Assembly (NCBI RefSeq): GCF_027620315.1
Contig: NZ_JAPNNL010000018.1
Span: 1 to 64,000, forward strand
Direction: 5' to 3'
DNA: 64,000 bases
Origin: Nonomuraea corallina
Lineage (GTDB): Bacteria; Actinomycetota; Actinomycetes; Streptosporangiales; Streptosporangiaceae
Part shown: positions 1 to 64,000 of the stretch, piece by piece
Numbering within the stretch: the stretch's first letter is position 1
Layout of the letters: the number at the start of each line of letters is the position of its first letter
Position numbers and translations under genes: made by a program
Notes under the pieces: model-generated
What the model was told of the DNA's origin: nothing
Database searches by the model: none
The model's input: only the letters and a program-made list of their open reading frames with translations

Positions 1-22
1 CGACTTCCTCGCCGACCGCTGA
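1..22 (+). CDS. 3' end of an upstream gene (partial)
   Basis: The first bases read as six sense codons (D-F-L-A-D-R) and a TGA stop at 20-22. This could be the tail of a gene starting outside the window. It is too short to identify and could be chance. Confidence 0.25.
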
Positions 23-130
23 CGGCGGCCACCAGGCCCGGCTCCCGGGTTTTCGCGTGAGCCGCACGCCTGTCGGCCGATATTGACCGCTATGGCCTGT
101 GTGACCGGAATGTCGTTATGATCGGCGGCG

Positions 131-1216
131 ATGAGAAGGGTGGCGGGGAAGCTCGGCGATCACATGCGGGAACGGCGGGGGACGTTCGGGCTGATGGCTC
201 CCTCCATCGCGCAGAGCTCTGTCGGAGCGGGTGTGGCGTGGCTCGTGGCCACTCAGGTGCTCGGCCACGCCCGGCCGTTCTTCGCGCCCATCGCGGTGCT
301 CGTCTGCGTCGGCATCGGACTCGGCCAGCGGCTGCGCCGGGTGGCCGAGCTGGTGGTCGGCGTCAGCCTCGGCGTCGGCGTGGGCGACCTCCTGGTCGCC
401 TGGATCGGCTCGGGGCCGTGGCAGATCACACTGGTCGTGATGCTCGCCATGGTGACCGCGGTGCTGCTGGACAGCGGGGCGCTGTTCGTGTCGCAGGTCG
501 CCTCCTCGGCCGTGCTGGTCGCGGCCGTGCTGCCGGGCGATGACATGGGCGGCCTGGACCGGATGCTGGACGCGCTCGTCGGCGGCGCCGTGGGCCTGGC
601 CGCGGTCGCGCTGATGCCGGCCAGCCCGCTCACCCTCGCCGCCAAGCACGCCTCAGGGGTGCTCGACGCGCTGTCCACCGCGCTGGAACAGGCGGCCGAG
701 GCGATCGAGAAGCGCGACGCCGACCTCGCCGCGGAGGCGCTGGAGGAGGCGCGCGGCACGCAGGCGGCGGTGGCGGAGTTCGAGCAGGCGCTGGAGACCA
801 GCAAGGAGATCATCCTGATCTCGCCGATGCACTGGCACCGGCGGTCCATCCTGGCGCGCTACGAGACCGCGGCCGAACCGGTGGACCACGCGCTCAGGAA
901 CGTCAGGGTGCTGGCCCGCCGCACCCTGGCCGCGCTCGGCGAGCCGCAGCCGCCCCCGGCGTCGCTGGCCGAGTCGATGCGCGAGGTGTCGGAGGCGGCG
1001 CTGCTGCTCCAGCTGGAGCTGGGGGCGGGCCGTGAGCCCGTGCTGGCCCGCCAGGCCCTGCTGGCCGTGGCCACCCGGCAGCGGCCCGACGACGGCGTCG
1101 GCTTCTCCTCCGCGGTGATCGTGGCGCAGCTCCGGTCCATCGTCGTCGACCTGCTGCGCGCCACCGGGGCGGACCAGGAGCAGTCCGAGGGGGCGCTGCC
1201 CCCGGTGGACGGCTGA
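131..1216 (+). CDS. FUSC/aromatic acid exporter family membrane protein
   Basis: A 361-residue protein. The N-terminal ~160 residues carry about five hydrophobic segments typical of the FUSC/ArAE (DUF939-like) group, including a glycine-rich stretch around 60-90. The second half (about 170-355) is soluble, alanine- and glutamate-rich and probably helical, as in the cytoplasmic half of FUSC proteins. Members are proposed to export aromatic or organic acids, but no substrate can be read here. The ATG at 131 has no clear Shine-Dalgarno; ATG 164 is an alternative start. It appears monocistronic. Confidence 0.75.
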   Translation: MRRVAGKLGDHMRERRGTFGLMAPSIAQSSVGAGVAWLVATQVLGHARPFFAPIAVLVCVGIGLGQRLRRVAELVVGVSLGVGVGDLLVAWIGSGPWQITLVVMLAMVTAVLLDSGALFVSQVASSAVLVAAVLPGDDMGGLDRMLDALVGGAVGLAAVALMPASPLTLAAKHASGVLDALSTALEQAAEAIEKRDADLAAEALEEARGTQAAVAEFEQALETSKEIILISPMHWHRRSILARYETAAEPVDHALRNVRVLARRTLAALGEPQPPPASLAESMREVSEAALLLQLELGAGREPVLARQALLAVATRQRPDDGVGFSSAVIVAQLRSIVVDLLRATGADQEQSEGALPPVDG

Positions 1217-1284
1217 CGCCCCGCGGTTTCGCCGGTCCCGGCGGGGTAGGGCGCAGGAACGGCCCCGACCAGGAAGGACGCGTG

Positions 1285-1458
1285 ATGAGCACACCCGACG
1301 AGAACGCCCCGAAGACCGACACCGAGCCGCTGCTGGAGGCGGCGCAGGACGACCAGGAGCCGGTGGAGGAACCCGGCACGGAGCCCAGGACCCAGGCGGG
1401 GCAGGCGATGCGGCGCGCGATGCGGGAGTCGGGCAAGAACCTCGACGACCTGACCTGA
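1285..1458 (+). CDS. Small acidic hypothetical protein
   Basis: A 57-residue reading frame preceded by AGGAAGG at 1271-1277, a good ribosome site for the ATG at 1285 (a GTG lies just before it at 1282). The first 35 residues are rich in Glu, Asp and Pro and look disordered. The last 20 (a QAMRRAMRESGKNLDDLT-like tail) look like an amphipathic helix. No family recognised. A 12-bp hairpin directly follows the stop, which supports a real small transcription unit. Confidence 0.55.
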   Translation: MSTPDENAPKTDTEPLLEAAQDDQEPVEEPGTEPRTQAGQAMRRAMRESGKNLDDLT

Positions 1459-1470
1459 GCCCTGTGCCGC

Positions 1471-1507
1471 CTTGATCAGCGGGTCGACACCATCGCCGCT
1501 GATCAAG
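1471..1507. terminator. Hairpin after the small acidic gene
   Basis: CTTGATCAGCGG (1471-1482) and CCGCTGATCAAG (1496-1507) are perfect 12-bp complements around a 13-nt loop, 13 bp after the preceding stop. There is no U-run, which is common for actinobacterial terminators. Confidence 0.6.
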
Positions 1508-1607
1508 GGGCCTTCATGCCCGGGTCGCGACCCGGCTGCCTCGATCGGGCGCGGCGACGGCCCCCGCTGAGGACGGAGCCGGCGGGACGCCCGGATAAAG
1601 TCGGAGC

Positions 1608-2141
1608 ATGCTCACCATTCCCGACCCGCTCGACCCGGACGACGACGGCGGCGTCTCGCCCGAGGTGAGCGCCGCGCTGGCCGCCTACCAGGCCGGCACG
1701 GCGGGGCCCGAACGCGTGCTCAACGCGCTCGGCGGGAGCCGGCTGCTGGTGCCCGTCGTCGCCCTGCTCACCTCGTCCGAGATGGGCGCGCACGGCGTAC
1801 GGCAGGAGAAGGAGAGCGAGATGGCGCTCCCCAAGCTGGTCGGCAAGGACGGGCGCGAGGCCGTGCTCGCCTTCACCGGCGCCGCGGCGCTGCGGCGGTG
1901 GCGGGCCGACGCCCGTCCCATCCAGGCCACCACGCTCCAGGTGTGCCGCGCCGCCGTGGGCGAGGGAGCCGGGGCCGTGGTGATCGACGTGGCCGGGCCG
2001 GTCCCGTTCGTGATCGAGGGCGAGGTGCTGCGCGCCCTGGCCGCCGTCGAGTCCGGCACCCTCGACGGGCTCACCGTGGCCAGGGTCGAGCCGGTCAGGA
2101 AGCGGAGCTGGTTCCGCAGGAAGGCCGCCCGCGGGCGGTAG
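1608..2141 (+). CDS. SseB-family protein
   Basis: A 177-residue cytoplasmic protein matching the SseB N-terminal domain as found in actinobacteria: an N-terminal helix region with VLNALGGSRLLVPVVA (about 38-55), a KESEMALPKLVGKDGREAVLAFT core (about 68-90) and a strand-rich half with a conserved ALRRW (about 94-98). The basic tail (RKRSWFRRKAARGR) is less typical. Function in actinobacteria is unknown; the enterobacterial SseB name does not imply secretion here. It has its own start after the hairpin at 1471-1507. Confidence 0.75.
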   Translation: MLTIPDPLDPDDDGGVSPEVSAALAAYQAGTAGPERVLNALGGSRLLVPVVALLTSSEMGAHGVRQEKESEMALPKLVGKDGREAVLAFTGAAALRRWRADARPIQATTLQVCRAAVGEGAGAVVIDVAGPVPFVIEGEVLRALAAVESGTLDGLTVARVEPVRKRSWFRRKAARGR

Positions 2142-2269
2142 CAGCCCGTCCCGGCCCACGGCCCGGTCGCGGCCCGACGTTCCCCGTCCCACCGGCGATC
2201 CGGGCGTCCGCCCCGGCCGTTCGCGAACTCCCCGGCGGACGCGCGCCCGTCCCCACTAGAGTGCGGCGC

Positions 2270-3010
2270 GTGCTCGTACACCCAGCGGCGCACGACCTCC
2301 ACTCTGCGGCGCACGGTCCGGTGCCCGCCTCCGCGTCCGGGCCGGAGCCTGGGCCGGGGCTCTGGCTGGTCCTCGGGGTGGCGGCGCTCGTGCTGCTGGG
2401 GCTCGTGGCGGGGTGCTACGTGCGGACGCTGGCCGGCGCGTTCGAGGCTGATCCCGCCGATCCGCGCGCCGAAGGCCGTGCGGCGGTCCGGGCGGCGCTG
2501 CGCACCGTGCCCGTGCCGGCCTGGCCGCCCACCCACGAGCTGATCACCGCCGCCGTGCTGGCGCTCGTGGTGTGGCGGGCCGGCTGGCCGTACGCGTACG
2601 CGGCGGTCGCCGGGACCGCCCTGGCCGTCATCGACCGGCGCACCACCCGGCTGCCCGACGTGCTCACCCTGCCCTCGTACCCCATCCTGGCGGTCACCCT
2701 GCTGCCCACCGGCGAGTTGCCCAGGGCGCTGCTCGGCGGGCTGGCGCTGGCCGCCTGCTACGGGCTGCTCTGGCTGATCAGGCCGGCCGACCTGGGGCTC
2801 GGCGACGTCAAACTGGCCGGTCTGATCGGGATGGCGTGCGCGGCGGCCGGGTGGCAGCCGTGGGCCGTCGCCGCCGTCGGCGGGCAGCTGCTCGGCGCAC
2901 TCTACGCGGTCCTGCTGCTGGTCAGCCGGCGCGGCGGCCGGCGCACCGAGTTCCCGTTCGGCCCGTTCATGCTGCTCGGCGCACTCGCCGCGCTCTGCCT
3001 GCCGCACTGA
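2270..3010 (+). CDS. Prepilin peptidase, A24 family
   Basis: An integral membrane aspartyl protease of about 246 residues. The two catalytic aspartates of the GxGD family are visible: D122 in the [10 protein letters not shown] stretch and D179 in GLGDVKLA. Roughly seven hydrophobic segments follow an N-terminal membrane anchor at about 28-50. The N-terminal Cys-rich methylase domain of classical PilD is absent, as in short A24 enzymes. Start is GTG 2270 or GTG 2261. It lies just upstream of aroC, with no pilin or secretion gene in view, so its substrate must be encoded elsewhere. Confidence 0.85.
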
Positions 3011-3065
3011 AGGCCGCCTCACTGAAGGCCGCCTCACTGAACGCCCCCTCGCTGAACGCTCCCTT
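3006..3065 (+). repeat. 15-bp tandem repeat, four copies
   Basis: Units ACTGAAGGCCGCCTC (3006-3020 and 3021-3035), ACTGAACGCCCCCTC (3036-3050) and GCTGAACGCTCCCTT (3051-3065). The first unit includes the prepilin peptidase stop codon. Every unit contains TGA in the same frame, so the repeat repeats the stop. Confidence 0.85.
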
Positions 3066-3129
3066 CGGCGGCGTCTCGGCTGGTGAACGCGCGGACGGCG
3101 CACCCGGTCGCGCATGGAAGACTTGGACC

Positions 3130-4311
3130 ATGTTGCGTTGGTTGACCGCTGGAGAGTCCCACGGCCCTGAGCTCGTCGCCATCCTGGAGGGCCTGCCCGC
3201 CGGCGTCGAGGTGACCACGGCCGCCATCGACGAGGCGCTGCGCCGCCGCCGTCTCGGCTACGGCCGCGGCGCCCGGATGAAGTTCGAGCAGGACGAGGTG
3301 ACGATCGTCGGCGGCGTCCGCCACGGCCGCACCATCGGCAGCCCGGTCGCCGTCCGCATCGGCAACACCGAGTGGCCCAAGTGGGAGAAGGTCATGGCGG
3401 CCGACCCGGTCGACCCGGCCGAGCTGGAGGGCCTGGCCCGCAACGCCCCGCGCTCCCGGCCCCGCCCCGGCCACGCCGACCTGGCCGGCATGCAGAAGTA
3501 CGGCTTCGACGACGCCCGCCCGGTGCTCGACCGGGCCAGCGCCCGCGAGACCGCCGCCCGCGTCGCGCTCGGCGAGGTCGCCAGGCGCTTCCTCAAGCAG
3601 GCGCTCGGCGTCGACATCCTCAGCCACGTCACCTCGATCGGCGGCGTCGAGAGCCCCGCGCAGACCCTTCCCGGCCCGGGCGAGCTGGCCCGCATCGACG
3701 CCGACCCGGTCCGCTGCGCCGACCCCGAAGGCAGCGCCGCCATCGTCGAGCGCATCGACCGGGCCCACAAGGAAGGCGACACCCTCGGTGGGGTCGTCGA
3801 GGTGCTCGCCTACCACCTGCCGCCCGGTCTCGGCAGCTACACCCACTGGGACCGCCGGCTCGACTCCCGCCTCGCGGCCGCCCTCATGGGCATCCAGGCG
3901 ATCAAGGGCGTGGCGGTCGGCGACGGGTTCGAGACCGCCCGCAGGCCCGGCTCGCAGGCCCACGACGAGATCGCCTACACCGCCGAGGACGGCGTGCGGC
4001 GCCTCACCAACCGCGCGGGCGGTGTCGAGGGCGGCATGACCAACGGCGAGATCCTGCGCGTCAGCGCCGCCATGAAGCCCATCTCGACCGTCCCCAGGGC
4101 GCTGGCGACCATCGACGTCAAGACCGGCGAGGAGGCCAAGGCCCACCACGAGCGCTCCGACGTGTGCGCCGTGCCCGCGGCCGGCGTCGTCGCCGAGGCG
4201 ATGGTCGCGCTGGTGCTGGCCGACGCGGCGGTGGAGAAGTTCGGCGGCGACTCCGTCGAGGAGGTCGCGCGCAACCTGTCCGGCTACCTCTCATCCATGG
4301 TGATCAAATGA
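3130..4311 (+). CDS. aroC: Chorismate synthase
   Basis: 393 residues, normal for AroC. It converts 5-enolpyruvylshikimate 3-phosphate to chorismate, the last shikimate-pathway step, using reduced FMN. Family signatures are present: LTAGESHG near the N-terminus, a basic [13 protein letters not shown] stretch, [11 protein letters not shown] around 137-147 and a C-terminal GGMTNGE region. ATG 3130 starts the family's expected N-terminus; longer upstream frames only read through the prepilin peptidase region. The stop overlaps the aroK start (ATGA at 4308-4311), so translation is coupled. Confidence 0.97.
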
Positions 4312-4808
4312 TCAAGGCCGTGCTGATCGGCCCGCCCGGGTCCGGCAAGACCACCGTCGGCCGCCTGCTCGCCGAGCGTCTCGGCGTCACCTTCCGTGAC
4401 ACCGACGCCGACGTGGAGGCCGCCGCGGGCAAGCCCGTCAGCGACATCTTCATCGAGGACGGCGAGGAACGCTTCCGCGAGCTGGAGCTGGCGGCCGTGC
4501 GCCGGGCGCTGGACGAGCACGACGGCGTGCTGTCCCTCGGCGGCGGCGCCGTGCTGCGCGAGGAGACCCAGGCCCTGCTCGACGGCCGCCCCGTCGTCTA
4601 CCTCCAGGTCGGACTCGCCGACGCGGTCCAGCGGGTCGGCCTCGGCTCCGCCCGGCCGCTGCTGGTGCTCAACCCGCGCAGCCGGCTGAAGAAGCTCATG
4701 GAGGAGCGGCGGCCCATCTACGAGCGGCTGGCCGTGCTCACCGTGGCCACCGACAAGCGCGAGCCGGCCGAGCTCGCCGACGAGATCGTGGAAGGGCTGA
4801 GCCGATGA
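4308..4808 (+). CDS. aroK: Shikimate kinase
   Basis: 166 residues. It phosphorylates shikimate at the 3-OH with ATP. Walker A GPPGSGKT lies at residues 8-15, the shikimate-binding DTDADVE at about 31-37, and a GGGAV motif at about 80. It lies between aroC and aroB with 4-nt ATGA overlaps on both sides, the usual actinobacterial aroCKB order, and should be made stoichiometrically with them. Confidence 0.97.
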
Positions 4809-5881
4809 GCGAGGCGACGCGCATCACCGTGCGCGGCGAGAGCCCGTACGACGTCGTGGTCGGCACCGGCGTCCACGGCGAGCTGCCCGGCCTGCTCAGG
4901 CCCGGCGTCGCCACCGTCGCCGTGATCCACCCGCAGGGCCTGCCCGAGCTGGCCCGTCCCGTCACCGCCGCGCTGTCCGAGGCCGGTCTCGACGTGGTGG
5001 CGCTGCCCGTGCCCGACGGGGAGGCGTGCAAGACCGCCGACGTGGCCGCCGGGCTCTGGTCGGCGTTCGGCCGCCACGGCATGACCCGCTCCGACGCGGT
5101 GGTCGGCGTCGGCGGCGGGGCCACCACCGACCTGGCCGGGTTCGTCGCCGCCACCTGGCTGCGCGGCGTCCAGGTGGTGCTGGTGCCCACGACCCTGCTC
5201 GCCATGGTCGACGCGGCCGTCGGCGGCAAGAACGGCATCGACACCCCCGAGGGCAAGAACCTCGTTGGCACCTTCCTGCCCCCGGCCGGGGTGCTGTGCG
5301 AGCTGTCGGTGCTCGACGGCATGCCCCGCGCCGACTACGTGGCCGGCCTGGCCGAGATCATCAAGGGCGGGTTCATCGCCGACCCCGTCATCCTCGACCT
5401 CATCGAGGCCGACCCGCAGGCCGCCACCCGTCCCGGCGGGCCCCACACCCGCGAGCTGATCGAGCGCAAGATCCGCGTCAAGGCCGACGTGGTCGGCGCC
5501 GACCTGCGCGAGGCCGGGCTGCGCGAGATCCTCAACTACGGCCACACGCTCGCCCACGCCATCGAGCGCGCCGAGCACTACCGGATGCGCCACGGCGAGG
5601 CCGTCGCCATCGGCATGACGTACGCGGCGGAGCTGTCCAGGCTCGACGGCCGGGCGGACCTCGTCGAGCGCACCCGCGCCATCCTCACCTCGGTCGGCCT
5701 GCCCACCGCCTACCACGCCGACGCCTGGCCCCGGCTGCGCGACCACATGCGCCTGGACAAGAAGAACCGCGGCGCCAGGCAGCGCTTCGTCGTCCTCGAC
5801 GACCTGGCCGTCCCCGCCCGGCTCGAAGGCCCGCCCGAGGAGCTCCTGGAGCGCGCGTACGAGGTCATAGCCCGGTCATGA
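4805..5881 (+). CDS. aroB: 3-Dehydroquinate synthase
   Basis: 358 residues. It cyclises DAHP to 3-dehydroquinate with NAD+ and a divalent metal. The nucleotide-binding GVGGGATTDLAGFVAATW lies at about 98-115, followed by PTTLLAMVDAAVGGKNGID and the metal-ligand region NYGHTLAHAIE. The ATG overlaps the aroK stop. No aroQ or efp follows as in many actinobacteria; the next gene is an unrelated SGNH hydrolase. Confidence 0.97.
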   Translation: MSEATRITVRGESPYDVVVGTGVHGELPGLLRPGVATVAVIHPQGLPELARPVTAALSEAGLDVVALPVPDGEACKTADVAAGLWSAFGRHGMTRSDAVVGVGGGATTDLAGFVAATWLRGVQVVLVPTTLLAMVDAAVGGKNGIDTPEGKNLVGTFLPPAGVLCELSVLDGMPRADYVAGLAEIIKGGFIADPVILDLIEADPQAATRPGGPHTRELIERKIRVKADVVGADLREAGLREILNYGHTLAHAIERAEHYRMRHGEAVAIGMTYAAELSRLDGRADLVERTRAILTSVGLPTAYHADAWPRLRDHMRLDKKNRGARQRFVVLDDLAVPARLEGPPEELLERAYEVIARS

Positions 5882-5984
5882 AACGGACGCCCGCCGGGAT
5901 GGCGGCGGGCGCTACGGCGCGGGGGCCGCTACAGTCGTGGGTCCCCACGCCGCAGCACGAGAACGCGGAGATGAACGTCAGGTC

Positions 5985-6743
5985 ATGAGGCACTACGGCT
6001 CCTTCGTCGCCCTCGGTGACAGCTTCACCGAAGGACTGAACGACCCCGGCAGCGACGGCCGGTTCCGCGGCTGGGCGGATCGCGTCGCCGAACGGCTCGC
6101 CCTGGACGATCCGTCCTTCCGCTACGCCAATCTCGCGGTGCGCGGCAAGCTGCTCGACCAGATCGTGGCCGACCAGGTCCCCCTGGCGGTCGAGATGTCC
6201 CCCGACCTGGTCAGCCTCTGCGCCGGTGGCAACGATCTGCTGCGCCCCGGCAGCGACCCCGACGTCATGGCCAAGACGCTCGCCGGCGCCGTCCGCGCCC
6301 TGCGCGCCACCGGCGCCGACGTGCTGCTGTTCACCGGGGTCGACCCGCGTGACACGCCGCTGATGCGCCGCCTGCGCGGCCGGTTCGCCGTCTACTACCT
6401 GCACATCCGCTCGATCGCCGACCTCTACGGGTGCCGGCTGGTCGACCAGTGGTCCATGCAGGGGCTGCGTGACTGGCGCGCCTGGAGCGAGGACCGCCTC
6501 CACATGAACGCCGACGGTCACCGGCTGGTGGCGGCGCGCGTCCTGGACGTCCTCGGGGTGCCGTTCGACGACTGGCACAAGGTGTGGCCGGAGCGGGCGG
6601 TCGACCCCCGCGCGCGCCGCCGCGAGGACGCGCAGTGGATCCGCGAGCACCTCGTCCCGTGGATGTCGCGCCGCCTGCGCGGCGTCTCCTCCGGCGACGG
6701 GGTGGCTCCCAAGCGTCCGGAGCTGTCTCACTGGATGGCGTAG
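5985..6743 (+). CDS. SGNH/GDSL-family hydrolase
   Basis: A 252-residue cytoplasmic esterase/lipase-like protein. Block I FVALGDSFTEG (catalytic Ser in GDS, about residue 11), the oxyanion Gly in the N-L-A-V-R-G block, Asn in GGNDLL (about 77-82) and a C-terminal DRLHMNADGH supplying Asp and His are all present, so all four SGNH residues are visible. No signal peptide. Start chosen as ATG 5985, because the family N-terminus begins just before GDSF; the 104 bp after aroB appear non-coding. Confidence 0.88.
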   Translation: MRHYGSFVALGDSFTEGLNDPGSDGRFRGWADRVAERLALDDPSFRYANLAVRGKLLDQIVADQVPLAVEMSPDLVSLCAGGNDLLRPGSDPDVMAKTLAGAVRALRATGADVLLFTGVDPRDTPLMRRLRGRFAVYYLHIRSIADLYGCRLVDQWSMQGLRDWRAWSEDRLHMNADGHRLVAARVLDVLGVPFDDWHKVWPERAVDPRARRREDAQWIREHLVPWMSRRLRGVSSGDGVAPKRPELSHWMA

Positions 6744-6759
6744 GAAGCCCCTCGCCGGT

Positions 6760-8811
6760 TCACTCCGCCAGGCGGCGCAGGGCGGCGCGGGGCACGGCCG
6801 GGTCCGTCGTACGCCAGAACGGCGGCAGCGAGCCCAGCAGGAATCCGCTGTAGCGGGCCGTGGCCAGGCGCGGGTCGAGCACGGCGATGACGCCCTTGTC
6901 GTGCTGGGAGCGCAGCAGGCGCCCCGTGCCCTGGGCGAGCAGCAGCGCCGCGTGCGTGGCCGCGACGGTCATGAACCCGTTGCCGCCCTTGGCCGCGACG
7001 TGCCGCTGGCGGGCGGAGGTGAGCGGGTCGTCGGGGCGGGGGAACGGCACCCGGTCGATGATGACCAGGCGCAGCGACGGCCCCGGCACGTCGACGCCCT
7101 GCCACAGCGACAGCGTGCCGAACAGGCAGGTCGGCTCGTCCTCGGCGAACTGCTTGACGAGCAGCATCGTCGAGTCGTCGCCCTGGCACAGCAGCGGCAC
7201 GTCGAGGCGGTCGCGCAGGGCCTCGGTGGCGGCCTTGGCGGCGCGCATGGAGGAGAACAGGCCGAGCGTGCGCCCGCCGGCCGCCTCGATCAGCTCCGCG
7301 ATCTCGTCGAGGTACGCCTGGGGCAGGCCGTCGCGGCCCGGCTGGGGCAGGTGTTTGGCGACGTACAGGATGCCCGCGCGGGGGTGGTCGAACGGGGAGC
7401 CGACGTCGATGCCCTGCCAGCCCTTGTCGCCGAGCCCCCATTGGCGGGCCATGCCGTCGAAGCTGCCGCCGAGCGCGAGCGTGGCGGAGGTGAGCACGAC
7501 GGTGCGCTCGCCGAAGAGCTTGTCGCGGAGCATGCCGCCGACGTTGAGCGGGGCGACGCGCAGCACGGGCGGCCGGCGGTCGGTGGCGCCGTCGAGCCAC
7601 ACGACCTCGGCGCGGTCGGCCTCGCCGGCGTGCCCGTAGGCCTCCAGCATGCGCACGGCCGTGTCGTGCACCTCGTCGAGCGCGGTGAACGCGGCCTTGC
7701 GCTGGCCCGCCTTGTCGGGGTCGTCCTTGTCGCCGCCGCGCGGCCCGAGCGCGGTCAGGCAACGGGCGGCGCTGTCGCGGACCAGCGCGAGCGTCAGCCC
7801 GAGCACCTCGGGCAGCTCGTCGACCCGGCCCGGCGGGGCGGCGGCCAGCAGCGCCTTGAGGTCCTCGCTCGCCTCCATGAGCTGGTCGGCGATCGGCTGG
7901 TCGATGAGCCTGCCGACCCGGCGCACCGCCAGCGCGACGGAGGTCTCCGACAGCTCGCCGGTGACCACCGAGGTGACCCGGTCGACCAGCTCGTGGGCCT
8001 CGTCGACGACGACCAGCTCGTGCTCGGGCAGCACCGGCAGCTCGCCCATGGCGTCGATGGCGAGCAGCGCGTGGTTGGTGACGACCACGTCGACCTCGCC
8101 CGCCCGCGCCCTGGCCAGCTCGGCGAAGCACTCGGCGCCGCTGGGGCACCGGCTCGCCCCCAGGCACTCCTGGGCGCTGACGGAGAACTGCCGCCAGGCC
8201 TGCTCGTTGACGCCGGGCACCAGCTCGTCGCGGTCGCCGGTCTCGGTCTCCTCGGCCCACTCCTGGATGCGCTGCACCATCCGGCCGGTGGCGCTCACGT
8301 CGCGGGCGTCGAACAGCTGGTCCTGCTCGTCATCCTCCGGCCAGGCCGCGGTCAGCTTGTAGCGGCACAGGTAGTTGCGGCGGCCCTTGAGTATGGCGAA
8401 CGTCGGCTCGTGCGGCAGCTCCTGGGCCAGGGCCTCGGCCAGCCGGGGCAGGTCGCGGTCGACGAGCTGGCGCTGCAGCGCGATCGTGGCCGTCGAGACG
8501 ACCACGGGCCGGTCGGTCTCCATCGCGTGGCGGATCGACGGCACCAGGTAGGCCAGGGACTTGCCGGTGCCGGTGCCGGCCTGGACGGCCAGGTGGTCGC
8601 CGTCGTCGATGGCCTGCTGGACCGCCTTGACCATCGTGATCTGGCCCTGCCGCTCGCTGCCTCCGAGAGCGTTGACCGCGACGCTGAGCAGGGAATCGGC
8701 TGGCGGAAGATGGGAGTCCGGCACGGCAGTCAACGGTACCCGCATTCCAGGGTCCGCCGCGCCGGACGCGGCGTGATCGGCCATGCGCATCCCGGCGTTC
8801 GGAGACCTCAT
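6760..8811 (-). CDS. dinG: DinG/XPD-like ATP-dependent DNA helicase
   Basis: About 683 residues, superfamily 2. Motif I is AGTGTGKSLAYL, the DEAH box is VVVDEAHELVDR, and motif VI is QGTGRLLRS...GVIAVLDPR. Four cysteines between motif I and DEAH (CRYKLTA, then CLGASRCPSGAECF) form the iron-sulfur-cluster domain of the DinG/YoaA/XPD group. Its likely role is unwinding forked or R-loop DNA. Start is uncertain: ATGs at 8811, 8790 and 8784 are all in frame and none has a clear ribosome site. I see no LexA box upstream. The symbol is by family resemblance. Confidence 0.9.
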   Translation of the reverse strand: MRSPNAGMRMADHAASGAADPGMRVPLTAVPDSHLPPADSLLSVAVNALGGSERQGQITMVKAVQQAIDDGDHLAVQAGTGTGKSLAYLVPSIRHAMETDRPVVVSTATIALQRQLVDRDLPRLAEALAQELPHEPTFAILKGRRNYLCRYKLTAAWPEDDEQDQLFDARDVSATGRMVQRIQEWAEETETGDRDELVPGVNEQAWRQFSVSAQECLGASRCPSGAECFAELARARAGEVDVVVTNHALLAIDAMGELPVLPEHELVVVDEAHELVDRVTSVVTGELSETSVALAVRRVGRLIDQPIADQLMEASEDLKALLAAAPPGRVDELPEVLGLTLALVRDSAARCLTALGPRGGDKDDPDKAGQRKAAFTALDEVHDTAVRMLEAYGHAGEADRAEVVWLDGATDRRPPVLRVAPLNVGGMLRDKLFGERTVVLTSATLALGGSFDGMARQWGLGDKGWQGIDVGSPFDHPRAGILYVAKHLPQPGRDGLPQAYLDEIAELIEAAGGRTLGLFSSMRAAKAATEALRDRLDVPLLCQGDDSTMLLVKQFAEDEPTCLFGTLSLWQGVDVPGPSLRLVIIDRVPFPRPDDPLTSARQRHVAAKGGNGFMTVAATHAALLLAQGTGRLLRSQHDKGVIAVLDPRLATARYSGFLLGSLPPFWRTTDPAVPRAALRRLAE

Positions 8812-8842
8812 CGCCGTGTCCCGTGGCACACTGGCCGTGGAA

Positions 8843-8884
8843 CTCCACCTGGGAACCGCGGGAACCAAGGGACTCCAGGTGGAG
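8843..8884. promoter_or_regulatory. 10-bp inverted repeat in the dinG / Tyr-rich gene divergent region
   Basis: CTCCACCTGG (8843-8852) is a perfect complement of CCAGGTGGAG (8875-8884). The 22-bp spacer starts with a direct repeat, GGAACC at 8853-8858 and again at 8861-8866. It could be a bidirectional operator or an mRNA hairpin. Confidence 0.45.
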
Positions 8885-8950
8885 AGGGGAAGTCCGGTTT
8901 AGTAGGGTTTTCCGGGGTTGAGTGGACGGATAAAGGCTGGTACTAGCAGT

Positions 8951-10213
8951 ATGTCTGCCATGTCGGAAGTTGTCCCGTTGCCATCGTTCGGTGAAGTCTT
9001 CTTCGATGCCCGAGGTCAGGAGCGGTGCCTCAGAGTGACCTGGCACGAGGGCACCCTCGTGCTGAGCCTGTGGCGCGGCGAGATGTGCACCGCGAGCTTC
9101 CGCATGCCGCTGGACGACGTCGGCAGGCTGCTCGACACCCTCGACGACGGATACGCCGAGGCCTCCGGCGAGGCGCCGTCCGATGAGGCCGCGCACGAGG
9201 CCCACGCCGACCCCGGCACCGAGATCATCCCCGGCACCGGAACCTACCACCGGCCCGCCGCCCAAGGGCCGCACCACGAGGAGCGGCCGCCCGCGCCGCT
9301 CGGCCCCAACGACGTGCTCGTCGCCCGCGGCAACCCAGCCCACCAGGACAAGCTGGTCGCCTCCTACGGCGAGACGACCCCGCCGCGCGGCACGGCCCAG
9401 CCCTTCGCCGGTCCGCAGTACGCCGACCAGACGGGCGACCCGTTCACCGGCCCGCAGTACGCCGGCGACGGCGGCTACCGCGACCCCTACTCCGGGCCGC
9501 AGTACGTCCAGCACGACGCGCAGCCGTTCGCCGGCCCCCAATACACCGAGGAGCCGGCCGCGCCGGTCTACCAGCTGCCCGGCGCCCAGCCGCCGCACAC
9601 CGACCCGCTCGGCTTCCCGTCGCAGGCCCGCGCCGCCGAGCCCGCCTACGACCAGCGCGCCGACTCCTACGGCGGCGGCCAGTACCAGCAGCAGCCGCGC
9701 ACCGTGCCGAGCGGCGGCGGGGCCGGGCTCGGCACGCCCATGCACGGCATCCCCGGCGCCGGCCGCCGTCAGGACCCGTTCCGCGGCCAGGAGCCGGCCT
9801 ACGCCAAGGAGCCCTCCTACAGCCAGGACTCGTCGTACGGCCAGGACTCTGCTTACGGCAAGGACTCTGCGTACGGCAAGGACTCTGCGTACGGGAAGGA
9901 CTCGTCGTACGGCCAGGACTCCGGCTTCGGCCAGGACGCGGGTTACGCCCGCGATCCCGGCGGCTACGGCCAGACCTCCTCCTACGATCAGGACTCCGCG
10001 TACGGGCGCGAGCCCGGCTACGGCCAGAGCGACGGCTACGGCCAGGAGCGCTACAACGGCGGCGCGTCCAACCCGGTGGACCCGCTGCTGTCGATGGGCC
10101 GGCCGGAGCCCGACAGGAGCCGCCCGTACCTCGGCGAGCCGATGTTCTCCACCGGCGAACGCCTGCGCCCGGAGCAGGAGTACGACGAGCGCCACGACCG
10201 CCGCGACTGGTGA
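8951..10213 (+). CDS. Protein with conserved N-terminal domain and Tyr/Gln/Gly-rich repetitive tail
   Basis: 420 residues. Residues ~5-65 form a compact conserved domain (PSFGEVFFDARGQERCLRV, then LWRGEMCTASFRMPLDD) that I recall from uncharacterised actinobacterial proteins. The rest is low complexity: four copies of [FY]xGPQY around 150-200, then about a dozen hexads of the type YGKDSA/YGQDSS at about 290-365, several nearly identical at DNA level (9835-9905). There are no membrane segments. The tail is likely disordered and could phase-separate or scaffold. ATG 8951 or 8960 starts it. Function unknown. Confidence 0.8.
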   Translation: MSAMSEVVPLPSFGEVFFDARGQERCLRVTWHEGTLVLSLWRGEMCTASFRMPLDDVGRLLDTLDDGYAEASGEAPSDEAAHEAHADPGTEIIPGTGTYHRPAAQGPHHEERPPAPLGPNDVLVARGNPAHQDKLVASYGETTPPRGTAQPFAGPQYADQTGDPFTGPQYAGDGGYRDPYSGPQYVQHDAQPFAGPQYTEEPAAPVYQLPGAQPPHTDPLGFPSQARAAEPAYDQRADSYGGGQYQQQPRTVPSGGGAGLGTPMHGIPGAGRRQDPFRGQEPAYAKEPSYSQDSSYGQDSAYGKDSAYGKDSAYGKDSSYGQDSGFGQDAGYARDPGGYGQTSSYDQDSAYGREPGYGQSDGYGQERYNGGASNPVDPLLSMGRPEPDRSRPYLGEPMFSTGERLRPEQEYDERHDRRDW

Positions 10214-10223
10214 CAGGCCCGCG

Positions 10224-10481
10224 CTAGCCCATCCGGCTGTCGGCGTAGCACCAGCGCCAGGTCTCGCCCGGCTCGAACGACTGCACGACCGGATGCCCGG
10301 TGCCCTGGTAGTGGGCCGTGGCGTGCTTGCCGGGGGAGGAGTCGCAGCAGCCGATGTGGCCGCAGCTCAGGCAGCGGCGCAGATGGACCCACCGGCCGTC
10401 CGCCGCCAGGCACTCCTCGCAGCCCTCGGGGGTGCGCGCCTGGGGATCGTCCGCCTGATTCAGATGTTCGCATGTCGCCAT
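10224..10481 (-). CDS. UBP-type zinc finger protein
   Basis: 85 residues, essentially one ZnF-UBP domain. Metal ligands visible: C and H in CEHL, CEEC, then CLSCGHIGCC and downstream His in HATAHYQGTGHPVV. In eukaryotes the domain binds ubiquitin C-termini; the role of free-standing bacterial copies is unknown. Start at ATG 10481 gives the usual MATCEHL N-terminus. It converges on the Tyr-rich gene with a 10-bp gap. Confidence 0.85.
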   Translation of the reverse strand: MATCEHLNQADDPQARTPEGCEECLAADGRWVHLRRCLSCGHIGCCDSSPGKHATAHYQGTGHPVVQSFEPGETWRWCYADSRMG

Positions 10482-10600
10482 GTCCGCGATCTTAAACACA
10501 GGTTGGCAGCGATTTCGGCCAGACCCCTTGCTGCGTGTCGGAGGAACGTGGACTCTGTGCTCATCGGGGAGTGACCTGTACCACAAACCCGGGAGCCGCG

Positions 10601-11362
10601 GTGCTCGAAATCCGCAATCTCGAGGTCGTCTACGACGACGTCATGCTGGTGCTGCGCGGCGTGAGCCTCGTCGTCCCGCCCGGCTCCATCGTGGCGCTCC
10701 TCGGCGCGAACGGCGCGGGCAAGACGACGCTGCTCCGCGCCCTGTCGGGGCTGCTCGACGTGCACGACGGCGAGGTCACCAAGGGCGCCGTCACCCTTGA
10801 GGGCGAGCCGATCCACCACCTGAGGCCCGCCCAGATCGTCCGGCGCGGCATCAGCCAGGTCATGGAGGGCCGGCGCATCCTGGCCGAGCTGACCGTCGAG
10901 GAGAACCTCAGGGTCGGCGGCCACACCGCCGCCGAGTCCCACCTGGGCCGGGTGTACGGGCTGTTCCCGGTGCTGCGCGAGCGGCGCGGGAGCGTGGCCG
11001 GTTACCTGTCCGGCGGCGAGCAGCAGATGCTGGCCGTGGGCCGCGCCCTCATGGCCGGCCCCCGCTACCTGCTGCTGGACGAGCCCAGCCTGGGCCTGGC
11101 CCCCTCGCTCGTCGCCCAGGTGCGCGACCTGGTGGTGGAGATCAACCGGCAGGGCACCACGGTGCTGCTGGTCGAGCAGAACGCCACCATGGCGCTGTCC
11201 ATCGCCAGCCACGGCTACGTCATGGAGACCGGGAAGGTCGTCATGGACAAGCCCGCCGCCGACCTGCTGGCCGACGAGGACATCAAGGAGTTCTACCTCG
11301 GCGCGGTCCGCTCCTTCCGCGAGGTCAAGCACTACAAGCGCAGGAAGCGGTGGCTGTCGTGA
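10601..11362 (+). CDS. Branched-chain-type ABC importer ATPase (LivF-like)
   Basis: 253 residues. Walker A GANGAGKTT at about 36-44, signature YLSGGEQQM, Walker B YLLLDEPSLGLAP, H-loop region at about 195. SLGLAP is typical of LivF. A basic C-terminal tail (KHYKRRKRW) is extra. GTG 10601 follows GGGAG at 10591-10595; GTG 10571 would add ten residues. First gene of a tightly coupled operon through the binding protein at 16039. Confidence 0.92.
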   Translation: MLEIRNLEVVYDDVMLVLRGVSLVVPPGSIVALLGANGAGKTTLLRALSGLLDVHDGEVTKGAVTLEGEPIHHLRPAQIVRRGISQVMEGRRILAELTVEENLRVGGHTAAESHLGRVYGLFPVLRERRGSVAGYLSGGEQQMLAVGRALMAGPRYLLLDEPSLGLAPSLVAQVRDLVVEINRQGTTVLLVEQNATMALSIASHGYVMETGKVVMDKPAADLLADEDIKEFYLGAVRSFREVKHYKRRKRWLS

Positions 11363-12123
11363 GCGTCCTGGAGGTGGCGGACGTGCACCTGAGCTTCGCC
11401 GGGGTCAAGGCCATCGACGGCGTCTCGTTCGAGGTCGGCCCGGCGGAGCTGCTGGCCGTCATCGGCCCCAACGGCGCGGGCAAGACGTCGGTGTTCAACG
11501 TGCTGTCCGGCGTCTACCGGCCGCAGTCGGGGCGGGTCGAATTCCTCGGCGAGGACCTGCTGGCCCGCCGCCCGCACGAGATCGCCGCGATGGGGATGGC
11601 CAGGACGTTCCAGAACGTGGAGCTGTTCCACAACCTGACCGTGCTGGACAACCTCATGCTCGGCCGCCACCACCACTTCCGCTACGGGGCGCTGTCCGCC
11701 CTGTGGTGGTTCGGCCGGGCCCGCCGCGCCGAACTGGCCGCCCGCGCCGAGGTCGAGGAGATCATCGACTTCCTGGAGCTGGAGGCGTGGCGCCGCCACC
11801 CCGTGCGGCTGCTGCCCTACGGCGTCCAGAAGCGGGTGGAGCTGGGCCGGGCGCTCGCCATGGAGCCCCGGCTGCTGCTGCTCGACGAGCCGGTCGCCGG
11901 GATGAACCTGGAGGAGACCGAGGACATGGCCAGGTTCGTCCTGGACATCCGCGACGAGCTGGGCATCCCGATCGTGCTCGTCGACCACGACATGGGCCTG
12001 GTCATGGACCTGGCCGACCGGGTGCTGGTGCTGGACTTCGGCCGCCCGGTGGCGCTCGGCACCCCGGCCGAGGTGCAGCAGGACCCGCGGGTCGTCGAGG
12101 CATACCTGGGAGGGACCGCATGA
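11359..12123 (+). CDS. Branched-chain-type ABC importer ATPase (LivG-like)
   Basis: About 254 residues. Walker A GPNGAGKTS, the LivG-specific GMARTFQNVELF Q-loop region at about 80-90, Walker B LLLLDEPVAGMN and H-loop VDHDMGLVMD. The ABC signature is altered to LLPYGVQKRVELGRAL, common in LivG proteins. GTG 11359 overlaps the upstream stop (GTGA) and lies 11 nt after AGGAAG; GTG 11350 is too close to that site. It forms the ATPase pair with the upstream gene. Confidence 0.92.
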   Translation: MSVLEVADVHLSFAGVKAIDGVSFEVGPAELLAVIGPNGAGKTSVFNVLSGVYRPQSGRVEFLGEDLLARRPHEIAAMGMARTFQNVELFHNLTVLDNLMLGRHHHFRYGALSALWWFGRARRAELAARAEVEEIIDFLELEAWRRHPVRLLPYGVQKRVELGRALAMEPRLLLLDEPVAGMNLEETEDMARFVLDIRDELGIPIVLVDHDMGLVMDLADRVLVLDFGRPVALGTPAEVQQDPRVVEAYLGGTA

Positions 12124-13979
12124 CCGCCACCCCCGCCACCCCCGTCGCCGCCACGCTCACCAGTCTCGTCACCCGGGTCCGCGACCGGGCCGCGGCGACC
12201 CCGGACGCGGTCGCCATGCGGCACAAGGACCTCGGCATCTGGAAGGAGGTGACCTGGGCCGCCTACTGGGAGCGGGCCGAGCTGGTCGGGCACGCGCTGC
12301 TCGCGCTCGGGGTCGAGCCCGGCGACCGGGTCGCCGTCCACGCCGAGAACCGCCCCGAGTGGCTCTACGGCGACCTCGGCACGCTCGCGGCCCGCGGCGT
12401 CACCGTCGGCCTCTACCCGACGAACCCGCCCGCCGAGGTCGCGTACCTGCTGGCCGACTCCGGCGCGAAGATCCTCATCGCCGAAGACCAGGAGCAGGTC
12501 GACAAGGCGCTGGCCGTCATCGGCGAGTGCCCCGAGCTGCGGCACGTCGTCTACGTCGAGCCGCGCGGCATCCGCGGCCGCTACACCGACCCGCGGCTGA
12601 TGCCGTGGGAGGAGCTGCTCGCGCTCGGCGCCGGGCACCGCGAACGGGACCCCGGCGCGCTCGACGCCCGGACGGCAGGCGCGGGTCCCGGCGACGTGGC
12701 CACCCTCATCTACACCTCCGGCACCACCGGCCCGCCCAAGGGCGTCATGCTGACCCTCGGCAACATCGAGTTCGCCGTCGAGACGCTCGTGCTGGGCGGC
12801 GGCTTCGCCTCCCCGCCGCCGTCGCCGAGCGACCTGACGCTGTCGTACCTGCCGTTGTGCCACGTCGCCGAGCGGGCGTTCACCGTCTGGTTCAACGCCG
12901 CCGCCGGGGTCCAGGTGAACTTCGCCGAGTCCATCGACACCGTCCAGGCCAACCTGCGCGAGGTGCAGCCGACGATCCTGTTCGGCGTGCCGCGCATCTG
13001 GGAGAAGGTGCTCGCCCAGGTCGACATCCGGCTGGAGTCCGCCTCGCCGGTCAAGAAGGCCGTCGGCCGGTTCTGGCTGCGGGTCGCCGACCGCATCGGC
13101 GACACGCTGGTGCGCACCGGCGGCACGCACACCGCCGCCACCCGCCTGCTGTACGCGGCCGGGTGGGTGTTCTGCTACCGGGCGCTGCGCGAGCGGCTCG
13201 GCATGCGCCGCGTCCGTTACGCCGCCTCCGGCGCCGCCCCGATCGCGCCGGACGTGCTCAAGTTCTACATGGGCCTCGGCATCCCCATGCACGAGGTGTA
13301 CGGGATGAGCGAGAACACCGCCATCGCCACCGCCAACCGGCCGGGCCGGGTCCGGCTCGGCACGGTCGGCGAGCCGCACCCGGGCGTCGAGCTGCGGATC
13401 GACGAGGCCACCGGCGAGATCATGACCAGGCACCGGGGCACGTTCGCCGGCTACTGGGGCAGACCGCGGGCCACCGCCGACGTGCTCGGCCCGGACGGCT
13501 GGCTGCGCACCGGCGACGTCGGCGAGTGGGTGGACGGCACCCACGTGCGGATCACCGACCGGATGAAGGACGTCATCATCACCGCCGGCGGCAAGAACGT
13601 CGCCCCCAGCGAGATCGAGAACGCGCTCAAGGCGTCCCCGTACGTCAAGGAGGCCGTCGTCATCGGGGACCGGCGCCCCTACCTCGTCGCGCTCATCGGC
13701 ATCGAGCCGGACACGGTGGGGGAGTGGGCCAGGCGGCGGCGCATCCCGTACACCACCTACCGCGACCTGTCCGGCAAGCCCGAGACGCGGGCGCTGGTGC
13801 AGGGCGTCGTGGACGAGGTCAACACCCGGTTCGCGCGGGCCGAGCAGATCAAGCGCTTCGCGTTCCTGCCCAAGGAGCTCGATCACCAGGACGGCGAGCT
13901 GACCGCCACCCAGAAGGTCAAGCGCGGCGCCGTCGCCGAGCTCTTCGAGGACCTGGTCGAAGGGATGTACGCGCGGTGA
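12120..13979 (+). CDS. AMP-dependent acyl-CoA synthetase/ligase
   Basis: 619 residues, ANL superfamily, closest in layout to long-chain fatty-acid-CoA ligases. AMP-binding P-loop YTSGTTGPPKGVM at about 199-211, YGMSENTA at about 395, GDVGEW and the hinge/core DRMKDVIITAGGKNVAPSEIEN. It should activate a carboxylate via acyl-AMP to its CoA thioester. Starts by ATGA overlap with the livG-like gene and ends by GTGA overlap with the livH-like gene, so it is inside the transporter operon; this suggests it acts on the imported compound. The substrate (fatty, aromatic or terpenoid acid) cannot be read. Confidence 0.92.
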   Translation: MTATPATPVAATLTSLVTRVRDRAAATPDAVAMRHKDLGIWKEVTWAAYWERAELVGHALLALGVEPGDRVAVHAENRPEWLYGDLGTLAARGVTVGLYPTNPPAEVAYLLADSGAKILIAEDQEQVDKALAVIGECPELRHVVYVEPRGIRGRYTDPRLMPWEELLALGAGHRERDPGALDARTAGAGPGDVATLIYTSGTTGPPKGVMLTLGNIEFAVETLVLGGGFASPPPSPSDLTLSYLPLCHVAERAFTVWFNAAAGVQVNFAESIDTVQANLREVQPTILFGVPRIWEKVLAQVDIRLESASPVKKAVGRFWLRVADRIGDTLVRTGGTHTAATRLLYAAGWVFCYRALRERLGMRRVRYAASGAAPIAPDVLKFYMGLGIPMHEVYGMSENTAIATANRPGRVRLGTVGEPHPGVELRIDEATGEIMTRHRGTFAGYWGRPRATADVLGPDGWLRTGDVGEWVDGTHVRITDRMKDVIITAGGKNVAPSEIENALKASPYVKEAVVIGDRRPYLVALIGIEPDTVGEWARRRRIPYTTYRDLSGKPETRALVQGVVDEVNTRFARAEQIKRFAFLPKELDHQDGELTATQKVKRGAVAELFEDLVEGMYAR

Positions 13980-14863
13980 CCGGCACGCTGGAGACGATCA
14001 TCAGAGGACTGGGCAACGGGTCGGTGTACGCGCTGCTCGCCCTCGGCTTCGTGATCATCTACAAGGCCACCCGGGTGATCAGCTTCGCCCAGCCCGCGCT
14101 CATGCTGGCCGGCGCGGTGGCGGTCAGCTACCTCGCGCCCGTCACCGGGTTCTACCTCGGGGCGCTGCTGGCCGCGCTGCTCATCGCCGCCGTCGCCCTC
14201 GGCATCGAACGGGTGGCGATCCGGCCGATGGTGGGCCGGCCGGTGTTCGTGGTGGCGATCATCACCCTCGGCATCGACGTGGTGGTGCGGGTGGTGGTCA
14301 ACAGTCTCATCGGCAGGGACGTGCGCCAGGTCGGCGACCCGTGGGGGTTCGACCTGGTCGCGCTCGGCCCGCTGGTCGTGCAGCAGCGCTGGTTGGCCAT
14401 GATGGCCGCCGCCGCGGCCCTGGTCACGCTGCTGTTCGCGTTCTTCCGCCACAGCAAGTACGGGCTGGCCATGCGGGCCGCCGCCTACGACCAGGAGACC
14501 GCGCTGGCGCAGGGCGTCTCCGTCAGCGCGGTGTTCGCGGTCTCGTGGGCGCTGGCCGGGTTCCTCGCGGCGGTGGCCGGCATGTTCGTCGGCACCGGCC
14601 AGGGCATCGAGCAGACCACCTGGATCGTCGCGCTCAAGGCCCTGCCCGCGATCATCGTGGGCGGGCTCGACTCGCTCGGCGGCGCCGTGGCGGGCGGGCT
14701 GGTGATCGGGGTGGTCGAGTCGCTGTTCCAGTCGTACCAGGGCGCCTACCTGCCGTGGCTGGGACAGAACTTCGCGATCGTCTCGCCGTACGTGGTCATG
14801 CTCGTCGTCCTGCTGGTCAGGCCGTACGGGCTGTTCGGCACCCGGGAGGTCGAGCGGGTATGA
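13976..14863 (+). CDS. Branched-chain-type ABC importer permease (LivH-like)
   Basis: 295 residues with about eight hydrophobic segments. The N-terminal GLGNGSVYALLALGFVIIYKATRV and the FFRHSKYGLAMRAAAYDQETALAQGV cytoplasmic loop (about 160-185), which couples to the ATPase, are typical of LivH. GTG start overlaps the ligase stop. It pairs with the LivM-like protein immediately downstream. Confidence 0.92.
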   Translation: MTGTLETIIRGLGNGSVYALLALGFVIIYKATRVISFAQPALMLAGAVAVSYLAPVTGFYLGALLAALLIAAVALGIERVAIRPMVGRPVFVVAIITLGIDVVVRVVVNSLIGRDVRQVGDPWGFDLVALGPLVVQQRWLAMMAAAAALVTLLFAFFRHSKYGLAMRAAAYDQETALAQGVSVSAVFAVSWALAGFLAAVAGMFVGTGQGIEQTTWIVALKALPAIIVGGLDSLGGAVAGGLVIGVVESLFQSYQGAYLPWLGQNFAIVSPYVVMLVVLLVRPYGLFGTREVERV

Positions 14864-16026
14864 GCGGAACGCGGGCGGGCGGCCCTTCCGCCGCCCCTGC
14901 CATACCGACCGGCCGGTCCCGCCGGGTGCGCGGGCGGCCGCTGCTCCACACCTCCTACGCCCAGGACATGGCGCTGCTCGACACCCGGGCCAAGCGGGTG
15001 TCGGCCGCGGCCCTCGTGCTGCTGGCGCTGGCGCTGTCGGCGGTGCTCACCGACCCGGCGCTGGAGGTGCTCGCCGCCGCGTACGTGCTGGCCATCGGGG
15101 CGATCGGGCTCAACATCGTCACCGGGTACGCGGGCCAGGTCTCGCTGGGGCACGCGTTCTTCGTCGCCATCGGCGCCTACACCGCCGCCGCCCTGTCCGG
15201 GCCGCCCGGCGGCGACACCCTCGGGTACGGGATCACCGAGATCTGGGTCTGGCTGCCCGCGGCCGGGCTCGCCGCCGCCGCGGCCGGGGTGCTCGTGGCG
15301 CCGCTCGCCACCCGGCTGCGCGGGCTCTACCTGGCCATCGTCACGCTCGGGCTGGTCTTCCTCGGCGAGCACGTCTTCAAGGAGTGGCAGGAACTGACCG
15401 GCGGCGTCGGCGTCGGCCGGGAGGCGGCCGTGCCCACCCTGCTCGGCGTCAGGCTCGACCAGGACGGCGCGTTCGGCACCCGTGAGCAGCAGCTCTACCT
15501 GCTCATGCTCGTCCTGCTGGTGGTCTTCGCGGTCGCCGCGCGGAACCTGGCCCGCTCCCGCGTCGGCCGCGCCTTCGCGGCCATCCGCGACCGCGACATC
15601 GCCGCCGCCGTCATCGGGGTGCCGCTCACCCGCTACAAGGTGCTCGCGTTCGGCGTCTCGTCCTTCTACGCCGGGTGCGCGGGCGCGCTGCTGTTCACCC
15701 TGTCCGGCTATGTCGAGCCGGGCTCGTTCAATCTGCTGCTTTCCGTCCAGTTCATCGCGATGGTCCTGATCGGCGGGGTGGCCACCGTCTCCGGGGCGAT
15801 CGCGGGCGCCCTGTTCCTCTCGCTGCTGCAGCCGCTGACCCGGGCGCTGCCCGCGCTGGTGCCCGTCATCAGCGGCGACACCACGCAGACGCCCAACGTG
15901 TTCCAGGTCGAGACCGTGCTCTACGGGCTGCTGATCGTGCTGTTCCTCATCTTCGAGCCGCGGGGCCTGTTCGGCCTCTGGATCCGCGTACGGAACTACT
16001 GGAAATCATGGCCTTTCTCCTACTAG
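14860..16026 (+). CDS. Branched-chain-type ABC importer permease (LivM-like)
   Basis: 388 residues. After a ~45-residue basic cytoplasmic extension there are 8-10 membrane segments, with the LivM landmarks GLNIVTGYAGQVSLGHAFFVAIGAY (about 88-110) and the coupling loop SRVGRAFAAIRDRDIAAAVIGV (about 230-250). ATGA overlap with the livH-like gene. Its stop is 12 bp before the binding-protein start. Confidence 0.92.
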   Translation: MSGTRAGGPSAAPAIPTGRSRRVRGRPLLHTSYAQDMALLDTRAKRVSAAALVLLALALSAVLTDPALEVLAAAYVLAIGAIGLNIVTGYAGQVSLGHAFFVAIGAYTAAALSGPPGGDTLGYGITEIWVWLPAAGLAAAAAGVLVAPLATRLRGLYLAIVTLGLVFLGEHVFKEWQELTGGVGVGREAAVPTLLGVRLDQDGAFGTREQQLYLLMLVLLVVFAVAARNLARSRVGRAFAAIRDRDIAAAVIGVPLTRYKVLAFGVSSFYAGCAGALLFTLSGYVEPGSFNLLLSVQFIAMVLIGGVATVSGAIAGALFLSLLQPLTRALPALVPVISGDTTQTPNVFQVETVLYGLLIVLFLIFEPRGLFGLWIRVRNYWKSWPFSY

Positions 16027-16038
16027 AAGGGATTTTTC

Positions 16039-17325
16039 ATGAAGAGTCGCTATGTAGTGGCGATCACTGCAGCAGTGGCCCTTCTGTCCGCATGCGGCGT
16101 CTTCCGGGGGGACGACGAGGGCGGACAGAACGCCCGTACGACAGGAGTCACCAGCGAACCCTGTCCCTCCGCTGTCGACGGCAACAAGGGATGCATCTAC
16201 CTCGGCACCATCTCCGACCTGACCGCGGGGCCGTTCGCGGCCCTGGCCGTGCCGATCACCGACGCCCAGAAGGCGTTCTGGGCCCGGGTCAACAAGGCCG
16301 GCGGCATCGGCGGCAAGTACGAGGTGGACGTCACCCGCTACGTCCGCGACAACAAGTACAACCCCGAGGTGCACCGGCAGGTCTACAACGAGATCAAGGA
16401 GCAGGTGCTCGGCCTGGCCCAGACGCTCGGCTCGCCCACCACCGCCGCCATCCTCGGCGACCTCAAGGCGAACAGCGTCGTATCGGCCCCCGCCTCCTGG
16501 ACCTCGGCGTGGGAGTTCGAGGACGTGGTCATCGAGACCGGCGCGAGCTACTGCGTCGAGGCGATGAACGCCGTCGACTACGCCATGGAGGCCCACCGGC
16601 CCAAGTCCGTGATGGCCGTGCACCTGGCCGGCGACTACGGCGCGGACGCCGCGGCGGGCGCCAAGGTCGCGGCCGAGGCGCACGGGCTGGAGTTCACCAG
16701 CGTCGAGACTCCGCCCGGCGCCACCGAGCAGGGCCGCGCCATCACCGAGATCACCCGCGCCGAGCCGGACCTGGTGATCCTCACCACCGGCCCGGCCGAC
16801 GCCGCCACCATCGTCGGCCAGAGCGCCGCGGCGGGCTTCAAGGGCCGCTTCATCGGCACCGCCCCCACCTGGAACCCCGCCCTGCTCAAGTCACCCGCCG
16901 CCGAGGCGCTCAAGGCCCTGTACGAGCAGTCGTCCCCCGGCAAGTCATGGGACGCCGACACCCCCGGCCACCAGGCCATGCGCGCATCCCTGCCCGGCGT
17001 CACCCCCAACGACGGCTACACCTCCGGCTGGGCCTGGGCGTACCCGATGAAGGCCGCGCTGGAGAAGATGGTCGCCGACGGCGACGTCAGCCGCGCCGGC
17101 CTGCTCGCCGCCGTCAAGTCGCTCAAGACCGTCGACTACGAGGGCATGCTGCCGCCCGAGGCCGGCAACTACGCCGACGACCCCGACACCGCCGCCTTCC
17201 GCCAGACGCTCATCAACAAGCCCGACGACAGCGCGCCGACCGGCGTCACCGAGGTGCGGGACTTCTTCACCGGGCCGACCGCCAAGTCCTACACCTTCGA
17301 CGGCCCCTGTTTCGCCAAGCTCTGA
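16039..17325 (+). CDS. ABC importer substrate-binding lipoprotein
   Basis: 428 residues, periplasmic-binding-protein type I (LivJ/LivK-like). The signal peptide ends in the lipobox LLSAC (Cys19). The mature protein starts with a charged linker, then YLGTISDLTAGPFAALAVPITDAQKAFWARVNKAGGIGG, the usual ligand-fold start. Preceded by AGAAGG at 16025-16030, 8 nt before the ATG. It captures the ligand outside the membrane for the 10.6-16 kb transporter. It is longer than typical LivK, as in carboxylate-type members. Confidence 0.92.
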   Translation: MKSRYVVAITAAVALLSACGVFRGDDEGGQNARTTGVTSEPCPSAVDGNKGCIYLGTISDLTAGPFAALAVPITDAQKAFWARVNKAGGIGGKYEVDVTRYVRDNKYNPEVHRQVYNEIKEQVLGLAQTLGSPTTAAILGDLKANSVVSAPASWTSAWEFEDVVIETGASYCVEAMNAVDYAMEAHRPKSVMAVHLAGDYGADAAAGAKVAAEAHGLEFTSVETPPGATEQGRAITEITRAEPDLVILTTGPADAATIVGQSAAAGFKGRFIGTAPTWNPALLKSPAAEALKALYEQSSPGKSWDADTPGHQAMRASLPGVTPNDGYTSGWAWAYPMKAALEKMVADGDVSRAGLLAAVKSLKTVDYEGMLPPEAGNYADDPDTAAFRQTLINKPDDSAPTGVTEVRDFFTGPTAKSYTFDGPCFAKL

Positions 17326-17360
17326 TCACGTGGACGCGGGCCGTTGGGTAGGGTCGGGAC

Positions 17361-17756
17361 ATGTCTCGCCGCTATCGCCGGTTCGCGTCCCTCGCCGTCG
17401 TCCCCGCGCTCGCGCTCGCCACGACCGGCTGCGTGGAGGTCAACACCTCGATCGACCGGGCCCAGGCCTGCCTGGAGGCCCCCAAGATCGTCGCTGACCT
17501 GACCGGGCAGCTCACCCAGCTGGCCAACGACCCGCAGGCCATGGAGAAGGCGCTCGACGACACCGCCGCCAAGCTCAACGACCTCGCCGACCAGGCGGCC
17601 AACACCACCATCAAGGAGGCCTCGGACAACCTCGCCAACACCCTGGCGGACATCAACGTCAAGGACGTCAACGACGCCGTCGACGCCGCCCAGAAGGTCA
17701 GCTCCGAGACCGCCGCCTACGTCCAGCGGATCACCGAGGCCTGCACCGGAGGGTAA
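17361..17756 (+). CDS. Small helical lipoprotein
   Basis: 131 residues. A basic N-terminus, hydrophobic core and lipobox ATTGC near residue 28 indicate lipid anchoring. The mature part is rich in Ala, Asp, Asn and Thr with heptad-like spacing (LANTLADINVKDVNDAVDAAQKV), suggesting a helical hairpin or coiled coil; it has one further Cys pair (in AQACLEAP and ITEACTGG) that may form a disulfide. No family name recognised. It is 35 bp after the binding-protein gene and may be read through from it. Confidence 0.75.
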   Translation: MSRRYRRFASLAVVPALALATTGCVEVNTSIDRAQACLEAPKIVADLTGQLTQLANDPQAMEKALDDTAAKLNDLADQAANTTIKEASDNLANTLADINVKDVNDAVDAAQKVSSETAAYVQRITEACTGG

Positions 17757-17776
17757 CCCCGCTTTCTCTAGGGAGA

Positions 17777-18127
17777 ATGGTCCCGAAATACCGTTTTCCC
17801 ATGGAGCCTGACCCGCGTTTCACCCTGGCCAACGAGCGGACGTTCCTCACCTGGCTGAGCACCGCCCTGGCGCTCAGCGCGGGCGGCGTGGCCATGGCCG
17901 CGGTTCCCGCCGAGGACTTCGTGCCGTGGCTGCGCACCACCCTGGCCGTCATGCTGGTCGCGCTGTCGGCGCTGGCCGCCGGCCTGGCCTACCCGCGCTG
18001 GCGCAACATCCAGCGCGCGCTGCGCTCCCAGGCGCCCCTCCCGCCGCCCGCGCTGGCGTCCGTGTTCGGGTACGGGGTCGCCACCGTCGCGGTGCTGGCC
18101 CTGGTGATGATCCTGCTCGCCGCCTGA
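17777..18127 (+). CDS. YidH/DUF202-family membrane protein
   Basis: Up to 116 residues with three transmembrane helices. DPRFTLANERTFLTWLSTALAL is the family signature. ATG 17777 sits directly against AGGGAGA, so ATG 17801 (MEPDPRF, the usual family start) is a real alternative. Function unknown. Paired with a second DUF202 gene 2 bp downstream. Confidence 0.85.
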   Translation: MVPKYRFPMEPDPRFTLANERTFLTWLSTALALSAGGVAMAAVPAEDFVPWLRTTLAVMLVALSALAAGLAYPRWRNIQRALRSQAPLPPPALASVFGYGVATVAVLALVMILLAA

Positions 18128-18129
18128 CC

Positions 18130-18465
18130 ATGGGCGCTCCCGACGAGATCTGGGACCAGGGGCTGCAGAGCGAGCGCACCCGGATGGCGTGGGTGCGCAC
18201 CGCCGTCGCGCTGGCGACCGGCGGCCTGGGCGCCGCCGGGCTGGCGATGCGGGCCGGGCTGCCGCTCCCGGCGGTGGCCGCGTTCGCGGTGGCGGCTCTG
18301 TGCGGCGGGATCCTCCTCATCAGGACCGGCGCCCGCTTCCGCCGGGTCCAGGAGGCCCTGCACGGCGGCAGGCCGCTGGACCACCAGGCCGACGCGGTGT
18401 TCGCCTGGCTCGGCACGCTCGCCGTGGTCGCCGGCGCCCTCGTGTTCGTGCTGACGGTCAGGTGA
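18130..18465 (+). CDS. DUF202-family membrane protein
   Basis: 111 residues. GLQSERTRMAWVRTAVALATG is the DUF202 signature (ER-T--AW-RT), followed by two more hydrophobic segments. The adjacent paralogue suggests the two form a heteromeric small membrane complex, as tandem yidH/DUF202 pairs occur widely. Function unknown. Confidence 0.85.
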   Translation: MGAPDEIWDQGLQSERTRMAWVRTAVALATGGLGAAGLAMRAGLPLPAVAAFAVAALCGGILLIRTGARFRRVQEALHGGRPLDHQADAVFAWLGTLAVVAGALVFVLTVR

Positions 18466-18525
18466 GGGGCGGGTTGCGGGCGCGCGGGAGGCGGGCGGAG
18501 ACTCGAAGGTGAGGGAGGTGACCTC

Positions 18526-18834
18526 ATGAAGGAAGAGCTCAGAAGGGTCCCCTTCGAGTGCCGGAGCTGCTGGCACGTGTGGGAGGAGGACTACCTCGTC
18601 CGGCAGGCCGACGCCCGCGACGGCGGGGAGGTCTGGCTGCGCGGGGGCGTCCCGGTGACGCCGCCCTCGGTCACCGAGATGTGCCCGAGGTGCGGCTGCC
18701 GCCAGGCGGCCCGGTTCCCCGAGGGCTATCTCGCCCGCCACCCGGAGCTGACCCGGCCCGCGGGCCGCGCCGCCTCCGATCCCACCCCGCTGGTCAGCCC
18801 GGTGCCGAAACGGCGCCGCTGGATCGAGGGCTGA
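18526..18834 (+). CDS. Small zinc-ribbon-like protein
   Basis: 102 residues. Four cysteines in two pairs, CRSC (about 12-15) and CPRCGC (about 53-58), suggest a zinc ribbon of about 45 residues. HVWEEDYLV and a basic C-terminal tail (PKRRRW) flank it. No known family recognised. A strong ribosome site (GGGAGG) precedes ATG 18526. It converges on the ABC exporter. Confidence 0.7.
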   Translation: MKEELRRVPFECRSCWHVWEEDYLVRQADARDGGEVWLRGGVPVTPPSVTEMCPRCGCRQAARFPEGYLARHPELTRPAGRAASDPTPLVSPVPKRRRWIEG

Positions 18835-18873
18835 CCAGCCGGTGAGGCGGGAAGGCGCGGCCGCCGGGCCGCG

Positions 18874-20697
18874 CTAGGAGAGGCTCTCCAGCCAGGCCCG
18901 GTGCAGGCCGGCGAAGCGGCCGTCGGCGGCCACCAGCCGGTCCGGCGGCCCGTCCTCGACGATCTCGCCGCGCTCCATGACCAGCACCCGGTCGGCGATC
19001 TCCACCGTCGACAGCCGGTGCGCGATGATCAGCGCCGTGCGGTCGGCCAGGATGGTGCGCAGCGCCCGCTGCACCAGCCGCTCGCTCGGCACGTCCAGGC
19101 TGGAGGTCGCCTCGTCCAGGATGAGCACCGCCGGGTCGGCGAGGAACGCCCGCGCGAACGCCACCAGCTGACGCTGGCCCGCCGACATGCGGCCGCCCTG
19201 CTTGCCCACGTCCGTGTGGTAGCCGTCGGGCAGCGAGGCGATGAAGTCGTGCGCGCCGATCGCCTGCGCCGCCTCGTGCGCCTGCCGCTCGGTCGCGCCC
19301 GGCCTGCCGAACCGAATGTTGTCCAGGACAGACCCGTTGAACAGGAACTTCTCCTGCGTCACCATGATCACGGCCCGCCGTAGCGTGGACTCGTCCAGCT
19401 CGCGCAGGTCGGCCCCGTCCAGCAGCACCCGGCCCGCGGTCGGGTCGTAGAAGCGCGAGATGAGCTTGGCCAGCGTGGTCTTGCCCGCCCCGGTCGAGCC
19501 GACCAGCGCGACGCTCTGCCCCGCCGGGATCGTCAGGTCCAGGCCCGGCAGGATCGGCGTCGATTCCACGTACGCGAACCGGACGCCCTCGAAGCGCACC
19601 TCGCCGCGCGCGGACGGCAGCGCGCGCGGGTTGCGCGGCTCCGGCACCGACGGCTCCTCCTCCAGCACGCCCGACAGCTTCTCCAGCGCCGCGCCGGCCG
19701 ACTGGAGCGTGTTGTAGAACTGGCTGATCTCCTGCATCGGCTCGTAGAAGCCGCGCAGATAGAGCAGGAACGCGGTGAGCACGCCCACCGTGACCTCGCC
19801 GTGGAAGGCCAGCCAGCCGCCGTAGAACAGCACGGCCGCCACCGTCACGTTGCCGATCAGCTTGATGCCCGGCATGAACACCGCGATCAGCTTCATGCTG
19901 CGCGCGTTGGCCTGGCGGTAGTCGTCGTCGAGCCGCTCGAAGATCTCCTGGTTGCGCGGCTCACGGCGGAACGCCTGCACCGCGCGGATGCCGGTCATCG
20001 ACTCGACGAAGTGCACGATGACCAGCGCCACCGTCTCCCTGGTGCGCCGGTAGACGATCGCCGACTGCCGGCGGAACCACCGGCTGAACAGCAGCAGGAC
20101 CGGCAGCGGGACGAGCGCCACCAGCCCCAGCTCCAGGTCCAGGACGAGCAGCAGCACGGCCGTGCCGATCATCGTCAGCACCGCCGTCACCAGCCCGTCG
20201 ATGCCGGCCTGGAGCAGTTCGGCGATGGCCTCGATGTCGGAGGTGAGCCGCGAGATGACCCGGCCGGAGGTGTACTTCTCGTGGAAGCTCAGCGACAGCC
20301 GCTGGAAGTGGGCGAACACCCTCCTGCGCAGCTCCAGCAGGATCTCGTGGCCGATCCGGCCCGATATCGTGAGGAACGCCTGCCGGGTGAGCGCCTGCGC
20401 GGCCGCCGCCACCAGGATCACCCCCACCACCATCAGCAGCGTGCCCGCGCCACCGCCGCTCAGCATCGGCGGGATGCCCTCGTCGATGCCGACCTTCACC
20501 AGGAAGGGGATGGCCAGCCCGGCCCCGCTGGAGGCGATGATCACGGTCGTGAGCACCGCGACGGCCTTGCGGTGCGGGGCCAGCAGATCGCGCAGCAGCC
20601 TGCGGGAACGGGCCCTCAGCAGGCCGCTCACCTGGTCGGTCAGCTCGTCCTGGTCCTCGGAGGCGACGCCGCGCCAGTCGGTCGTGGCGGAGGTCAA
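18874..20697 (-). CDS. ABC exporter half-transporter, second subunit (noncanonical signature)
   Basis: 607 residues: a six-helix membrane domain (about 40-330) and an NBD with Walker A GSTGAGKTT, signature MSAGQ instead of LSGGQ, Walker B VLILDEATSSLD and H-loop IIAHRLST. The first part of the frame further upstream is only a shadow of the neighbour. The start is TTG at 20697, overlapping the neighbour's stop (TTGA) and lying 7 nt after AAGGAG. Translation should be coupled to the upstream half-transporter, with which it should form a heterodimer. Confidence 0.9.
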   Translation of the reverse strand: MTSATTDWRGVASEDQDELTDQVSGLLRARSRRLLRDLLAPHRKAVAVLTTVIIASSGAGLAIPFLVKVGIDEGIPPMLSGGGAGTLLMVVGVILVAAAAQALTRQAFLTISGRIGHEILLELRRRVFAHFQRLSLSFHEKYTSGRVISRLTSDIEAIAELLQAGIDGLVTAVLTMIGTAVLLLVLDLELGLVALVPLPVLLLFSRWFRRQSAIVYRRTRETVALVIVHFVESMTGIRAVQAFRREPRNQEIFERLDDDYRQANARSMKLIAVFMPGIKLIGNVTVAAVLFYGGWLAFHGEVTVGVLTAFLLYLRGFYEPMQEISQFYNTLQSAGAALEKLSGVLEEEPSVPEPRNPRALPSARGEVRFEGVRFAYVESTPILPGLDLTIPAGQSVALVGSTGAGKTTLAKLISRFYDPTAGRVLLDGADLRELDESTLRRAVIMVTQEKFLFNGSVLDNIRFGRPGATERQAHEAAQAIGAHDFIASLPDGYHTDVGKQGGRMSAGQRQLVAFARAFLADPAVLILDEATSSLDVPSERLVQRALRTILADRTALIIAHRLSTVEIADRVLVMERGEIVEDGPPDRLVAADGRFAGLHRAWLESLS

Positions 20698-22475
20698 CGC
20701 AGGGCTCCTTCCGACGGGTCCAGATCGGCGTCCTGGGCGAGGAGCTGCCGGTACTCGGGCACCTCGGCCAGCAGCTCGTGGTGGCGGCCCACGCGCGTGA
20801 TCGTGCCGCCGTCGAGCAGCGCCACCTTGTCGGCCAGCAGCACCGTGGAGGCCCGGTGCGCCACCACGATGCCGGTGGCCTCGCGCAGCACCTCCCGCAG
20901 GGCGACCTCGACCAGCGCTTCCGTCTCCACGTCGAGCGCCGACAGGGTGTCGTCGAGCACGAGGATCCTCGGCCTGCTGAGCACCGCCCGCGCCAGGGCC
21001 AGCCGCTGCCGCTGGCCGCCGGACAGCGACATGCCCTGCTCGCCGATCCGGGTGTCGAGCCCCCACGGCAGGTCGTAGGCGAACATCGCCTGCGCGGCCC
21101 GGATCGCGTGGTCCAGCTCCTCCTCCGTGGCGTCCAGGCGGCCGAGCGTCAGGTTCTCGCGCACGCTCATCGAGAACAGCGTCGGCTCCTCGAACGCGGT
21201 CGCCACGATCGAGCGGAGCGCGGGCAGCTCCAGGTCGCGCACGTCCCTGCCGTCGATCGTGACCCGGCCCCCGGTGACGTCGAGCAGCCGCGGGACGAGC
21301 GCGGTCAGCGTGGTCTTGCCCGAGCCGGTGGCGCCCACCACCGCGACCGTCTCGCCCGGCCGCACCTCCAGCCACAGGTCGCGCAGGACCGGCCGGTCGG
21401 CGCCGGGGAAGCGGAACTCCACGCCCTCGAACCGCAGGTGACCGCGTGGCCGCTCGATCCTGGCCGGCCCGCCGCTGATCGCCGGGACCGTGTCCATGAC
21501 CTCCAGCACCCGGTCGGCGGCCGTCATCGCCTCCTGGGCCATGGCCAGGATGTAGCCGAGGCTGGCGATCGGCCACACCAGCTGGAGCACCAGCGTGGTG
21601 AACGCGAACAGCGCGCCCAGCGTCAGCGCGCCCTCTCCCACGGCAAGCGCGCCGAGGAGCAGCACCAGCGCCAGCGTGACGTTGGGGATCACCTCCAGGA
21701 ACGCGAAGAACCGCGCCGACAGCCGCACCTTGTCCATCGACGTGCCGTACAGCCTGCGCGCCGCCTCGTCGTAGCGCTCGAAGACGTGGTGGCGGCGGCC
21801 GAACGCCTTGATCGTGCGGATGCCGATGGCCGACTCCTCGACCAGCGTCGCCAGGTCGCCCTGCTCGTCCTGCACCTGCCGGGAGATGCGGATGTAACGC
21901 TTCTCGAACCGCAGGGAGAGCAGGATGATCGGCACCGCCGAGACGGCCACGAGCACGCCCAGCGGCCAGTACATGTTCAGCAGCAGCACGGTCACCGTGA
22001 TCAGCTGCAGGATGTTCATGACCAGGAAGAGCATGCCGAAGCCGAGGAACCGGCGGATCGTCGACAGGTCCGTGGTGGCCCGCGACAGCAGCTGGCCCGA
22101 CTGCCACGCGCCGTGGAAGCTCATCGGCAGCCGCTGCAGGTGCCGGTACAGGTCGTCGCGGATGCTCGTCTCCAGCCCGAGCACCGGGCCGATCTGCGCC
22201 CACCGGCGCAGGAAGATGAGAAGCGCTTCGACGACCCCGAGCCCGAGCGCCACCGAACCGAGCAGCAGCAGCGCCCGCCCGTCGCCGTCGCGCACCGGCC
22301 CGTCCACGACCCGCTGGCCGACCAGGGGCAGCGCGATGCCGGCGCCGATGCCGACGATCGCGGCGAGCCAGATGAAGACGAGCTTTTCGACGTACGGGCG
22401 CAGATAGCGCCGCAACCGCCACAGGGAGATGTTTTCGAGCAGGGGACGACCGGGAACGCGCGTATCAGGGGGCAT
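20694..22475 (-). CDS. ABC exporter half-transporter, first subunit (Walker B Asp)
   Basis: 593 residues: a type IV (exporter) membrane domain, then an NBD with Walker A GATGSGKTT, signature LSGGQRQR and H-loop VVAHRAST. The residue after the Walker B Asp is Asp (LVLDDTLSALD), not the catalytic Glu. With the altered signature of the partner, this makes one of the two ATP sites look degenerate, as in TM287/288 or TmrAB. Substrate unknown. ATG 22475 follows AGAAGG closely; it starts the family N-terminus. Confidence 0.9.
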   Translation of the reverse strand: MPPDTRVPGRPLLENISLWRLRRYLRPYVEKLVFIWLAAIVGIGAGIALPLVGQRVVDGPVRDGDGRALLLLGSVALGLGVVEALLIFLRRWAQIGPVLGLETSIRDDLYRHLQRLPMSFHGAWQSGQLLSRATTDLSTIRRFLGFGMLFLVMNILQLITVTVLLLNMYWPLGVLVAVSAVPIILLSLRFEKRYIRISRQVQDEQGDLATLVEESAIGIRTIKAFGRRHHVFERYDEAARRLYGTSMDKVRLSARFFAFLEVIPNVTLALVLLLGALAVGEGALTLGALFAFTTLVLQLVWPIASLGYILAMAQEAMTAADRVLEVMDTVPAISGGPARIERPRGHLRFEGVEFRFPGADRPVLRDLWLEVRPGETVAVVGATGSGKTTLTALVPRLLDVTGGRVTIDGRDVRDLELPALRSIVATAFEEPTLFSMSVRENLTLGRLDATEEELDHAIRAAQAMFAYDLPWGLDTRIGEQGMSLSGGQRQRLALARAVLSRPRILVLDDTLSALDVETEALVEVALREVLREATGIVVAHRASTVLLADKVALLDGGTITRVGRHHELLAEVPEYRQLLAQDADLDPSEGALR

Positions 22476-22532
22476 CCTTCTAAGGCTAGTACCGTCAATC
22501 AACCCATTTATGGACGTGGCAGGGTGATCCTC

Positions 22533-23027
22533 ATGAATGAGACAGACCTTCATTACCTGCGCAGATGTGTCGACCTCGCGGCCCAGGCCCTCGCCTCGGG
22601 CGACGAACCGTTCGGATCCGTGCTGGTGAGCGGCGACGGCACCGTCCTCGGCGAGGACCACAACCACGTGGTGGAGACCGGCGACCACACCCGCCACCCC
22701 GAGTTCGAACTCGCCCGCTGGGCCGCCGCCCACCTGAGCCCGCAGGAACGGGCGGCGGCCACCGTGTACACCTCCGGCGAGCACTGCCCGATGTGCGCGG
22801 CCGCCCACGGGTGGGTGGGGCTGGGCCGGATCGTGTACGCGTCGTCATCGGAGCAGTTGTCGGCCTGGCTGGGGGAGCTGGGGGTGGCGCCGGCGCCGGT
22901 GCGGGGGCTGGCGATCCGGGAGGTGGTGCCGAGCGCGGCGGTGGAGGGTCCGGCGCCTGAACTGGCCGAACAGGTCAGAGAACTGCACCGCCGGTTCCAC
23001 GAGCGTTATCGCAGTAATGGCAATTAA
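22533..23027 (+). CDS. Nucleoside deaminase (cytidine/deoxycytidylate deaminase fold)
   Basis: 164 residues. Zinc site: HPE at 55-57 (usual HAE) and PCxxC-type HCPMC with Cys85 and Cys88. EPFGSVLVSGDGTVLGEDHNHV is typical of tRNA-adenosine/guanine deaminase-like proteins. It is too divergent to assign guanine, cytosine or tRNA adenosine as substrate. Start ATG 22533; GTG 22524 is an alternative. Divergent from the ABC exporter. Confidence 0.85.
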   Translation: MNETDLHYLRRCVDLAAQALASGDEPFGSVLVSGDGTVLGEDHNHVVETGDHTRHPEFELARWAAAHLSPQERAAATVYTSGEHCPMCAAAHGWVGLGRIVYASSSEQLSAWLGELGVAPAPVRGLAIREVVPSAAVEGPAPELAEQVRELHRRFHERYRSNGN

Positions 23028-23045
23028 GTCCTGGCATTTATGGCG

Positions 23046-23078
23046 GACGGCGAGCTTCTCCCAATTTCTTTCGCCGTC
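23046..23078 (+). terminator. Hairpin after the deaminase gene
   Basis: GACGGCGA (23046-23053) pairs with TCGCCGTC (23071-23078) across a 17-nt loop, about 20 bp after the deaminase stop. It probably separates that gene from fxsB. Confidence 0.45.
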
Positions 23079-23082
23079 GGTT

Positions 23083-23106
23083 AATATCGTGAATCACTCC
23101 GATATT
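23083..23106. promoter_or_regulatory. Inverted repeat upstream of fxsB
   Basis: AATATCG (23083-23089) and CGATATT (23100-23106) are perfect complements with a 10-bp spacer (about one helical turn), 26 bp before the fxsB GTG. The AT content stands out locally. A dimeric regulator site is the simplest reading. Confidence 0.45.
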
Positions 23107-23131
23107 TCCGGCGGGCGCGGGGTGTTCCAGG

Positions 23132-24358
23132 GTGGCATACCAGTGGGAAGACCCGGCCAGAGAGTGGCCTGAGACTCTCGATGTGGCGGAAATGCTGACG
23201 AACGGGTGGCGGCCGCACCCGTTCCGTCAATTCCTTCTCAAGGCGCACAGCCGTTGCAACCTCGCCTGCGACTACTGCTACGTCTACACGCTCGCCGACC
23301 AGAGCTGGCGATCCCGGCCCATGATCATGGCCCCTGAGCTGGTGGACACCGTCGCCCATCGGATCGCGGAGCACGCGCGGGCCCACCGGCTCGACGCCGT
23401 GCGCCTGATCCTGCACGGCGGCGAGCCCCTGCTGGCGGGCGCCGACTACCTGCGGCAGGCCGTCCGGCTCGTCCGGGACAGGACCGGCCCCGAGGTGCGG
23501 GTCGACGCCGTCGTCCAGACCAACGGCGTGCTCCTGGACAAGGACGTGCTGCGGTCCTTCGCGGCAGAGGACGTGGGCGTGGGGGTGAGCCTGGACGGCA
23601 GCCCCGCTGGAAATGACCGCAACCGCCGCTATGCGGATGGCCGGAGCAGTTATCCGGCGGTCGCGGAAGGGCTTACCCTCCTCATGGAGCCGGAATTCCA
23701 CGACATTTACCACGGCCTGTTGTGCACGGTCGATCTGGCGAACGATCCGGTCGAGACCTATGAGGCGCTGCTGCTCTTCCGTCCACCGGTGATCGATTTT
23801 CTCCTCCCGCACGGCACCTGGGCCACGCCGCCCCCGGGCCGCGTGCCCGATCCCGCGGCGACGCCGTACGGCGACTGGCTCGTGGCCGTCTTCGACCGCT
23901 GGTACGGGGCGAGCGGGGAGACCGTCGTCCGGCTCTTCCAGGAGATCCTCCACCTGCTCCTCGGCCGGGCCTCCGCCAGCGAGTCCGTGGGCCTCACCCC
24001 GTCCACCCTGGTGGTGATCGAAACCGATGGCACGGTGGAGCAGACCGACTCCCTGAAAGCGGTCCGGCACGGCGCGCCGGCGACCGGGCTGAACATCGTC
24101 GACCATCCCTTCGACGACGCGCTGCGGCACCCTGGCCTGGTGGCCCGGCAGCTGGGCTTCGAGGCGCTGAGCGACACGTGCAAGGCCTGCGTCTACAGCC
24201 GCGTGTGCGGGGCCGGCCTCTACACGCACCGTTACCGCCGCGACACCGGCTTCCTGAACCCGTCCGTGTACTGTCCCGACCTCTACCGGCTGATCGATCA
24301 CATCCGTGACCGGCTCGTCAGCGATCTCCGGAGAGCCCGACTGGAAGGACGCCCATGA
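23132..24358 (+). CDS. fxsB: FxsB-family radical SAM/SPASM peptide cyclophane enzyme
   Basis: 408 residues. The radical SAM motif is CNLACDYCYVY (Cys42, Cys46, Cys49), with GGEP at about residues 94-97. A SPASM-like auxiliary-cluster region follows at the C-terminus: Cys350, Cys353 and Cys359 in CKACVYSRVCGAG, plus a later YCPD Cys. FxsB proteins act on FxSxx-COOH precursors and are known to install three-residue cyclophane crosslinks. A matching precursor lies at 28289. Start GTG 23132. The gene overlaps the HExxH gene by ATGA. Confidence 0.93.
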   Translation: MAYQWEDPAREWPETLDVAEMLTNGWRPHPFRQFLLKAHSRCNLACDYCYVYTLADQSWRSRPMIMAPELVDTVAHRIAEHARAHRLDAVRLILHGGEPLLAGADYLRQAVRLVRDRTGPEVRVDAVVQTNGVLLDKDVLRSFAAEDVGVGVSLDGSPAGNDRNRRYADGRSSYPAVAEGLTLLMEPEFHDIYHGLLCTVDLANDPVETYEALLLFRPPVIDFLLPHGTWATPPPGRVPDPAATPYGDWLVAVFDRWYGASGETVVRLFQEILHLLLGRASASESVGLTPSTLVVIETDGTVEQTDSLKAVRHGAPATGLNIVDHPFDDALRHPGLVARQLGFEALSDTCKACVYSRVCGAGLYTHRYRRDTGFLNPSVYCPDLYRLIDHIRDRLVSDLRRARLEGRP

Positions 24359-25608
24359 CTCCGCGGCCCCACTGGTTGCCGGAAGAGATCCTCACCCGGC
24401 TGGCGTCCGGCGGCGGCGGCGCGGAGGCCGCGCGCCATCTCGTGGCCGCCGAGCGCAGCAAGCACCGGCTCCTCGTCCTGGGCGTCGTCCGGCTCGCCGG
24501 CTCCGATCCGGCCGTGGGACGGGCCTACGACCTGCTCGCGTGGCTGGAGAAGAAGGCGCCGCAAGCCGTGGAGAAGGTGATCGGCCATCCGGCGACCGGA
24601 GCGTGGGCGACGCACGTCCTGCGGTCCCGCGCGACGCCGGACCGGTCCGGCGCCGTCCAGCTCGGCGCGCTGGCCGCGGCCGCTGCGGCCCGGGCGGGAC
24701 TCCCGGCGCGGGTCGCGGCGCCCGCGCCGGACGGCCGGATCATGCTGCCGTCCCTGGGCGAGCTCGTGATCGAGGAGCGGGCCGAGGTGATCGACCTGAC
24801 CCTGCGCGAGGACGCGACCATCGAGGCCGGCGGGCGGCGCGTGCGCGTGGGTGACGACGAGGCGCCGGGCTGGCGCCCGCTGAGGAGCGTCTCGGCGGAC
24901 GGCCTCAGCCTGTGCGTGGACGACCTCGACCCGTTCCGGTGGTCGCCCGGCGACGTGCCGGACGGGCGGCTGCCCCCCGCCGAGCTGGACACCTGGCGGG
25001 AGTATCTCCAGATCGCCTGGACAGTCATGCGAGCGCGGCACTGGACGCTCGCCGAGGAGACCGCCGAGATCGTCTCGGTGCTGACCCCCATCACCGGCCC
25101 GGCCTACCGCATGAACAGCGCTACGGCCAGGGACCGGTTCGGCGCCATCGGCATGTCCACGCCGCGGGACTGGCGATGGCTCGCGTACACGTTCGCCCAC
25201 GAGGTCCAGCACGCCAAGCTGGGCGCGGTCCTCGACACGCTGGAGTTGCTGGAGCCCGACGACGGCAGGTACTACGCGCCCTGGCGGCCCGATCCCCGCC
25301 CGCTGGCCGGACTGCTCCAGGGCACGTACGCGCATCTCGGGGTCGCGGGCTTCTGGCGTCGCCAGCGGGCACACGAGACCGGCCTGCAGGCGCACGTCGA
25401 GTTCGCGCACTGGCGGCAGGCCGCGTTCGAGGCGGCGGGGACGCTCCTCGACAGCGGCCGGCTCACCGCGCCCGGCGAGCGGTTCGTGACCGTGATGCGG
25501 CGCACGCTGGCGGCCTGGATGACCGAGAGCGTCCCCCAGGCCGCGCTGGACGCCGCGGCCGAGCAGGCCGTCGCGCACCGGGAGTCCTGGCTGGCCCGCA
25601 ACGCGTGA
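24355..25608 (+). CDS. HExxH-motif RiPP-modifying protein (proposed alpha-ketoglutarate peptide beta-hydroxylase family)
   Basis: 417 residues. HEVQH at 282-286 lies in AYTFAHEVQHAKLG; a downstream HETGLQAHVEFAHW offers further metal ligands. This is the HExxH peptide-modification family found next to FxsB-type radical SAM genes. Members were first taken for proteases and later reported as alpha-ketoglutarate-dependent peptide beta-hydroxylases; which reaction applies here is inference. The first 200 residues are alanine-rich and probably bind the peptide. Translationally coupled to fxsB by ATGA. Confidence 0.88.
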   Translation: MTPRPHWLPEEILTRLASGGGGAEAARHLVAAERSKHRLLVLGVVRLAGSDPAVGRAYDLLAWLEKKAPQAVEKVIGHPATGAWATHVLRSRATPDRSGAVQLGALAAAAAARAGLPARVAAPAPDGRIMLPSLGELVIEERAEVIDLTLREDATIEAGGRRVRVGDDEAPGWRPLRSVSADGLSLCVDDLDPFRWSPGDVPDGRLPPAELDTWREYLQIAWTVMRARHWTLAEETAEIVSVLTPITGPAYRMNSATARDRFGAIGMSTPRDWRWLAYTFAHEVQHAKLGAVLDTLELLEPDDGRYYAPWRPDPRPLAGLLQGTYAHLGVAGFWRRQRAHETGLQAHVEFAHWRQAAFEAAGTLLDSGRLTAPGERFVTVMRRTLAAWMTESVPQAALDAAAEQAVAHRESWLARNA

Positions 25609-25615
25609 TCGGCCG

Positions 25616-28144
25616 TCAGAGGCTGACTGGGTCGAAGTCCCAGCTGAAGCGCCTTTTCTTGGAAGCGTGGACTCTTTCCGGGTGGGTGAGCGGATGGCGT
25701 GAGTAGCGTCGCATCGTGTCCGCGTACAGCGCCTGCGCCTGATCCTCCTTCCCATCCGCGCGCAGGTCGAGCGCGACGTTGGCGGCGGCCGACAGCGTGA
25801 GCAGGTCGTCGGGTCCGTAGAACTCGCGCACCTGCGTCAGCGTCTTCTCGCTGAGGTCGCGGGCCGCCGCGACGTCGCCGAGCGCCGCCAGGTCACCGGA
25901 GAGGTTGATGGCGGCGCCGAACACGTAGCCGTGCTGGGGACCCAGCCTCTCGATCAGGCCTTCGTGCGCCTGCCGGTCGAGATCTCTGGCCCGGATGGCG
26001 TCTCCGCGCAGCTGATAGAGGGAAGCGAGGTTCATCAAGCAGCCGTTGGTGAAAGGGTGCTGGTCGCCGAAGATCGCACGGTAGTGGGAGAGCGCCTGCT
26101 GCGCCAGAGGCATCGCCTCCTCCACCCGGCCGACCTGGCGCAGGGTGTTGCCGAACGCGACCTGCGTGGCCATGGTCTCCGGATTGTCCGGGCCGAAGAG
26201 CTTGTCCAGCCTGAGGTACGTCTCTTCGACGAGTTCCAGGGCGCCTTCCACATCCCCTTTCCTGCGCCGGGCGATGGAGAGGTCGCGAGCCGTCACCAGG
26301 GTGAGCGGGTGCTCGATGCCCAGCTCGTTGATGCCGTGGGCGTAGGCCTGTTCGCCGACGTCGCAGGCCTCCACGTGGTTGCCCGTCAACCGGACACTGC
26401 GCGCCAGCCCGTTCCAGGAACTCTGCACCTCCCACTTGCTGACACCGGTCCTCGCGCTGCTCTGTTCGAGGAAGACCAGTTCGGCGAGTTCCTGGGCGGT
26501 GGCGAAGCGGCTCAGCAGGAGGTTGTCGAGCGCCAGGTTGTTGAGCACGCGCAGGGTGGCGGGGGCGACCGCGCCGAAGACCTCCGTGTGCAGCTCCAGT
26601 GACTGGGTGTCCTGGTCGAACGCCTCCTTGAACAGCCCTCTCGCCCTCAGGTTCGCGGCGAAGGTGAGCTTGATGCGCAGCGTCTCCTCGTGCCTCTCTC
26701 CGAAGACCTCGCGCATGTAGTCGAACGTCTCCTCGTTCAGGGCCCGGGACTCGTCGAAGGCGCCGCTCTGCCACAGGACGTTGCCCAGGTGCCGCCGCAG
26801 GCGCAGGACGTTCTCGTCCTTCTCGCCATAGGTGGCCGTCCAGTGGGCGAGGAATTCCTCGGCGAACGTCCGTGCGGAGGTGTAGTTCGCCACCCGGAAC
26901 AGGTAGCGGATGACGTTGATGGCGAACGCCTGGACCTGGTGATCAGCGCAGCGGGTGATGCCCGCGGGGCGCACATGGGGGATCAGGTCGGCGAAGTGGG
27001 GCCAGTTGGTGGTCTCCTCCGGGTCGGCGGGGGCGCCGCCCGCCAGGAGCTGGTGCACCTCGTGCCTGATGTCCTCGCGCTTCGACGGGTCGATGGAGTC
27101 GCGCAGCAGCGCCTGGACGAGGCGATGGATCTGAACGGTGTCCGCCTCCTGCTCGATCTTCACCAGGGCGAACCGGTTGAGCTCGCCGAACGCCCGAGCC
27201 AGCAGCACGGGGTTGGCCAGGACGGAGCTCAGCTGTTTGACCCCGCTCTTGCTGCCCCGGCGGAAGACGGCGCGCGGGATGGGGTCAGGACCGAAGAAGG
27301 CCAAGCAGCGCAGCAGCAGCGCGGCTTCGGGCAACCTGTGCTCGATCTCGTTCACCGAGAGCTGCCAGGCGGCCGTCATCGACAAGGGGTACTCGGTCGA
27401 TTTGCCCAGGTCCAGCAGTTCACGGGTCTGCAGGGCCAGCTGTTCGACGTATTCCTGCGTGGACATCCCGGTCTCCGTCTGGAGAGCCGCCGCCTGCTCC
27501 AGCGCCAGAGGAAGGTCGCCGAGTTCGTTCGCCAGGTGCTCAGCCTCCTTCCGCGGCACCTCCTTGTGCAGGCGCTTGCGAAGGAACGCGACGCTCTCCT
27601 CGGTGGAGAAGACATCGACCGGCACGGTCTCAGCCACGCTGCTCCATCGGCTGTTCCTCGACGTGATCAGCACATGCCCGGGGCCGCCTTCCGGGATGAA
27701 GTCCCGGATGTCCTCGGGCTCGTCGGCGTTGTCGAAGATGAGCAGCCACCGCTCGATCGGTTCGCCGCGCTGGAGCGCGTCGCGGACACCGGCGGCGGCC
27801 TCCTCGATGCCCACGCTGTTGGCCGAGCGCAGCCTGAGGTCCTCGGCCAGGGCCGCGAGGGTGCTCGGGACGAGCATCGGCTGGTCGGCTGGTACCCACC
27901 AGACGAGGTCGTAGGCGTCCCGATATCGCCAGGCGTACTCGATCGCCAGTTGGGTCTTGCCGACGCCGCCCAGCCCCTGCAACGCCTGGGGCAGGACCGC
28001 CGCTTTGGTGGTGGAGATGATGCTCGCCCGCAATTGATCAAGGAGCTTCTCCCGGCCGGTGAAGTGCTTGTTGCGGCCTGGAATCTTCTTCCCCCAGATA
28101 GTCGGCATCTGGCCCGACGTCTCTCCCACGATGTCCTGCTCCAT
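25616..28144 (-). CDS. fxsT: FxSxx-COOH system NB-ARC/TPR protein (FxsT)
   Basis: 842 residues, a STAND-type ATPase. Walker A GLGGVGKT at 57-64, Walker B LLIFDNAD at about 134-141, GDLPLAL at about 210, then a winged-helix region to about 400. The C-terminal half is a run of tetratricopeptide repeats of the kinesin-light-chain type, with recurring FG--HP-T spacing. The C-terminus carries a WDFDP motif. The family is named from its linkage to FxsA/FxsB, and its role (sensing, regulation or effector control) is unproven. It converges with the HExxH gene (7 bp between stops) and diverges from fxsA. Confidence 0.9.
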   Translation of the reverse strand: MEQDIVGETSGQMPTIWGKKIPGRNKHFTGREKLLDQLRASIISTTKAAVLPQALQGLGGVGKTQLAIEYAWRYRDAYDLVWWVPADQPMLVPSTLAALAEDLRLRSANSVGIEEAAAGVRDALQRGEPIERWLLIFDNADEPEDIRDFIPEGGPGHVLITSRNSRWSSVAETVPVDVFSTEESVAFLRKRLHKEVPRKEAEHLANELGDLPLALEQAAALQTETGMSTQEYVEQLALQTRELLDLGKSTEYPLSMTAAWQLSVNEIEHRLPEAALLLRCLAFFGPDPIPRAVFRRGSKSGVKQLSSVLANPVLLARAFGELNRFALVKIEQEADTVQIHRLVQALLRDSIDPSKREDIRHEVHQLLAGGAPADPEETTNWPHFADLIPHVRPAGITRCADHQVQAFAINVIRYLFRVANYTSARTFAEEFLAHWTATYGEKDENVLRLRRHLGNVLWQSGAFDESRALNEETFDYMREVFGERHEETLRIKLTFAANLRARGLFKEAFDQDTQSLELHTEVFGAVAPATLRVLNNLALDNLLLSRFATAQELAELVFLEQSSARTGVSKWEVQSSWNGLARSVRLTGNHVEACDVGEQAYAHGINELGIEHPLTLVTARDLSIARRRKGDVEGALELVEETYLRLDKLFGPDNPETMATQVAFGNTLRQVGRVEEAMPLAQQALSHYRAIFGDQHPFTNGCLMNLASLYQLRGDAIRARDLDRQAHEGLIERLGPQHGYVFGAAINLSGDLAALGDVAAARDLSEKTLTQVREFYGPDDLLTLSAAANVALDLRADGKEDQAQALYADTMRRYSRHPLTHPERVHASKKRRFSWDFDPVSL

Positions 28145-28191
28145 CGTTCTGTCCCCTCCCGTCCGTCCGATTTTCCCCCGCGTGATTGATT

Positions 28192-28221
28192 TTGGCGATG
28201 GATGGCCGGAGAATTTATATA
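28192..28221 (+). promoter_or_regulatory. Candidate fxsA promoter
   Basis: TTGGCG (28192-28197) and TATATA (28216-28221) with an 18-bp spacer, in the only AT-rich patch of the divergent region. TTTATATAAA is itself palindromic, so fxsT could use it in the other direction. Confidence 0.4.
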
Positions 28222-28252
28222 AAGCACCATCACACGCAAGGAATTTTCGGGT

Positions 28253-28270
28253 GTTACGGGCGGCCGTAAC
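28253..28270. promoter_or_regulatory. Perfect inverted repeat in the fxsA leader
   Basis: GTTACGG (28253-28259) and CCGTAAC (28264-28270) with a 4-base centre, 18 bp before the fxsA ATG. It could be an operator or a leader hairpin just ahead of the ribosome site. Confidence 0.5.
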
Positions 28271-28288
28271 CGAGACCAGGGAGACTGG

Positions 28289-28438
28289 ATGAACGATAGG
28301 TTCACCACCGGGCTGATCGATGTGGGCGATATCGATCTAGAAGCACTCAAGAACCTCGACATACCGGCTTTGAACAGGGTCTGGGAGAGATTGTCCGAGG
28401 GTGGCGGCATCGTTGCCAGCTTCCAGTCGGCCGTCTGA
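28289..28438 (+). CDS. fxsA: FxSxx-COOH precursor peptide (FxsA)
   Basis: A 49-residue peptide starting MNDRFTTGLIDVGDIDLEAL and ending VASFQSAV, so its last five residues are F-Q-S-A-V, an exact F-x-S-x-x-COOH terminus. AGGGAGA at 28278-28284 gives a good ribosome site 4 nt before ATG 28289. The leader is acidic and helical (DIDLEALKNLDIPALNRVWERL), as expected for recognition by a radical SAM enzyme; a GGG at 38-40 separates it from the core. FxsB should crosslink within the FQS core, and the HExxH protein may add a second modification. It is easily missed because of its size and because it lies beyond the divergent fxsT. Confidence 0.93.
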   Translation: MNDRFTTGLIDVGDIDLEALKNLDIPALNRVWERLSEGGGIVASFQSAV

Positions 28439-29091
28439 CCGGTATTACGGGAGTCGGCCGGCGGGCGTGTTCTCATGTGTGCGGGCGGGGTGTGTGATCG
28501 ACCCGATCCGATGCGTGGACAGCTCAGTAGAAGACGTCCGCCCGAATGGCGAGGTCTCGTGGCCGGTGACCGATCAGGCCGGCTGATTCCCCTGTGCGGG
28601 CGGGGTGTGTGACGCCATTCGGTAACGGTGATCCGGAATCTCGGCCGGACTGGGTTTTGGCCGTGAGGGGGCGGTACGATTTCCGGAAAGGGTCTGGGGA
28701 GCGGCGACCTCATAAATCAAGGGAATGCGACCAGGGCACGCGCCCCGTCGGGCTGCCGCCCCCACCCCTGACGACGGTTGGGGTGTTCTCCGGGCGGTGT
28801 GGCGGCGCCCGGAGCCGGGGAGCCGCGCAGACCCGTCGGGTCAGGCGGGGTTCCGGGGCCGGAGGCGGCCTGCCCTACAGGTAAACGGGGATACCTCTGC
28901 CTCTTGCGGGATTTCTCCCCCTGGTGACCGTTTGGTTCCCCTTTGGGAGATGCTTAGCCCTATCCAGACTCCCCATCCGTCGCGTCTTCAGGGACAGGCT
29001 ACGAGGCGTGGCCCTATGCTCTCGTTTCACATGTGTCAAGCCGCCGAACGCGTGTCGGCCGCACCGGTGCATATCGAGAGTCGAGGTGTTC
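28439..29091. other. Non-coding region between fxsA and the MFS gene
   Basis: About 650 bp with no convincing gene. Short open frames lack ribosome sites and have unlikely Cys/Arg-rich composition. It contains the 20-bp direct repeat listed separately. The last 200 bp are less GC-rich and lead into the MFS gene; its promoter should lie here, but I cannot place it. Confidence 0.6.
28478..28612 (+). repeat. 20-bp direct repeat, two copies 115 bp apart
   Basis: TGTGCGGGCGGGGTGTGTGA occurs exactly at 28478-28497 and 28593-28612, downstream of fxsA. Exact repeats of this length are not expected by chance in 650 bp. Role unknown: regulator sites, duplication remnant or recombination scar. Confidence 0.8.
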
Positions 29092-30501
29092 GTGCTGGAA
29101 ATGTGGCGCGCTATGAGACACCTTTTCGCCCAATATCGGCCGTTTCGGTGGCTCTGGTGGGGATCAACCTTCTCCATGCTAGGTGGTCGTGCGCTCAGCG
29201 TGACGTATCCGTTATTGGCGTACACCCTGACGGGGTCGTCGGAGTGGATAGGGTGGGTCGTTTTCGCCTCTACGATGCCGGGGCTGATCTGTTACATCCC
29301 TGCAGGCGTCCTGATCGATCGTATCGGTCCGCGCCGGGTCCTGATGAGCAGCGAGGCGGTCCGTTTCGTCATCATGGGGGCGCTCGTCGTGCTGTTGCTC
29401 TCGGACCGGTTGCGCGTGGAGTGGGTGGTGGTTTTCGCGCTGGTCGAAGGCGGTCTGGCCGTCACGTCGTCGGTCGCCGAGTCGGCACTGATCCCGAGGG
29501 TGGTCCGGGATGACGACCTCGACGCGGCCCTGGCCATGCATGAGACGAGCACGCACGGGGCCGTCCTGGTGGGACGGCAGCTTGGTGGCCTTCTTTACGG
29601 ATTGGTCCCTTTTATCCCTTTCATGATCAACGGGCTCATGTTTGCGGGCTCGGCTCTTTCCTACCGCACTCTACCGCGCGAGGTTCCTGACGCCCGGCGG
29701 CTGCAGGATGTCAGTTTGCGTATCGAGCTGCGAGCCGGTTTTGCCGCGCTATGGGGTAATCGTTTTCTCCGTTTGGCGACTTTCATCGTTGCTTGTACCA
29801 ATCTCATGGTTCAATGCCTGATTGTCGTTTTCTTGACGATTGCTACAAAAGATGACTTGAGTCCCGTTTGGGTAGGTAGTTTCCTTGCCGCATCCGGCGT
29901 CGGAGGGGTCGTCGGCGGACTCCTGTGGCCCAGGCGCGACCGCATCTCGACGCGGATAGAGAACGGCACGGCCCACAACAGGCTGGCGCGCCGCCTCGTG
30001 GAGTGGATGGGGCTGGCGCGACGACGCTCGATCATGCTGGTACACGTCTGGGCGTGCACCGCCGCCATCGTGCTGATCCTGGCGTTCGGGCAGTTGGCGC
30101 CGTCCTTCTTCGGGGCGTTGCTGGTCATCGGTCTGGCGGGCGGGCTCAGTAACGTCACCTTGCGGAGCGCTTGGAGCCGGGTTCCCGACGACCTGCGGGG
30201 ACGGGTGGTGAGCGTCTCCCGCTTCGTCAGCTACAGCGCCGTCGCCATCGGCCCGCTCATCGGCAGTCTCCTCGTCACCTGGGGGGACACGAAGGGGGCG
30301 ACGTTGTTCCTGTTCGGGTCCATGGCCCTGCTGACGCTGACAACCACCCTGGTCCATCTCAGAAAGGGACTCACGCGCGTCTCGATCCCGGTCGGCGCGG
30401 ATCCGGTGGCTCCCTCGGTGACCGCCTCTCCTGCGCCGGAGCCGGTTCGAGAGGAGCAGCCTTCCGTGCCGGAGCGTGCGTTACCGGCTGTGACGGGGTG
30501 A
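29092..30501 (+). CDS. MFS transporter (drug-efflux-like)
   Basis: About 469 residues with 10-12 membrane segments. Family features: QYRPFRWLWWGSTFSMLG at the N-terminus, DRIGPRRVLMSSE at about 65-77 (the MFS loop-2 motif) and VPDDLRGRVVS in the second half. It ends in a ~45-residue Pro/Glu-rich cytoplasmic tail. GTG 29092 lies 5 nt after GAGG; ATG 29101 and GTG 29086 are alternatives. Codons ending in T are frequent around 29580-29870, unlike its neighbours, suggesting acquisition. It may export the Fxs product, an inference from position only. The KAP/NACHT gene follows 9 bp downstream. Confidence 0.88.
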   Translation: MLEMWRAMRHLFAQYRPFRWLWWGSTFSMLGGRALSVTYPLLAYTLTGSSEWIGWVVFASTMPGLICYIPAGVLIDRIGPRRVLMSSEAVRFVIMGALVVLLLSDRLRVEWVVVFALVEGGLAVTSSVAESALIPRVVRDDDLDAALAMHETSTHGAVLVGRQLGGLLYGLVPFIPFMINGLMFAGSALSYRTLPREVPDARRLQDVSLRIELRAGFAALWGNRFLRLATFIVACTNLMVQCLIVVFLTIATKDDLSPVWVGSFLAASGVGGVVGGLLWPRRDRISTRIENGTAHNRLARRLVEWMGLARRRSIMLVHVWACTAAIVLILAFGQLAPSFFGALLVIGLAGGLSNVTLRSAWSRVPDDLRGRVVSVSRFVSYSAVAIGPLIGSLLVTWGDTKGATLFLFGSMALLTLTTTLVHLRKGLTRVSIPVGADPVAPSVTASPAPEPVREEQPSVPERALPAVTG

Positions 30502-30510
30502 AATCGAGGC

Positions 30511-33297
30511 ATGGCAGGCAGACCTTGGGGACGGGCGCTGTCGGTGGTGCTGCTCGTGCTCGTCTGGGTGCCGGCCGGCGCGCCGGTGGTGCCGGGCCCG
30601 CAGTTCCTCGACCGCGACCGGCTCGTCATCCGTCTGGACCGTCTCACCCCGGCCGGCACGTGGCGCGTGGAGATCGGCAATCCGGGGCCGGCGGCAGAGG
30701 CCCAGGTCTGGCTGATCGGCGGGGTCTCCGACGTGCTGGCCGTCCGGGGCGGCGGGCGGATCCGGCTCGCGGCCGCGGGCAAGGGCACGGTGCTCCTGGT
30801 CCCGGGCCCGCGGCGGCGGGCCGCGACCGGTCAGCTCGTGCTCATCTCGCAGGCCGGTATCGACCGGCGTCCCGTGGCCGTCACCCCTGCGCCGTCACCG
30901 CTGGAACGTTACTGGCCCGGCCTGCTGGCGGCCGTCTCAGTGATCTTGCTGGCGACGGTGTGGCTGCTGCGGCGGCGACGGCGGAAGCAGGCGGCGATCG
31001 GGGAGACGACTCCCGCGCAGGGCCGGGCCGGGCCGGGCGAGTCCCGTGGGTTCACCCATAGCGACGAGCCGGTCAAAGAGGACGCGCTCAACAGACGCGA
31101 GTACGCGGAGCATCTCGCCGAGCTGGCCCGGTCCGCGACCCCGCCCATGGTCATCGGCGTGTTCGGTGAATGGGGGAGCGGCAAGACCTCGATGCTCCTG
31201 CAGGTTCGAGCGCTGCTGGAGGACGATCCCGAGTGCGCGCTGGCGTGGTTCGACCCGTGGCGTCACCAGTACGACGAGAATCCGGTGCTGCCCCTGCTCC
31301 ATGCCATCGTCACCGATCTCGAACTGGAGGGCAGGGAGAACGTCATCAGGGCGCTGCGCACCGTCTCCCAGGTTCTGGGCTCCCTCGTCCTCTCGTCCAC
31401 CGTCAAGATCAACCTGTCCGACGTCCAGGGCGCGCTGAAGGCGTACGACGAGGAGAACTTCCGCCTCCGGTCCGAACGCACCCGCCTGAACGACCACCTG
31501 GGCAGGCTGGTCGCGACGGCCCTGCGCGAACGGAACAGGAGCCGCCTGGTGGTGTTCATCGACGACCTGGACCGTTGCCACGTCGACCAGATCACCGCCC
31601 TGCTGGAGGCCCTGAAGCTGCACTTCAACCGCGACAACTGCGTCTTCGTGCTCGGTGTCGCCAAGGCGCCGCTGGTGGCGGCGCTGAAGGAGAAGTACCA
31701 GGACCCGCTGGGCGAGTACCTGGACAAGATCGTCCAGTTTCCCTTCGAGATGCCCAGGCTCTCGGCGGACGCCTTCGCCTCCTATCTGGACGGGCTGCTC
31801 AACCACGACATCCAGGCCGCGAAGAGCCTGCTCGCCTGCGGATTACGGGCCAACCCACGGGCCATCAAGCGTTTCGTCAACGTCCTCGTCCTGCAGGACC
31901 GGGTGGCGCGGGCGAGGAGGCTCGACCCGTACGAGGTCCGCGTCCTCGCGGCGGTGCTCCTGGTCAGGGACGGCGACGCGGACTTCTACGCCCGGCTCAT
32001 GAGCGATCCGACCCTGCTCAAACGGGTCGCCGAGGACCTGGAGACGGCCGGGGAGGAACAGCGGCCCGACTGGCCCGCGCTGCCGCTGCGGGTCGTGGGC
32101 GAGCTCGCCGCGTCCCGCACCAGCGTGCCGGACAGCGTCAGCGCCTACATCGACCTGGTCCGGGAGTCGCCGGCACCGCAGTCGGGCGATCTGGTGGACC
32201 CCGTCCCGCCGCGGGAACAGCCCCAGGTCTCGGAGGACACCGTGCCCGAGGAGAGCCGGTTGAGCCGGGACGCCCTGGACGACGCCCTAACCACGCTGGC
32301 CGAGCGGGTGCGCCGGCGCGCGGGCGGGGTCGCGGGCGAGGAACGAGCGCTCCTGACGCCGCTGGTCCGCTTCCCCGAGGAAACGGAGGCCCGCCCCGCC
32401 CCGATCGAGGACATCCTGGCCCAGGGGACGAGGCTGCTGATCAGCGGCAGGCAGGGCGCGGGCAAGTCCGTGCTCGCCGCCCGGCTGGCGCGGCGGCGCA
32501 ACGAGGCAGGTGACCCTGGTGCGGGCGTGGCGGTCCTGCTGCCGTTCCGGGCGCTCAGGTCGGACATCGCGGAGTTCGACCGGAGGCTGACGCACGCGCT
32601 GGTGGGCGAGTACCAGATTCCGATCGCGGACGCGAACGCGGTCGTCCAGCGGGGGTCTCTGGTCCTCGTCCTCGACGGGCTGGAGGAGATCGGCGACGCG
32701 GACCGGGAGGCCATCGTGACGCGGCTGGTGCGCTGGGCCGACCTGGCCGGGGCCGGGGTCATCATGACGGACCGGCGACCGGCGCGGGCCCGTCCGGGCT
32801 TCCGGGTCCTCACGGTGGAGGGCGTGGTGCCGGAGGAGGGCCGCCACTTGCTGCACCGCGTGCTCGGCGAGCACGGCGCCGACCCGGGGCGGCTGCTGAA
32901 CTTGACCGACGCCCTGCTCGGCTCGCCCCAGCTGCTCTCCGCGCTGACCGGCGATCCGGCCTGGATCGACGACCTGCCCGATCGGCCGGTGGACTTCCTG
33001 CCGTGGTTCGCCGGCTGGGCCACCCGCAGGACGGCCGAGGCCGGGTTCGGCGCGGACGCGGTGGCCACGGCGCTCTCGGGCGTCGCGGGGTTGCTCGCCG
33101 AGACCGGGCAGGAGATCTTCAGCAGCGACGACCCGGACGTCAGGACCGTGTTCCGCCGGTCCGGGATCAAGGGCATGGAGGTGCCGAGCCTGCTCCATGC
33201 CGCCGTGGTGGCGGGCCTGCTCCGGCAGGCGGGCCCGCAGGCCTACCACTTCGTGCATCCGCGTCTGGTGGACCGGCTGGCGAGGTCGGAGGACTGA
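30511..33297 (+). CDS. Membrane-anchored double NTPase: KAP P-loop domain plus NACHT-like domain
   Basis: 928 residues. A signal-like hydrophobic segment (about 8-25), an extracytoplasmic-looking beta-rich stretch (about 30-130), a transmembrane helix at about 136-155 followed by RRRRRK, then a KAP-type NTPase: Walker A GEWGSGKT at 219-226, FDPWRHQ, Walker B FIDDLDR ending at Arg355, and ANPRAIKRFVN. A linker (about 545-600) leads to a second P-loop, GRQGAGKS ending at Ser653, with Walker B LVLDGLEEI (Asp722), the NACHT pattern. The topology would place both NTPases inside the cell. KAP and NACHT proteins are linked to membrane signalling and immunity. Probably co-transcribed with the MFS gene. 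Confidence 0.85.
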   Translation: MAGRPWGRALSVVLLVLVWVPAGAPVVPGPQFLDRDRLVIRLDRLTPAGTWRVEIGNPGPAAEAQVWLIGGVSDVLAVRGGGRIRLAAAGKGTVLLVPGPRRRAATGQLVLISQAGIDRRPVAVTPAPSPLERYWPGLLAAVSVILLATVWLLRRRRRKQAAIGETTPAQGRAGPGESRGFTHSDEPVKEDALNRREYAEHLAELARSATPPMVIGVFGEWGSGKTSMLLQVRALLEDDPECALAWFDPWRHQYDENPVLPLLHAIVTDLELEGRENVIRALRTVSQVLGSLVLSSTVKINLSDVQGALKAYDEENFRLRSERTRLNDHLGRLVATALRERNRSRLVVFIDDLDRCHVDQITALLEALKLHFNRDNCVFVLGVAKAPLVAALKEKYQDPLGEYLDKIVQFPFEMPRLSADAFASYLDGLLNHDIQAAKSLLACGLRANPRAIKRFVNVLVLQDRVARARRLDPYEVRVLAAVLLVRDGDADFYARLMSDPTLLKRVAEDLETAGEEQRPDWPALPLRVVGELAASRTSVPDSVSAYIDLVRESPAPQSGDLVDPVPPREQPQVSEDTVPEESRLSRDALDDALTTLAERVRRRAGGVAGEERALLTPLVRFPEETEARPAPIEDILAQGTRLLISGRQGAGKSVLAARLARRRNEAGDPGAGVAVLLPFRALRSDIAEFDRRLTHALVGEYQIPIADANAVVQRGSLVLVLDGLEEIGDADREAIVTRLVRWADLAGAGVIMTDRRPARARPGFRVLTVEGVVPEEGRHLLHRVLGEHGADPGRLLNLTDALLGSPQLLSALTGDPAWIDDLPDRPVDFLPWFAGWATRRTAEAGFGADAVATALSGVAGLLAETGQEIFSSDDPDVRTVFRRSGIKGMEVPSLLHAAVVAGLLRQAGPQAYHFVHPRLVDRLARSED

Positions 33298-33301
33298 CGG
33301 G

Positions 33302-33508
33302 TCAGCCGTCGGAGCCCAGGGTGATGGTCTGGGTCACCTCGGCGTGCCGTTCGGCCTCCTCCTCCGCGAAGCGGGCCGCGTCCAGCTTGTCGGCGATCTC
33401 CTCGTCCTGCTTCATCAGCGCCTCCAGCGACTGGCCGGCCATCTCCAGCACGCCCATGTCCGCGTACGCCTGCCGCAGCCGCGGGCTCCACAGCCCGATG
33501 TCCTTCAC
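33302..33508 (-). CDS. Small acidic hypothetical protein
   Basis: 68 residues from GTG 33508, 9 nt after GAGG. It contains KDIGLWSPRLRQAY and a long amphipathic, Glu/Ala-rich helix (LMKQDEEIADKLDAARFAEEEAERHAEV). No family recognised. Divergent from the TetR gene with a palindrome between them, so it may be the regulator's target. Confidence 0.55.
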   Translation of the reverse strand: MKDIGLWSPRLRQAYADMGVLEMAGQSLEALMKQDEEIADKLDAARFAEEEAERHAEVTQTITLGSDG

Positions 33509-33537
33509 GCACGTCGACCTCGGACCTCCAGGGCGTG

Positions 33538-33552
33538 ACGTACACCGTACGT
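33538..33552. promoter_or_regulatory. Candidate TetR operator
   Basis: ACGTAC-ACC-GTACGT is a perfect 6+3+6 palindrome in the 92-bp gap between the divergent small acidic gene and the TetR gene, the usual place for a TetR autoregulatory site. Confidence 0.6.
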
Positions 33553-33600
33553 TCCTCCGGGGCTGGCACGTGCGCCGGACGCGCGTCAATACAATGAGCC

Positions 33601-34248
33601 ATGACCTCCCAGCCGCTGTCCCGGGCCCGGATCGTCGCCGCCGCGGTCGAGCTGATCGAGCGCGAGGGCGCCGACGCGGTCTCCATGCGGCGCATCGCCT
33701 CGGAGCTGGGCGTGGGCGTGATGTCGCTCTACAACCACGTGCCCAACAAGGGCGCCCTGCTCGACGGCGTGGCCGAGAGCGTGCTCAGCGAGATCGGGTT
33801 CACCGACGACCCGGAGGCCCACTGGTCCGACCGGGTCCGCATGCAGGCCCGCGCCTTCCGCCAGATCGCCCACCACTACCCGCGCTGCACCATGCTCGTG
33901 GTCAGCCGTCAGCTCCACACCGACGCCGGGCTGCTGCCGGTCGAGCGGGCCCTGGCCACGCTGCGCAGCGCCGGGTTCGACGGGGTGGACGCGGTGCGGG
34001 TGCTGCGGCTGTTCATCGCCTTCATCGTCGGATCGCTGCTGCGCGAGGTCGGCGTCACCCCCACCTTCGCGCCCGTCCACGAGGCGGCGATCGACGCCGA
34101 GAAGATCGACCCCGAGCTGTTCCCGGAGGTGAGCGCGCTGTCGGAGCTGCTGGGCTCCTGCGACCACGAGGCCGAGTTCGCCTTCGGGGTGGAGCTGCTC
34201 ATCCAGGCGATCGCGGTGCACCCGGCCAGGAGGGAGGGCACCCGGTGA
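33601..34248 (+). CDS. TetR/AcrR-family transcriptional regulator
   Basis: 215 residues. The N-terminal HTH is clear (SRARIVAAAVELIEREGADAVSMRRIASELGVGVMSLYNHVPNKGALLDGVAE, about 7-60). The C-terminal domain (about 80-210) resembles the TetR_C_1 ligand-binding type (HPRC-type RFxxIAHHYPRCT and later LFIAFIVGSL). Likely a repressor of itself and the divergent gene through the palindrome at 33538. Inducer unknown. Confidence 0.9.
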   Translation: MTSQPLSRARIVAAAVELIEREGADAVSMRRIASELGVGVMSLYNHVPNKGALLDGVAESVLSEIGFTDDPEAHWSDRVRMQARAFRQIAHHYPRCTMLVVSRQLHTDAGLLPVERALATLRSAGFDGVDAVRVLRLFIAFIVGSLLREVGVTPTFAPVHEAAIDAEKIDPELFPEVSALSELLGSCDHEAEFAFGVELLIQAIAVHPARREGTR

Positions 34249-34272
34249 GTCGCGGATGCCCTCCGGCGTCCG

Positions 34273-34752
34273 CTAGTACCAGTTGTGTGAGCGGAAGTGC
34301 CCCCAGGCGCCGCACGGCCTGCCGTATCTCCCCTTGATGTAGGCCAGGCCCCAGCGGATCTGGGTTTGCGGATTGTGCCGCCAGTCCTTGCCGGCTCCCC
34401 GCATCTTGCCGCCGGGCAGCGCCTGTGGGATGCCGTAGGCGCCCGACGAACGGTTGACGGCCCGGTGGTTCCAGCCGCTCTCCCTGGTCCACAGGTTGTC
34501 CAGGCAGCGGAACTCGCGCAGGTTCCATGACCTGCGCACCACCTGGTCCAGGGCGAACCGCTTGCTCCGGCTCCTCGGCAGGTGGGCCGGGACGCGTGGC
34601 TGGGCGGCGGTCCGCCACGTACGGACCTGCGCCACCGGCGCGTCGTGACTGCTCTCGGTGCCGGCCGCCGCCGCGCTCTCCATGCCGCAGAATGCGGCGG
34701 TGAACGCGGTCATGGTCACGACCGTGCTGCGTAGCGTGCGCTTGCTGTCCAA
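34273..34752 (-). CDS. Secreted lytic-transglycosylase-like protein
   Basis: 159 residues. A signal peptide ends near AAAAG (about 30). The C-terminal ~90 residues contain LDNLWTRESGWNHRAVNRSSGAYGIPQALPGGKM, with the catalytic-type Glu in RESGWN, and QIRWGLAYIKGRYG, the SLT-like fold shared with aggregation-promoting factors. It should cleave or remodel peptidoglycan outside the cell. A long structured leader lies upstream. A shorter-linker paralogue follows at 35093. Confidence 0.88.
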   Translation of the reverse strand: MDSKRTLRSTVVTMTAFTAAFCGMESAAAAGTESSHDAPVAQVRTWRTAAQPRVPAHLPRSRSKRFALDQVVRRSWNLREFRCLDNLWTRESGWNHRAVNRSSGAYGIPQALPGGKMRGAGKDWRHNPQTQIRWGLAYIKGRYGRPCGAWGHFRSHNWY

Positions 34753-35092
34753 TTCGATCCTCGCGGTCGGGTCGCGTGCGGACGGGCGCTCTCGCTTCCC
34801 CGGCGCCCCTGCCGGTCCGCGTCCGTGGCTCGGACGAGAAGGGTCCGCGCGGCCCTCCGGGATCCTGTTCCGTCCGGCTTCTCGCCGGACGGCCCGGAGG
34901 GCTCCACGACATGTCCTCTGAGCCGGTTTCTAGTACGCGCAGGGACGCGCGGTCAGAACCCGGGGCACGCCGAGGACAGGTGTTTGCGTGATCGACGCGG
35001 AGATATGGCGCTCTCGTTGGGCCTGGATGGACCGGCCCGGCGCCTCGATGGCCCGCGCTTTCCGCGAAACGCGCGCAAGCCTGGGGTTTGGA
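34753..35092. other. Intergenic region / leader of the 34273 gene
   Basis: 340 bp between two minus-strand cell-wall genes, without a credible gene. It carries the two-helix hairpin at 34852-34902 and a second, smaller hairpin (CGTCCG/CGGACG arms around 34821-34837). GGTCCGCG occurs twice (34814-34821 and 34842-34849). Confidence 0.6.
34852..34902 (-). promoter_or_regulatory. Structured 5' leader hairpin of the lytic-transglycosylase gene
   Basis: On the minus strand a 10-bp outer helix (34902-34893 with 34861-34852) and a 9-bp inner helix (34892-34884 with 34878-34870) enclose a GAGAA loop; an 8-nt one-sided bulge, AACAGGAT (34869-34862), separates the helices. It lies 100-150 nt before the ATG. 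It does not show the conserved blocks of the ydaO/c-di-AMP riboswitch that controls similar genes. Confidence 0.55.
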
Positions 35093-35506
35093 TCAGTACC
35101 AGTGGCGGGACTGGAAGTGGGCCCAGGCGCGGCACGGCGTGCCGTACCTCTTCTTGATGTAGCTCAGGCCCCAGGAGATCTGCGTCCTGGGGTTGGTGCG
35201 CCAGTCGCTGCCGTGGGAGGCCATCTTGCCGGCGGGCAGCGCCTGGGGGATGCCGTAGGCGCCGGACGAACGGTTGCCGGCCCGGTGGTTCCAGCCGCTC
35301 TCGCGGGCCCAGAGCTTGACGAGGCACCTGAACTGGGTGGTGTTCCAGCCGCGCTTGTTCACCATCTTCTTGGCGATGGACTTGTTCTTGCCGCTCGTGC
35401 TGGTGGCACTCGCCTGGGAGCTCTGCGCCTGTGCGGCCGTGGCGCCGCCCGCCACCATGAGCGTGGAGCTCAGGAGCAGGACGCTGGTACGGCGGAGCAT
35501 GGGCAT
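35093..35506 (-). CDS. Secreted lytic-transglycosylase-like protein (paralogue)
   Basis: 137 residues. Signal peptide to about residue 25 (TAAQAQ), a short Ser/Thr/Lys linker, then the same SLT-like domain as its neighbour: RCLVKLWARESGWNHRAGNRSSGAYGIPQALPAGKM and QISWGLSYIKKRYGTPC, ending HWY. The two domains are about 70-75% identical by eye, indicating tandem duplication. ATG 35506 follows AAAGGG by 8 nt. Divergent from the glutathione peroxidase gene. Confidence 0.88.
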   Translation of the reverse strand: MPMLRRTSVLLLSSTLMVAGGATAAQAQSSQASATSTSGKNKSIAKKMVNKRGWNTTQFRCLVKLWARESGWNHRAGNRSSGAYGIPQALPAGKMASHGSDWRTNPRTQISWGLSYIKKRYGTPCRAWAHFQSRHWY

Positions 35507-35694
35507 GCGGGTTCCCTTTCGGAGGAATCGGGGACCGCGCCACCCTGCCTGACTTGTCGCCTTTACTGCGAATTGACCATGGAAATGGTGTCCGTCAGTA
35601 AAGATCTCGATATATAGCTGTTGCTGGGTCTTTGGGTGATAAATGTGGATTAGGTCACGTTTTGCGCCTGACAGGCATCTCGTAAGGTCGGACC

Positions 35695-36180
35695 ATGAAC
35701 GTTCGTGACATCCCGGTCCGCACACTGGCGGACGAGCCCACCACCCTGGCCGCCCTCGCCGGCGACAAGGCCGTGCTCATCGTCAACGTGGCCTCCAAGT
35801 GCGGCCTCACCCCGCAGTACACCGACCTCGTCAAGCTCCACCAGGAGTACGGGCCGCGCGGGCTCAGCGTGATCGGCATGCCCTGCAACCAGTTCATGGG
35901 GCAGGAGCCCGGCAGCGCCGAGGAGATCCAGGAGTTCTGCTCGACCACGTACGGGGTCGACTTCCCGCTGCTGGCCAAGGCCGACGTCAACGGCCCCGAC
36001 CGGCACGCCCTGTACGAGCGGCTCGTGGAGGCGCCGGACGCCGACGGCGACACCGGCGACGTGCAGTGGAACTTCGAGAAGTTCCTCGTCGACCGCGACG
36101 GGGCGGTGGTGGGCCGCTTCCGCCCCCGCACCGTCCCGACGGACCCGACGATCCTGGCGGCCATCGAGAAGGTCCTCTGA
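35695..36180 (+). CDS. Glutathione peroxidase-family thiol peroxidase
   Basis: 161 residues. The peroxidatic Cys36 is in NVASKCGLT, followed by GMPCNQFMGQEPG (resolving-type Cys and the Gln) and WNFEKFLVDRDG, giving the Cys-Gln-Trp-Asn set. It reduces peroxides, in bacteria normally using thioredoxin or mycothiol-linked donors. No signal peptide. Closed by a strong hairpin at 36195. Confidence 0.93.
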   Translation: MNVRDIPVRTLADEPTTLAALAGDKAVLIVNVASKCGLTPQYTDLVKLHQEYGPRGLSVIGMPCNQFMGQEPGSAEEIQEFCSTTYGVDFPLLAKADVNGPDRHALYERLVEAPDADGDTGDVQWNFEKFLVDRDGAVVGRFRPRTVPTDPTILAAIEKVL

Positions 36181-36194
36181 CGCCTCGGCAGCGC

Positions 36195-36220
36195 GCGCCC
36201 TAGGGAAAACCCTAGGGCGC
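36195..36220 (+). terminator. Terminator of the glutathione peroxidase gene
   Basis: GCGCCCTAGGG, loop AAAA, CCCTAGGGCGC: a perfect 11-bp stem with a tetraloop 15 bp after the stop. Confidence 0.75.
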
Positions 36221-36292
36221 CACCTGACGCGACCGCCGTCGCCCTCTGAGAGCTTGACCCGTGTCGGACAGGCACACGGGGCGGGAGACGAC

Positions 36293-38212
36293 ATGGGGAT
36301 CGACGAGGGCGCGACAGGACAGGCCAAGCGACTGGCCGACGCGGTGGACCTGCGGGACTTCCTGGGCACGGCGGGCACGCTGACGCTCGCCGACCGGCGC
36401 ACGCTGGTGGAGCAGGCGCTGGTGCTGATCGAGCAGAACTACGCCCACCTGCCGCTGAAGACCGCCATGTACGCGGTCAACCCGGTCCAGCGGCTCCGCC
36501 TGCTCGCGCTGAGGCTCAGCCGGCAGACGCCGGAGACGGCCGACCCCGAGCCGCGCTTCCACGCCGAGCTGTCGGAGATCTTCCACTCCGTACGCGACCT
36601 GCACACCAACTACCTGCTCCCGGAGCCGTACGCGAGCAAGGTCGCCTATCTCCCGTTCCTCGTCGAGGAGTGCCACGAGGACGGCGGCCCGCGCTATCTC
36701 GTGACCAGGATCGTCGAGGGGTTCTCCGCGCCGGGGTTCGAGCCGGGCGTCGAGGTCACCCACTGGAACGGCACCCCGATCGGCGCGGCGGTGGACGCCA
36801 ACGCCGCGCGGTACGCGGGCGGCAACCCGGCGGCCCGGCACTCGCGCGGGCTGCAGTCGCTGACCATCCGGCCGCTGGTGATCCACCTGCCGCCCGACGA
36901 GTCCTGGGTGACGCTCAGCTATCTGGGCGGGGACGGGATAGCCAGGGAGCTGCGGGAGCCGTGGCGGGTGACGGCGAACCTGCCGCCGTTCGTCGACGCG
37001 GGCGCGCTCACCATGGCGGCCGTGTCGCAGGGGCTCGACCTGGGCACCGACGAGATCGGCCGCGCGCTCAGGATGCTCTACGTCCCCCGGACGCTCACGG
37101 CGGAGATCGCGGACGTTCCCGCCGAGCCCGCCGACGCCGGGGCCGACCTGCCGACGTCCATGCCGGCGTTCTTCAAGGCGCGTGCCGTGGTCACCCCGTC
37201 GGGGACGTTCGGCCACCTGCGCGTGTTCACCTTCAACACCAACGACCCCGGCGCGTTCGTCGGCGAGTTCGTCCGGCTCGCCGGCCTGCTCCCGCAGAAC
37301 GGGCTCGTGGTCGACGTGCGGGGCAACGGAGGCGGGCACATCCACGCCGCCGAGTTCCTGCTGCAGACGCTCACGCCGCATCCGATCACCCCGGAGCCGA
37401 CCCAGTTCGTCACCACGCCGCTGAACGCCCGCATCTGCGCGCAGCACGAGGAGAACCCGACCGGGCAGATCGACCTCGGCCCGTGGTGCCCGTCCATGAA
37501 CCAGGCCCTGGAGATCGGCGCCGCGCACTCGGCCGGCTTCCCCATCACCCCCGCGGCCGGCGCGAACGCCGTCGGCCAGTGCTACCACGGCCCGGTCGTG
37601 CTCGTCACCGACGCCCGCTGCTACTCCGCGACCGACATCTTCGCCGCCGGCTTCCAGGACCACGGCATCGGCCCGGTCCTCGGCGTGGACGACAACACCG
37701 GCGCGGGCGGCGCCAACGTGTGGACGCACGAGCTGCTCAAGCTCCTGCTGGAACTGCCGTCACCCGCGCCCGGCTCGCCCTACCGGCCGCTGCCGGGCGG
37801 GGCGGGCATGCGCGTGTCGATCCGGCGCACCCTGCGCGTCCACGCGCTGGCCGGCACGCCCGTCGAGGACCTCGGCGTGCGGCCCGGCCACCGCCACCGC
37901 CTGACCCGCCGGGACCTCTTGGCCGGCAACCAGGACCTGCTGGCCCGCGCGGGCGAGCTGCTCGCGGCGCTCCCGGTACGCGGCCTCGACGTGCGCGTCG
38001 TCGGCGCGGCGAACGAGCTGACCCTGCGCACCAGCCTCCTGGACCGGGCGGACGTCTACCTGGACGGCAGGCCGCGGCTCTCCGCCGACGTGACCCAGGA
38101 CACGGTCACCGTGGTCATCCCCGGCCTGGCCGCCGCCCGGACGGTCCGCGTCGAGGGCTTCCAGTCCGGTCAGCTCGTCGCCTCCCGCACCCTCGTGGCT
38201 GACACGACCTGA
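36293..38212 (+). CDS. S41-family peptidase (C-terminal-processing-protease-like)
   Basis: 639 residues. The S41 core has VVDVRGNGGG (about 340-350) and the nucleophile Ser445 in DARCYSATDIFAAGFQD. A PDZ-like stretch is visible at about 135-170 (GFEPGVEVTHWNG). No signal peptide, so probably cytoplasmic, unusual for Ctp. The ~150-residue C-terminal extension looks beta-rich. ATG 36293 follows GGGAG. Convergent with the LacI gene. Confidence 0.82.
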   Translation: MGIDEGATGQAKRLADAVDLRDFLGTAGTLTLADRRTLVEQALVLIEQNYAHLPLKTAMYAVNPVQRLRLLALRLSRQTPETADPEPRFHAELSEIFHSVRDLHTNYLLPEPYASKVAYLPFLVEECHEDGGPRYLVTRIVEGFSAPGFEPGVEVTHWNGTPIGAAVDANAARYAGGNPAARHSRGLQSLTIRPLVIHLPPDESWVTLSYLGGDGIARELREPWRVTANLPPFVDAGALTMAAVSQGLDLGTDEIGRALRMLYVPRTLTAEIADVPAEPADAGADLPTSMPAFFKARAVVTPSGTFGHLRVFTFNTNDPGAFVGEFVRLAGLLPQNGLVVDVRGNGGGHIHAAEFLLQTLTPHPITPEPTQFVTTPLNARICAQHEENPTGQIDLGPWCPSMNQALEIGAAHSAGFPITPAAGANAVGQCYHGPVVLVTDARCYSATDIFAAGFQDHGIGPVLGVDDNTGAGGANVWTHELLKLLLELPSPAPGSPYRPLPGGAGMRVSIRRTLRVHALAGTPVEDLGVRPGHRHRLTRRDLLAGNQDLLARAGELLAALPVRGLDVRVVGAANELTLRTSLLDRADVYLDGRPRLSADVTQDTVTVVIPGLAAARTVRVEGFQSGQLVASRTLVADTT

Positions 38213-38249
38213 CACGACCTGACGGCTCCGAGCCGGTCGGGCCGGGGAT

Positions 38250-39305
38250 TCAGCGGTGCGGGCCGCAGCTGCCCCGGACGATCAGCTCGGTGGGGAGCAC
38301 CACCGTGCGCGGGCGGCGGGCGCCCGCGCGCAGGACCAGCTCCGCCGCGCGGTACCCGATCTCGCGCCCCGGCTGGGCGATCACCGTCAGCGGAGGCGAG
38401 CAGAGCTCGGCCCACGGGACGTCGTCGTACATGACGAGCGACACGTCCCGCGGCACCCGCAGGTCCAGCTCCCGTGCCGCCAGCACCGCGGCCTCGCCGA
38501 GCGCGTTGCCCCCGGCCACCACCGCCGACAGGTCGGGCCGGCTCTGGAACAGCCCGGCCGCCGCCGCGTACGCGGAGTCGCGGCTCCCGGTGGCGAACAC
38601 GATCAGCTCCTCGTCCACGGGCGCGCCCACCGCCTCGCGGAACGCCGCCACCCGCCGCTCGTGGCCGGGGCCGCCGAGGTAGGCGATGCGCCGGTGGCCC
38701 AGCCCTTTCAGGTAGCGCACCGCCGTGCGGATCCCGGACCGGTCGTCGGCGAGCACGGCGGGGGTGTCCAGCGGGCGCGCCGGCGGGGCCGGCGGCAGGC
38801 CGTCGAGGAGCATGAGGTCGTGGTCGGGACCCTCGGCGTCCTGATCGGGGCTCTCCCCGGGCAGGCGGTCGGCGAAGACCACGGTCATGCCCGCCCTGAC
38901 GGCGGGCCGCCAGCTCTCGGCGTCGCCGGACGGGACCGCGACCACCCGGTCCACGCCCTGCTCCAGCAGCATGCCGACCATCTCCGACTCCTGCTCCGGG
39001 TCGTCGCCGGTCGAGCCCAGCACGACCGGCTCGCCTGCCGAGCGCGCGTGGGCGAGCACTCCCTCGGCGAGCAGGCCGAAGAACGTGTCGGTCAGGTCCG
39101 GGACGAGCAGCCCGAGGCCCCCGGTGCGGCGCTGGCGCAGGTTGCGGCCGGCGGCGCTGGGCCGGTAGTCGAGCTGCGCGGCGACGGCCAGCACCCGCTC
39201 CCGGGTCCCGGGGCTGGCCGAGCCGCCTGACAGCACCCTCGACACGGTGGCGATGCCCACGCCCGCCGCCTCGGCCACGTCCTTGATCGTCGCACGCTTC
39301 TCCAT
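38250..39305 (-). CDS. LacI-family transcriptional regulator
   Basis: 351 residues. The HTH ([24 protein letters not shown]) starts at residue 5, with the hinge helix ending at about 57. The periplasmic-binding-like domain follows ([22 protein letters not shown] through [19 protein letters not shown]). A ~25-residue Pro/Asp-rich insertion around 160-185 is unusual. ATG 39305 sits inside an operator-like palindrome, suggesting autorepression. It is divergent from msiK and may control it. Confidence 0.92.
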
Positions 39306-39319
39306 GGAAACGATTCCAT
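39304..39319. promoter_or_regulatory. LacI/CcpA-type operator over the LacI gene start
   Basis: ATGGAA-ACGA-TTCCAT is a perfect 6+4+6 inverted repeat with the central CG typical of LacI-family sites. It covers the start codon of the LacI gene. Confidence 0.6.
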
Positions 39320-39378
39320 CATGCTTTCCGCGTTTCCGGAAGTCGGTCGTACCCACATCGCCTGTATAGACGGGACTC

Positions 39379-39408
39379 TTGACACAGACAGCTCTTTCGC
39401 GGTGAGAT
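39379..39408 (+). promoter_or_regulatory. Candidate msiK promoter
   Basis: TTGACA (39379-39384), an 18-bp spacer and TGAGAT (39403-39408). The -35 is perfect. It would give a leader of about 70 nt. Confidence 0.45.
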
Positions 39409-39410
39409 GC

Positions 39411-39426
39411 TTGAAAACGTATCCAA
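39411..39426 (+). promoter_or_regulatory. Second LacI-type half-palindromic site, before msiK
   Basis: TTGAAAACGTATCCAA shares the A-A-A-C-G-x-x-T-C-C-A core of the 39304 site and lies just after the candidate -10, where bound repressor would block transcription. Confidence 0.4.
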
Positions 39427-39482
39427 GAACGCGGAACCCCCGCACCGACTATCGGGGCCATCGCCCTGCGCGAAGGACTGTC

Positions 39483-40703
<1,221 letters not shown>

Positions 40704-40729
40704 CCGCCCGGCACCCCGGCGTCGATACC

Positions 40730-40754
40730 CGGCCGCGGGCACTGCCCGCGGCCG
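40730..40754 (+). terminator. Terminator of msiK
   Basis: CGGCCGCGGGC, loop ACT, GCCCGCGGCCG: an 11-bp perfect stem 26 bp after the stop, between the convergent msiK and SDR genes. Confidence 0.75.
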
Positions 40755-40844
40755 TAAGGGCCCTCATCGCGACCCCCTCCCGCGGCGAGGGCCCGTCCCG
40801 TGCCCGGCCGTTCGCCGGGGTTACGGCGGACGAGCCGGAAAGGG

Positions 40845-41597
40845 TCAGCGGCGGCCGATGCGCGAGGAGATCTCCGCGACCAGGCGGCGCGGCACGAACC
40901 TGCCGACCGCGACGACCGCCTTGTAGCGCAGCGACGGCACCGACACCCACCTGCCCAGCGCCAGATCACGCAGCGCCTCGTCCACGACCCGGTCGGCGGT
41001 CAACCACATGAAACCCGGCGTGCCCGACATGTCGATCGAAGCACGCCGGTGGAACTCCGTCCGCACGAACCCCGGGCACAGCGCCATCACCTTGACCCCC
41101 GGCTCGCTGATCGCGGCCGCGGTGGACTCGCTGAAGTTGGCCACCCAGGCCTTCGAAGCGCTGTAGGAGCCGCGCGTGAAGAAGCCCGCCGCCGAACCGA
41201 CGTTGACCACCGCGCCCTTGCCGCGCTTGCGCATCCCCGGCAGCGCCGCCAGCGTCAACCGCAGCACCGCCTCGCAGTGCAGCTTGAGCATCCGCAGCTC
41301 GTCCTCCACCGGCGTGTCCAGGAAGTCGTGCCGGTGCGCGAAACCGGCGTTGTTCACCAGCAGGTCGACCCCCTCCCGGCAGCGGGCCTCCACCAGGGCC
41401 AGGCCGTCGTCCGAGGCCAGATCGGCAGGCAGGATCTCGACCTCGACCCCGTACCTCAGCTTGAGCTGATCGGCGCTCTCGCCGAGCCGGTGCTCGTCGC
41501 GCGCCACCAGGACCAGAGCGAAACCGTCGGCGGACAGCCGGCGGGCGAACGCGGCGCCGATGCCCGCGGTGGCGCCAGTGATCAGTGCGGTAGGCAT
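40845..41597 (-). CDS. Short-chain dehydrogenase/reductase
   Basis: 250 residues, classical SDR. Cofactor motif TGATAGIG at about 7-14, NNAG at about 85, catalytic Ser in NVGSAAGFF and Tyr/Lys in YSASK. ARDEHRL after beta-2 suggests NADP preference. C-terminal helices are basic and may touch membrane, as in acyl-chain reductases of this subfamily. ATG 41597 chosen over GTG 41606. Substrate unknown. Confidence 0.88.
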   Translation of the reverse strand: MPTALITGATAGIGAAFARRLSADGFALVLVARDEHRLGESADQLKLRYGVEVEILPADLASDDGLALVEARCREGVDLLVNNAGFAHRHDFLDTPVEDELRMLKLHCEAVLRLTLAALPGMRKRGKGAVVNVGSAAGFFTRGSYSASKAWVANFSESTAAAISEPGVKVMALCPGFVRTEFHRRASIDMSGTPGFMWLTADRVVDEALRDLALGRWVSVPSLRYKAVVAVGRFVPRRLVAEISSRIGRR

Positions 41598-41740
41598 GCC
41601 CAGCACCCTAACCCCCTGGTGACCCGTCTCCCGGACCGGACGCCGCGATGCGTGCCCGCGGCCCGCTCAGCCCGCCGTAGGTCTGATCGGAGGGTGTGCG
41701 GTCGGTGGTGCGGGGGGTGGGGGCGTGCGAGGATGGCGGC

Positions 41741-42889
41741 GTGCGCCTTGCCGTGGTCGTGCTCGCCGTCGTCGTGACCGCCTGCTCCGCCGCGCAGCCG
41801 CAGGGGGCGACCCCGTCCGCCTCGGTCGGCACCGCCGCGCCGCGGCCGTCCACGCCGGACGGCCGGGCCGCGACGCCCGGTGCGGGGAAGCTGAAGTTCA
41901 CCGAGATCGCCGCGCTGGAGCGGCCGGTGGCGTTCACCGTCCGGGCGGATGATCGCCGCCTGTACGTGGCCGAGCAGGGCGGCAAGCTGCGGACCACCGA
42001 CGGTGACACGATCGTCGATCTGTCCGGGGAGGTCAGCGGCGGCAACGAGCAAGGGCTGCTCGGCGTCGCGTTCCACCCGTCGGGGCGCTGGCTCTACCTC
42101 GACTGGACCGACAGGGCCGGCACCACGCACGTCACCGAGTGGGCCTACGACGGTAAGAAGGCCACGGGCAGGCGTGAGGTGCTGACCGTGGAGCAGCCGT
42201 TCGCCAACCACAACGGCGGCCAGCTCGCCTTCGGCCCCGACGGCCACCTGTACGTCGCGCTCGGCGACGGCGGCGGCGCCGGTGACCCGGAGGGCAACGG
42301 CCAGGACCTCGGCACGCTGCTGGGCAAGATCCTGCGCATCGACCCGCGCGGCGGGCGGCCGTACGCGGTTCCTGACGACAACCCGTTCGTCGGCAAGGAG
42401 GGGGCGCGGCCGGAGATCTGGGCGTACGGGCTGCGCAACCCGTGGCGGTTCGGCTTCGACCGGGAGAACGGCGACCTGTGGATCGGCGACGTCGGCCAGA
42501 ACCGCTGGGAGGAGATCGACTACCAGCCCGCCGGTTCCGAGGGCGGCGAGAACTACGGCTGGGACGTGCGCGAGGGCGCCGAACGCTTCCGCCCCGGCCG
42601 CGCCGAGGACCCGGTCGACCCGGTGATCGTCTACTCGCTGGATGAGGGCCGCAACTGCTCCGTGATCGCCGGGTTCGTCTACCGCGGCGCGAAGATCCCG
42701 TGGCTGCGCGGCCAGTTCCTGTACGGCGACTTCTGCGCCGGATGGATCAGGGCCGCGCCCGTCGACGATCTGGAGCGCGACCGGCGCGTGGGCGAGGTGG
42801 AGCAGCTGTCGTCGTTCGGCGAGGACCACGACGGGGAGCTGTACGCGCTCAGCCTGTCGGGTTCCGTCTATCGGATCGATCCCGCCTGA
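41741..42889 (+). CDS. PQQ-dependent sugar dehydrogenase-like lipoprotein
   Basis: About 382 residues. A short signal ends in the lipobox VTAC (about 14), followed by a Pro/Ala linker. The beta-propeller core is of the glucose/sorbosone dehydrogenase (YliI/Asd) type: EQGLLGVAFHPSG, FANHNGGQLAFGPDGHLYVALGDGGGAGDPEGNGQ, GLRNPWRFGFDRENGDLWIGDVGQNRWEEID, SVIAGFVYRG. It should oxidise aldoses outside the cell with PQQ if available. GTG 41741 follows GAGGA by 7 nt. The 3' end overlaps the convergent gene by 41 bp. Confidence 0.88.
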   Translation: MRLAVVVLAVVVTACSAAQPQGATPSASVGTAAPRPSTPDGRAATPGAGKLKFTEIAALERPVAFTVRADDRRLYVAEQGGKLRTTDGDTIVDLSGEVSGGNEQGLLGVAFHPSGRWLYLDWTDRAGTTHVTEWAYDGKKATGRREVLTVEQPFANHNGGQLAFGPDGHLYVALGDGGGAGDPEGNGQDLGTLLGKILRIDPRGGRPYAVPDDNPFVGKEGARPEIWAYGLRNPWRFGFDRENGDLWIGDVGQNRWEEIDYQPAGSEGGENYGWDVREGAERFRPGRAEDPVDPVIVYSLDEGRNCSVIAGFVYRGAKIPWLRGQFLYGDFCAGWIRAAPVDDLERDRRVGEVEQLSSFGEDHDGELYALSLSGSVYRIDPA

Positions 42890-43193
42890 CCCTTTCGGCC
42901 AGGTCCTCGACCTGGTTGTTGAGCCGCGTGCCCCGCGCCCAGCCGGCGTAGTGGGTGAGGAAGACGACGATCTCCCGCAGCTCGGTCTCGTCCAGGTCGC
43001 CGGTGCGCAGGGCAGCGTCGAGCTGCAGCGTCACCTGGTCGTCCAGCCCTTGCCCGACGAGCAGGCCGATCAGGATCAGGCGGCGTTCCCTGAACGTGAG
43101 CGTCTCCCGTGACCAGAGGTCGGCGAAGGCGCGCTCCGCCGTCATCCCGTACGAGTCGACGGTCTCCGTGGCCGGTCCGGCCGGTTCTGTCAT
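42849..43193 (-). CDS. Carboxymuconolactone decarboxylase-family protein
   Basis: 114 residues. LTFRERRLILIGLLVGQGLDDQVTLQLDAALRTGDLDETELREIVVFLTHYAGWARGTRLNNQ is the CMD core with the conserved His. No CxxC is present, so not AhpD-type; closer to gamma-carboxymuconolactone decarboxylase. Substrate unknown. Its last 41 bp overlap the end of the sugar dehydrogenase gene on the other strand. Confidence 0.85.
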   Translation of the reverse strand: MTEPAGPATETVDSYGMTAERAFADLWSRETLTFRERRLILIGLLVGQGLDDQVTLQLDAALRTGDLDETELREIVVFLTHYAGWARGTRLNNQVEDLAERVRRDRSDRRNPTG

Positions 43194-43425
43194 CGTGCGC
43201 TCCGTCGCGAAAGGAGGGTGGCTTCATCTTCGGCCACGTCCCGGGCCTCACCAAGAGGGACGCTCGTAAGTCGGACCCCGAGGACAGGTGGTTCTGCTGA
43301 TCTGTAACAACCAAGGCAAAGGTATGGCCAAGATTTGGTCAAGATTTCTTCATGCGCTCCCGGCTCAGCCGGGGAGAAAGCGGGCAGAACCACTGCGGTG
43401 CCTCGTCCTGTGGAGGTAGACCCAG

Positions 43426-45600
43426 GTGAAGACGATGTACGCGAGGTACGCCAGGTACGCGAGGTCCCTGCCGGAGCCGGGCCGGGCGCGCGACAGGGCC
43501 GGGTTCCGGCTTCCCCGGCCGGTGAGGGTCGTCTTCTGGGTGGCGGTTGCCGTCACGCTGGTCGCCGGCGGACTGCTGTCCGGCCTGTTCCGGACGTCGC
43601 CGTTCGTGCCGTTCCTGTTAGGACTCGTGGTCGTCGCCGGGGCCGCCGTCCTGGTCCGGCTCCTGCTCAGGGACGGTGTGGAGACATACCGGCCCGGCTC
43701 CGTCGCCACCCGCTTCGCCGACGTACGGGGACAGGACGGCGTGGTCGAGCGGCTCCAGGAGCACCTCGCCCGCTGGCGCGAGGGCGGCGCGATCGAGGAG
43801 GGCGGCGGATCCGCGCCGGGCGGCCTGCTGCTGTGGGGGCCGCCGGGCCCCGGCAAGGCGCGGGTCGCCGAGGCCGTCGCGGGTGAGACCGGCAAGCCGT
43901 ACGTGGTCGTGGACGTGCGCGCGTTCGCCGCGGCTCCTCCGGCCGTCGGCGTCCTGAAGGTCAAGGCGCTCTTCATGAGGCTGCGCACGCTGGCGCTGCG
44001 CCACGGCGGCGTGGTCGTCCTCTTCGACGAGGCGGACGCGCCGGCCGGGCCGGTCCCCGGCGGCGGCCTCTCCGGCTGCAACGGCCTGGCCCACCTGTCG
44101 GAGGAGAGCCGCTCGGCGCTCGCCCGGCCGGATGCCGGTGCGGGCATGCGACGGGCGCTGATCAGCGAGTTGTCCAGGCTCAGGAGGCCACGCGGGCGTT
44201 TGCGCCGGCTGTCCGCGTACCGGGTCCTCGTCATCATGACCGCCCGCCGGCCCGACGCGCTGGACGGGGCGCTGCTGCGGACCGGCCGCGTCGACCGCGT
44301 CCACCAGGCCGGCCACCCGTCCGAGGCCGGGCGGCCGCGGGGCGTCGGGAGGCACGCGGCGGCCGTGCACGAGGCCTGCCACGCGGTGGTCGCGTACGTG
44401 ACGCGCGCCCGCCCGGAGCCCGGCGTCGCCACCATCGAGCAGGGCGCGGGTCATCTGGGCGGGGCCGCCGCGGCCAGGATCGAGGGCCGGCCCGCCCGGT
44501 GGAAGTCGGGGTACGAGGCCGACGTGATGGTCGCGCTCGCCTCCCTGGCGGGGGAGCGGATGTTCTTCGGCGGGGACAGCTCCTGCGACGTCTCCGGGGA
44601 CCTCCACTCGGCCACGCTCCTCACCGCCCTCATGGAGTCCTCGTGGGGGATGGGCTCGGACGTCTCCTCGCTGCCCGCCCTGCGGGAGCTGGGGATGGAC
44701 GAGGACCGCCGGTCGCTCGGGGAGCGGGTCGAACGCCACCTGGCGCGGCTGCTGGAGAAGACCGGGGACCTGCTCCAGGAGCATCGCCAGGACGTGCTGT
44801 GCCTGGCGCACGCGCTGGAGACGCACCGGACGCTCGACGGCGGCGACGTGGCGGCGATCCTGCGGCGGCGGCCCGGGCGGCGCGTCGACGGTACGGGGTA
44901 CGCCTCCGACGCGTTCGTGCGGGAACTGGAGGAGTACCACGCGGAGGTCGTCCGGGCGCACCAGGACCACGACCGGCTGGACCGCGACCCACCGGCCGTG
45001 CCGAGGGCAGGAGCGCGTCCTCGGGGGAGCGCGGCGGGGCGGGGAACAGGGGTGGGGGCGCGTCCCGGTGCGGGAATCCCGCTTTCGGAGGTCGGAGGGC
45101 CTGCTGGTGGAAGGCCGGCGGCGTATCGCGGAGCCCGGTCCGGTGCGGGCGGGGGGCCCGCGTTCGTGCCGTGGGGCACGCCGCCGCAGCCGGACGGGGC
45201 CGGGCAGCCGCCGCCGGAGCAGGGGAGGGGCCGGTGGTGGGTGGTCGTGGCCAGCGCGTTCACGCTCGTCGGGCTGGCCGTCGTACTCGCCCTGTCGCTG
45301 AACGGCGTGCTGACCGCCGGCCCCGCCGCCGGGACGGAGACCGGAGCGGCGGCCGCGCCCGGTCCCGGTGTCGCCTCGCCGTGGCTGCTGGTCGCGCTGT
45401 TCGTGGTGGTGGTGGCGGTGGTCGTCGGCGCCGGGCTCACCACCGTGGCCGTCAAGGCCATGCGGGCGGCGCGGGCCAAGGCGGACCGGGAGCGGGACGA
45501 GGCGCACGCCCGCGCCCAGTTCCTGGCGGCGGCGCTGGATCCCGACACCGCGATGCGGCTGCTCGGCTACGACGGCGGCGGGCGGCGCGAGCTCGCCTGA
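43426..45600 (+). CDS. Divergent FtsH-like AAA+/M41 membrane protein
   Basis: 724 residues. Two N-terminal membrane helices (about 32-85), then an AAA+ domain: FADVRGQDGVVERLQEHL, Walker A GPPGPGKAR (138-146; the usual Thr is Ala), Walker B VVLFDEAD (about 197-204) and TARRPDALDGALLRTGRVDR. The lid is shortened. An M41 site follows: HEACH (315-319) and SGDL later for the third ligand. The final ~190 residues are Pro/Gly-rich with two extra membrane helices (about 605-630, 650-680). The protease site looks intact while ATP binding is doubtful. GTG 43426 lies 9 nt after GGAGG. Confidence 0.8.
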   Translation: MKTMYARYARYARSLPEPGRARDRAGFRLPRPVRVVFWVAVAVTLVAGGLLSGLFRTSPFVPFLLGLVVVAGAAVLVRLLLRDGVETYRPGSVATRFADVRGQDGVVERLQEHLARWREGGAIEEGGGSAPGGLLLWGPPGPGKARVAEAVAGETGKPYVVVDVRAFAAAPPAVGVLKVKALFMRLRTLALRHGGVVVLFDEADAPAGPVPGGGLSGCNGLAHLSEESRSALARPDAGAGMRRALISELSRLRRPRGRLRRLSAYRVLVIMTARRPDALDGALLRTGRVDRVHQAGHPSEAGRPRGVGRHAAAVHEACHAVVAYVTRARPEPGVATIEQGAGHLGGAAAARIEGRPARWKSGYEADVMVALASLAGERMFFGGDSSCDVSGDLHSATLLTALMESSWGMGSDVSSLPALRELGMDEDRRSLGERVERHLARLLEKTGDLLQEHRQDVLCLAHALETHRTLDGGDVAAILRRRPGRRVDGTGYASDAFVRELEEYHAEVVRAHQDHDRLDRDPPAVPRAGARPRGSAAGRGTGVGARPGAGIPLSEVGGPAGGRPAAYRGARSGAGGGPAFVPWGTPPQPDGAGQPPPEQGRGRWWVVVASAFTLVGLAVVLALSLNGVLTAGPAAGTETGAAAAPGPGVASPWLLVALFVVVVAVVVGAGLTTVAVKAMRAARAKADRERDEAHARAQFLAAALDPDTAMRLLGYDGGGRRELA

Positions 45601-45645
45601 ACCGTACGGCTGAACCCCGGCCCCGCGGGTCACGTCATCAGGGGT

Positions 45646-46116
45646 ATGCGCGCTCCCTCCACCGTCCTCGTCCTCGCCGCTCTGCTGACCGCGTGCGCCG
45701 GCCCTCCGGTCTGCACGGCGATCGGCGTCCCCGTCGGGGTCCTGCTGGACGTCGAGCCGCCGCTCGCCGCCCGGGTGGACCGGGCGGAGCTGGAGGTGTG
45801 CTGGTCGGGGACGTGCCACCGGCCCGAGCTGATCCTGCACCCGGCCACCGCGGCCGTCGAGACGACCTGCGCGGGCGACACCTGCTCGGCCCGCATGGCC
45901 GAGACGGGCGGCGCGCACGGCTTCGCCTCCGTGCCCGGCCTGCCGAAGAGCCCGGTGCGGGTGCGTCTCACGCTCCGCGACGCTGAGGGCCGCTCCGTGC
46001 TCGGCCGCACTCTCGACGTCACCCCCGAAGGCCGCTTCCCCAACGGTCCCGAGTGCGGCGAGGGCGGCCCCAACGTGCAGCTCGTGGCCGGCTCTGGTGA
46101 CGTGCGCGCAAAGTAA
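45646..46116 (+). CDS. Cys-rich lipoprotein
   Basis: 156 residues. Signal peptide with lipobox LLTAC (Cys17). The mature part has two Cys pairs (CWSGTC, CAGDTC) plus one near the end (PECGEGG), probably disulfides outside the cell, and a beta-sandwich-like pattern. No family recognised. It lies between the FtsH-like gene and glnII. Confidence 0.7.
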   Translation: MRAPSTVLVLAALLTACAGPPVCTAIGVPVGVLLDVEPPLAARVDRAELEVCWSGTCHRPELILHPATAAVETTCAGDTCSARMAETGGAHGFASVPGLPKSPVRVRLTLRDAEGRSVLGRTLDVTPEGRFPNGPECGEGGPNVQLVAGSGDVRAK

Positions 46117-46132
46117 TCGCCTTAACACAGCG

Positions 46133-46148
46133 TTCACATTCGGGCAAA
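46133..46148 (+). promoter_or_regulatory. Weak GlnR-like half-site upstream of glnII
   Basis: TTCAC-N6-GCAAA resembles one a/b unit of the actinobacterial GlnR box (gTnAC-N6-GaAAc). The upstream GTAAT unit has the wrong spacing, so this is only suggestive. Confidence 0.25.
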
Positions 46149-46208
46149 AAGGGGGAAACGGCCGTACACGAGACTCGGCGTGGCTGACGAACATGGGAAA
46201 GGACCGCT

Positions 46209-47228
46209 GTGAGCTACAAGGCTGAGTACATCTGGATCGATGGCACCGAGCCCACCGCGCTGCTGCGCTCGAAGACCAAGATCCTGGCCGACGGGGTCGA
46301 GCCGCCGGTGTGGGGCTTCGACGGCTCCAGCACGAACCAGGCCGAGGGCCACAAGTCCGACCTCGTGCTCCGTCCCGTGCTCACCTGCCCCGACCCGATC
46401 CGCGGCGGTGACAGCGTGCTCGTGCTGTGCGAGGTCGAGATGGTCGACGGCGAACCGCACAAGAGCAACACCCGCGCCCTGCTCCGCCCGGTCGCCGAGC
46501 AGTACGCCGAGCATGACTCGTGGTTCGGCATCGAGCAGGAGTACACCTTCTTCAAGGGCAGCCGCCCGCTCGGCTTCCCCGAGGGCGGCTTCCCCGCCCC
46601 GCAGGGCCACTACTACTGCGGCGTCGGCGCCGAGGCCGTGTTCGGCCGCGAGATCGTCGAGCTCCACCTCGACCGCTGCCTCGCCGCCGGGCTGAAGGTC
46701 TCCGGCATCAACGCCGAGGTCATGCCCGGCCAGTGGGAGTTCCAGATCGGCCCGGCCGGGCCGATCGAGGTCGCCGACCACCTGTGGATCGCCCGCTGGC
46801 TGCTCTACCGCACCGCCGAGGAGTTCGGCGTGGAGGCCACCCTCGACGCCAAGCCCGCCCGCGGCGACTGGAACGGCGCCGGCGCGCACACCAACTTCTC
46901 CACCAGGGCCATGCGCGAGGGCTACGACGCGATCATCACCGCCTGCGAGGCTCTCGGCGAGGGCGACAAGCCCATGGAGCACATCACCCAGTACGGCGCC
47001 GACATCGAGAGCCGGCTGACCGGCGCGCACGAGACCGCTCCGTGGAACCGCTACAGCTACGGCGTCTCCGACCGCGGCGCGTCCGTCCGCATCCCGTGGC
47101 AGGTCGAGGTCGAGCGGAAGGGCTACATCGAGGACCGCCGCCCGAACGCCAACATCGACCCGTACGTGGTCACCCGCCTCCTCGTCGGCACCTGCTGCGC
47201 CGCCCTGGAGAAGGCCGGCCAGGTCTGA
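46209..47228 (+). CDS. glnII: Glutamine synthetase type II
   Basis: 339 residues, the short eukaryote-like GSII. EYIWIDG at the N-terminus, WGFDGSSTNQAEG, EQEYTFF (metal Glu), NAEVMPGQWEFQIGP, GAHTNFST and RGASVRIPWQVE are all present. It makes glutamine from glutamate, ammonia and ATP, is not adenylylated, and is normally the nitrogen-limitation enzyme in actinobacteria. GTG 46209 follows AAAGGA. Ended by a strong bidirectional hairpin. Confidence 0.96.
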   Translation: MSYKAEYIWIDGTEPTALLRSKTKILADGVEPPVWGFDGSSTNQAEGHKSDLVLRPVLTCPDPIRGGDSVLVLCEVEMVDGEPHKSNTRALLRPVAEQYAEHDSWFGIEQEYTFFKGSRPLGFPEGGFPAPQGHYYCGVGAEAVFGREIVELHLDRCLAAGLKVSGINAEVMPGQWEFQIGPAGPIEVADHLWIARWLLYRTAEEFGVEATLDAKPARGDWNGAGAHTNFSTRAMREGYDAIITACEALGEGDKPMEHITQYGADIESRLTGAHETAPWNRYSYGVSDRGASVRIPWQVEVERKGYIEDRRPNANIDPYVVTRLLVGTCCAALEKAGQV

Positions 47229-47251
47229 TCCACCGCCTCGCCAGGAGGGGA

Positions 47252-47287
47252 GAGAACGCGGGCACCCCCGATGGGGCCCGCGTTCTC
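47252..47287. terminator. Bidirectional terminator between glnII and the CehA/McbA-like gene
   Basis: GAGAACGCGGGC (47252-47263) and GCCCGCGTTCTC (47276-47287) form a perfect 12-bp stem; the 12-nt loop contains its own CCC/GGG pairing. Confidence 0.8.
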
Positions 47288-47288
47288 C

Positions 47289-48611
47289 TCAGCGGAGGCG
47301 CGCCAGGTACACCCGCCGCGCCTCCTCCACCACCTCCAGGACGTCCTCGGCCACCCGGTCCCTGACCTGCTTCTCCAGCAGGTCGAGCCAGCGCAGGCAG
47401 AACGTCACGTCCTCCTCCCTGGCCACCCTCCGGTGACACACGTCCAGGTAGACCGGGCTGCTGTGGGCGACCACCCGCCCGCCGCCGCCCTCCGCGACCG
47501 CGACCACGTACGTCGGCCACACCACCGGCAGGCAGGCGTCCAGGCCATCGGCGGACGCCCCGGCGGGCCCCGACGCCAGCTCGCCGTCGGCGGTCAGCAG
47601 CCGCACCCGCTCCGCCCCCTCGCCGAGCACGCGCGCCGTCACCCGCACCGTCCCGCCCGGCCTCAGGTCGAGCGTGGCGCCCGGCCCGCGGCCGTCCACC
47701 TCCAGCTCCAGGAACGGGCCGGTGGTGACGAACGTGTGCCCCCGCCGCACCGCCCTGGCGTACGCGCCCGCGGTCAGCCGCCCGTCGACCCGCGCGTACG
47801 TGCGTTCCCGGCCAATCGGGCCGAGCCGGCGGGTGCCGCCGCCCGTGGCCCCGATCCGGTTGCCCGCCCCGATCAGCCGCCGGTACGCCGCCGGGGACCC
47901 GATCGCGGACGAGAAGCCGTCGACCAGCCCCAGCGCCGCGTCCACCACGGCCAGCCGCGCGTCGCCCCCCGCGTCGCCCCCGCTCATCAGCTGGTCGGCC
48001 GTCTCGGCGGGACCGGCGCAGGGGTTCGCGTAGGCCGCCAGGGCCCCGCGGTCGCGCACCGCGCGCAGCGTCTCGGGGGTGAGCGGCCACGCGCCGAGCC
48101 CGCGCACCTGGTGGACCAGGTCGACCCGGGCCACGTGCGCGCCGTCCGACCACGGCAGGTCGCGGCCCGCCCAGTGGTCCAGCGTCTCGCCGTCGTGCGC
48201 CACCAGATTGATCACGTGCAGGTCCTCGCCGTGCTGGGCGGCGGCCACCCATCCCGCCGGGCGGTTCAGCGGGACGTGCAGGTCGGCGCCGTACCAGCCG
48301 CGCGCCGCGGCGTCGTACAGACGCGGCGGGGTGAGCTCCACCAGCGTCTCGCCCGGACAGGGCAGCAGCGTGGTCTCCACGCTCGCGTGCTCGGGGCCTC
48401 TCGCCGCCCGGACGGTGACCGGCTCGCCCGGCACGGCCAGGACGAGATCGTCGCCGTGGAAGTACGGCAGGCCGTCGAGATCGTGGGCGGGAACCGTGCC
48501 GGGCGGGCACCAGCCGCGGCCGTCGCGGGTCCGGACGCTCCAGCGGCAGGGGACGCCGGCCCGCAGGCGGAGGACCGGCCGACCAGCTAATGGTTTCAGA
48601 TAGTCACACAT
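47289..48611 (-). CDS. CehA/McbA-family (PHP-like) protein with altered metal motif
   Basis: 440 residues. The layout matches CehA/McbA metallohydrolases: an N-terminal beta domain, a WYGADLHVP motif at about 105-115, a Gly/Ala-rich barrel, TYARVDGRLTAGAYARAVRRGHTFVTTGPFL and a C-terminal beta domain. Typical members read DLHVH; here the second His is Pro, so metal binding and hydrolase activity are doubtful. No signal peptide. Convergent with glnII. Confidence 0.75.
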   Translation of the reverse strand: MCDYLKPLAGRPVLRLRAGVPCRWSVRTRDGRGWCPPGTVPAHDLDGLPYFHGDDLVLAVPGEPVTVRAARGPEHASVETTLLPCPGETLVELTPPRLYDAAARGWYGADLHVPLNRPAGWVAAAQHGEDLHVINLVAHDGETLDHWAGRDLPWSDGAHVARVDLVHQVRGLGAWPLTPETLRAVRDRGALAAYANPCAGPAETADQLMSGGDAGGDARLAVVDAALGLVDGFSSAIGSPAAYRRLIGAGNRIGATGGGTRRLGPIGRERTYARVDGRLTAGAYARAVRRGHTFVTTGPFLELEVDGRGPGATLDLRPGGTVRVTARVLGEGAERVRLLTADGELASGPAGASADGLDACLPVVWPTYVVAVAEGGGGRVVAHSSPVYLDVCHRRVAREEDVTFCLRWLDLLEKQVRDRVAEDVLEVVEEARRVYLARLR

Positions 48612-48720
48612 CGGCTTCTCCCCGTGATCGAAGGCGCCGCCATCGTGACACGACCGTGTCCCGCCGGGAAGGGCCCCGTTCCCGGCGGGGGTGGCTTCCG
48701 TTACACCCGGTGGTAAAGAC

Positions 48721-50256
48721 CTAGAGCCGGAACTCCGGATCGGGGGTAATCTCCGCCACGTCCATCTGCGCCTTCTGCAGCCGGCCGGAGTGGTCCCAGT
48801 TCATCGACTGCCAGCGGGTGAACTGGTCGAGCACCCACATCCCCGACTGGCGGCTGCCGTTGCCCGACTTGCCGTTGCCGCCGAACGGCAGATGGGCCTC
48901 CGCCCCGGAGGTCGAGTTGTTGACGCTGACCATGCCCGCGGAGATGCCCTCGCGGAAGGCGAAGGCGTGCTTGGCGTCGGTGGTGTAGATGGAGCTGGAC
49001 AGGCCGTAGCCGGGCCGGTTGGCCAGCTCGATCGCCTCGCTCAGGGTGGAGAACGTGGTGACGCCGACGATCGGGCCGAACGTCTCCTCCAGGAAGAGCC
49101 GGTCGTCCGGCCGGACCCCGTCGACCACGACCGGGTGGTAGTAGAGGCCGTCGTCGCCGGTGAAGCCGGCGCGCGGGCTGCCGGCGGTGATCCGCCCGGT
49201 GGGGCCGGACACGACCCGGTGGTGCGGCTGGATCCAGGTCAGGTACTCCTCGTACCGGTCGGCGAACTTCTGGTCGAGCAGCGGGCCCGCCAGCACGTCC
49301 TCGCGCGGGTCGCCGACCCGGGCGGCGTCCAGCGCCCGGACGAGGCGGGCGGTGAAGTCCTCATGGACGCTCTCGTGCACGATCACGGTGCCCAGGCTGG
49401 TGCAGCGCTGGCCCGCCGTGCCGAACCCGGAGAACAGCGCGCCCTCCACGGCCAGGTCCAGGTCGGCGTCCGGCATGATCACCATCGGGTTCTTGCCGCC
49501 GAGCTCCAGGCAGGGCGACTGCAGGTGGCGGCCCGCCAGCTCGCCGACCTTCCTGCCCACCTCACTCGAACCGGTGAACCCGATCTTGTCGACCGTGCCC
49601 TCGGTGAGCGCCTGCTCCAGGCCCGCGAAGGTCTGCGGGCCGTCGGCGAACACCACGTTGAGCACGCCGTCGGGCAGGCCGGAGGCGGCGAACAGCCGGT
49701 ACATCGCGTGCGCCGACGCGGCGGCGTACTCGGCCGGCTTCCACACCACCGCGTTGCCGCACAGCAGGGCGGGCACGAGATACCACGACGGGACCGCCAC
49801 CGGGAAGTTGCCCGCCGTGATCACCGTGGCCACGCCCACCGGGTTGCGGAAGGTGAACAGGTTCTTGTCCGGCATCTCCGAGGGGACGGTCTGCCCGTAC
49901 AGCCTGCGGCCCTCGCCCAGGAAGAAGTCGCACGTGTCGACGATCTCCCGCACCTCGCCGAGCGCCTCCGCGTACGGCTTGCCGATCTCCTCGGTCACCA
50001 GCGCGGCCAGGCTCTCCGCGTTGTCCTCCACCAGCCTGCCGATCGAGGCGATCACCCGGCCGCGGACCGGTGCCGAGACCTTCGCCCACTCCCGCTGGGC
50101 GTCCCTGGCGGTGCGGCAGGCGGCGGCGAACGTGTCGGCGTCGGCCATCCCGACCCGCGCCACCACGTCGCCGAGCCTGGCGGGGTTGACAGAGGCGTAC
50201 GTGTCCGAGCCGGCGGCGTCCTTGCCGCCGACCACGGAAACAATCTGACGGGTCAC
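48721..50256 (-). CDS. Aldehyde dehydrogenase (NAD(P)+)
   Basis: 511 residues, ALDH superfamily. Cofactor region FTGSSEVG at about 226, LELGGKNPMVI with the general-base Glu, and the catalytic Cys in GTAGQRCTS at about 284. TFGPIVGV and HLPFGGNGKSGNG near the end are typical. GTG 50256 has an excellent AGGAGGG 5 nt upstream, better than ATG 50271. The sequence suggests a semialdehyde-type substrate, but this cannot be fixed. Confidence 0.9.
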   Translation of the reverse strand: MTRQIVSVVGGKDAAGSDTYASVNPARLGDVVARVGMADADTFAAACRTARDAQREWAKVSAPVRGRVIASIGRLVEDNAESLAALVTEEIGKPYAEALGEVREIVDTCDFFLGEGRRLYGQTVPSEMPDKNLFTFRNPVGVATVITAGNFPVAVPSWYLVPALLCGNAVVWKPAEYAAASAHAMYRLFAASGLPDGVLNVVFADGPQTFAGLEQALTEGTVDKIGFTGSSEVGRKVGELAGRHLQSPCLELGGKNPMVIMPDADLDLAVEGALFSGFGTAGQRCTSLGTVIVHESVHEDFTARLVRALDAARVGDPREDVLAGPLLDQKFADRYEEYLTWIQPHHRVVSGPTGRITAGSPRAGFTGDDGLYYHPVVVDGVRPDDRLFLEETFGPIVGVTTFSTLSEAIELANRPGYGLSSSIYTTDAKHAFAFREGISAGMVSVNNSTSGAEAHLPFGGNGKSGNGSRQSGMWVLDQFTRWQSMNWDHSGRLQKAQMDVAEITPDPEFRL

Positions 50257-50372
50257 GGGTGCCCTCCTCATAGGTTCTCCGGTCAGACAATCATCTCCCG
50301 GGACATTTCCCAACTTACGCATCGGGCCAGGGATTTCCTCCGGGAGGAGAGCCGGGCGGCTAGCGTGTTCCT

Positions 50373-50717
50373 ATGATCATCCGTACCTGGAGAGGCTGGA
50401 CGCGAGCGGCCGACGCCGCCGACTACGAGGCCTACCTGATGCGCACCGGGTTCGCCGAATACACCGCCACCCCCGGCAACCGGGGCGCCTACTTCACCCG
50501 TCGCGACGCGGGGGAGCGCGCCGAGTTCTTCCTGATCACGATGTGGGACTCGTGGGAGGCGGTGAAGGCGTTCGCCGGGGAGGACCCGGCCGTGGCCGTC
50601 TTCTACCCCGAGGACGACCGCTTCCTGGTCGACAAGGAGCTGACCGTGGACCACTACGAGCTGTTCGCCAGTACGGGGGACGGGCCCCGGCCGCCGGACG
50701 CGGCGCCCGCCCCCTGA
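50373..50717 (+). CDS. ABM-like (dimeric alpha-beta barrel) protein
   Basis: 114 residues. WRGWTRAADAADYEAYLMRTGFAEYTATPGNRGAYFTRR...EFFLITMWDSWEAVKAFAGED is the antibiotic-biosynthesis-monooxygenase-like ferredoxin fold used for small monooxygenases and sensors. No cofactor residues can be assigned. Divergent from the aldehyde dehydrogenase, convergent with the ABC-F gene. Confidence 0.7.
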   Translation: MIIRTWRGWTRAADAADYEAYLMRTGFAEYTATPGNRGAYFTRRDAGERAEFFLITMWDSWEAVKAFAGEDPAVAVFYPEDDRFLVDKELTVDHYELFASTGDGPRPPDAAPAP

Positions 50718-50738
50718 CCGCCGGGGCCCGCGCGCCGT

Positions 50739-52316
50739 TCACCGCTCCTTCGACAGCCACCGGGTGACCTCCAGCGTCTCCAGGAAGGGCAGGTCGTGGC
50801 TGACCACGATCAGCGCTCCCCGGTAGGCCGACAGGGCCTGGGAGAGCTGGCGGACGCTGGCCAGGTCGAGGTTGTTGGTGGGCTCGTCCAGCAGCAGGAG
50901 CTGCGGCGGGGGCTCGGCCGACAGCAGCGCCGCCAGCACCGCGCGGAACCGCTCGCCGCCTGACAGCGTGCCCGCCGGCCGCTCCGCCCGCTCGCCCCGG
51001 AACAGGAACCGCGCCAGCCGCGCCCGCACCTCGTTCACCGGCGCGGACGGCGCGAAGCGGCGCACGTTGGCGAGCACGCTCAGCGAGTCGTCCAGCAAAT
51101 CGAGCCGCTGGGGCAGATAGCCGGCGCGGACCGGGCCGCCGCCGGCGATCCGCTTCAGCAGGGTCGTCTTGCCGGAGCCGTTCGGGCCGATCAGGGCGAT
51201 CCGCTCGGGGCCCCGGACGACCAGCTCCTCGACCGGCTCGCCCTCGCCGTCCGGGCCGCCGCGCAGCTCGTACAGGCCCGTCAGCCCGGAGAGGGTCAGG
51301 ACCGTGCGGCCGGCCGGGACCTCGGTCTCCGGCAGCGTGACCCTGATCTCGTCGTCCTCGCGCAGCGCCTGCTCGGCCTCGGTGAGGCGGTCGCGGGCCT
51401 GGTCCAGCCGCTCGGCGTGGGTGGCGCGGTGCTTGCCCGCCGACACCTGCGCGGCCCGCTTCCGGGCGCCCATGACGATCTTCGGCTCGCGCTTGTTGGC
51501 GTTCATCTTGTTGCCGTACCTGACCCTGCGGTCCAGCTTGGTGGCCGCCTCCTCCAGCTCGCGCCGCTGCCGGCGGACGTCGCCCTCGGCGGCGCGGATC
51601 GAGCGCTCGGCCGCCTCCCGCTCGACCTCCAGCGTCTCCTCGTACGCGGTCAGGTTCCCGCCGAACATCCGCACCGTGCCGTCCCGCAGGTCGGCGACCT
51701 GGTCGACGAGGTCGAGCAGGGTCCGGTCGTGACTGACCACCACGAGCACCCCGGACCACGACCGGACGGCGGCGTAGAGCCGGCGGCGGGCGTCCAGGTC
51801 CAGGTTGTTGGTCGGCTCGTCGAGCAGGAGCACCTCCGGGCGGCGTACGAGGAGCGCGGCCAGCCCGGTCAGGACCACCTCGCCGCCGGACAGGGTGGCG
51901 GCGGTGCGGTCCAGGTCGAGGTGGCCGAGGCCGAGCCGGTCGAGCTCGGCCCGGGCGCGCTCCTCGATGTCCCAGTCGTCGCCGATCACGGTGAAGTGCT
52001 CGGCGGCGGCGTCCCCGCTCTCGATGGCGTGCAGGGCGGCGCGCTGCCGGGTGATGCCGAGCAGGTCGGCGACGGTGCTGCCGGTGGCCAGCGGGAGGTT
52101 CTGCGGGAGATATCCGACCTCGCCGGCCACGCTGATCGTGCCGGAGGACGGGCGCAGCTCGCCGGCGATCAGCCGCAGGAGGGTCGACTTGCCGGATCCG
52201 TTGACGCCCACCAGGCCGGTGCGGCCGGGACCGAAGGCGACGTCGAGGTCCGACACGACGGGCGTGCCGTCGGCCCACTCGAACGAGATGGCGTCACAGA
52301 CGATGGAGAAAGACAT
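50739..52316 (-). CDS. ABC-F family ATPase
   Basis: 525 residues with two fused NBDs and no membrane segments. Walker A GVNGSGKST and GPNGSGKTT; signatures TLSGGEVVL and TLSGGERFR; both Walker B motifs end DEPTNNLDL. The inter-domain linker (about 230-300) is basic and helical, the ribosome-contacting element. Members act on the ribosome: antibiotic protection or translation-factor roles. The shape resembles resistance-type proteins of antibiotic producers. ATG 52316 lies 8 nt after GGGAG. Confidence 0.92.
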   Translation of the reverse strand: MSFSIVCDAISFEWADGTPVVSDLDVAFGPGRTGLVGVNGSGKSTLLRLIAGELRPSSGTISVAGEVGYLPQNLPLATGSTVADLLGITRQRAALHAIESGDAAAEHFTVIGDDWDIEERARAELDRLGLGHLDLDRTAATLSGGEVVLTGLAALLVRRPEVLLLDEPTNNLDLDARRRLYAAVRSWSGVLVVVSHDRTLLDLVDQVADLRDGTVRMFGGNLTAYEETLEVEREAAERSIRAAEGDVRRQRRELEEAATKLDRRVRYGNKMNANKREPKIVMGARKRAAQVSAGKHRATHAERLDQARDRLTEAEQALREDDEIRVTLPETEVPAGRTVLTLSGLTGLYELRGGPDGEGEPVEELVVRGPERIALIGPNGSGKTTLLKRIAGGGPVRAGYLPQRLDLLDDSLSVLANVRRFAPSAPVNEVRARLARFLFRGERAERPAGTLSGGERFRAVLAALLSAEPPPQLLLLDEPTNNLDLASVRQLSQALSAYRGALIVVSHDLPFLETLEVTRWLSKER

Positions 52317-52670
52317 AAGGGCGGCTCCCAGACGTGTCTAGCGATTTCGGGACACGTGGAGACACCGCGCGGGCGCAGGCCATGAAGACCGGAAGGGAGG
52401 ATCGCGGGCCGGAGTCGAGGCGATCGTCTGAGGTCGGGCGTGCGCACAGCGAAGGTGGCGCGGCGTCTCGGCCTCAGATCTCCAACAGGATCACCTCAGG
52501 GGTCGGCGACAAGGACCCCCGTACAGTACCCGCTCCGGCCCGGGTGATCAAACGGTTTTTCGCCGAGGGGTGGAGCCAGTTGCACCCCCGATGTGCATCT
52601 GGGGTCATTCCCGCGGCGGGCCGCGCCCCCTAGCGTCGTGGACAGGCGTTCACGAGTCGAGGGGGTCGAC
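52317..52670. other. Divergent region between the ABC-F and flavin-oxidase genes
   Basis: 354 bp without a credible gene. On the ABC-F side, ACGTGTC (52332-52338) pairs with GACACGT (52351-52357) just ahead of its ribosome site. On the oxidase side, TGCAC/GTGCA arms overlap a CACCCCC/GGGGT element near 52575-52612, and TAGCGT at 52631-52636 resembles an actinobacterial -10. Confidence 0.45.
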
Positions 52671-54284
52671 ATGAGCGAGGTCACACGCCGGGCGTTCATC
52701 GGCGCAGGCGCGGCGGTCGGCGGCGGGGCCGTGGCGGGCGGGGTCGCGGGCGGGCTCGCGCCGCCAGGCCGGGAGGAGCCGCCGTTAGGGCCCGTCGTGG
52801 TGCGGCCGGGGGACCCGCGCTACGAGGACCTGGCCGTACGCAGGACCAACGAGCGCTTCCGGCACGAGCCGGAGTACTTCTGCCTCGCCACCACCACCGA
52901 GCAGGTGGTCCAGGCGGTCCAGGACGCCGTGCGGGCGGGCAGGCGGGTGACGGTGCGCAGCGGCGGCCACTGCTACGAGAACTTCGTCGGCGACGGCGCC
53001 CAGGTCGTCATCGACCTGTGCGAGATGTCCGGCGTGTCCTTCGACAGGAAGCGCGGCGCGTTCGCGATCGAGGCAGGCGCCACGCTGATGAGCGCCTACC
53101 GGACGCTCTACCTGGGCTGGGGCGTGACCGTCCCCGGCGGCCAATGCGGGGGCGTGGCCGCCGGGGGGCACATCGCGGGCGGCGGGTACGGGCCGCTGTC
53201 CCGCCGCGACGGGCTCACCGTCGACCACCTGCACGCCGTCGAGGTCGTGGTCGTCGACCGCGACGGCCGCGCCCGCGCCGTCGTCGCCACCAGGGACCCG
53301 GCCGACCCGAACCACGACCTGTGGTGGGCGCACACCGGCGGCGGCGGAGGCAACTTCGGCATCGTCACCCGCTACTGGATGCGCGACCCGCGCGCCCGCG
53401 GCGACGACCCGGCCACACTGCTGCCCCGGCCGCCCCGTGCCGTCCTGTCCGGACTGGCCCTCTGGTCCTGGGACGGGATGGACCGCGCCTCGTTCCGCAG
53501 GCTCCTGCGCAACTACGCCGACTGGCACGTCCGCAACAGCGGCCCCGGCAGCCCGTACCTGTCCCTGTGGGGCTCGCTGCTGATCCCCGGCAGGCAGGCG
53601 GGCGCCGACTCGGGCGGCATCGTCATGCCCACCCAGATCGACGCCGGCCTGCCCGACGCCGAGAAGCTGCTGCGCGACCACTTCGCGTTCGTCGCCGAGG
53701 GGGTGGCCCCGCCGCAGTTCGTCCCGCCGCTGGTCCGCCAGCCCTGGTTCGAGGCCGTACGGGAGCTCTCGCTCGGCGCGGACGCCGAACAGGGCCGTTA
53801 CAAGGGCAAGTCGGCCTACCTGCGCGAGCCGTTCACCGACGAGCAGGCCGACGTGGCCTTCGACCACCTCCACGAGCCCGGCGAGATCTCCTCCGCGGGC
53901 CTGCTGTGGCTGCTGTCGTACGGCGGGAAGGTCAACACCGTGCCGCCGGAGGCGACCGCCACCGCGGAACGCCGGTCGGTGCTCAAGGCGCTGCACCTGG
54001 TCACCTGGCAGGAGGGCCAGGACGGCGACGCCCGCGTCCAGTGGGTGCGCGACCTGCACCGGAGGACGTTCGCGAGCACCGGCGGCGTCCCCGTCCCCGG
54101 CGGCAACCGCGGCGGCGCCTACATCAACTACCCCGACACCGACCACGCCGACCCGGCCTGGAACACCTCCGGCGTGCCCTGGTCCACGCTCTACTACGGC
54201 GGCAACTACGCCCGCCTCCAGCGCGTCAAGCGCCGTTACGACCCCCGCGACGTCTTCCGCCACGCCCTGTCGGTGCGGCCGTAG
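52671..54284 (+). CDS. BBE-like FAD-linked oxidase (bicovalent flavin)
   Basis: 537 residues. A twin-arginine-like N-terminus (TRRAFIGAGAAVGGG) suggests Tat export. PCMH-type FAD domain: His100 in RSGGHCY and Cys159 in GGQCGGVAAGGH, the two residues that attach FAD covalently in berberine-bridge/oligosaccharide-oxidase enzymes. A BBE segment closes the protein (YYGGNYARLQRVKRRYDPRDVF). These enzymes oxidise sugars or secondary metabolites with O2. ATG 52671 chosen for the Tat N-terminus. Confidence 0.9.
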   Translation: MSEVTRRAFIGAGAAVGGGAVAGGVAGGLAPPGREEPPLGPVVVRPGDPRYEDLAVRRTNERFRHEPEYFCLATTTEQVVQAVQDAVRAGRRVTVRSGGHCYENFVGDGAQVVIDLCEMSGVSFDRKRGAFAIEAGATLMSAYRTLYLGWGVTVPGGQCGGVAAGGHIAGGGYGPLSRRDGLTVDHLHAVEVVVVDRDGRARAVVATRDPADPNHDLWWAHTGGGGGNFGIVTRYWMRDPRARGDDPATLLPRPPRAVLSGLALWSWDGMDRASFRRLLRNYADWHVRNSGPGSPYLSLWGSLLIPGRQAGADSGGIVMPTQIDAGLPDAEKLLRDHFAFVAEGVAPPQFVPPLVRQPWFEAVRELSLGADAEQGRYKGKSAYLREPFTDEQADVAFDHLHEPGEISSAGLLWLLSYGGKVNTVPPEATATAERRSVLKALHLVTWQEGQDGDARVQWVRDLHRRTFASTGGVPVPGGNRGGAYINYPDTDHADPAWNTSGVPWSTLYYGGNYARLQRVKRRYDPRDVFRHALSVRP

Positions 54285-54627
54285 CGGACTCCGGCGGGCT
54301 TCGCGTGCCCGGGGGCGCGAAGCCGGCCGGCGCGATCTCCGGGTTCCCGGGTGTGGAGCGGGAGGGGCATGCTTCACTACGGAGACAAGGATCACTGAGC
54401 GCGGCCGAAAGAGGTGAGCGACTGGCGCGACAAGATCGAGAGCGGTACCGTCGTCGCTGGCCGCCCGTTGTCCCCAACGGACGAGCCGCCTCCCGAGCCC
54501 CAGGAGATCTGCAAGCTCCGGGACCACTGCCGACGAGCGCCCTGGTTTCCTCCGGCTCCGGCGGAGTCCCCTTGCCGTTTTCCGGTGCTTCGCATGTCGA
54601 TCTCACACTGCGTCAAAGGTGTCCTGC
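54285..54627. other. Intergenic region between the flavin oxidase and sulfatase genes
   Basis: 343 bp. GGCTTCGCG (54297-54305) and CGCGAAGCC (54316-54324) form a 9-bp stem 12 bp after the oxidase stop, a likely terminator. I see no gene in the rest; the sulfatase promoter should be in its second half. Confidence 0.55.
54297..54324 (+). terminator. Terminator of the flavin oxidase gene
   Basis: Perfect 9-bp stem with a 10-nt loop, 12 bp after the stop codon. Confidence 0.6.
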
Positions 54628-56244
54628 ATGATCCCCGCTCCCTCGCGTCGGACCCTCCTGGCGGGCGCGCTCGCCGGTCTGTCCGTCCCCGTCGCCGCGT
54701 CATCGGCGCAGGCGGCTCCCGCGTCCCGGCCCAACTTCCTGATCATCCTCGCCGATGACCTGGGCTGGGCCGAGATCGGCATCAACGGGCAGAAGAAGAT
54801 CGCCACTCCGGCGATCGACCGGCTGGCCGCCGAAGGGGTGCGCTTCGAGGCCGCCTACGCGGGGGCGCCGCTCTGCGCGCCGTCGCGCTGCTCCCTGCTC
54901 ACCGGCCTGCACGCCGGGCACGCCACCGTGCGCGAGAACCCGGACGGCGGCCCCCAGGGCGCGCTGGTCGAGGCCGACCTGACCTTCGCCGAGCTGCTCC
55001 AGCTGTCCGGCTACCGCACCGCGTGCATCGGCAAGTGGGGGTTCGGGCCCGAGCTGCCCGGCCAGCCGTCCCACCCGAACCAGCGCGGCTTCGACGAGTT
55101 CTACGGCTACATCACCCACCGCCACGCCCACCAGTACTACCCCCGCTACCTGTGGCACAACGCCGGCAAGGTGGCGCTCACCGGCAGGGCGTACGCGCCC
55201 GACCTGTTCCTGCGGCAGGCCGTCGACTTCATCAAGCGGCCGTCCGACAGGCCGTTCCTGCTCTACTTCCCGACGAACCTGCCGCACGCGCCGAGCGAGG
55301 TCCCCGGCAACGCCGGACAGTACAAGGACAAGCCGTGGACCCGCGCCAACCGGCGCCACGCGGCCCAGGTCACGCTGCTGGACTCGTACGTGGACAGGCT
55401 GGTGGACGCGCTGCGCGAGAGCGGCAAGGCGGCGGACACGATCGTGCTGTTCATGAGCGACAACGGCCCGCACCGGGAGAAGGGCGTGACTCCCGGCCTG
55501 TTCGACTCCAACGGCCCGTTCCGCGCCGGCAAGCGCGGCCTGTACGAGGGCGGCATCCGGGTGCCGCTGATCGCCTGGTCGCCGAAGCTGCGTCCCCGGG
55601 TGGAGACGCGGCCGGTGGCCTACTGGGACCTGCTGCCGACGCTGGCCGACCTGGCCGGCGTGCCGGCGCCGGACGGGATCGACGGCCGCTCGTTCCGGGG
55701 GATGCTGCGCGGCGGCGACGGGCCCGATCACGACCATCTGGTGTGGAACCGGCCGCGCAGGGCGCAGGCGATCCGCCGCGGCCGGTGGAAGGCGATCAGG
55801 TTCTCGCCTGGCGTCGCGGGCGCGGGCCCCGAGGGCAGGATCGAGCTGTACGACCTCGACACCGACCTCGGCGAGCGGAAGGACGTCTCGGGCGAGCGGC
55901 CGGAGCTGGTCAGCGAGCTGATGGGGCTGCTCGACCAGTCGATCGGCCCGGACCCGCGCCGCCCGTACGGGCTGAGGATGGCCGCGTCCGGCGACCAGGT
56001 CACGGTGACGCTGGTCAACGGCTCGGCGGTCACGTGGCGGCGGGTGCGGCTGGCGATCGGCCTGCCCCGTGGCCGCCGGGTGACCTCCCGCCGCGAGGTG
56101 GCCGAGCTGCTGCCGGGTGAGGAGATCAGCGCGACGTTCCGGGTTCCCGGGCACGGGATGGTCACCGGGTCGGCGGCCTTCCGCACGGGCAGCAGGCGGC
56201 ACACGTTCCGCCGGACGTACAACCATCAGCGCAGTCTTGTGTGA
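54628..56244 (+). CDS. Exported sulfatase
   Basis: 538 residues. Tat-type signal (SRRTLLAGALAGLSVPVAASSAQA). The sulfatase signature CAPSR at 83-87 makes Cys83 the formylglycine precursor; LADDLGW (about 41-47) binds the metal, with IGKWG and FMSDNGPH further on. The last ~100 residues form a beta domain. It should hydrolyse sulfate esters outside the cell after activation by a formylglycine-generating enzyme, which is not in the window. ATG 54628 lies 8 nt after AAAGG; GTG 54619 is less likely. Confidence 0.93.
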   Translation: MIPAPSRRTLLAGALAGLSVPVAASSAQAAPASRPNFLIILADDLGWAEIGINGQKKIATPAIDRLAAEGVRFEAAYAGAPLCAPSRCSLLTGLHAGHATVRENPDGGPQGALVEADLTFAELLQLSGYRTACIGKWGFGPELPGQPSHPNQRGFDEFYGYITHRHAHQYYPRYLWHNAGKVALTGRAYAPDLFLRQAVDFIKRPSDRPFLLYFPTNLPHAPSEVPGNAGQYKDKPWTRANRRHAAQVTLLDSYVDRLVDALRESGKAADTIVLFMSDNGPHREKGVTPGLFDSNGPFRAGKRGLYEGGIRVPLIAWSPKLRPRVETRPVAYWDLLPTLADLAGVPAPDGIDGRSFRGMLRGGDGPDHDHLVWNRPRRAQAIRRGRWKAIRFSPGVAGAGPEGRIELYDLDTDLGERKDVSGERPELVSELMGLLDQSIGPDPRRPYGLRMAASGDQVTVTLVNGSAVTWRRVRLAIGLPRGRRVTSRREVAELLPGEEISATFRVPGHGMVTGSAAFRTGSRRHTFRRTYNHQRSLV

Positions 56245-56296
56245 GATGTCCCGATAAGTCGGAAGCCTCTGCGATAAAGCGTGTACAAAAGGGGCT

Positions 56297-56779
56297 ATGT
56301 CAGAGCGGGCGGACGACCTCGCCGCGGTGACCTCCGCGGTGCTGACGGCCACCCGCCTGCTCGTCGGCATCGCCGCCCGCTCGCTCGGCGCGGTCGCGGA
56401 ACGGGTCACGCTGCCGCAGTTCAGGATGCTGGTGGTGCTGGCCACGCGGGGACAGACCAAGCTCGTCACGATGGCCGAGCTGCTGAACGTCAACCCCTCC
56501 ACCGCCATGCGGATGGCCGACCGGCTGGCCGCGGCCGGCCTGGTCGTGCGCGAGGTCAACCCGCTCAACCGCAGGGAGAGCCTGATGCGGCTCACCCCTG
56601 AGGGCCGGCGCGTCGTCGACGAGGTGACCGCCCGCCGCCGCGCCGAGATCGCGGCCATCGTGGCACGCATGTCGCCCGAGCAGTGCCGCTCCCTGGTCAC
56701 GGCCATGAACGCCTTCAACACGGCGGGCGCCGAGCCTCCCGAGGCAGGCCCGCACCCGCTGGGCTGGCCCGAAGGCTAG
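56297..56779 (+). CDS. MarR-family transcriptional regulator
   Basis: 160 residues. Winged HTH: LPQFRMLVVLATRG, VTMAELLNVNPSTAMRMADRLAAAGLVVREVNPLNRRESLMRLTPEGRRVV (about 40-115), flanked by dimerisation helices. Its stop overlaps the convergent STAS gene's stop (CTAG). No clear target; neighbours on both sides are possible. Confidence 0.9.
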   Translation: MSERADDLAAVTSAVLTATRLLVGIAARSLGAVAERVTLPQFRMLVVLATRGQTKLVTMAELLNVNPSTAMRMADRLAAAGLVVREVNPLNRRESLMRLTPEGRRVVDEVTARRRAEIAAIVARMSPEQCRSLVTAMNAFNTAGAEPPEAGPHPLGWPEG

Positions 56780-57168
56780 GACGTGATCGGCCGGGGCAGC
56801 GCCGCGATGGCCTCCGGCACCGTGTCGTACGTGCGGAAGCGCCTGCTCAGGCCCGTGAGGGTGAGCACCCGCCGGATGCGCGGATGGAGCTCGCACAGGA
56901 CCAGGACGCCGCCGGACGCCTCGGCCCCGGTCAACGCCGAGATCAGGACGCTGAGGCCCGAGGAGTCGCAGAACTCGACGCCTTTCATGTCGACGACGAC
57001 CCGCGCCGGCTCACTGCTCGCGACGGCCTCGGCCAGACCGCGGCCGCACTCGGCGGCCGTCGCGATGTCCAGCTCGCCCGACAGGCTCAGGACCGTGGCG
57101 CCGTCGACGGGGGTGATGACGCAGGAGAAGCCGGGGTGCACGTCTCCGCCCTCCAGAAAGTGTGACAT
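56776..57168 (-). CDS. STAS-domain anti-sigma-factor antagonist
   Basis: 130 residues, one STAS domain. LSGELDIATA (about 29-38) and VEFCDSSGLSVL with the phosphorylatable Ser69/Ser70 are the SpoIIAA/RsbV landmarks. When unphosphorylated it should bind an anti-sigma kinase and release a SigB/SigF-like factor. No kinase gene is adjacent. A SigB-type promoter upstream suggests feedback. Confidence 0.92.
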   Translation of the reverse strand: MSHFLEGGDVHPGFSCVITPVDGATVLSLSGELDIATAAECGRGLAEAVASSEPARVVVDMKGVEFCDSSGLSVLISALTGAEASGGVLVLCELHPRIRRVLTLTGLSRRFRTYDTVPEAIAALPRPITS

Positions 57169-57186
57169 TTCACCCTTGGATCACCA

Positions 57187-57199
57187 TTGCATAATGCAA
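57187..57199. promoter_or_regulatory. Palindrome in the STAS gene leader
   Basis: TTGCAT-A-ATGCAA, a perfect 6+1+6 palindrome 18 bp before the STAS start. Confidence 0.4.
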
Positions 57200-57211
57200 G
57201 GGATTCTTGCC

Positions 57212-57237
57212 GTACCCACGATATGGCACGTACATGC
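57212..57237 (-). promoter_or_regulatory. SigB-type promoter of the STAS gene
   Basis: On the minus strand GCAT (57237-57234), 16 bp, then GGGTAC (57217-57212) matches the streptomycete SigB consensus GNNT-N14-16-GGGTAY. It would start transcription about 37 nt before the ATG. Confidence 0.55.
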
Positions 57238-57352
57238 GCCGAGTCCCGCTAATATCTCCGCCGCGGGCCGGCGAAGGTGACGCCGCGCGACGCCAGCGTA
57301 CGTCCTGAGACAGACGATTGCCAGGTCCGGCCTTTGCCGTCACATTGGTCGG

Positions 57353-58402
57353 GTGGAACCCGTCAACCTCCGCGAGTACGAGACGGCCGCCAGGGACAAG
57401 CTCGACCCCGGCCTCTACGGCTACTTCGCCGGCGGGGCGCAGGACGAGGTCACGCTCGGCGCCAACGAGGCGGCGTTCCGCCGGCTGATGCTGGTGCCCC
57501 GGGTGCTGACCGGAGCCGGCGAGCCCGCACTGGACCTCACCCTCCTCGGACGGCAGACGTCGATGCCGGTGCTGGTGGCGCCCAGCGCGTTCCACCGGCT
57601 GGCGCACCCGGAAGGAGAGCTGGCCACCGGCCGGGCCGCCGCGCAGGCCGGCGTCATCATGATCAACGCGATGCTGTCGACCGTCGCCATGGAGGACGTG
57701 GCGGCCACCGGCGCCACGCTCTGGTTCCAGCTCTACCTCCAGCCGGACCTGGGCTACACCGAGCAGCTGGTGCGGCGGGCCGAGGCGGCGGGCTGCCGGG
57801 CGCTGGTGATCACGGTCGACTCGCCCGCGCTGCGGACCGGCGAACGCGCCAGGAGCGCGCTGCTCGACCTGCCGCCCGGCCTGTCGTGCCCGAACCTGGG
57901 CGGGGCCGGCGACATCCGGCAGGTCACGCTCTCCCCGGAGATCTCGTGGCGGCACATCGACTGGCTGCGCGGCGTCACGTCGCTGCCCATCGTCCTGAAG
58001 GGCATCCTGCACCAGGCCGACGCCGCCCTGGCCGTCGCGCACGGCGCCGACGCGGTCATCGTCTCCAACCACGGCGGCCGCCAGCTCGACACCGCCCCGG
58101 CCACCATCGACCGCCTCCCGCTGATCGCCGAGGCGGTGGACGGTCGCGTGCCCGTCCTGCTCGACGGCGGCGTGCGGCGCGGCACCGACGTCGTCAAGGC
58201 GCTCGCCCTGGGCGCGACCGCCGTGGCGATCGGCCGGCCCGTGGTCTGGGGGCTGACGACGGCGGGCGCCGACGGCGTCGCCCACGTGCTGGCGCTGCTG
58301 CGCGCCGAGCTGGCCAACGCCCTCACCCTGTGCGGCCTCGGCTCGGCCGGTCAGGTGCCGCGCGACCTGGTGGTCAACGACGGTCCGGCGGCAGGGCGGT
58401 GA
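57353..58402 (+). CDS. FMN-dependent 2-hydroxy-acid oxidase/dehydrogenase
   Basis: 349 residues, the glycolate oxidase/LldD family. FMN and active-site blocks: YFAGGAQDE at about 23, LVAPSAFHRLAHPEGELATGRAA, LYLQ, ITVDSP, IVLKGIL, SNHGGRQLD (catalytic His240, Arg243) and LDGGVRRGTDVVKALALGA. It oxidises lactate-, glycolate- or mandelate-type acids; no lldP neighbour points to the substrate. GTG start 57353. Its end overlaps the cupin gene by 29 bp. Confidence 0.92.
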   Translation: MEPVNLREYETAARDKLDPGLYGYFAGGAQDEVTLGANEAAFRRLMLVPRVLTGAGEPALDLTLLGRQTSMPVLVAPSAFHRLAHPEGELATGRAAAQAGVIMINAMLSTVAMEDVAATGATLWFQLYLQPDLGYTEQLVRRAEAAGCRALVITVDSPALRTGERARSALLDLPPGLSCPNLGGAGDIRQVTLSPEISWRHIDWLRGVTSLPIVLKGILHQADAALAVAHGADAVIVSNHGGRQLDTAPATIDRLPLIAEAVDGRVPVLLDGGVRRGTDVVKALALGATAVAIGRPVVWGLTTAGADGVAHVLALLRAELANALTLCGLGSAGQVPRDLVVNDGPAAGR

Positions 58403-58937
58403 AGTCCGCGAACGTGAACCCCGGCGACACCACGCAGCTGACCAGCACCTCCCGCTCCTCCGCGGGCCGGGCCGACTGCCACACCCCGGCGGGCACCACC
58501 GCCTGCGGCACCTGTCCGCGCTCCACGTCGGGGCCCAGGACGACGCTCTCGTCCCCGATCACCAGCCGCAGCGGGCCGCCCCGGTGCCACAGCCACACCT
58601 CGTCGGAGCGCACCATGTGCGGCACCGACTCCTCGCCCGGCATCAGCAGGAAGTAGATCCCGGTGGCGCTGGCGCGGTCCCCGTCGTACCCGTCCGGCCG
58701 GAACGTCACCCCCGACCGCCACGTCTCCCTGAACCAGCCGCCCTCGGGGTGCGGCAGCAGGTCGAGCGCCGCCGCGACCGGCGGCCGCGGCACGAACCCC
58801 ACCGGCGCCCCGGTCACGTCGCGCCGCAGGAACCGCGTCCGGTCGAGCACGAGCTGCCCCTCCAGCCCCCGCGCCAGCGCGTCCGCCTCGTCGGCCACCT
58901 CGAGGACCGGCCCGTCCGGGTAGATCATCAGCTCCAT
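58374..58937 (-). CDS. DUF985-type cupin protein
   Basis: 187 residues. LLPHPEGGWFRETWRSGVTF is the DUF985 signature, followed by IYFLLMPGEESVPHMVRSDEVWLWHRGGPL and a cupin-like strand pattern (AVVPAGVWQSARP). The family folds like RmlC but has no established reaction. Its last 29 bp overlap the convergent oxidase gene. Confidence 0.88.
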   Translation of the reverse strand: MELMIYPDGPVLEVADEADALARGLEGQLVLDRTRFLRRDVTGAPVGFVPRPPVAAALDLLPHPEGGWFRETWRSGVTFRPDGYDGDRASATGIYFLLMPGEESVPHMVRSDEVWLWHRGGPLRLVIGDESVVLGPDVERGQVPQAVVPAGVWQSARPAEEREVLVSCVVSPGFTFADFTALPPDRR

Positions 58938-59016
58938 CCGGCGGATTGTACGGGGCGCCTGCCGGTCGCACGCGGCCGGTCGCGGAATGTCGGTCGGCGT
59001 GGCTAATGTGCGGCGG

Positions 59017-60339
59017 GTGATCGAACGGTGGAGCCGTGATCAAGTCCTGTCGCTCGCCCCCGACGCGTCCTCCCGCAAGGCGGCCCAGGGCGTCGCCGCC
59101 GCGGGCAAGTGGCGGGTGCGCGGGGTGACGGGCGAGGTGCTGTTCGGCGAGTGTCAGGGCAGCGGGGCCTCGCCCTACCAGGCGTGCGTCGACCTGAGCG
59201 AGCCCGCCTTCCGGTGCGGCTGCCCGAGCCGCAAGTTCCCCTGCAAGCACGCGCTGGGGCTGTTGCTGCTGTGGTCGGCCGACGGCGTGCCGGAGACGGA
59301 CGAGCTGCCGGCCTTCGCGTCGGAGTGGCTGGCCCAGCGGGATGCCCGCGCCGCGCGCTCGGCCGCCCGCCTCGACGCCGCCCGCGGGTCGTCTCGCGAC
59401 GGGACGTCTTCCCTCGAGGGGGCGTCTTCCCGCGACGGTGCTTCCTCCCATGACGGCGGGTCACCGCGGCATGCGCGGGTCGCGGCCGGGCTGGCGGAGG
59501 TGGAGCGGTGGCTGGCCGACCAGATTCGCCAGGGCCTGGCCACGGCCGCGCCGCACGACTGGGAGGGCCTGGCCAAACGCCTCGTCGACGCCCAGGCGCC
59601 CGGGATGGCGGGCACGGTCGCCAGGCTCGCCCGCGTCAGGGAGGAGGACGAGTGGCCGGGCCGGCTGCTGGAGGAGTACGCCCTGCTCCATCTGCTCGCC
59701 GTCGCCTACCGCAGGCGGGCCGAGCTGCCCCCCGGCCTGGCCGAGACGGTGCTCATGCGGGTCGGCTTCCCGGTCACCCGGGAGGAGGTCCTGGTCCGCC
59801 CGGCGGTCCGCGACCGGTGGGACGTCCTCGGCCTGCGCGACGAGGAGCAGGACCGGCTCACGGCCCGCCGGGTCTGGCTGCGCGGCCGGGAGACGGGCCG
59901 CGCGGCGCTCGTGCTGTCCTTCGCCCCGTCAGGCCAGCCCCTCGACGCCTCCCTGGTGACCGGCACCACGATCGACGCCGACCTCGCCTTCTATCCCGGC
60001 GCCGCCCCGCTCCGCGCCCTGGTGGCCCGCCGCCACGGGTCCGAGCCTTGCGCCGCGACGGGTCCACCGCCAGGGGCGGGCGTCGCCGAGGCCCTGGAGG
60101 AGGTCGCCGCGGCGCTGGCCGCCGACCCGTGGACCGAGTCCTGGCCGCTCGTGCTGACGGGCGTGGTGCCCGGTGAGGACACGCTGGCCGGGTTCCCGCT
60201 GCTGGCCTCCTGGCGCGGGGTGTGGCGGCTGCTCGCGGTGTCCGGCGGGCACCCGGTGACGGTCGCCGCCGAGTGGACGCCCCGGGGGCTGCGCCCGCTG
60301 ACGACCTGGGACGCTGACGGGACGGTGGTGATCCTGTGA
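59017..60339 (+). CDS. SWIM zinc-finger protein
   Basis: About 440 residues from GTG 59017. The SWIM motif is C67-x-C69-x6-C76-x-H78 (FRCGCPSRKFPCKHALGL). A Ser/Asp/Gly-rich stretch with repeated SSRDG/SSHDG units (about 120-145) separates it from a helical C-terminal domain. SWIM fingers bind DNA or protein. First gene of the operon running off the window end; the DUF5691 gene starts 34 bp downstream. Confidence 0.87.
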   Translation: MIERWSRDQVLSLAPDASSRKAAQGVAAAGKWRVRGVTGEVLFGECQGSGASPYQACVDLSEPAFRCGCPSRKFPCKHALGLLLLWSADGVPETDELPAFASEWLAQRDARAARSAARLDAARGSSRDGTSSLEGASSRDGASSHDGGSPRHARVAAGLAEVERWLADQIRQGLATAAPHDWEGLAKRLVDAQAPGMAGTVARLARVREEDEWPGRLLEEYALLHLLAVAYRRRAELPPGLAETVLMRVGFPVTREEVLVRPAVRDRWDVLGLRDEEQDRLTARRVWLRGRETGRAALVLSFAPSGQPLDASLVTGTTIDADLAFYPGAAPLRALVARRHGSEPCAATGPPPGAGVAEALEEVAAALAADPWTESWPLVLTGVVPGEDTLAGFPLLASWRGVWRLLAVSGGHPVTVAAEWTPRGLRPLTTWDADGTVVIL

Positions 60340-60373
60340 GGAGCGCGACGCGGAGGTGGACGGTGAGCACCCC

Positions 60374-61714
60374 ATGAGCGACTGGGCGGACCTGGCCTCG
60401 ACGGCCCTCGTCGGGACCGATCGCCGGCCGTACCCCGGAGACCTGCTCGCCGCCGCCGCGGTGGAGACGGCGCGGCGCCGGGCCGGGCGGCGGCCCGCCG
60501 AGAGCGGGGCGGGCGAGGCGGCCCCCGAGGAGGAGCAGGAGCCGATCGGCAGGCGGGCCGCCGAGCGGCTGGTCCGCATCGTGGGCGGCGAGTACGAGCG
60601 GCTGCTGCCCGAATGGCTGGCCGGCGCCGCAGCCACCGGCCGCCGAATGCCCGCCCACCTGCTGCCCGAGCTGCTCGAACGCGGCCGGTGGGACCGCTCC
60701 GTGCGGGCGCATCTCGGGATGCTCGCCGGGCGGCGCGGCCGGTGGCTCGCCGCCCGCAACCCGGCGTGGGCGTACCTCCTCGACGAGCCGACCGGCGAGA
60801 CGTGGGAGCTGGGCGGCGCCGCCGACCGGCGCGCCCACCTGCGGCGGCTGAGGAGGCGTGACCCCGCGGAGGCGAGGCGGCTGCTGGAGAGCACATGGGA
60901 GCGCGAGACGCCCGACGACCGGGCGGCCTTCACGGAGATGCTGGCCGACGGGCTGTCCATGGACGACGAGCCGTTCCTGGAGTCGGCGCTGGACGACCGG
61001 CGGCGCGAGGTCCGCCAGGAGGCCGCCAACCTGCTCACCCGCCTGCCGGAGTCGCGGCTGTCGCGGCGGATGGCCGAGCGCGCCCGCGCCTGTATGACCG
61101 TCGGGCCCGCCGTGATCCTCGTCGAGCCGCCCTCGGGCTGCGACAGGGCGATGGAGCGCGACGGCATCAGGGCCAAGCCGCCGCGCGGGTTCGGCGAGCG
61201 GGCCTGGTGGCTGCAGCAGGTCATCGCCCGCGCGCCGCTGTCCCTGTGGGGCGAGCCGCCCGAGAGCCTGCTGGCCCGGCGCGTCCCCGAGTGGGACGGC
61301 GAGGTGAAGGCCGGCTGGGTGCGCGCGGCGGTGCTGCAGCGCGATCCGGCGTGGGCGCGGGCGATGTTCGCCTGGGATCCGATCGCCGACCTGCTGGAGG
61401 CGCTCGGCCCCGGCGAGCAGCAGGAGCTCGCCGCCGGCTTCACCCGGGCCCACGACCTCGACAGTCAGTTGATCATGGTGCTGGGCGGGGTGTCGCCTTC
61501 CTGGCGCGAGCCCCTCGCCTCCGCCGTCCTGCACAAGATCGTCAAAGTGGCCGCCACCCAGCCGTGGAACCTCGACGAGCTGGTCCGCCTGGCCGGCGAG
61601 CGCATCGACCCGGGCCTGGCCCCGCTGGCCGAGAGCTACTCGCCCGCGCCTTCCGTCCAGCAGGTGGCCGCCCTCCTGCGCTTCCGCGCCGAGATGTTCA
61701 AGGAGCTGACATGA
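60374..61714 (+). CDS. DUF5691-family protein
   Basis: 446 residues, helical, HEAT-like in appearance: repeated helix pairs such as DDRRREVRQEAANLLTRLPESRLSRRMAERA. STALVGTDRRPYPGDLL at the N-terminus is the family start. No catalytic motif. DUF5691 genes recur next to SWIM, MoxR and DUF5682 genes in actinobacteria, so it is probably a scaffold of that complex. Stop overlaps the MoxR start (ATGA). Confidence 0.85.
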   Translation: MSDWADLASTALVGTDRRPYPGDLLAAAAVETARRRAGRRPAESGAGEAAPEEEQEPIGRRAAERLVRIVGGEYERLLPEWLAGAAATGRRMPAHLLPELLERGRWDRSVRAHLGMLAGRRGRWLAARNPAWAYLLDEPTGETWELGGAADRRAHLRRLRRRDPAEARRLLESTWERETPDDRAAFTEMLADGLSMDDEPFLESALDDRRREVRQEAANLLTRLPESRLSRRMAERARACMTVGPAVILVEPPSGCDRAMERDGIRAKPPRGFGERAWWLQQVIARAPLSLWGEPPESLLARRVPEWDGEVKAGWVRAAVLQRDPAWARAMFAWDPIADLLEALGPGEQQELAAGFTRAHDLDSQLIMVLGGVSPSWREPLASAVLHKIVKVAATQPWNLDELVRLAGERIDPGLAPLAESYSPAPSVQQVAALLRFRAEMFKELT

Positions 61715-62775
61715 CCGTTCTGCGTCCCCACGCGGAAGACCAGCACGCCGACGAGCTGGCCCTGCTCGCCAAGGAGGACGACCGGCCGCGCCCGCCCGGC
61801 TGGAAGCTCTCGCCGTGGGCGGTCACCACCTACATCCTCGGCGACGGCGACCGCGTCACCCCCAAGTACGTCGGCGCCCGCCGCATCGTCGAGGTGGCCG
61901 TCGCCACCCTGGCGACCGACCGGGCGCTGCTGCTGCTCGGCGTGCCCGGCACCGCCAAGACCTGGCTGTCGGAGCACCTCGCCGCCGCCATCAGCGGCGA
62001 CTCGACGCTGCTCGTGCAGGGCACCGCGGGCACCGCGGAGGAGGCCATCCGGTACGGGTGGAACTACGCGCGGCTGCTGGCCGAGGGCCCTTCCCTGGAG
62101 GCGCTGACCCCGTCGCCGGTGATGCGGGCGATGGCCGAGGGCCGGGTGGCCAGGGTCGAGGAGCTCACCCGCATGCCGTCCGACGTGCAGGACGCGCTGA
62201 TCACCGTGCTGTCGGAGAAGACGCTGCCGATCCCCGAGCTCAACCGCGAGGTGCAGGCCGAGCGCGGCTTCAACGTCATCGCCACCGCCAACGACCGCGA
62301 CCGCGGCGTCAACGAGCTGTCCAGCGCGCTGCGCCGCCGCTTCAACACCGTCGTGCTCCCGGTCCCCGCCACCGCCGAGGAGGAGGTCGACATCGTGGCG
62401 CGCCGCGTCGCCCAGCTCAGCCGCTCGCTGGCGCTGCCCGAGACCGCCACCGCGCTGTCGGAGATCCGCCGGGTGGTGACCGTCTTCCGCGAGCTGCGCG
62501 CCGGCCTGACCGAGGACGGCCGCACCAAGGTCAAGTCGCCCAGCGCCACGCTCTCCACCGCCGAGGCCATCTCGGTGCTGACCAGCGGCATCGCCCTGGC
62601 CGCCCACTTCGGCGACGGCGTGCTGCGGCCCGCCGACGTGGCCGCCGGCCTCGTCGGGGCCGTGGTGCAGGAGCCGGTGTCCGACCGGGTGGTGTGGCGC
62701 GAGTACCTGGAGACGGTCGTCCGCGAGCGGTCCGACTGGCGCGACTTCTACCGCGCCTGCCGCGAGGTGTCATGA
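61711..62775 (+). CDS. MoxR-family AAA+ ATPase
   Basis: 354 residues. Walker A GVPGTAKT at 77-84, Walker B-like ARVEELTRMP, sensor-1 NVIATANDRDRGVNELSSALRRRFN and a C-terminal lid. The Walker B acidic pattern (RVEE) and GTAGTAEEAIRYGW insertion are typical of the MoxR/RavA clade. These ATPases act as chaperones, normally with a VWA-domain partner; one would be expected downstream of the window. ATGA overlaps on both sides. Confidence 0.92.
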   Translation: MTVLRPHAEDQHADELALLAKEDDRPRPPGWKLSPWAVTTYILGDGDRVTPKYVGARRIVEVAVATLATDRALLLLGVPGTAKTWLSEHLAAAISGDSTLLVQGTAGTAEEAIRYGWNYARLLAEGPSLEALTPSPVMRAMAEGRVARVEELTRMPSDVQDALITVLSEKTLPIPELNREVQAERGFNVIATANDRDRGVNELSSALRRRFNTVVLPVPATAEEEVDIVARRVAQLSRSLALPETATALSEIRRVVTVFRELRAGLTEDGRTKVKSPSATLSTAEAISVLTSGIALAAHFGDGVLRPADVAAGLVGAVVQEPVSDRVVWREYLETVVRERSDWRDFYRACREVS

Positions 62776-64000
62776 GTCACGTCGCCGTCCTGGGCGTCCG
62801 CCACCACGGCCCCGGCTCGGCCCGCGCCGTCCGGGCCGAGCTCGAACGCCTGCGCCCCGGCGTCGTCCTCGTCGAGGGCCCGCCGGAGGCCGACTCCCTC
62901 GTCCACCTCGCCCCCGACCTCGAACCTCCGGTCGCGTTGCTGGCCCACGTCCCGGGCAGCCCGTCCAGCGCCGCCTTCTGGCCGTTCGCCCGCTTCTCCC
63001 CGGAGTGGCAGGCGATCCGGTACGGGGCCGAGGCGGGCGTCCCGGTCCGCTTCTGCGACCTGCCCGCCGCCTGCACCCTCGCCGAGCCCCGGGAGCCCCG
63101 GGAGCCCCGGGAGCCCTCGGACGCGCGGGACGACTCCGTACGGATCGATCCCATCGGGGCGCTGGCGGGCGCCGCCGGCTACGACGACCCCGAGCGGTGG
63201 TGGGAGGACGTGGTCGAGCACCGCGGCGACACCCCGTTCGAGGCGATCGCCGAGGCCGTGGCCGCCGTCCGCGAGGGGTACGTGCCGGCCGGGCGGGAGG
63301 CCAGGCGCGAGGCGTACATGCGCAGGACGCTGCGTGCGGCGATCAAGGAGGGGCACGAGCGGATCGCCGTGATCTGCGGGGCCTGGCACGTGCCCGCGCT
63401 GACCGGGCCGCTGCCGCCGGTCAAGGACGACAACGCCGTGCTGCGCGGCGTGCCCAGGGTGAAGGCAGACCTGACCTGGGTGCCGTGGACCTACGGGCGG
63501 CTGGCCTGGTGGAGCGGCTACGGGGCCGGTATCACCTCGCCCGGCTGGTACGACCACCTGTTCACGGCGCCGGACCGGCCGATCGAGCGGTGGCTGGCGA
63601 GGGCGGCGGGGGCGCTGCGCGACGAAGGGCTGGCGGTGTCGCCGGCGCACGTGATCGAGGCGTCACGGCTCGCCCACGGGCTGGCGGCGCTGCGCGGGCG
63701 GCCGCTGGCCGGGCTCGGCGAGGTGACCGAGGCGGCCAGGGCGGTGCTGTGCGAGGGCGACGACCTGGCTGTGGAGCTGATTCACCGGCGGCTGGTGGTC
63801 GGCGACCGGCTGGGGCGGGTCACCGACGGCACCCCGATGGTGCCGCTCCAGCGCGACCTGCGTGACCGGCAGCGCGCGCTGCGGCTCAAGCCGGAGGCGC
63901 TCGACCGGGAGCTGGACCTCGACCTGCGCAAGCCGCTCGACCTTGCGCGCAGCCACCTGCTGCACCGGTTGCGGCTGCTCGGGGTCGGGTGGGGTGAGCC
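62772..64000 (+). CDS. DUF5682-family protein, TIKI/TraB/EreA-like (partial)
   Basis: The first 409 residues; the gene continues past the window. GVRHHGPGSAR at 8-18 and GAWHVPAL at 203-210 give two GxxH motifs (His11, His206), and Glu35 lies in LVEGPPEAD. This pattern (two GxxH plus Glu) is the signature of the TIKI/TraB/ChaN/erythromycin-esterase-like hydrolases, so a metal-dependent peptidase or esterase is possible. A 9-bp unit GAGCCCCGG is repeated three times at 63084-63110 (a P-R-E repeat). ATGA overlap with the MoxR gene. Confidence 0.85.
   Translation, partial: MSHVAVLGVRHHGPGSARAVRAELERLRPGVVLVEGPPEADSLVHLAPDLEPPVALLAHVPGSPSSAAFWPFARFSPEWQAIRYGAEAGVPVRFCDLPAACTLAEPREPREPREPSDARDDSVRIDPIGALAGAAGYDDPERWWEDVVEHRGDTPFEAIAEAVAAVREGYVPAGREARREAYMRRTLRAAIKEGHERIAVICGAWHVPALTGPLPPVKDDNAVLRGVPRVKADLTWVPWTYGRLAWWSGYGAGITSPGWYDHLFTAPDRPIERWLARAAGALRDEGLAVSPAHVIEASRLAHGLAALRGRPLAGLGEVTEAARAVLCEGDDLAVELIHRRLVVGDRLGRVTDGTPMVPLQRDLRDRQRALRLKPEALDRELDLDLRKPLDLARSHLLHRLRLLGVGWGE

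What the first reader, a model, noticed from the sequence alone, without database searches (positions are those of the whole stretch)
28289..28438. Uncalled 49-residue FxSxx-COOH precursor peptide
The peptide ends F-Q-S-A-V exactly at its stop codon, has a good ribosome site, and lies 2.7 kb from an HExxH modifying enzyme, 3.9 kb from an FxsB-type radical SAM gene, and next to FxsT. It is the substrate that makes the locus a complete triceptide/cyclophane RiPP pathway. The core FQSAV is a specific prediction for the crosslinked product.
Basis: partly seen in the sequence, partly recalled or inferred. Interest (0 to 1): 0.85.

Follow-up and report, generated by a model that had tools for sequence, protein, structure and literature searches.

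The report
Precursor peptide of a crosslinking pathway
A tiny, easily overlooked gene in a Nonomuraea bacterium encodes the raw peptide for a known kind of enzyme pathway that is expected to stitch a Phe ring to a nearby Ser; the gene is real and conserved, but the kind of system is already known.

Summary
Window 28289-28438 (+) encodes 49 residues ending F-Q-S-A-V at the stop, with GGGAG five bases before the ATG. It matches NCBIfam TIGR04268 (FxSxx-COOH cyclophane RiPP) at 21 bits, below the curated 28. Other evidence lifts it well above chance: it scores best of 436 window ORFs on a profile built without its clade (30.2 bits; best of 1869 scored shuffles 10.9); five Nonomuraea loci carry it in the same place; dN/dS is 0.13 against the nearest relative; in 54 genomes of the genus 31 of 32 profile hits lie within 8.1 kb of FxsB. 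FxsB, the HExxH hydroxylase homologue and FxsT pass curated cut-offs. Best reading: FxsB links Phe45 to Ser47, as reported for MscB; FxsH may then hydroxylate. The role is unproven; STAND/KAP NTPase neighbours point to a conflict-system signal or toxin. New member of a known kind. Side finding: a conserved inverted repeat upstream (28254-28269).

The parts
28289..28438 (+). FxsA-type precursor peptide, 49 aa; leader about residues 1-42 (boundary is a guess), crosslink motif F45-Q46-S47
28279..28283 (+). Shine-Dalgarno GGGAG, 5 nt before the ATG
   Evidence: sequence
28254..28269 (.). Inverted repeat TTACGG-GCGG-CCGTAA, conserved upstream of close-relative precursors; only site of the pattern TTACGGNCGNCCGTAA in the own genome; candidate operator
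23132..24358 (+). FxsB-family cyclophane-forming radical SAM/SPASM maturase (482 bits, cut-off 370); only match at E<=1e-20 in the genome
24355..25608 (+). FxsH: discrete aKG-HExxH-type peptide beta-hydroxylase homologue (150.8 bits, cut-off 40), HEVQH at residues 282-286; overlaps the end of the FxsB gene by 4 nt
25616..28144 (-). FxsT: NB-ARC/TPR STAND-type protein (NF040586, 925.6 bits, cut-off 300), divergent from the precursor
29101..30501 (+). MFS transporter downstream of the precursor; start not settled (frame open from 28924; families were searched from 29119); homologues downstream in L011, L012, L014
30511..33297 (+). KAP NTPase plus NACHT protein, membrane anchor inferred by eye; homologues downstream in L010, L012, L014; possible member of the wider system

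Best explanation
The ORF is the FxsA-type precursor of an FxsB triceptide (three-residue cyclophane RiPP) pathway. Its N-terminal part (LIDVGDIDLEALKNLDIPALNRVW) serves as the leader that FxsB recognises. FxsB (23132) uses its radical SAM cluster to activate the C-beta of Ser47 and joins that carbon to C4 of Phe45, giving a strained F-Q-S cyclophane near the C-terminus (loss of 2 Da). FxsH (24355) may then beta-hydroxylate a residue of the crosslinked core (+16 Da). The mature C-terminal peptide, after cleavage by an unidentified protease, is either exported by the MFS or kept in the cell as a signal or toxin tied to the divergent STAND protein FxsT. Shown here: the ORF, its conservation, its linkage, and enzyme motifs by sequence. 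Inferred from relatives: the crosslink. Guesses: leader recognition, hydroxylation and its site, cleavage, export and biological role.
For: TIGR04268 match over profile 1-44/44 to the last residue, E 2.9e-4; 6 of 6 clade members match at E up to 1, best E 1e-6. A profile of 42 precursors outside the clade gives 30.2 bits; best of 1869 scored shuffles 10.9; top of 436 window ORFs, next 7.4. Orthologues in 5 Nonomuraea loci at the same place, F45 and S47 invariant. dN/dS 0.13 against L010, with 16 of 28 changes at third codon positions. 42 of 46 loci (45 relatives plus window) hold a precursor by the profile. 31 of 32 hits in the genus lie within 8.1 kb of FxsB. FxsB, HExxH and FxsT over curated cut-offs. 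FxsB aligns with the ChlB radical SAM domain over residues 33-399, E 1.1e-83, with the CxxxCxxC and four C-terminal cysteines matched. MscB (IPR026335) makes a C4(Phe)-Cbeta(Ser) bond (review PMC11002830, passages); that IPR026335 is the FxsB family is recalled.
Against: The score is 7 bits under the curated cut-off, and in a whole-genome scan the model separates it poorly from noise (E 0.011 against 0.073; 8 of 14 control genomes ring at E<=1). dN/dS runs up to 0.81 among the 15 pairs of the clade (L012-L014), and dS is high in most pairs, so selection is clearest for the nearest pair. 4 of 46 loci have no precursor by the profile, and 26 of 54 genus genomes have no hit to the clade profile at E<=0.01, with candidates capped at 129 in many. 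No leader protease was found. The core has no Asp or His, the residues ChlH hydroxylates, so the hydroxylation step is weakly grounded. FxsT, on the other strand, lies between precursor and FxsB. The 42 outside members of the profile were recruited in a search begun with clade members among its seeds, so the leave-clade-out test is not fully independent.
Confidence: 0.9

Rival explanations
1. The peptide is a crosslinked internal signal of an NTPase-based conflict (immunity-like) system: FxsT, and in relatives nSTAND1-TPR and KAP-NACHT proteins, sense or are triggered by the mature FxS cyclophane, rather than the locus making a secreted natural product. The chemistry is the same as in the best explanation; only the role differs.
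For: FxsT is an NB-ARC/TPR protein whose divergent start is 144 bp from the precursor. Downstream of the precursor lie nSTAND1-TPR proteins in L010, L012, L014 and KAP proteins in window, L010, L012, L014. The window's KAP protein has distant matches to QatA and PifA models (QatA 130 bits in NCBIfam, far under its cut-off of 600). Kaur et al. 2020 (PMC7159879, section 24 and passages) predicted a peptide toxin or signal amplifying such systems.
Against: No test of function was found in the listings seen. An MFS transporter occurs in 4 of 6 (window, L011, L012, L014). The KAP protein is not found in the stretches held of L011 and L013, and no NTPase other than FxsT was recognised by eye among their downstream ORFs, which were not searched by Pfam. 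FxsT gives no PADLOC match.
Confidence: 0.4
2. The peptide is a decayed or orphan FxsA: a coding gene still recognisable but no longer a working substrate.
For: Score below the family cut-off; FxsT on the other strand separates precursor and maturase.
Against: dN/dS 0.13-0.41 against five relatives, invariant F45 and S47, good ribosome site, FxsB intact.
Confidence: 0.04
3. Chance ORF with a chance FxSxx end.
For: 20 of 5947 ORFs of 25-300 aa end this way, 9 of them not precursors by the profile.
Against: Orthologues at the same place, selection pattern, profile score and linkage.
Confidence: 0.01

Closest known systems
FxSxx-COOH precursors (NCBIfam TIGR04268) with FxsB (TIGR04269)
   Same: Leader, C-terminal FxSxx at the stop, FxsB, HExxH protein and FxsT in the same neighbourhood
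   Different: 21 bits, below the 28-bit cut-off; precursor divergent from FxsT, whereas in 16 of the 48 profile hits it was classed as just upstream of FxsB
Triceptides; MscB (IPR026335), C4(Phe)-Cbeta(Ser) crosslink
   Same: F-x-S motif and FxsB-type enzyme expected to make the same bond
   Different: Product here not made or measured; residues Q, A, V are its own
ChlB/ChlH (fused rSAM and aKG-HExxH, Chlorogloeopsis; PDB 9gm3, 8s5f)
   Same: FxsB aligns with ChlB at E 1.1e-83; FxsH shares HExxH and PWRxDxRP with ChlH
   Different: Two separate genes here; core lacks the Asp/His that ChlH hydroxylates; ChlH match is weak (E 4.9e-4)
FxSxx-type peptide-processing modules of NTPase conflict systems (Kaur et al. 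2020)
   Same: Small FxSxx peptide, rSAM-SPASM, zincin-like protein, AP-ATPase with TPRs
   Different: No vWA/VMAP component among the seven window proteins searched; the rest of the window was not searched for one

Membership tests
FxSxx-COOH precursor (TIGR04268 type) | F-x-S-x-x exactly at the C-terminus | tested here: met
   FQSAV then TGA
FxSxx-COOH precursor (TIGR04268 type) | Homologous leader and full-length profile match | tested here: met
   Profile 1-44/44, E 2.9e-4; leave-clade-out profile 30.2 bits
FxSxx-COOH precursor (TIGR04268 type) | NCBI's curated score cut-off of 28 bits (an annotation threshold, not a biological feature) | tested here: not met
   21 bits; so it is FxSxx-type by homology and context, not a TIGR04268 member by NCBI's naming rule
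FxSxx-COOH precursor (TIGR04268 type) | Encoded near an FxsB maturase | tested here: met
   FxsB 482 bits, cut-off 370, 3.9 kb away; 31 of 32 hits in the genus linked
Triceptide (three-residue cyclophane RiPP) | C-C bond between aromatic residue i and C-beta of residue i+2 | not testable with these tools
   Needs mass spectrometry or NMR
FxsB (TIGR04269) | Curated score and the cysteine motifs of the radical SAM and SPASM parts | tested here: met
   alignment to ChlB
aKG-HExxH peptide beta-hydroxylase (TIGR04267) | Curated score and intact HExxH | tested here: met
   150.8 bits, cut-off 40; HEVQH, and HExxH in 32 of 32 aligned, window included
aKG-HExxH peptide beta-hydroxylase (TIGR04267) | Hydroxylase activity on the precursor | not testable with these tools
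   Enzyme assay needed
FxsT (NF040586) | Curated score | tested here: met
   925.6 bits, cut-off 300

The most novel reading that the evidence does not exclude
The crosslinked F-Q-S peptide is an endogenous, genetically encoded elicitor read by the divergent STAND protein FxsT, with nSTAND1-TPR and KAP-NACHT proteins as further arms and the conserved inverted repeat controlling both divergent genes: a RiPP used as an intracellular immunity signal rather than as a natural product.
Probability: 0.18. Interest if true: 0.75.

Novelty: new member of a known kind. Interest (0 to 1): 0.32.

Why it matters
It gives a concrete substrate-enzyme pair (49-aa peptide, single FxsB, separate HExxH enzyme) in which crosslinking and hydroxylation can be tested one at a time, since the two enzymes are not fused. 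The neighbours allow a direct test of the prediction that FxSxx peptides serve NTPase conflict systems. As chemistry it is expected.

Tried and rejected
Chance ORF: rejected on conservation and linkage. A second precursor: none found between 15 and 40 kb of the window by the profile, nor in the genome by the clade profile at E<=0.01; TIGR04268 gave ten weaker places at E 0.07-0.98, not followed up. The upstream inverted repeat as an RNA hairpin: it forms in the best structure of only 3 of 6 sequences, z-scores -2.2 to +1.1; several more divergent Nonomuraea precursors keep mainly its right half (by eye), so a DNA site is preferred. A sigma-70-type promoter before the precursor: none by consensus scan. 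A link between HExxH presence and the core: five loci where no HExxH protein was found (L018-L021, L041) have F[DE]N cores, four of the five with a tail, but they look like one lineage, and short or other loci without HExxH (L034, L039) have FxS cores, so nothing is claimed. PADLOC gave no match for the peptide, HExxH, FxsT, deaminase or MFS; I read the viperin matches of FxsB as generic radical SAM similarity. Papers: the three papers listed for FxsB are unrelated; in the listings for FxSxx, triceptides, MscB and HExxH and for radical SAM with STAND/anti-phage (one paper, not opened) I saw none that tests FxsT or FxSxx peptide function. Only open-licence PMC papers are held; three papers were opened, in passages or one section.

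Full report
WHAT IS THERE. Window 28289-28438 (+) is an ATG-to-TGA frame of 49 residues, MNDRFTTGLIDVGDIDLEALKNLDIPALNRVWERLSEGGGIVASFQSAV, with GGGAG five bases before the ATG. On the minus strand a 348-aa open frame (27667-28713) overlaps it; it lies across FxsT in another frame and is taken for a shadow frame. Upstream, 144 bp away and divergent, starts FxsT (25616-28144, -). FxsT converges on FxsH (24355-25608, +), which overlaps the FxsB gene (23132-24358, +) by four bases. Downstream on the same strand are an MFS transporter and a KAP/NACHT protein.

IS IT MORE THAN CHANCE. The motif alone is not: 20 of 5947 ORFs of 25-300 aa end FxSxx, of which 11 are precursors by my profile and 9 are not. 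The family model alone is only suggestive: 21 bits against a curated 28; in the own genome E 0.011 against 0.073 for the next place, and at E<=1 it rings in 8 of 14 control genomes, none over the cut-off. Four further lines decide it. First, the same peptide lies in the same place in five Nonomuraea loci, L010-L014, with 45-78% identity and invariant F45 and S47. Second, codon changes fit a protein: window against L010 has 7, 5 and 16 differences at codon positions 1, 2 and 3, dN/dS 0.13; against the other four it is 0.28-0.41; over all 15 pairs it reaches 0.81, with high dS in most. Third, a profile of 42 precursors from outside this clade gives the peptide 30.2 bits, the best of 436 window ORFs; the next has 7.4, and the best of 1869 scored shuffles (2000 made) has 10.9. 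The profile's members were recruited with clade members among the first seeds, so this test is strong but not fully independent. Fourth, in 54 genomes of the genus (unnamed; Nonomuraea by the contigs they share with named loci) 31 of 32 hits to the clade profile lie within 8.1 kb of an FxsB hit; the exception, G053:C472, is on a contig without one. 28 of the 54 have such a hit; the first look was capped at 129 scored candidates in many, so the other 26 are not proven to lack one.

THE ENZYMES. NCBIfam names FxsB (482 bits, cut-off 370), aKG-HExxH peptide beta-hydroxylase (150.8, cut-off 40) and FxSxx TPR protein (925.6, cut-off 300). The genome has one FxsB match at E<=1e-20; 49 of 54 genomes of the genus have at least one. 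FxsB aligns with the ChlB radical SAM domain (PDB 9gm3) over residues 33-399, E 1.1e-83, with the CxxxCxxC and four C-terminal cysteines matched. The HExxH protein aligns with PDB 22nu (E 2.4e-46) and weakly with ChlH (8s5f, E 4.9e-4), sharing HExxH and a PWRxDxRP motif. HExxH is intact in 32 of 32 aligned, the window's included.

THE FAMILY AT LARGE. Of 46 loci (45 relatives plus window) 42 hold at least one precursor by the profile, 48 in all. By a simple rule 18 are divergent from FxsT, 16 just upstream of FxsB and 14 other; the others include L012, which by eye is also divergent from FxsT because its FxsT frame was called too long. Cores vary: FQSAV, FSSAL, FTSVI, HQSSV, FDNST, FENDK, FQAYI. 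FxSxx-COOH is thus one subset of a wider set. L030, L033, L035 and L046 have none that the profile finds; the L035 hit sits at E 0.01 and was not counted.

MECHANISM. By analogy with MscB, which joins C4 of Phe to C-beta of Ser (review PMC11002830, passages read; that IPR026335 is the FxsB family is recalled), FxsB should crosslink Phe45 and Ser47. Whether FxsH then hydroxylates is open: ChlH acts on Asp and His after cyclophane formation (as told in PMC12636437, passages), and this core has neither. Other HExxH enzymes hydroxylate Gln and cut backbones (same passages), so Gln46 is one possible target and cleavage is not excluded. No dedicated leader protease was identified among the seven proteins searched.

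ROLE. Kaur et al. 2020 (PMC7159879, section 24 and passages) tie FxSxx peptides to NTPase conflict systems and predict a peptide toxin or signal; they call the HExxH protein a peptidase. The close relatives support the NTPase link. Downstream of the precursor, L010, L012 and L014 carry nSTAND1-TPR proteins, and the same three carry relatives of the window's KAP protein (77, 56 and 52% identity over the aligned parts). MFS relatives occur in L011, L012 and L014. By tblastn L011 has the MFS but not the KAP protein and L013 has neither; no nSTAND1 protein was recognised by eye among their listed ORFs, which were not searched by Pfam. Export as a natural product and use as an internal signal both remain open.

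SIDE FINDING. Between FxsT and the precursor is TTACGG-GCGG-CCGTAA (28254-28269), the only site of the pattern TTACGGNCGNCCGTAA in the 7.56-Mb genome. The two arms are exact upstream of the precursor in L010, L012, L014 and G019 (locus L091) and have one change in L011 and L013; in G023 (L093) the spacer is longer, and G046 (L092) lacks it. In 54 genomes the pattern TTNCGGGYGRCCGTAA hit 9 places in 8 genomes; 6 of the 9 are just before such precursors by their coordinates, and 3 (G034, G047:C5, G053) are elsewhere. The control, the pattern read backwards, hit 7 places in 6 genomes, so the sequence as such is not rare; the shared position is the evidence. RNA folding gives little support. It looks like an operator shared by the divergent genes.

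VERDICT. It is a new member of a known kind; its main use is as a clean substrate for testing the chemistry and the conflict-system idea.

Noticed in passing
window 28254-28269: Inverted repeat TTACGG-N4-CCGTAA between the divergent FxsT and precursor genes, conserved in place in close relatives; candidate operator. A backwards control pattern hit 7 places in 54 genomes against 9 for the pattern.
   Followed up: partly
window 30511-33297: One protein with a KAP NTPase (195-459) and a NACHT domain (642-757), distantly similar to QatA/PifA models; relatives lie downstream of the precursor in L010, L012, L014.
   Followed up: partly
L010 14667-18957, L012 15533-17458, L014 15576-17477: nSTAND1-TPR proteins (and in L010 an extra AAA/TPR protein) lie just downstream of the precursor in three relatives; in the window the MFS gene follows instead.
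   Followed up: partly
window 22533-23027: TadA-like deaminase next to FxsB; relatives upstream of FxsB in L010, L011, L013.
   Followed up: no
L018-L021, L041: Loci with FxsB and FxsT where no HExxH protein was found have F[DE]N cores, in four of five followed by a tail, instead of FxSxx ends; probably one lineage.
   Followed up: no
L025, L026, L029, L032, L034, L037: Two precursor-like ORFs per locus.
   Followed up: no
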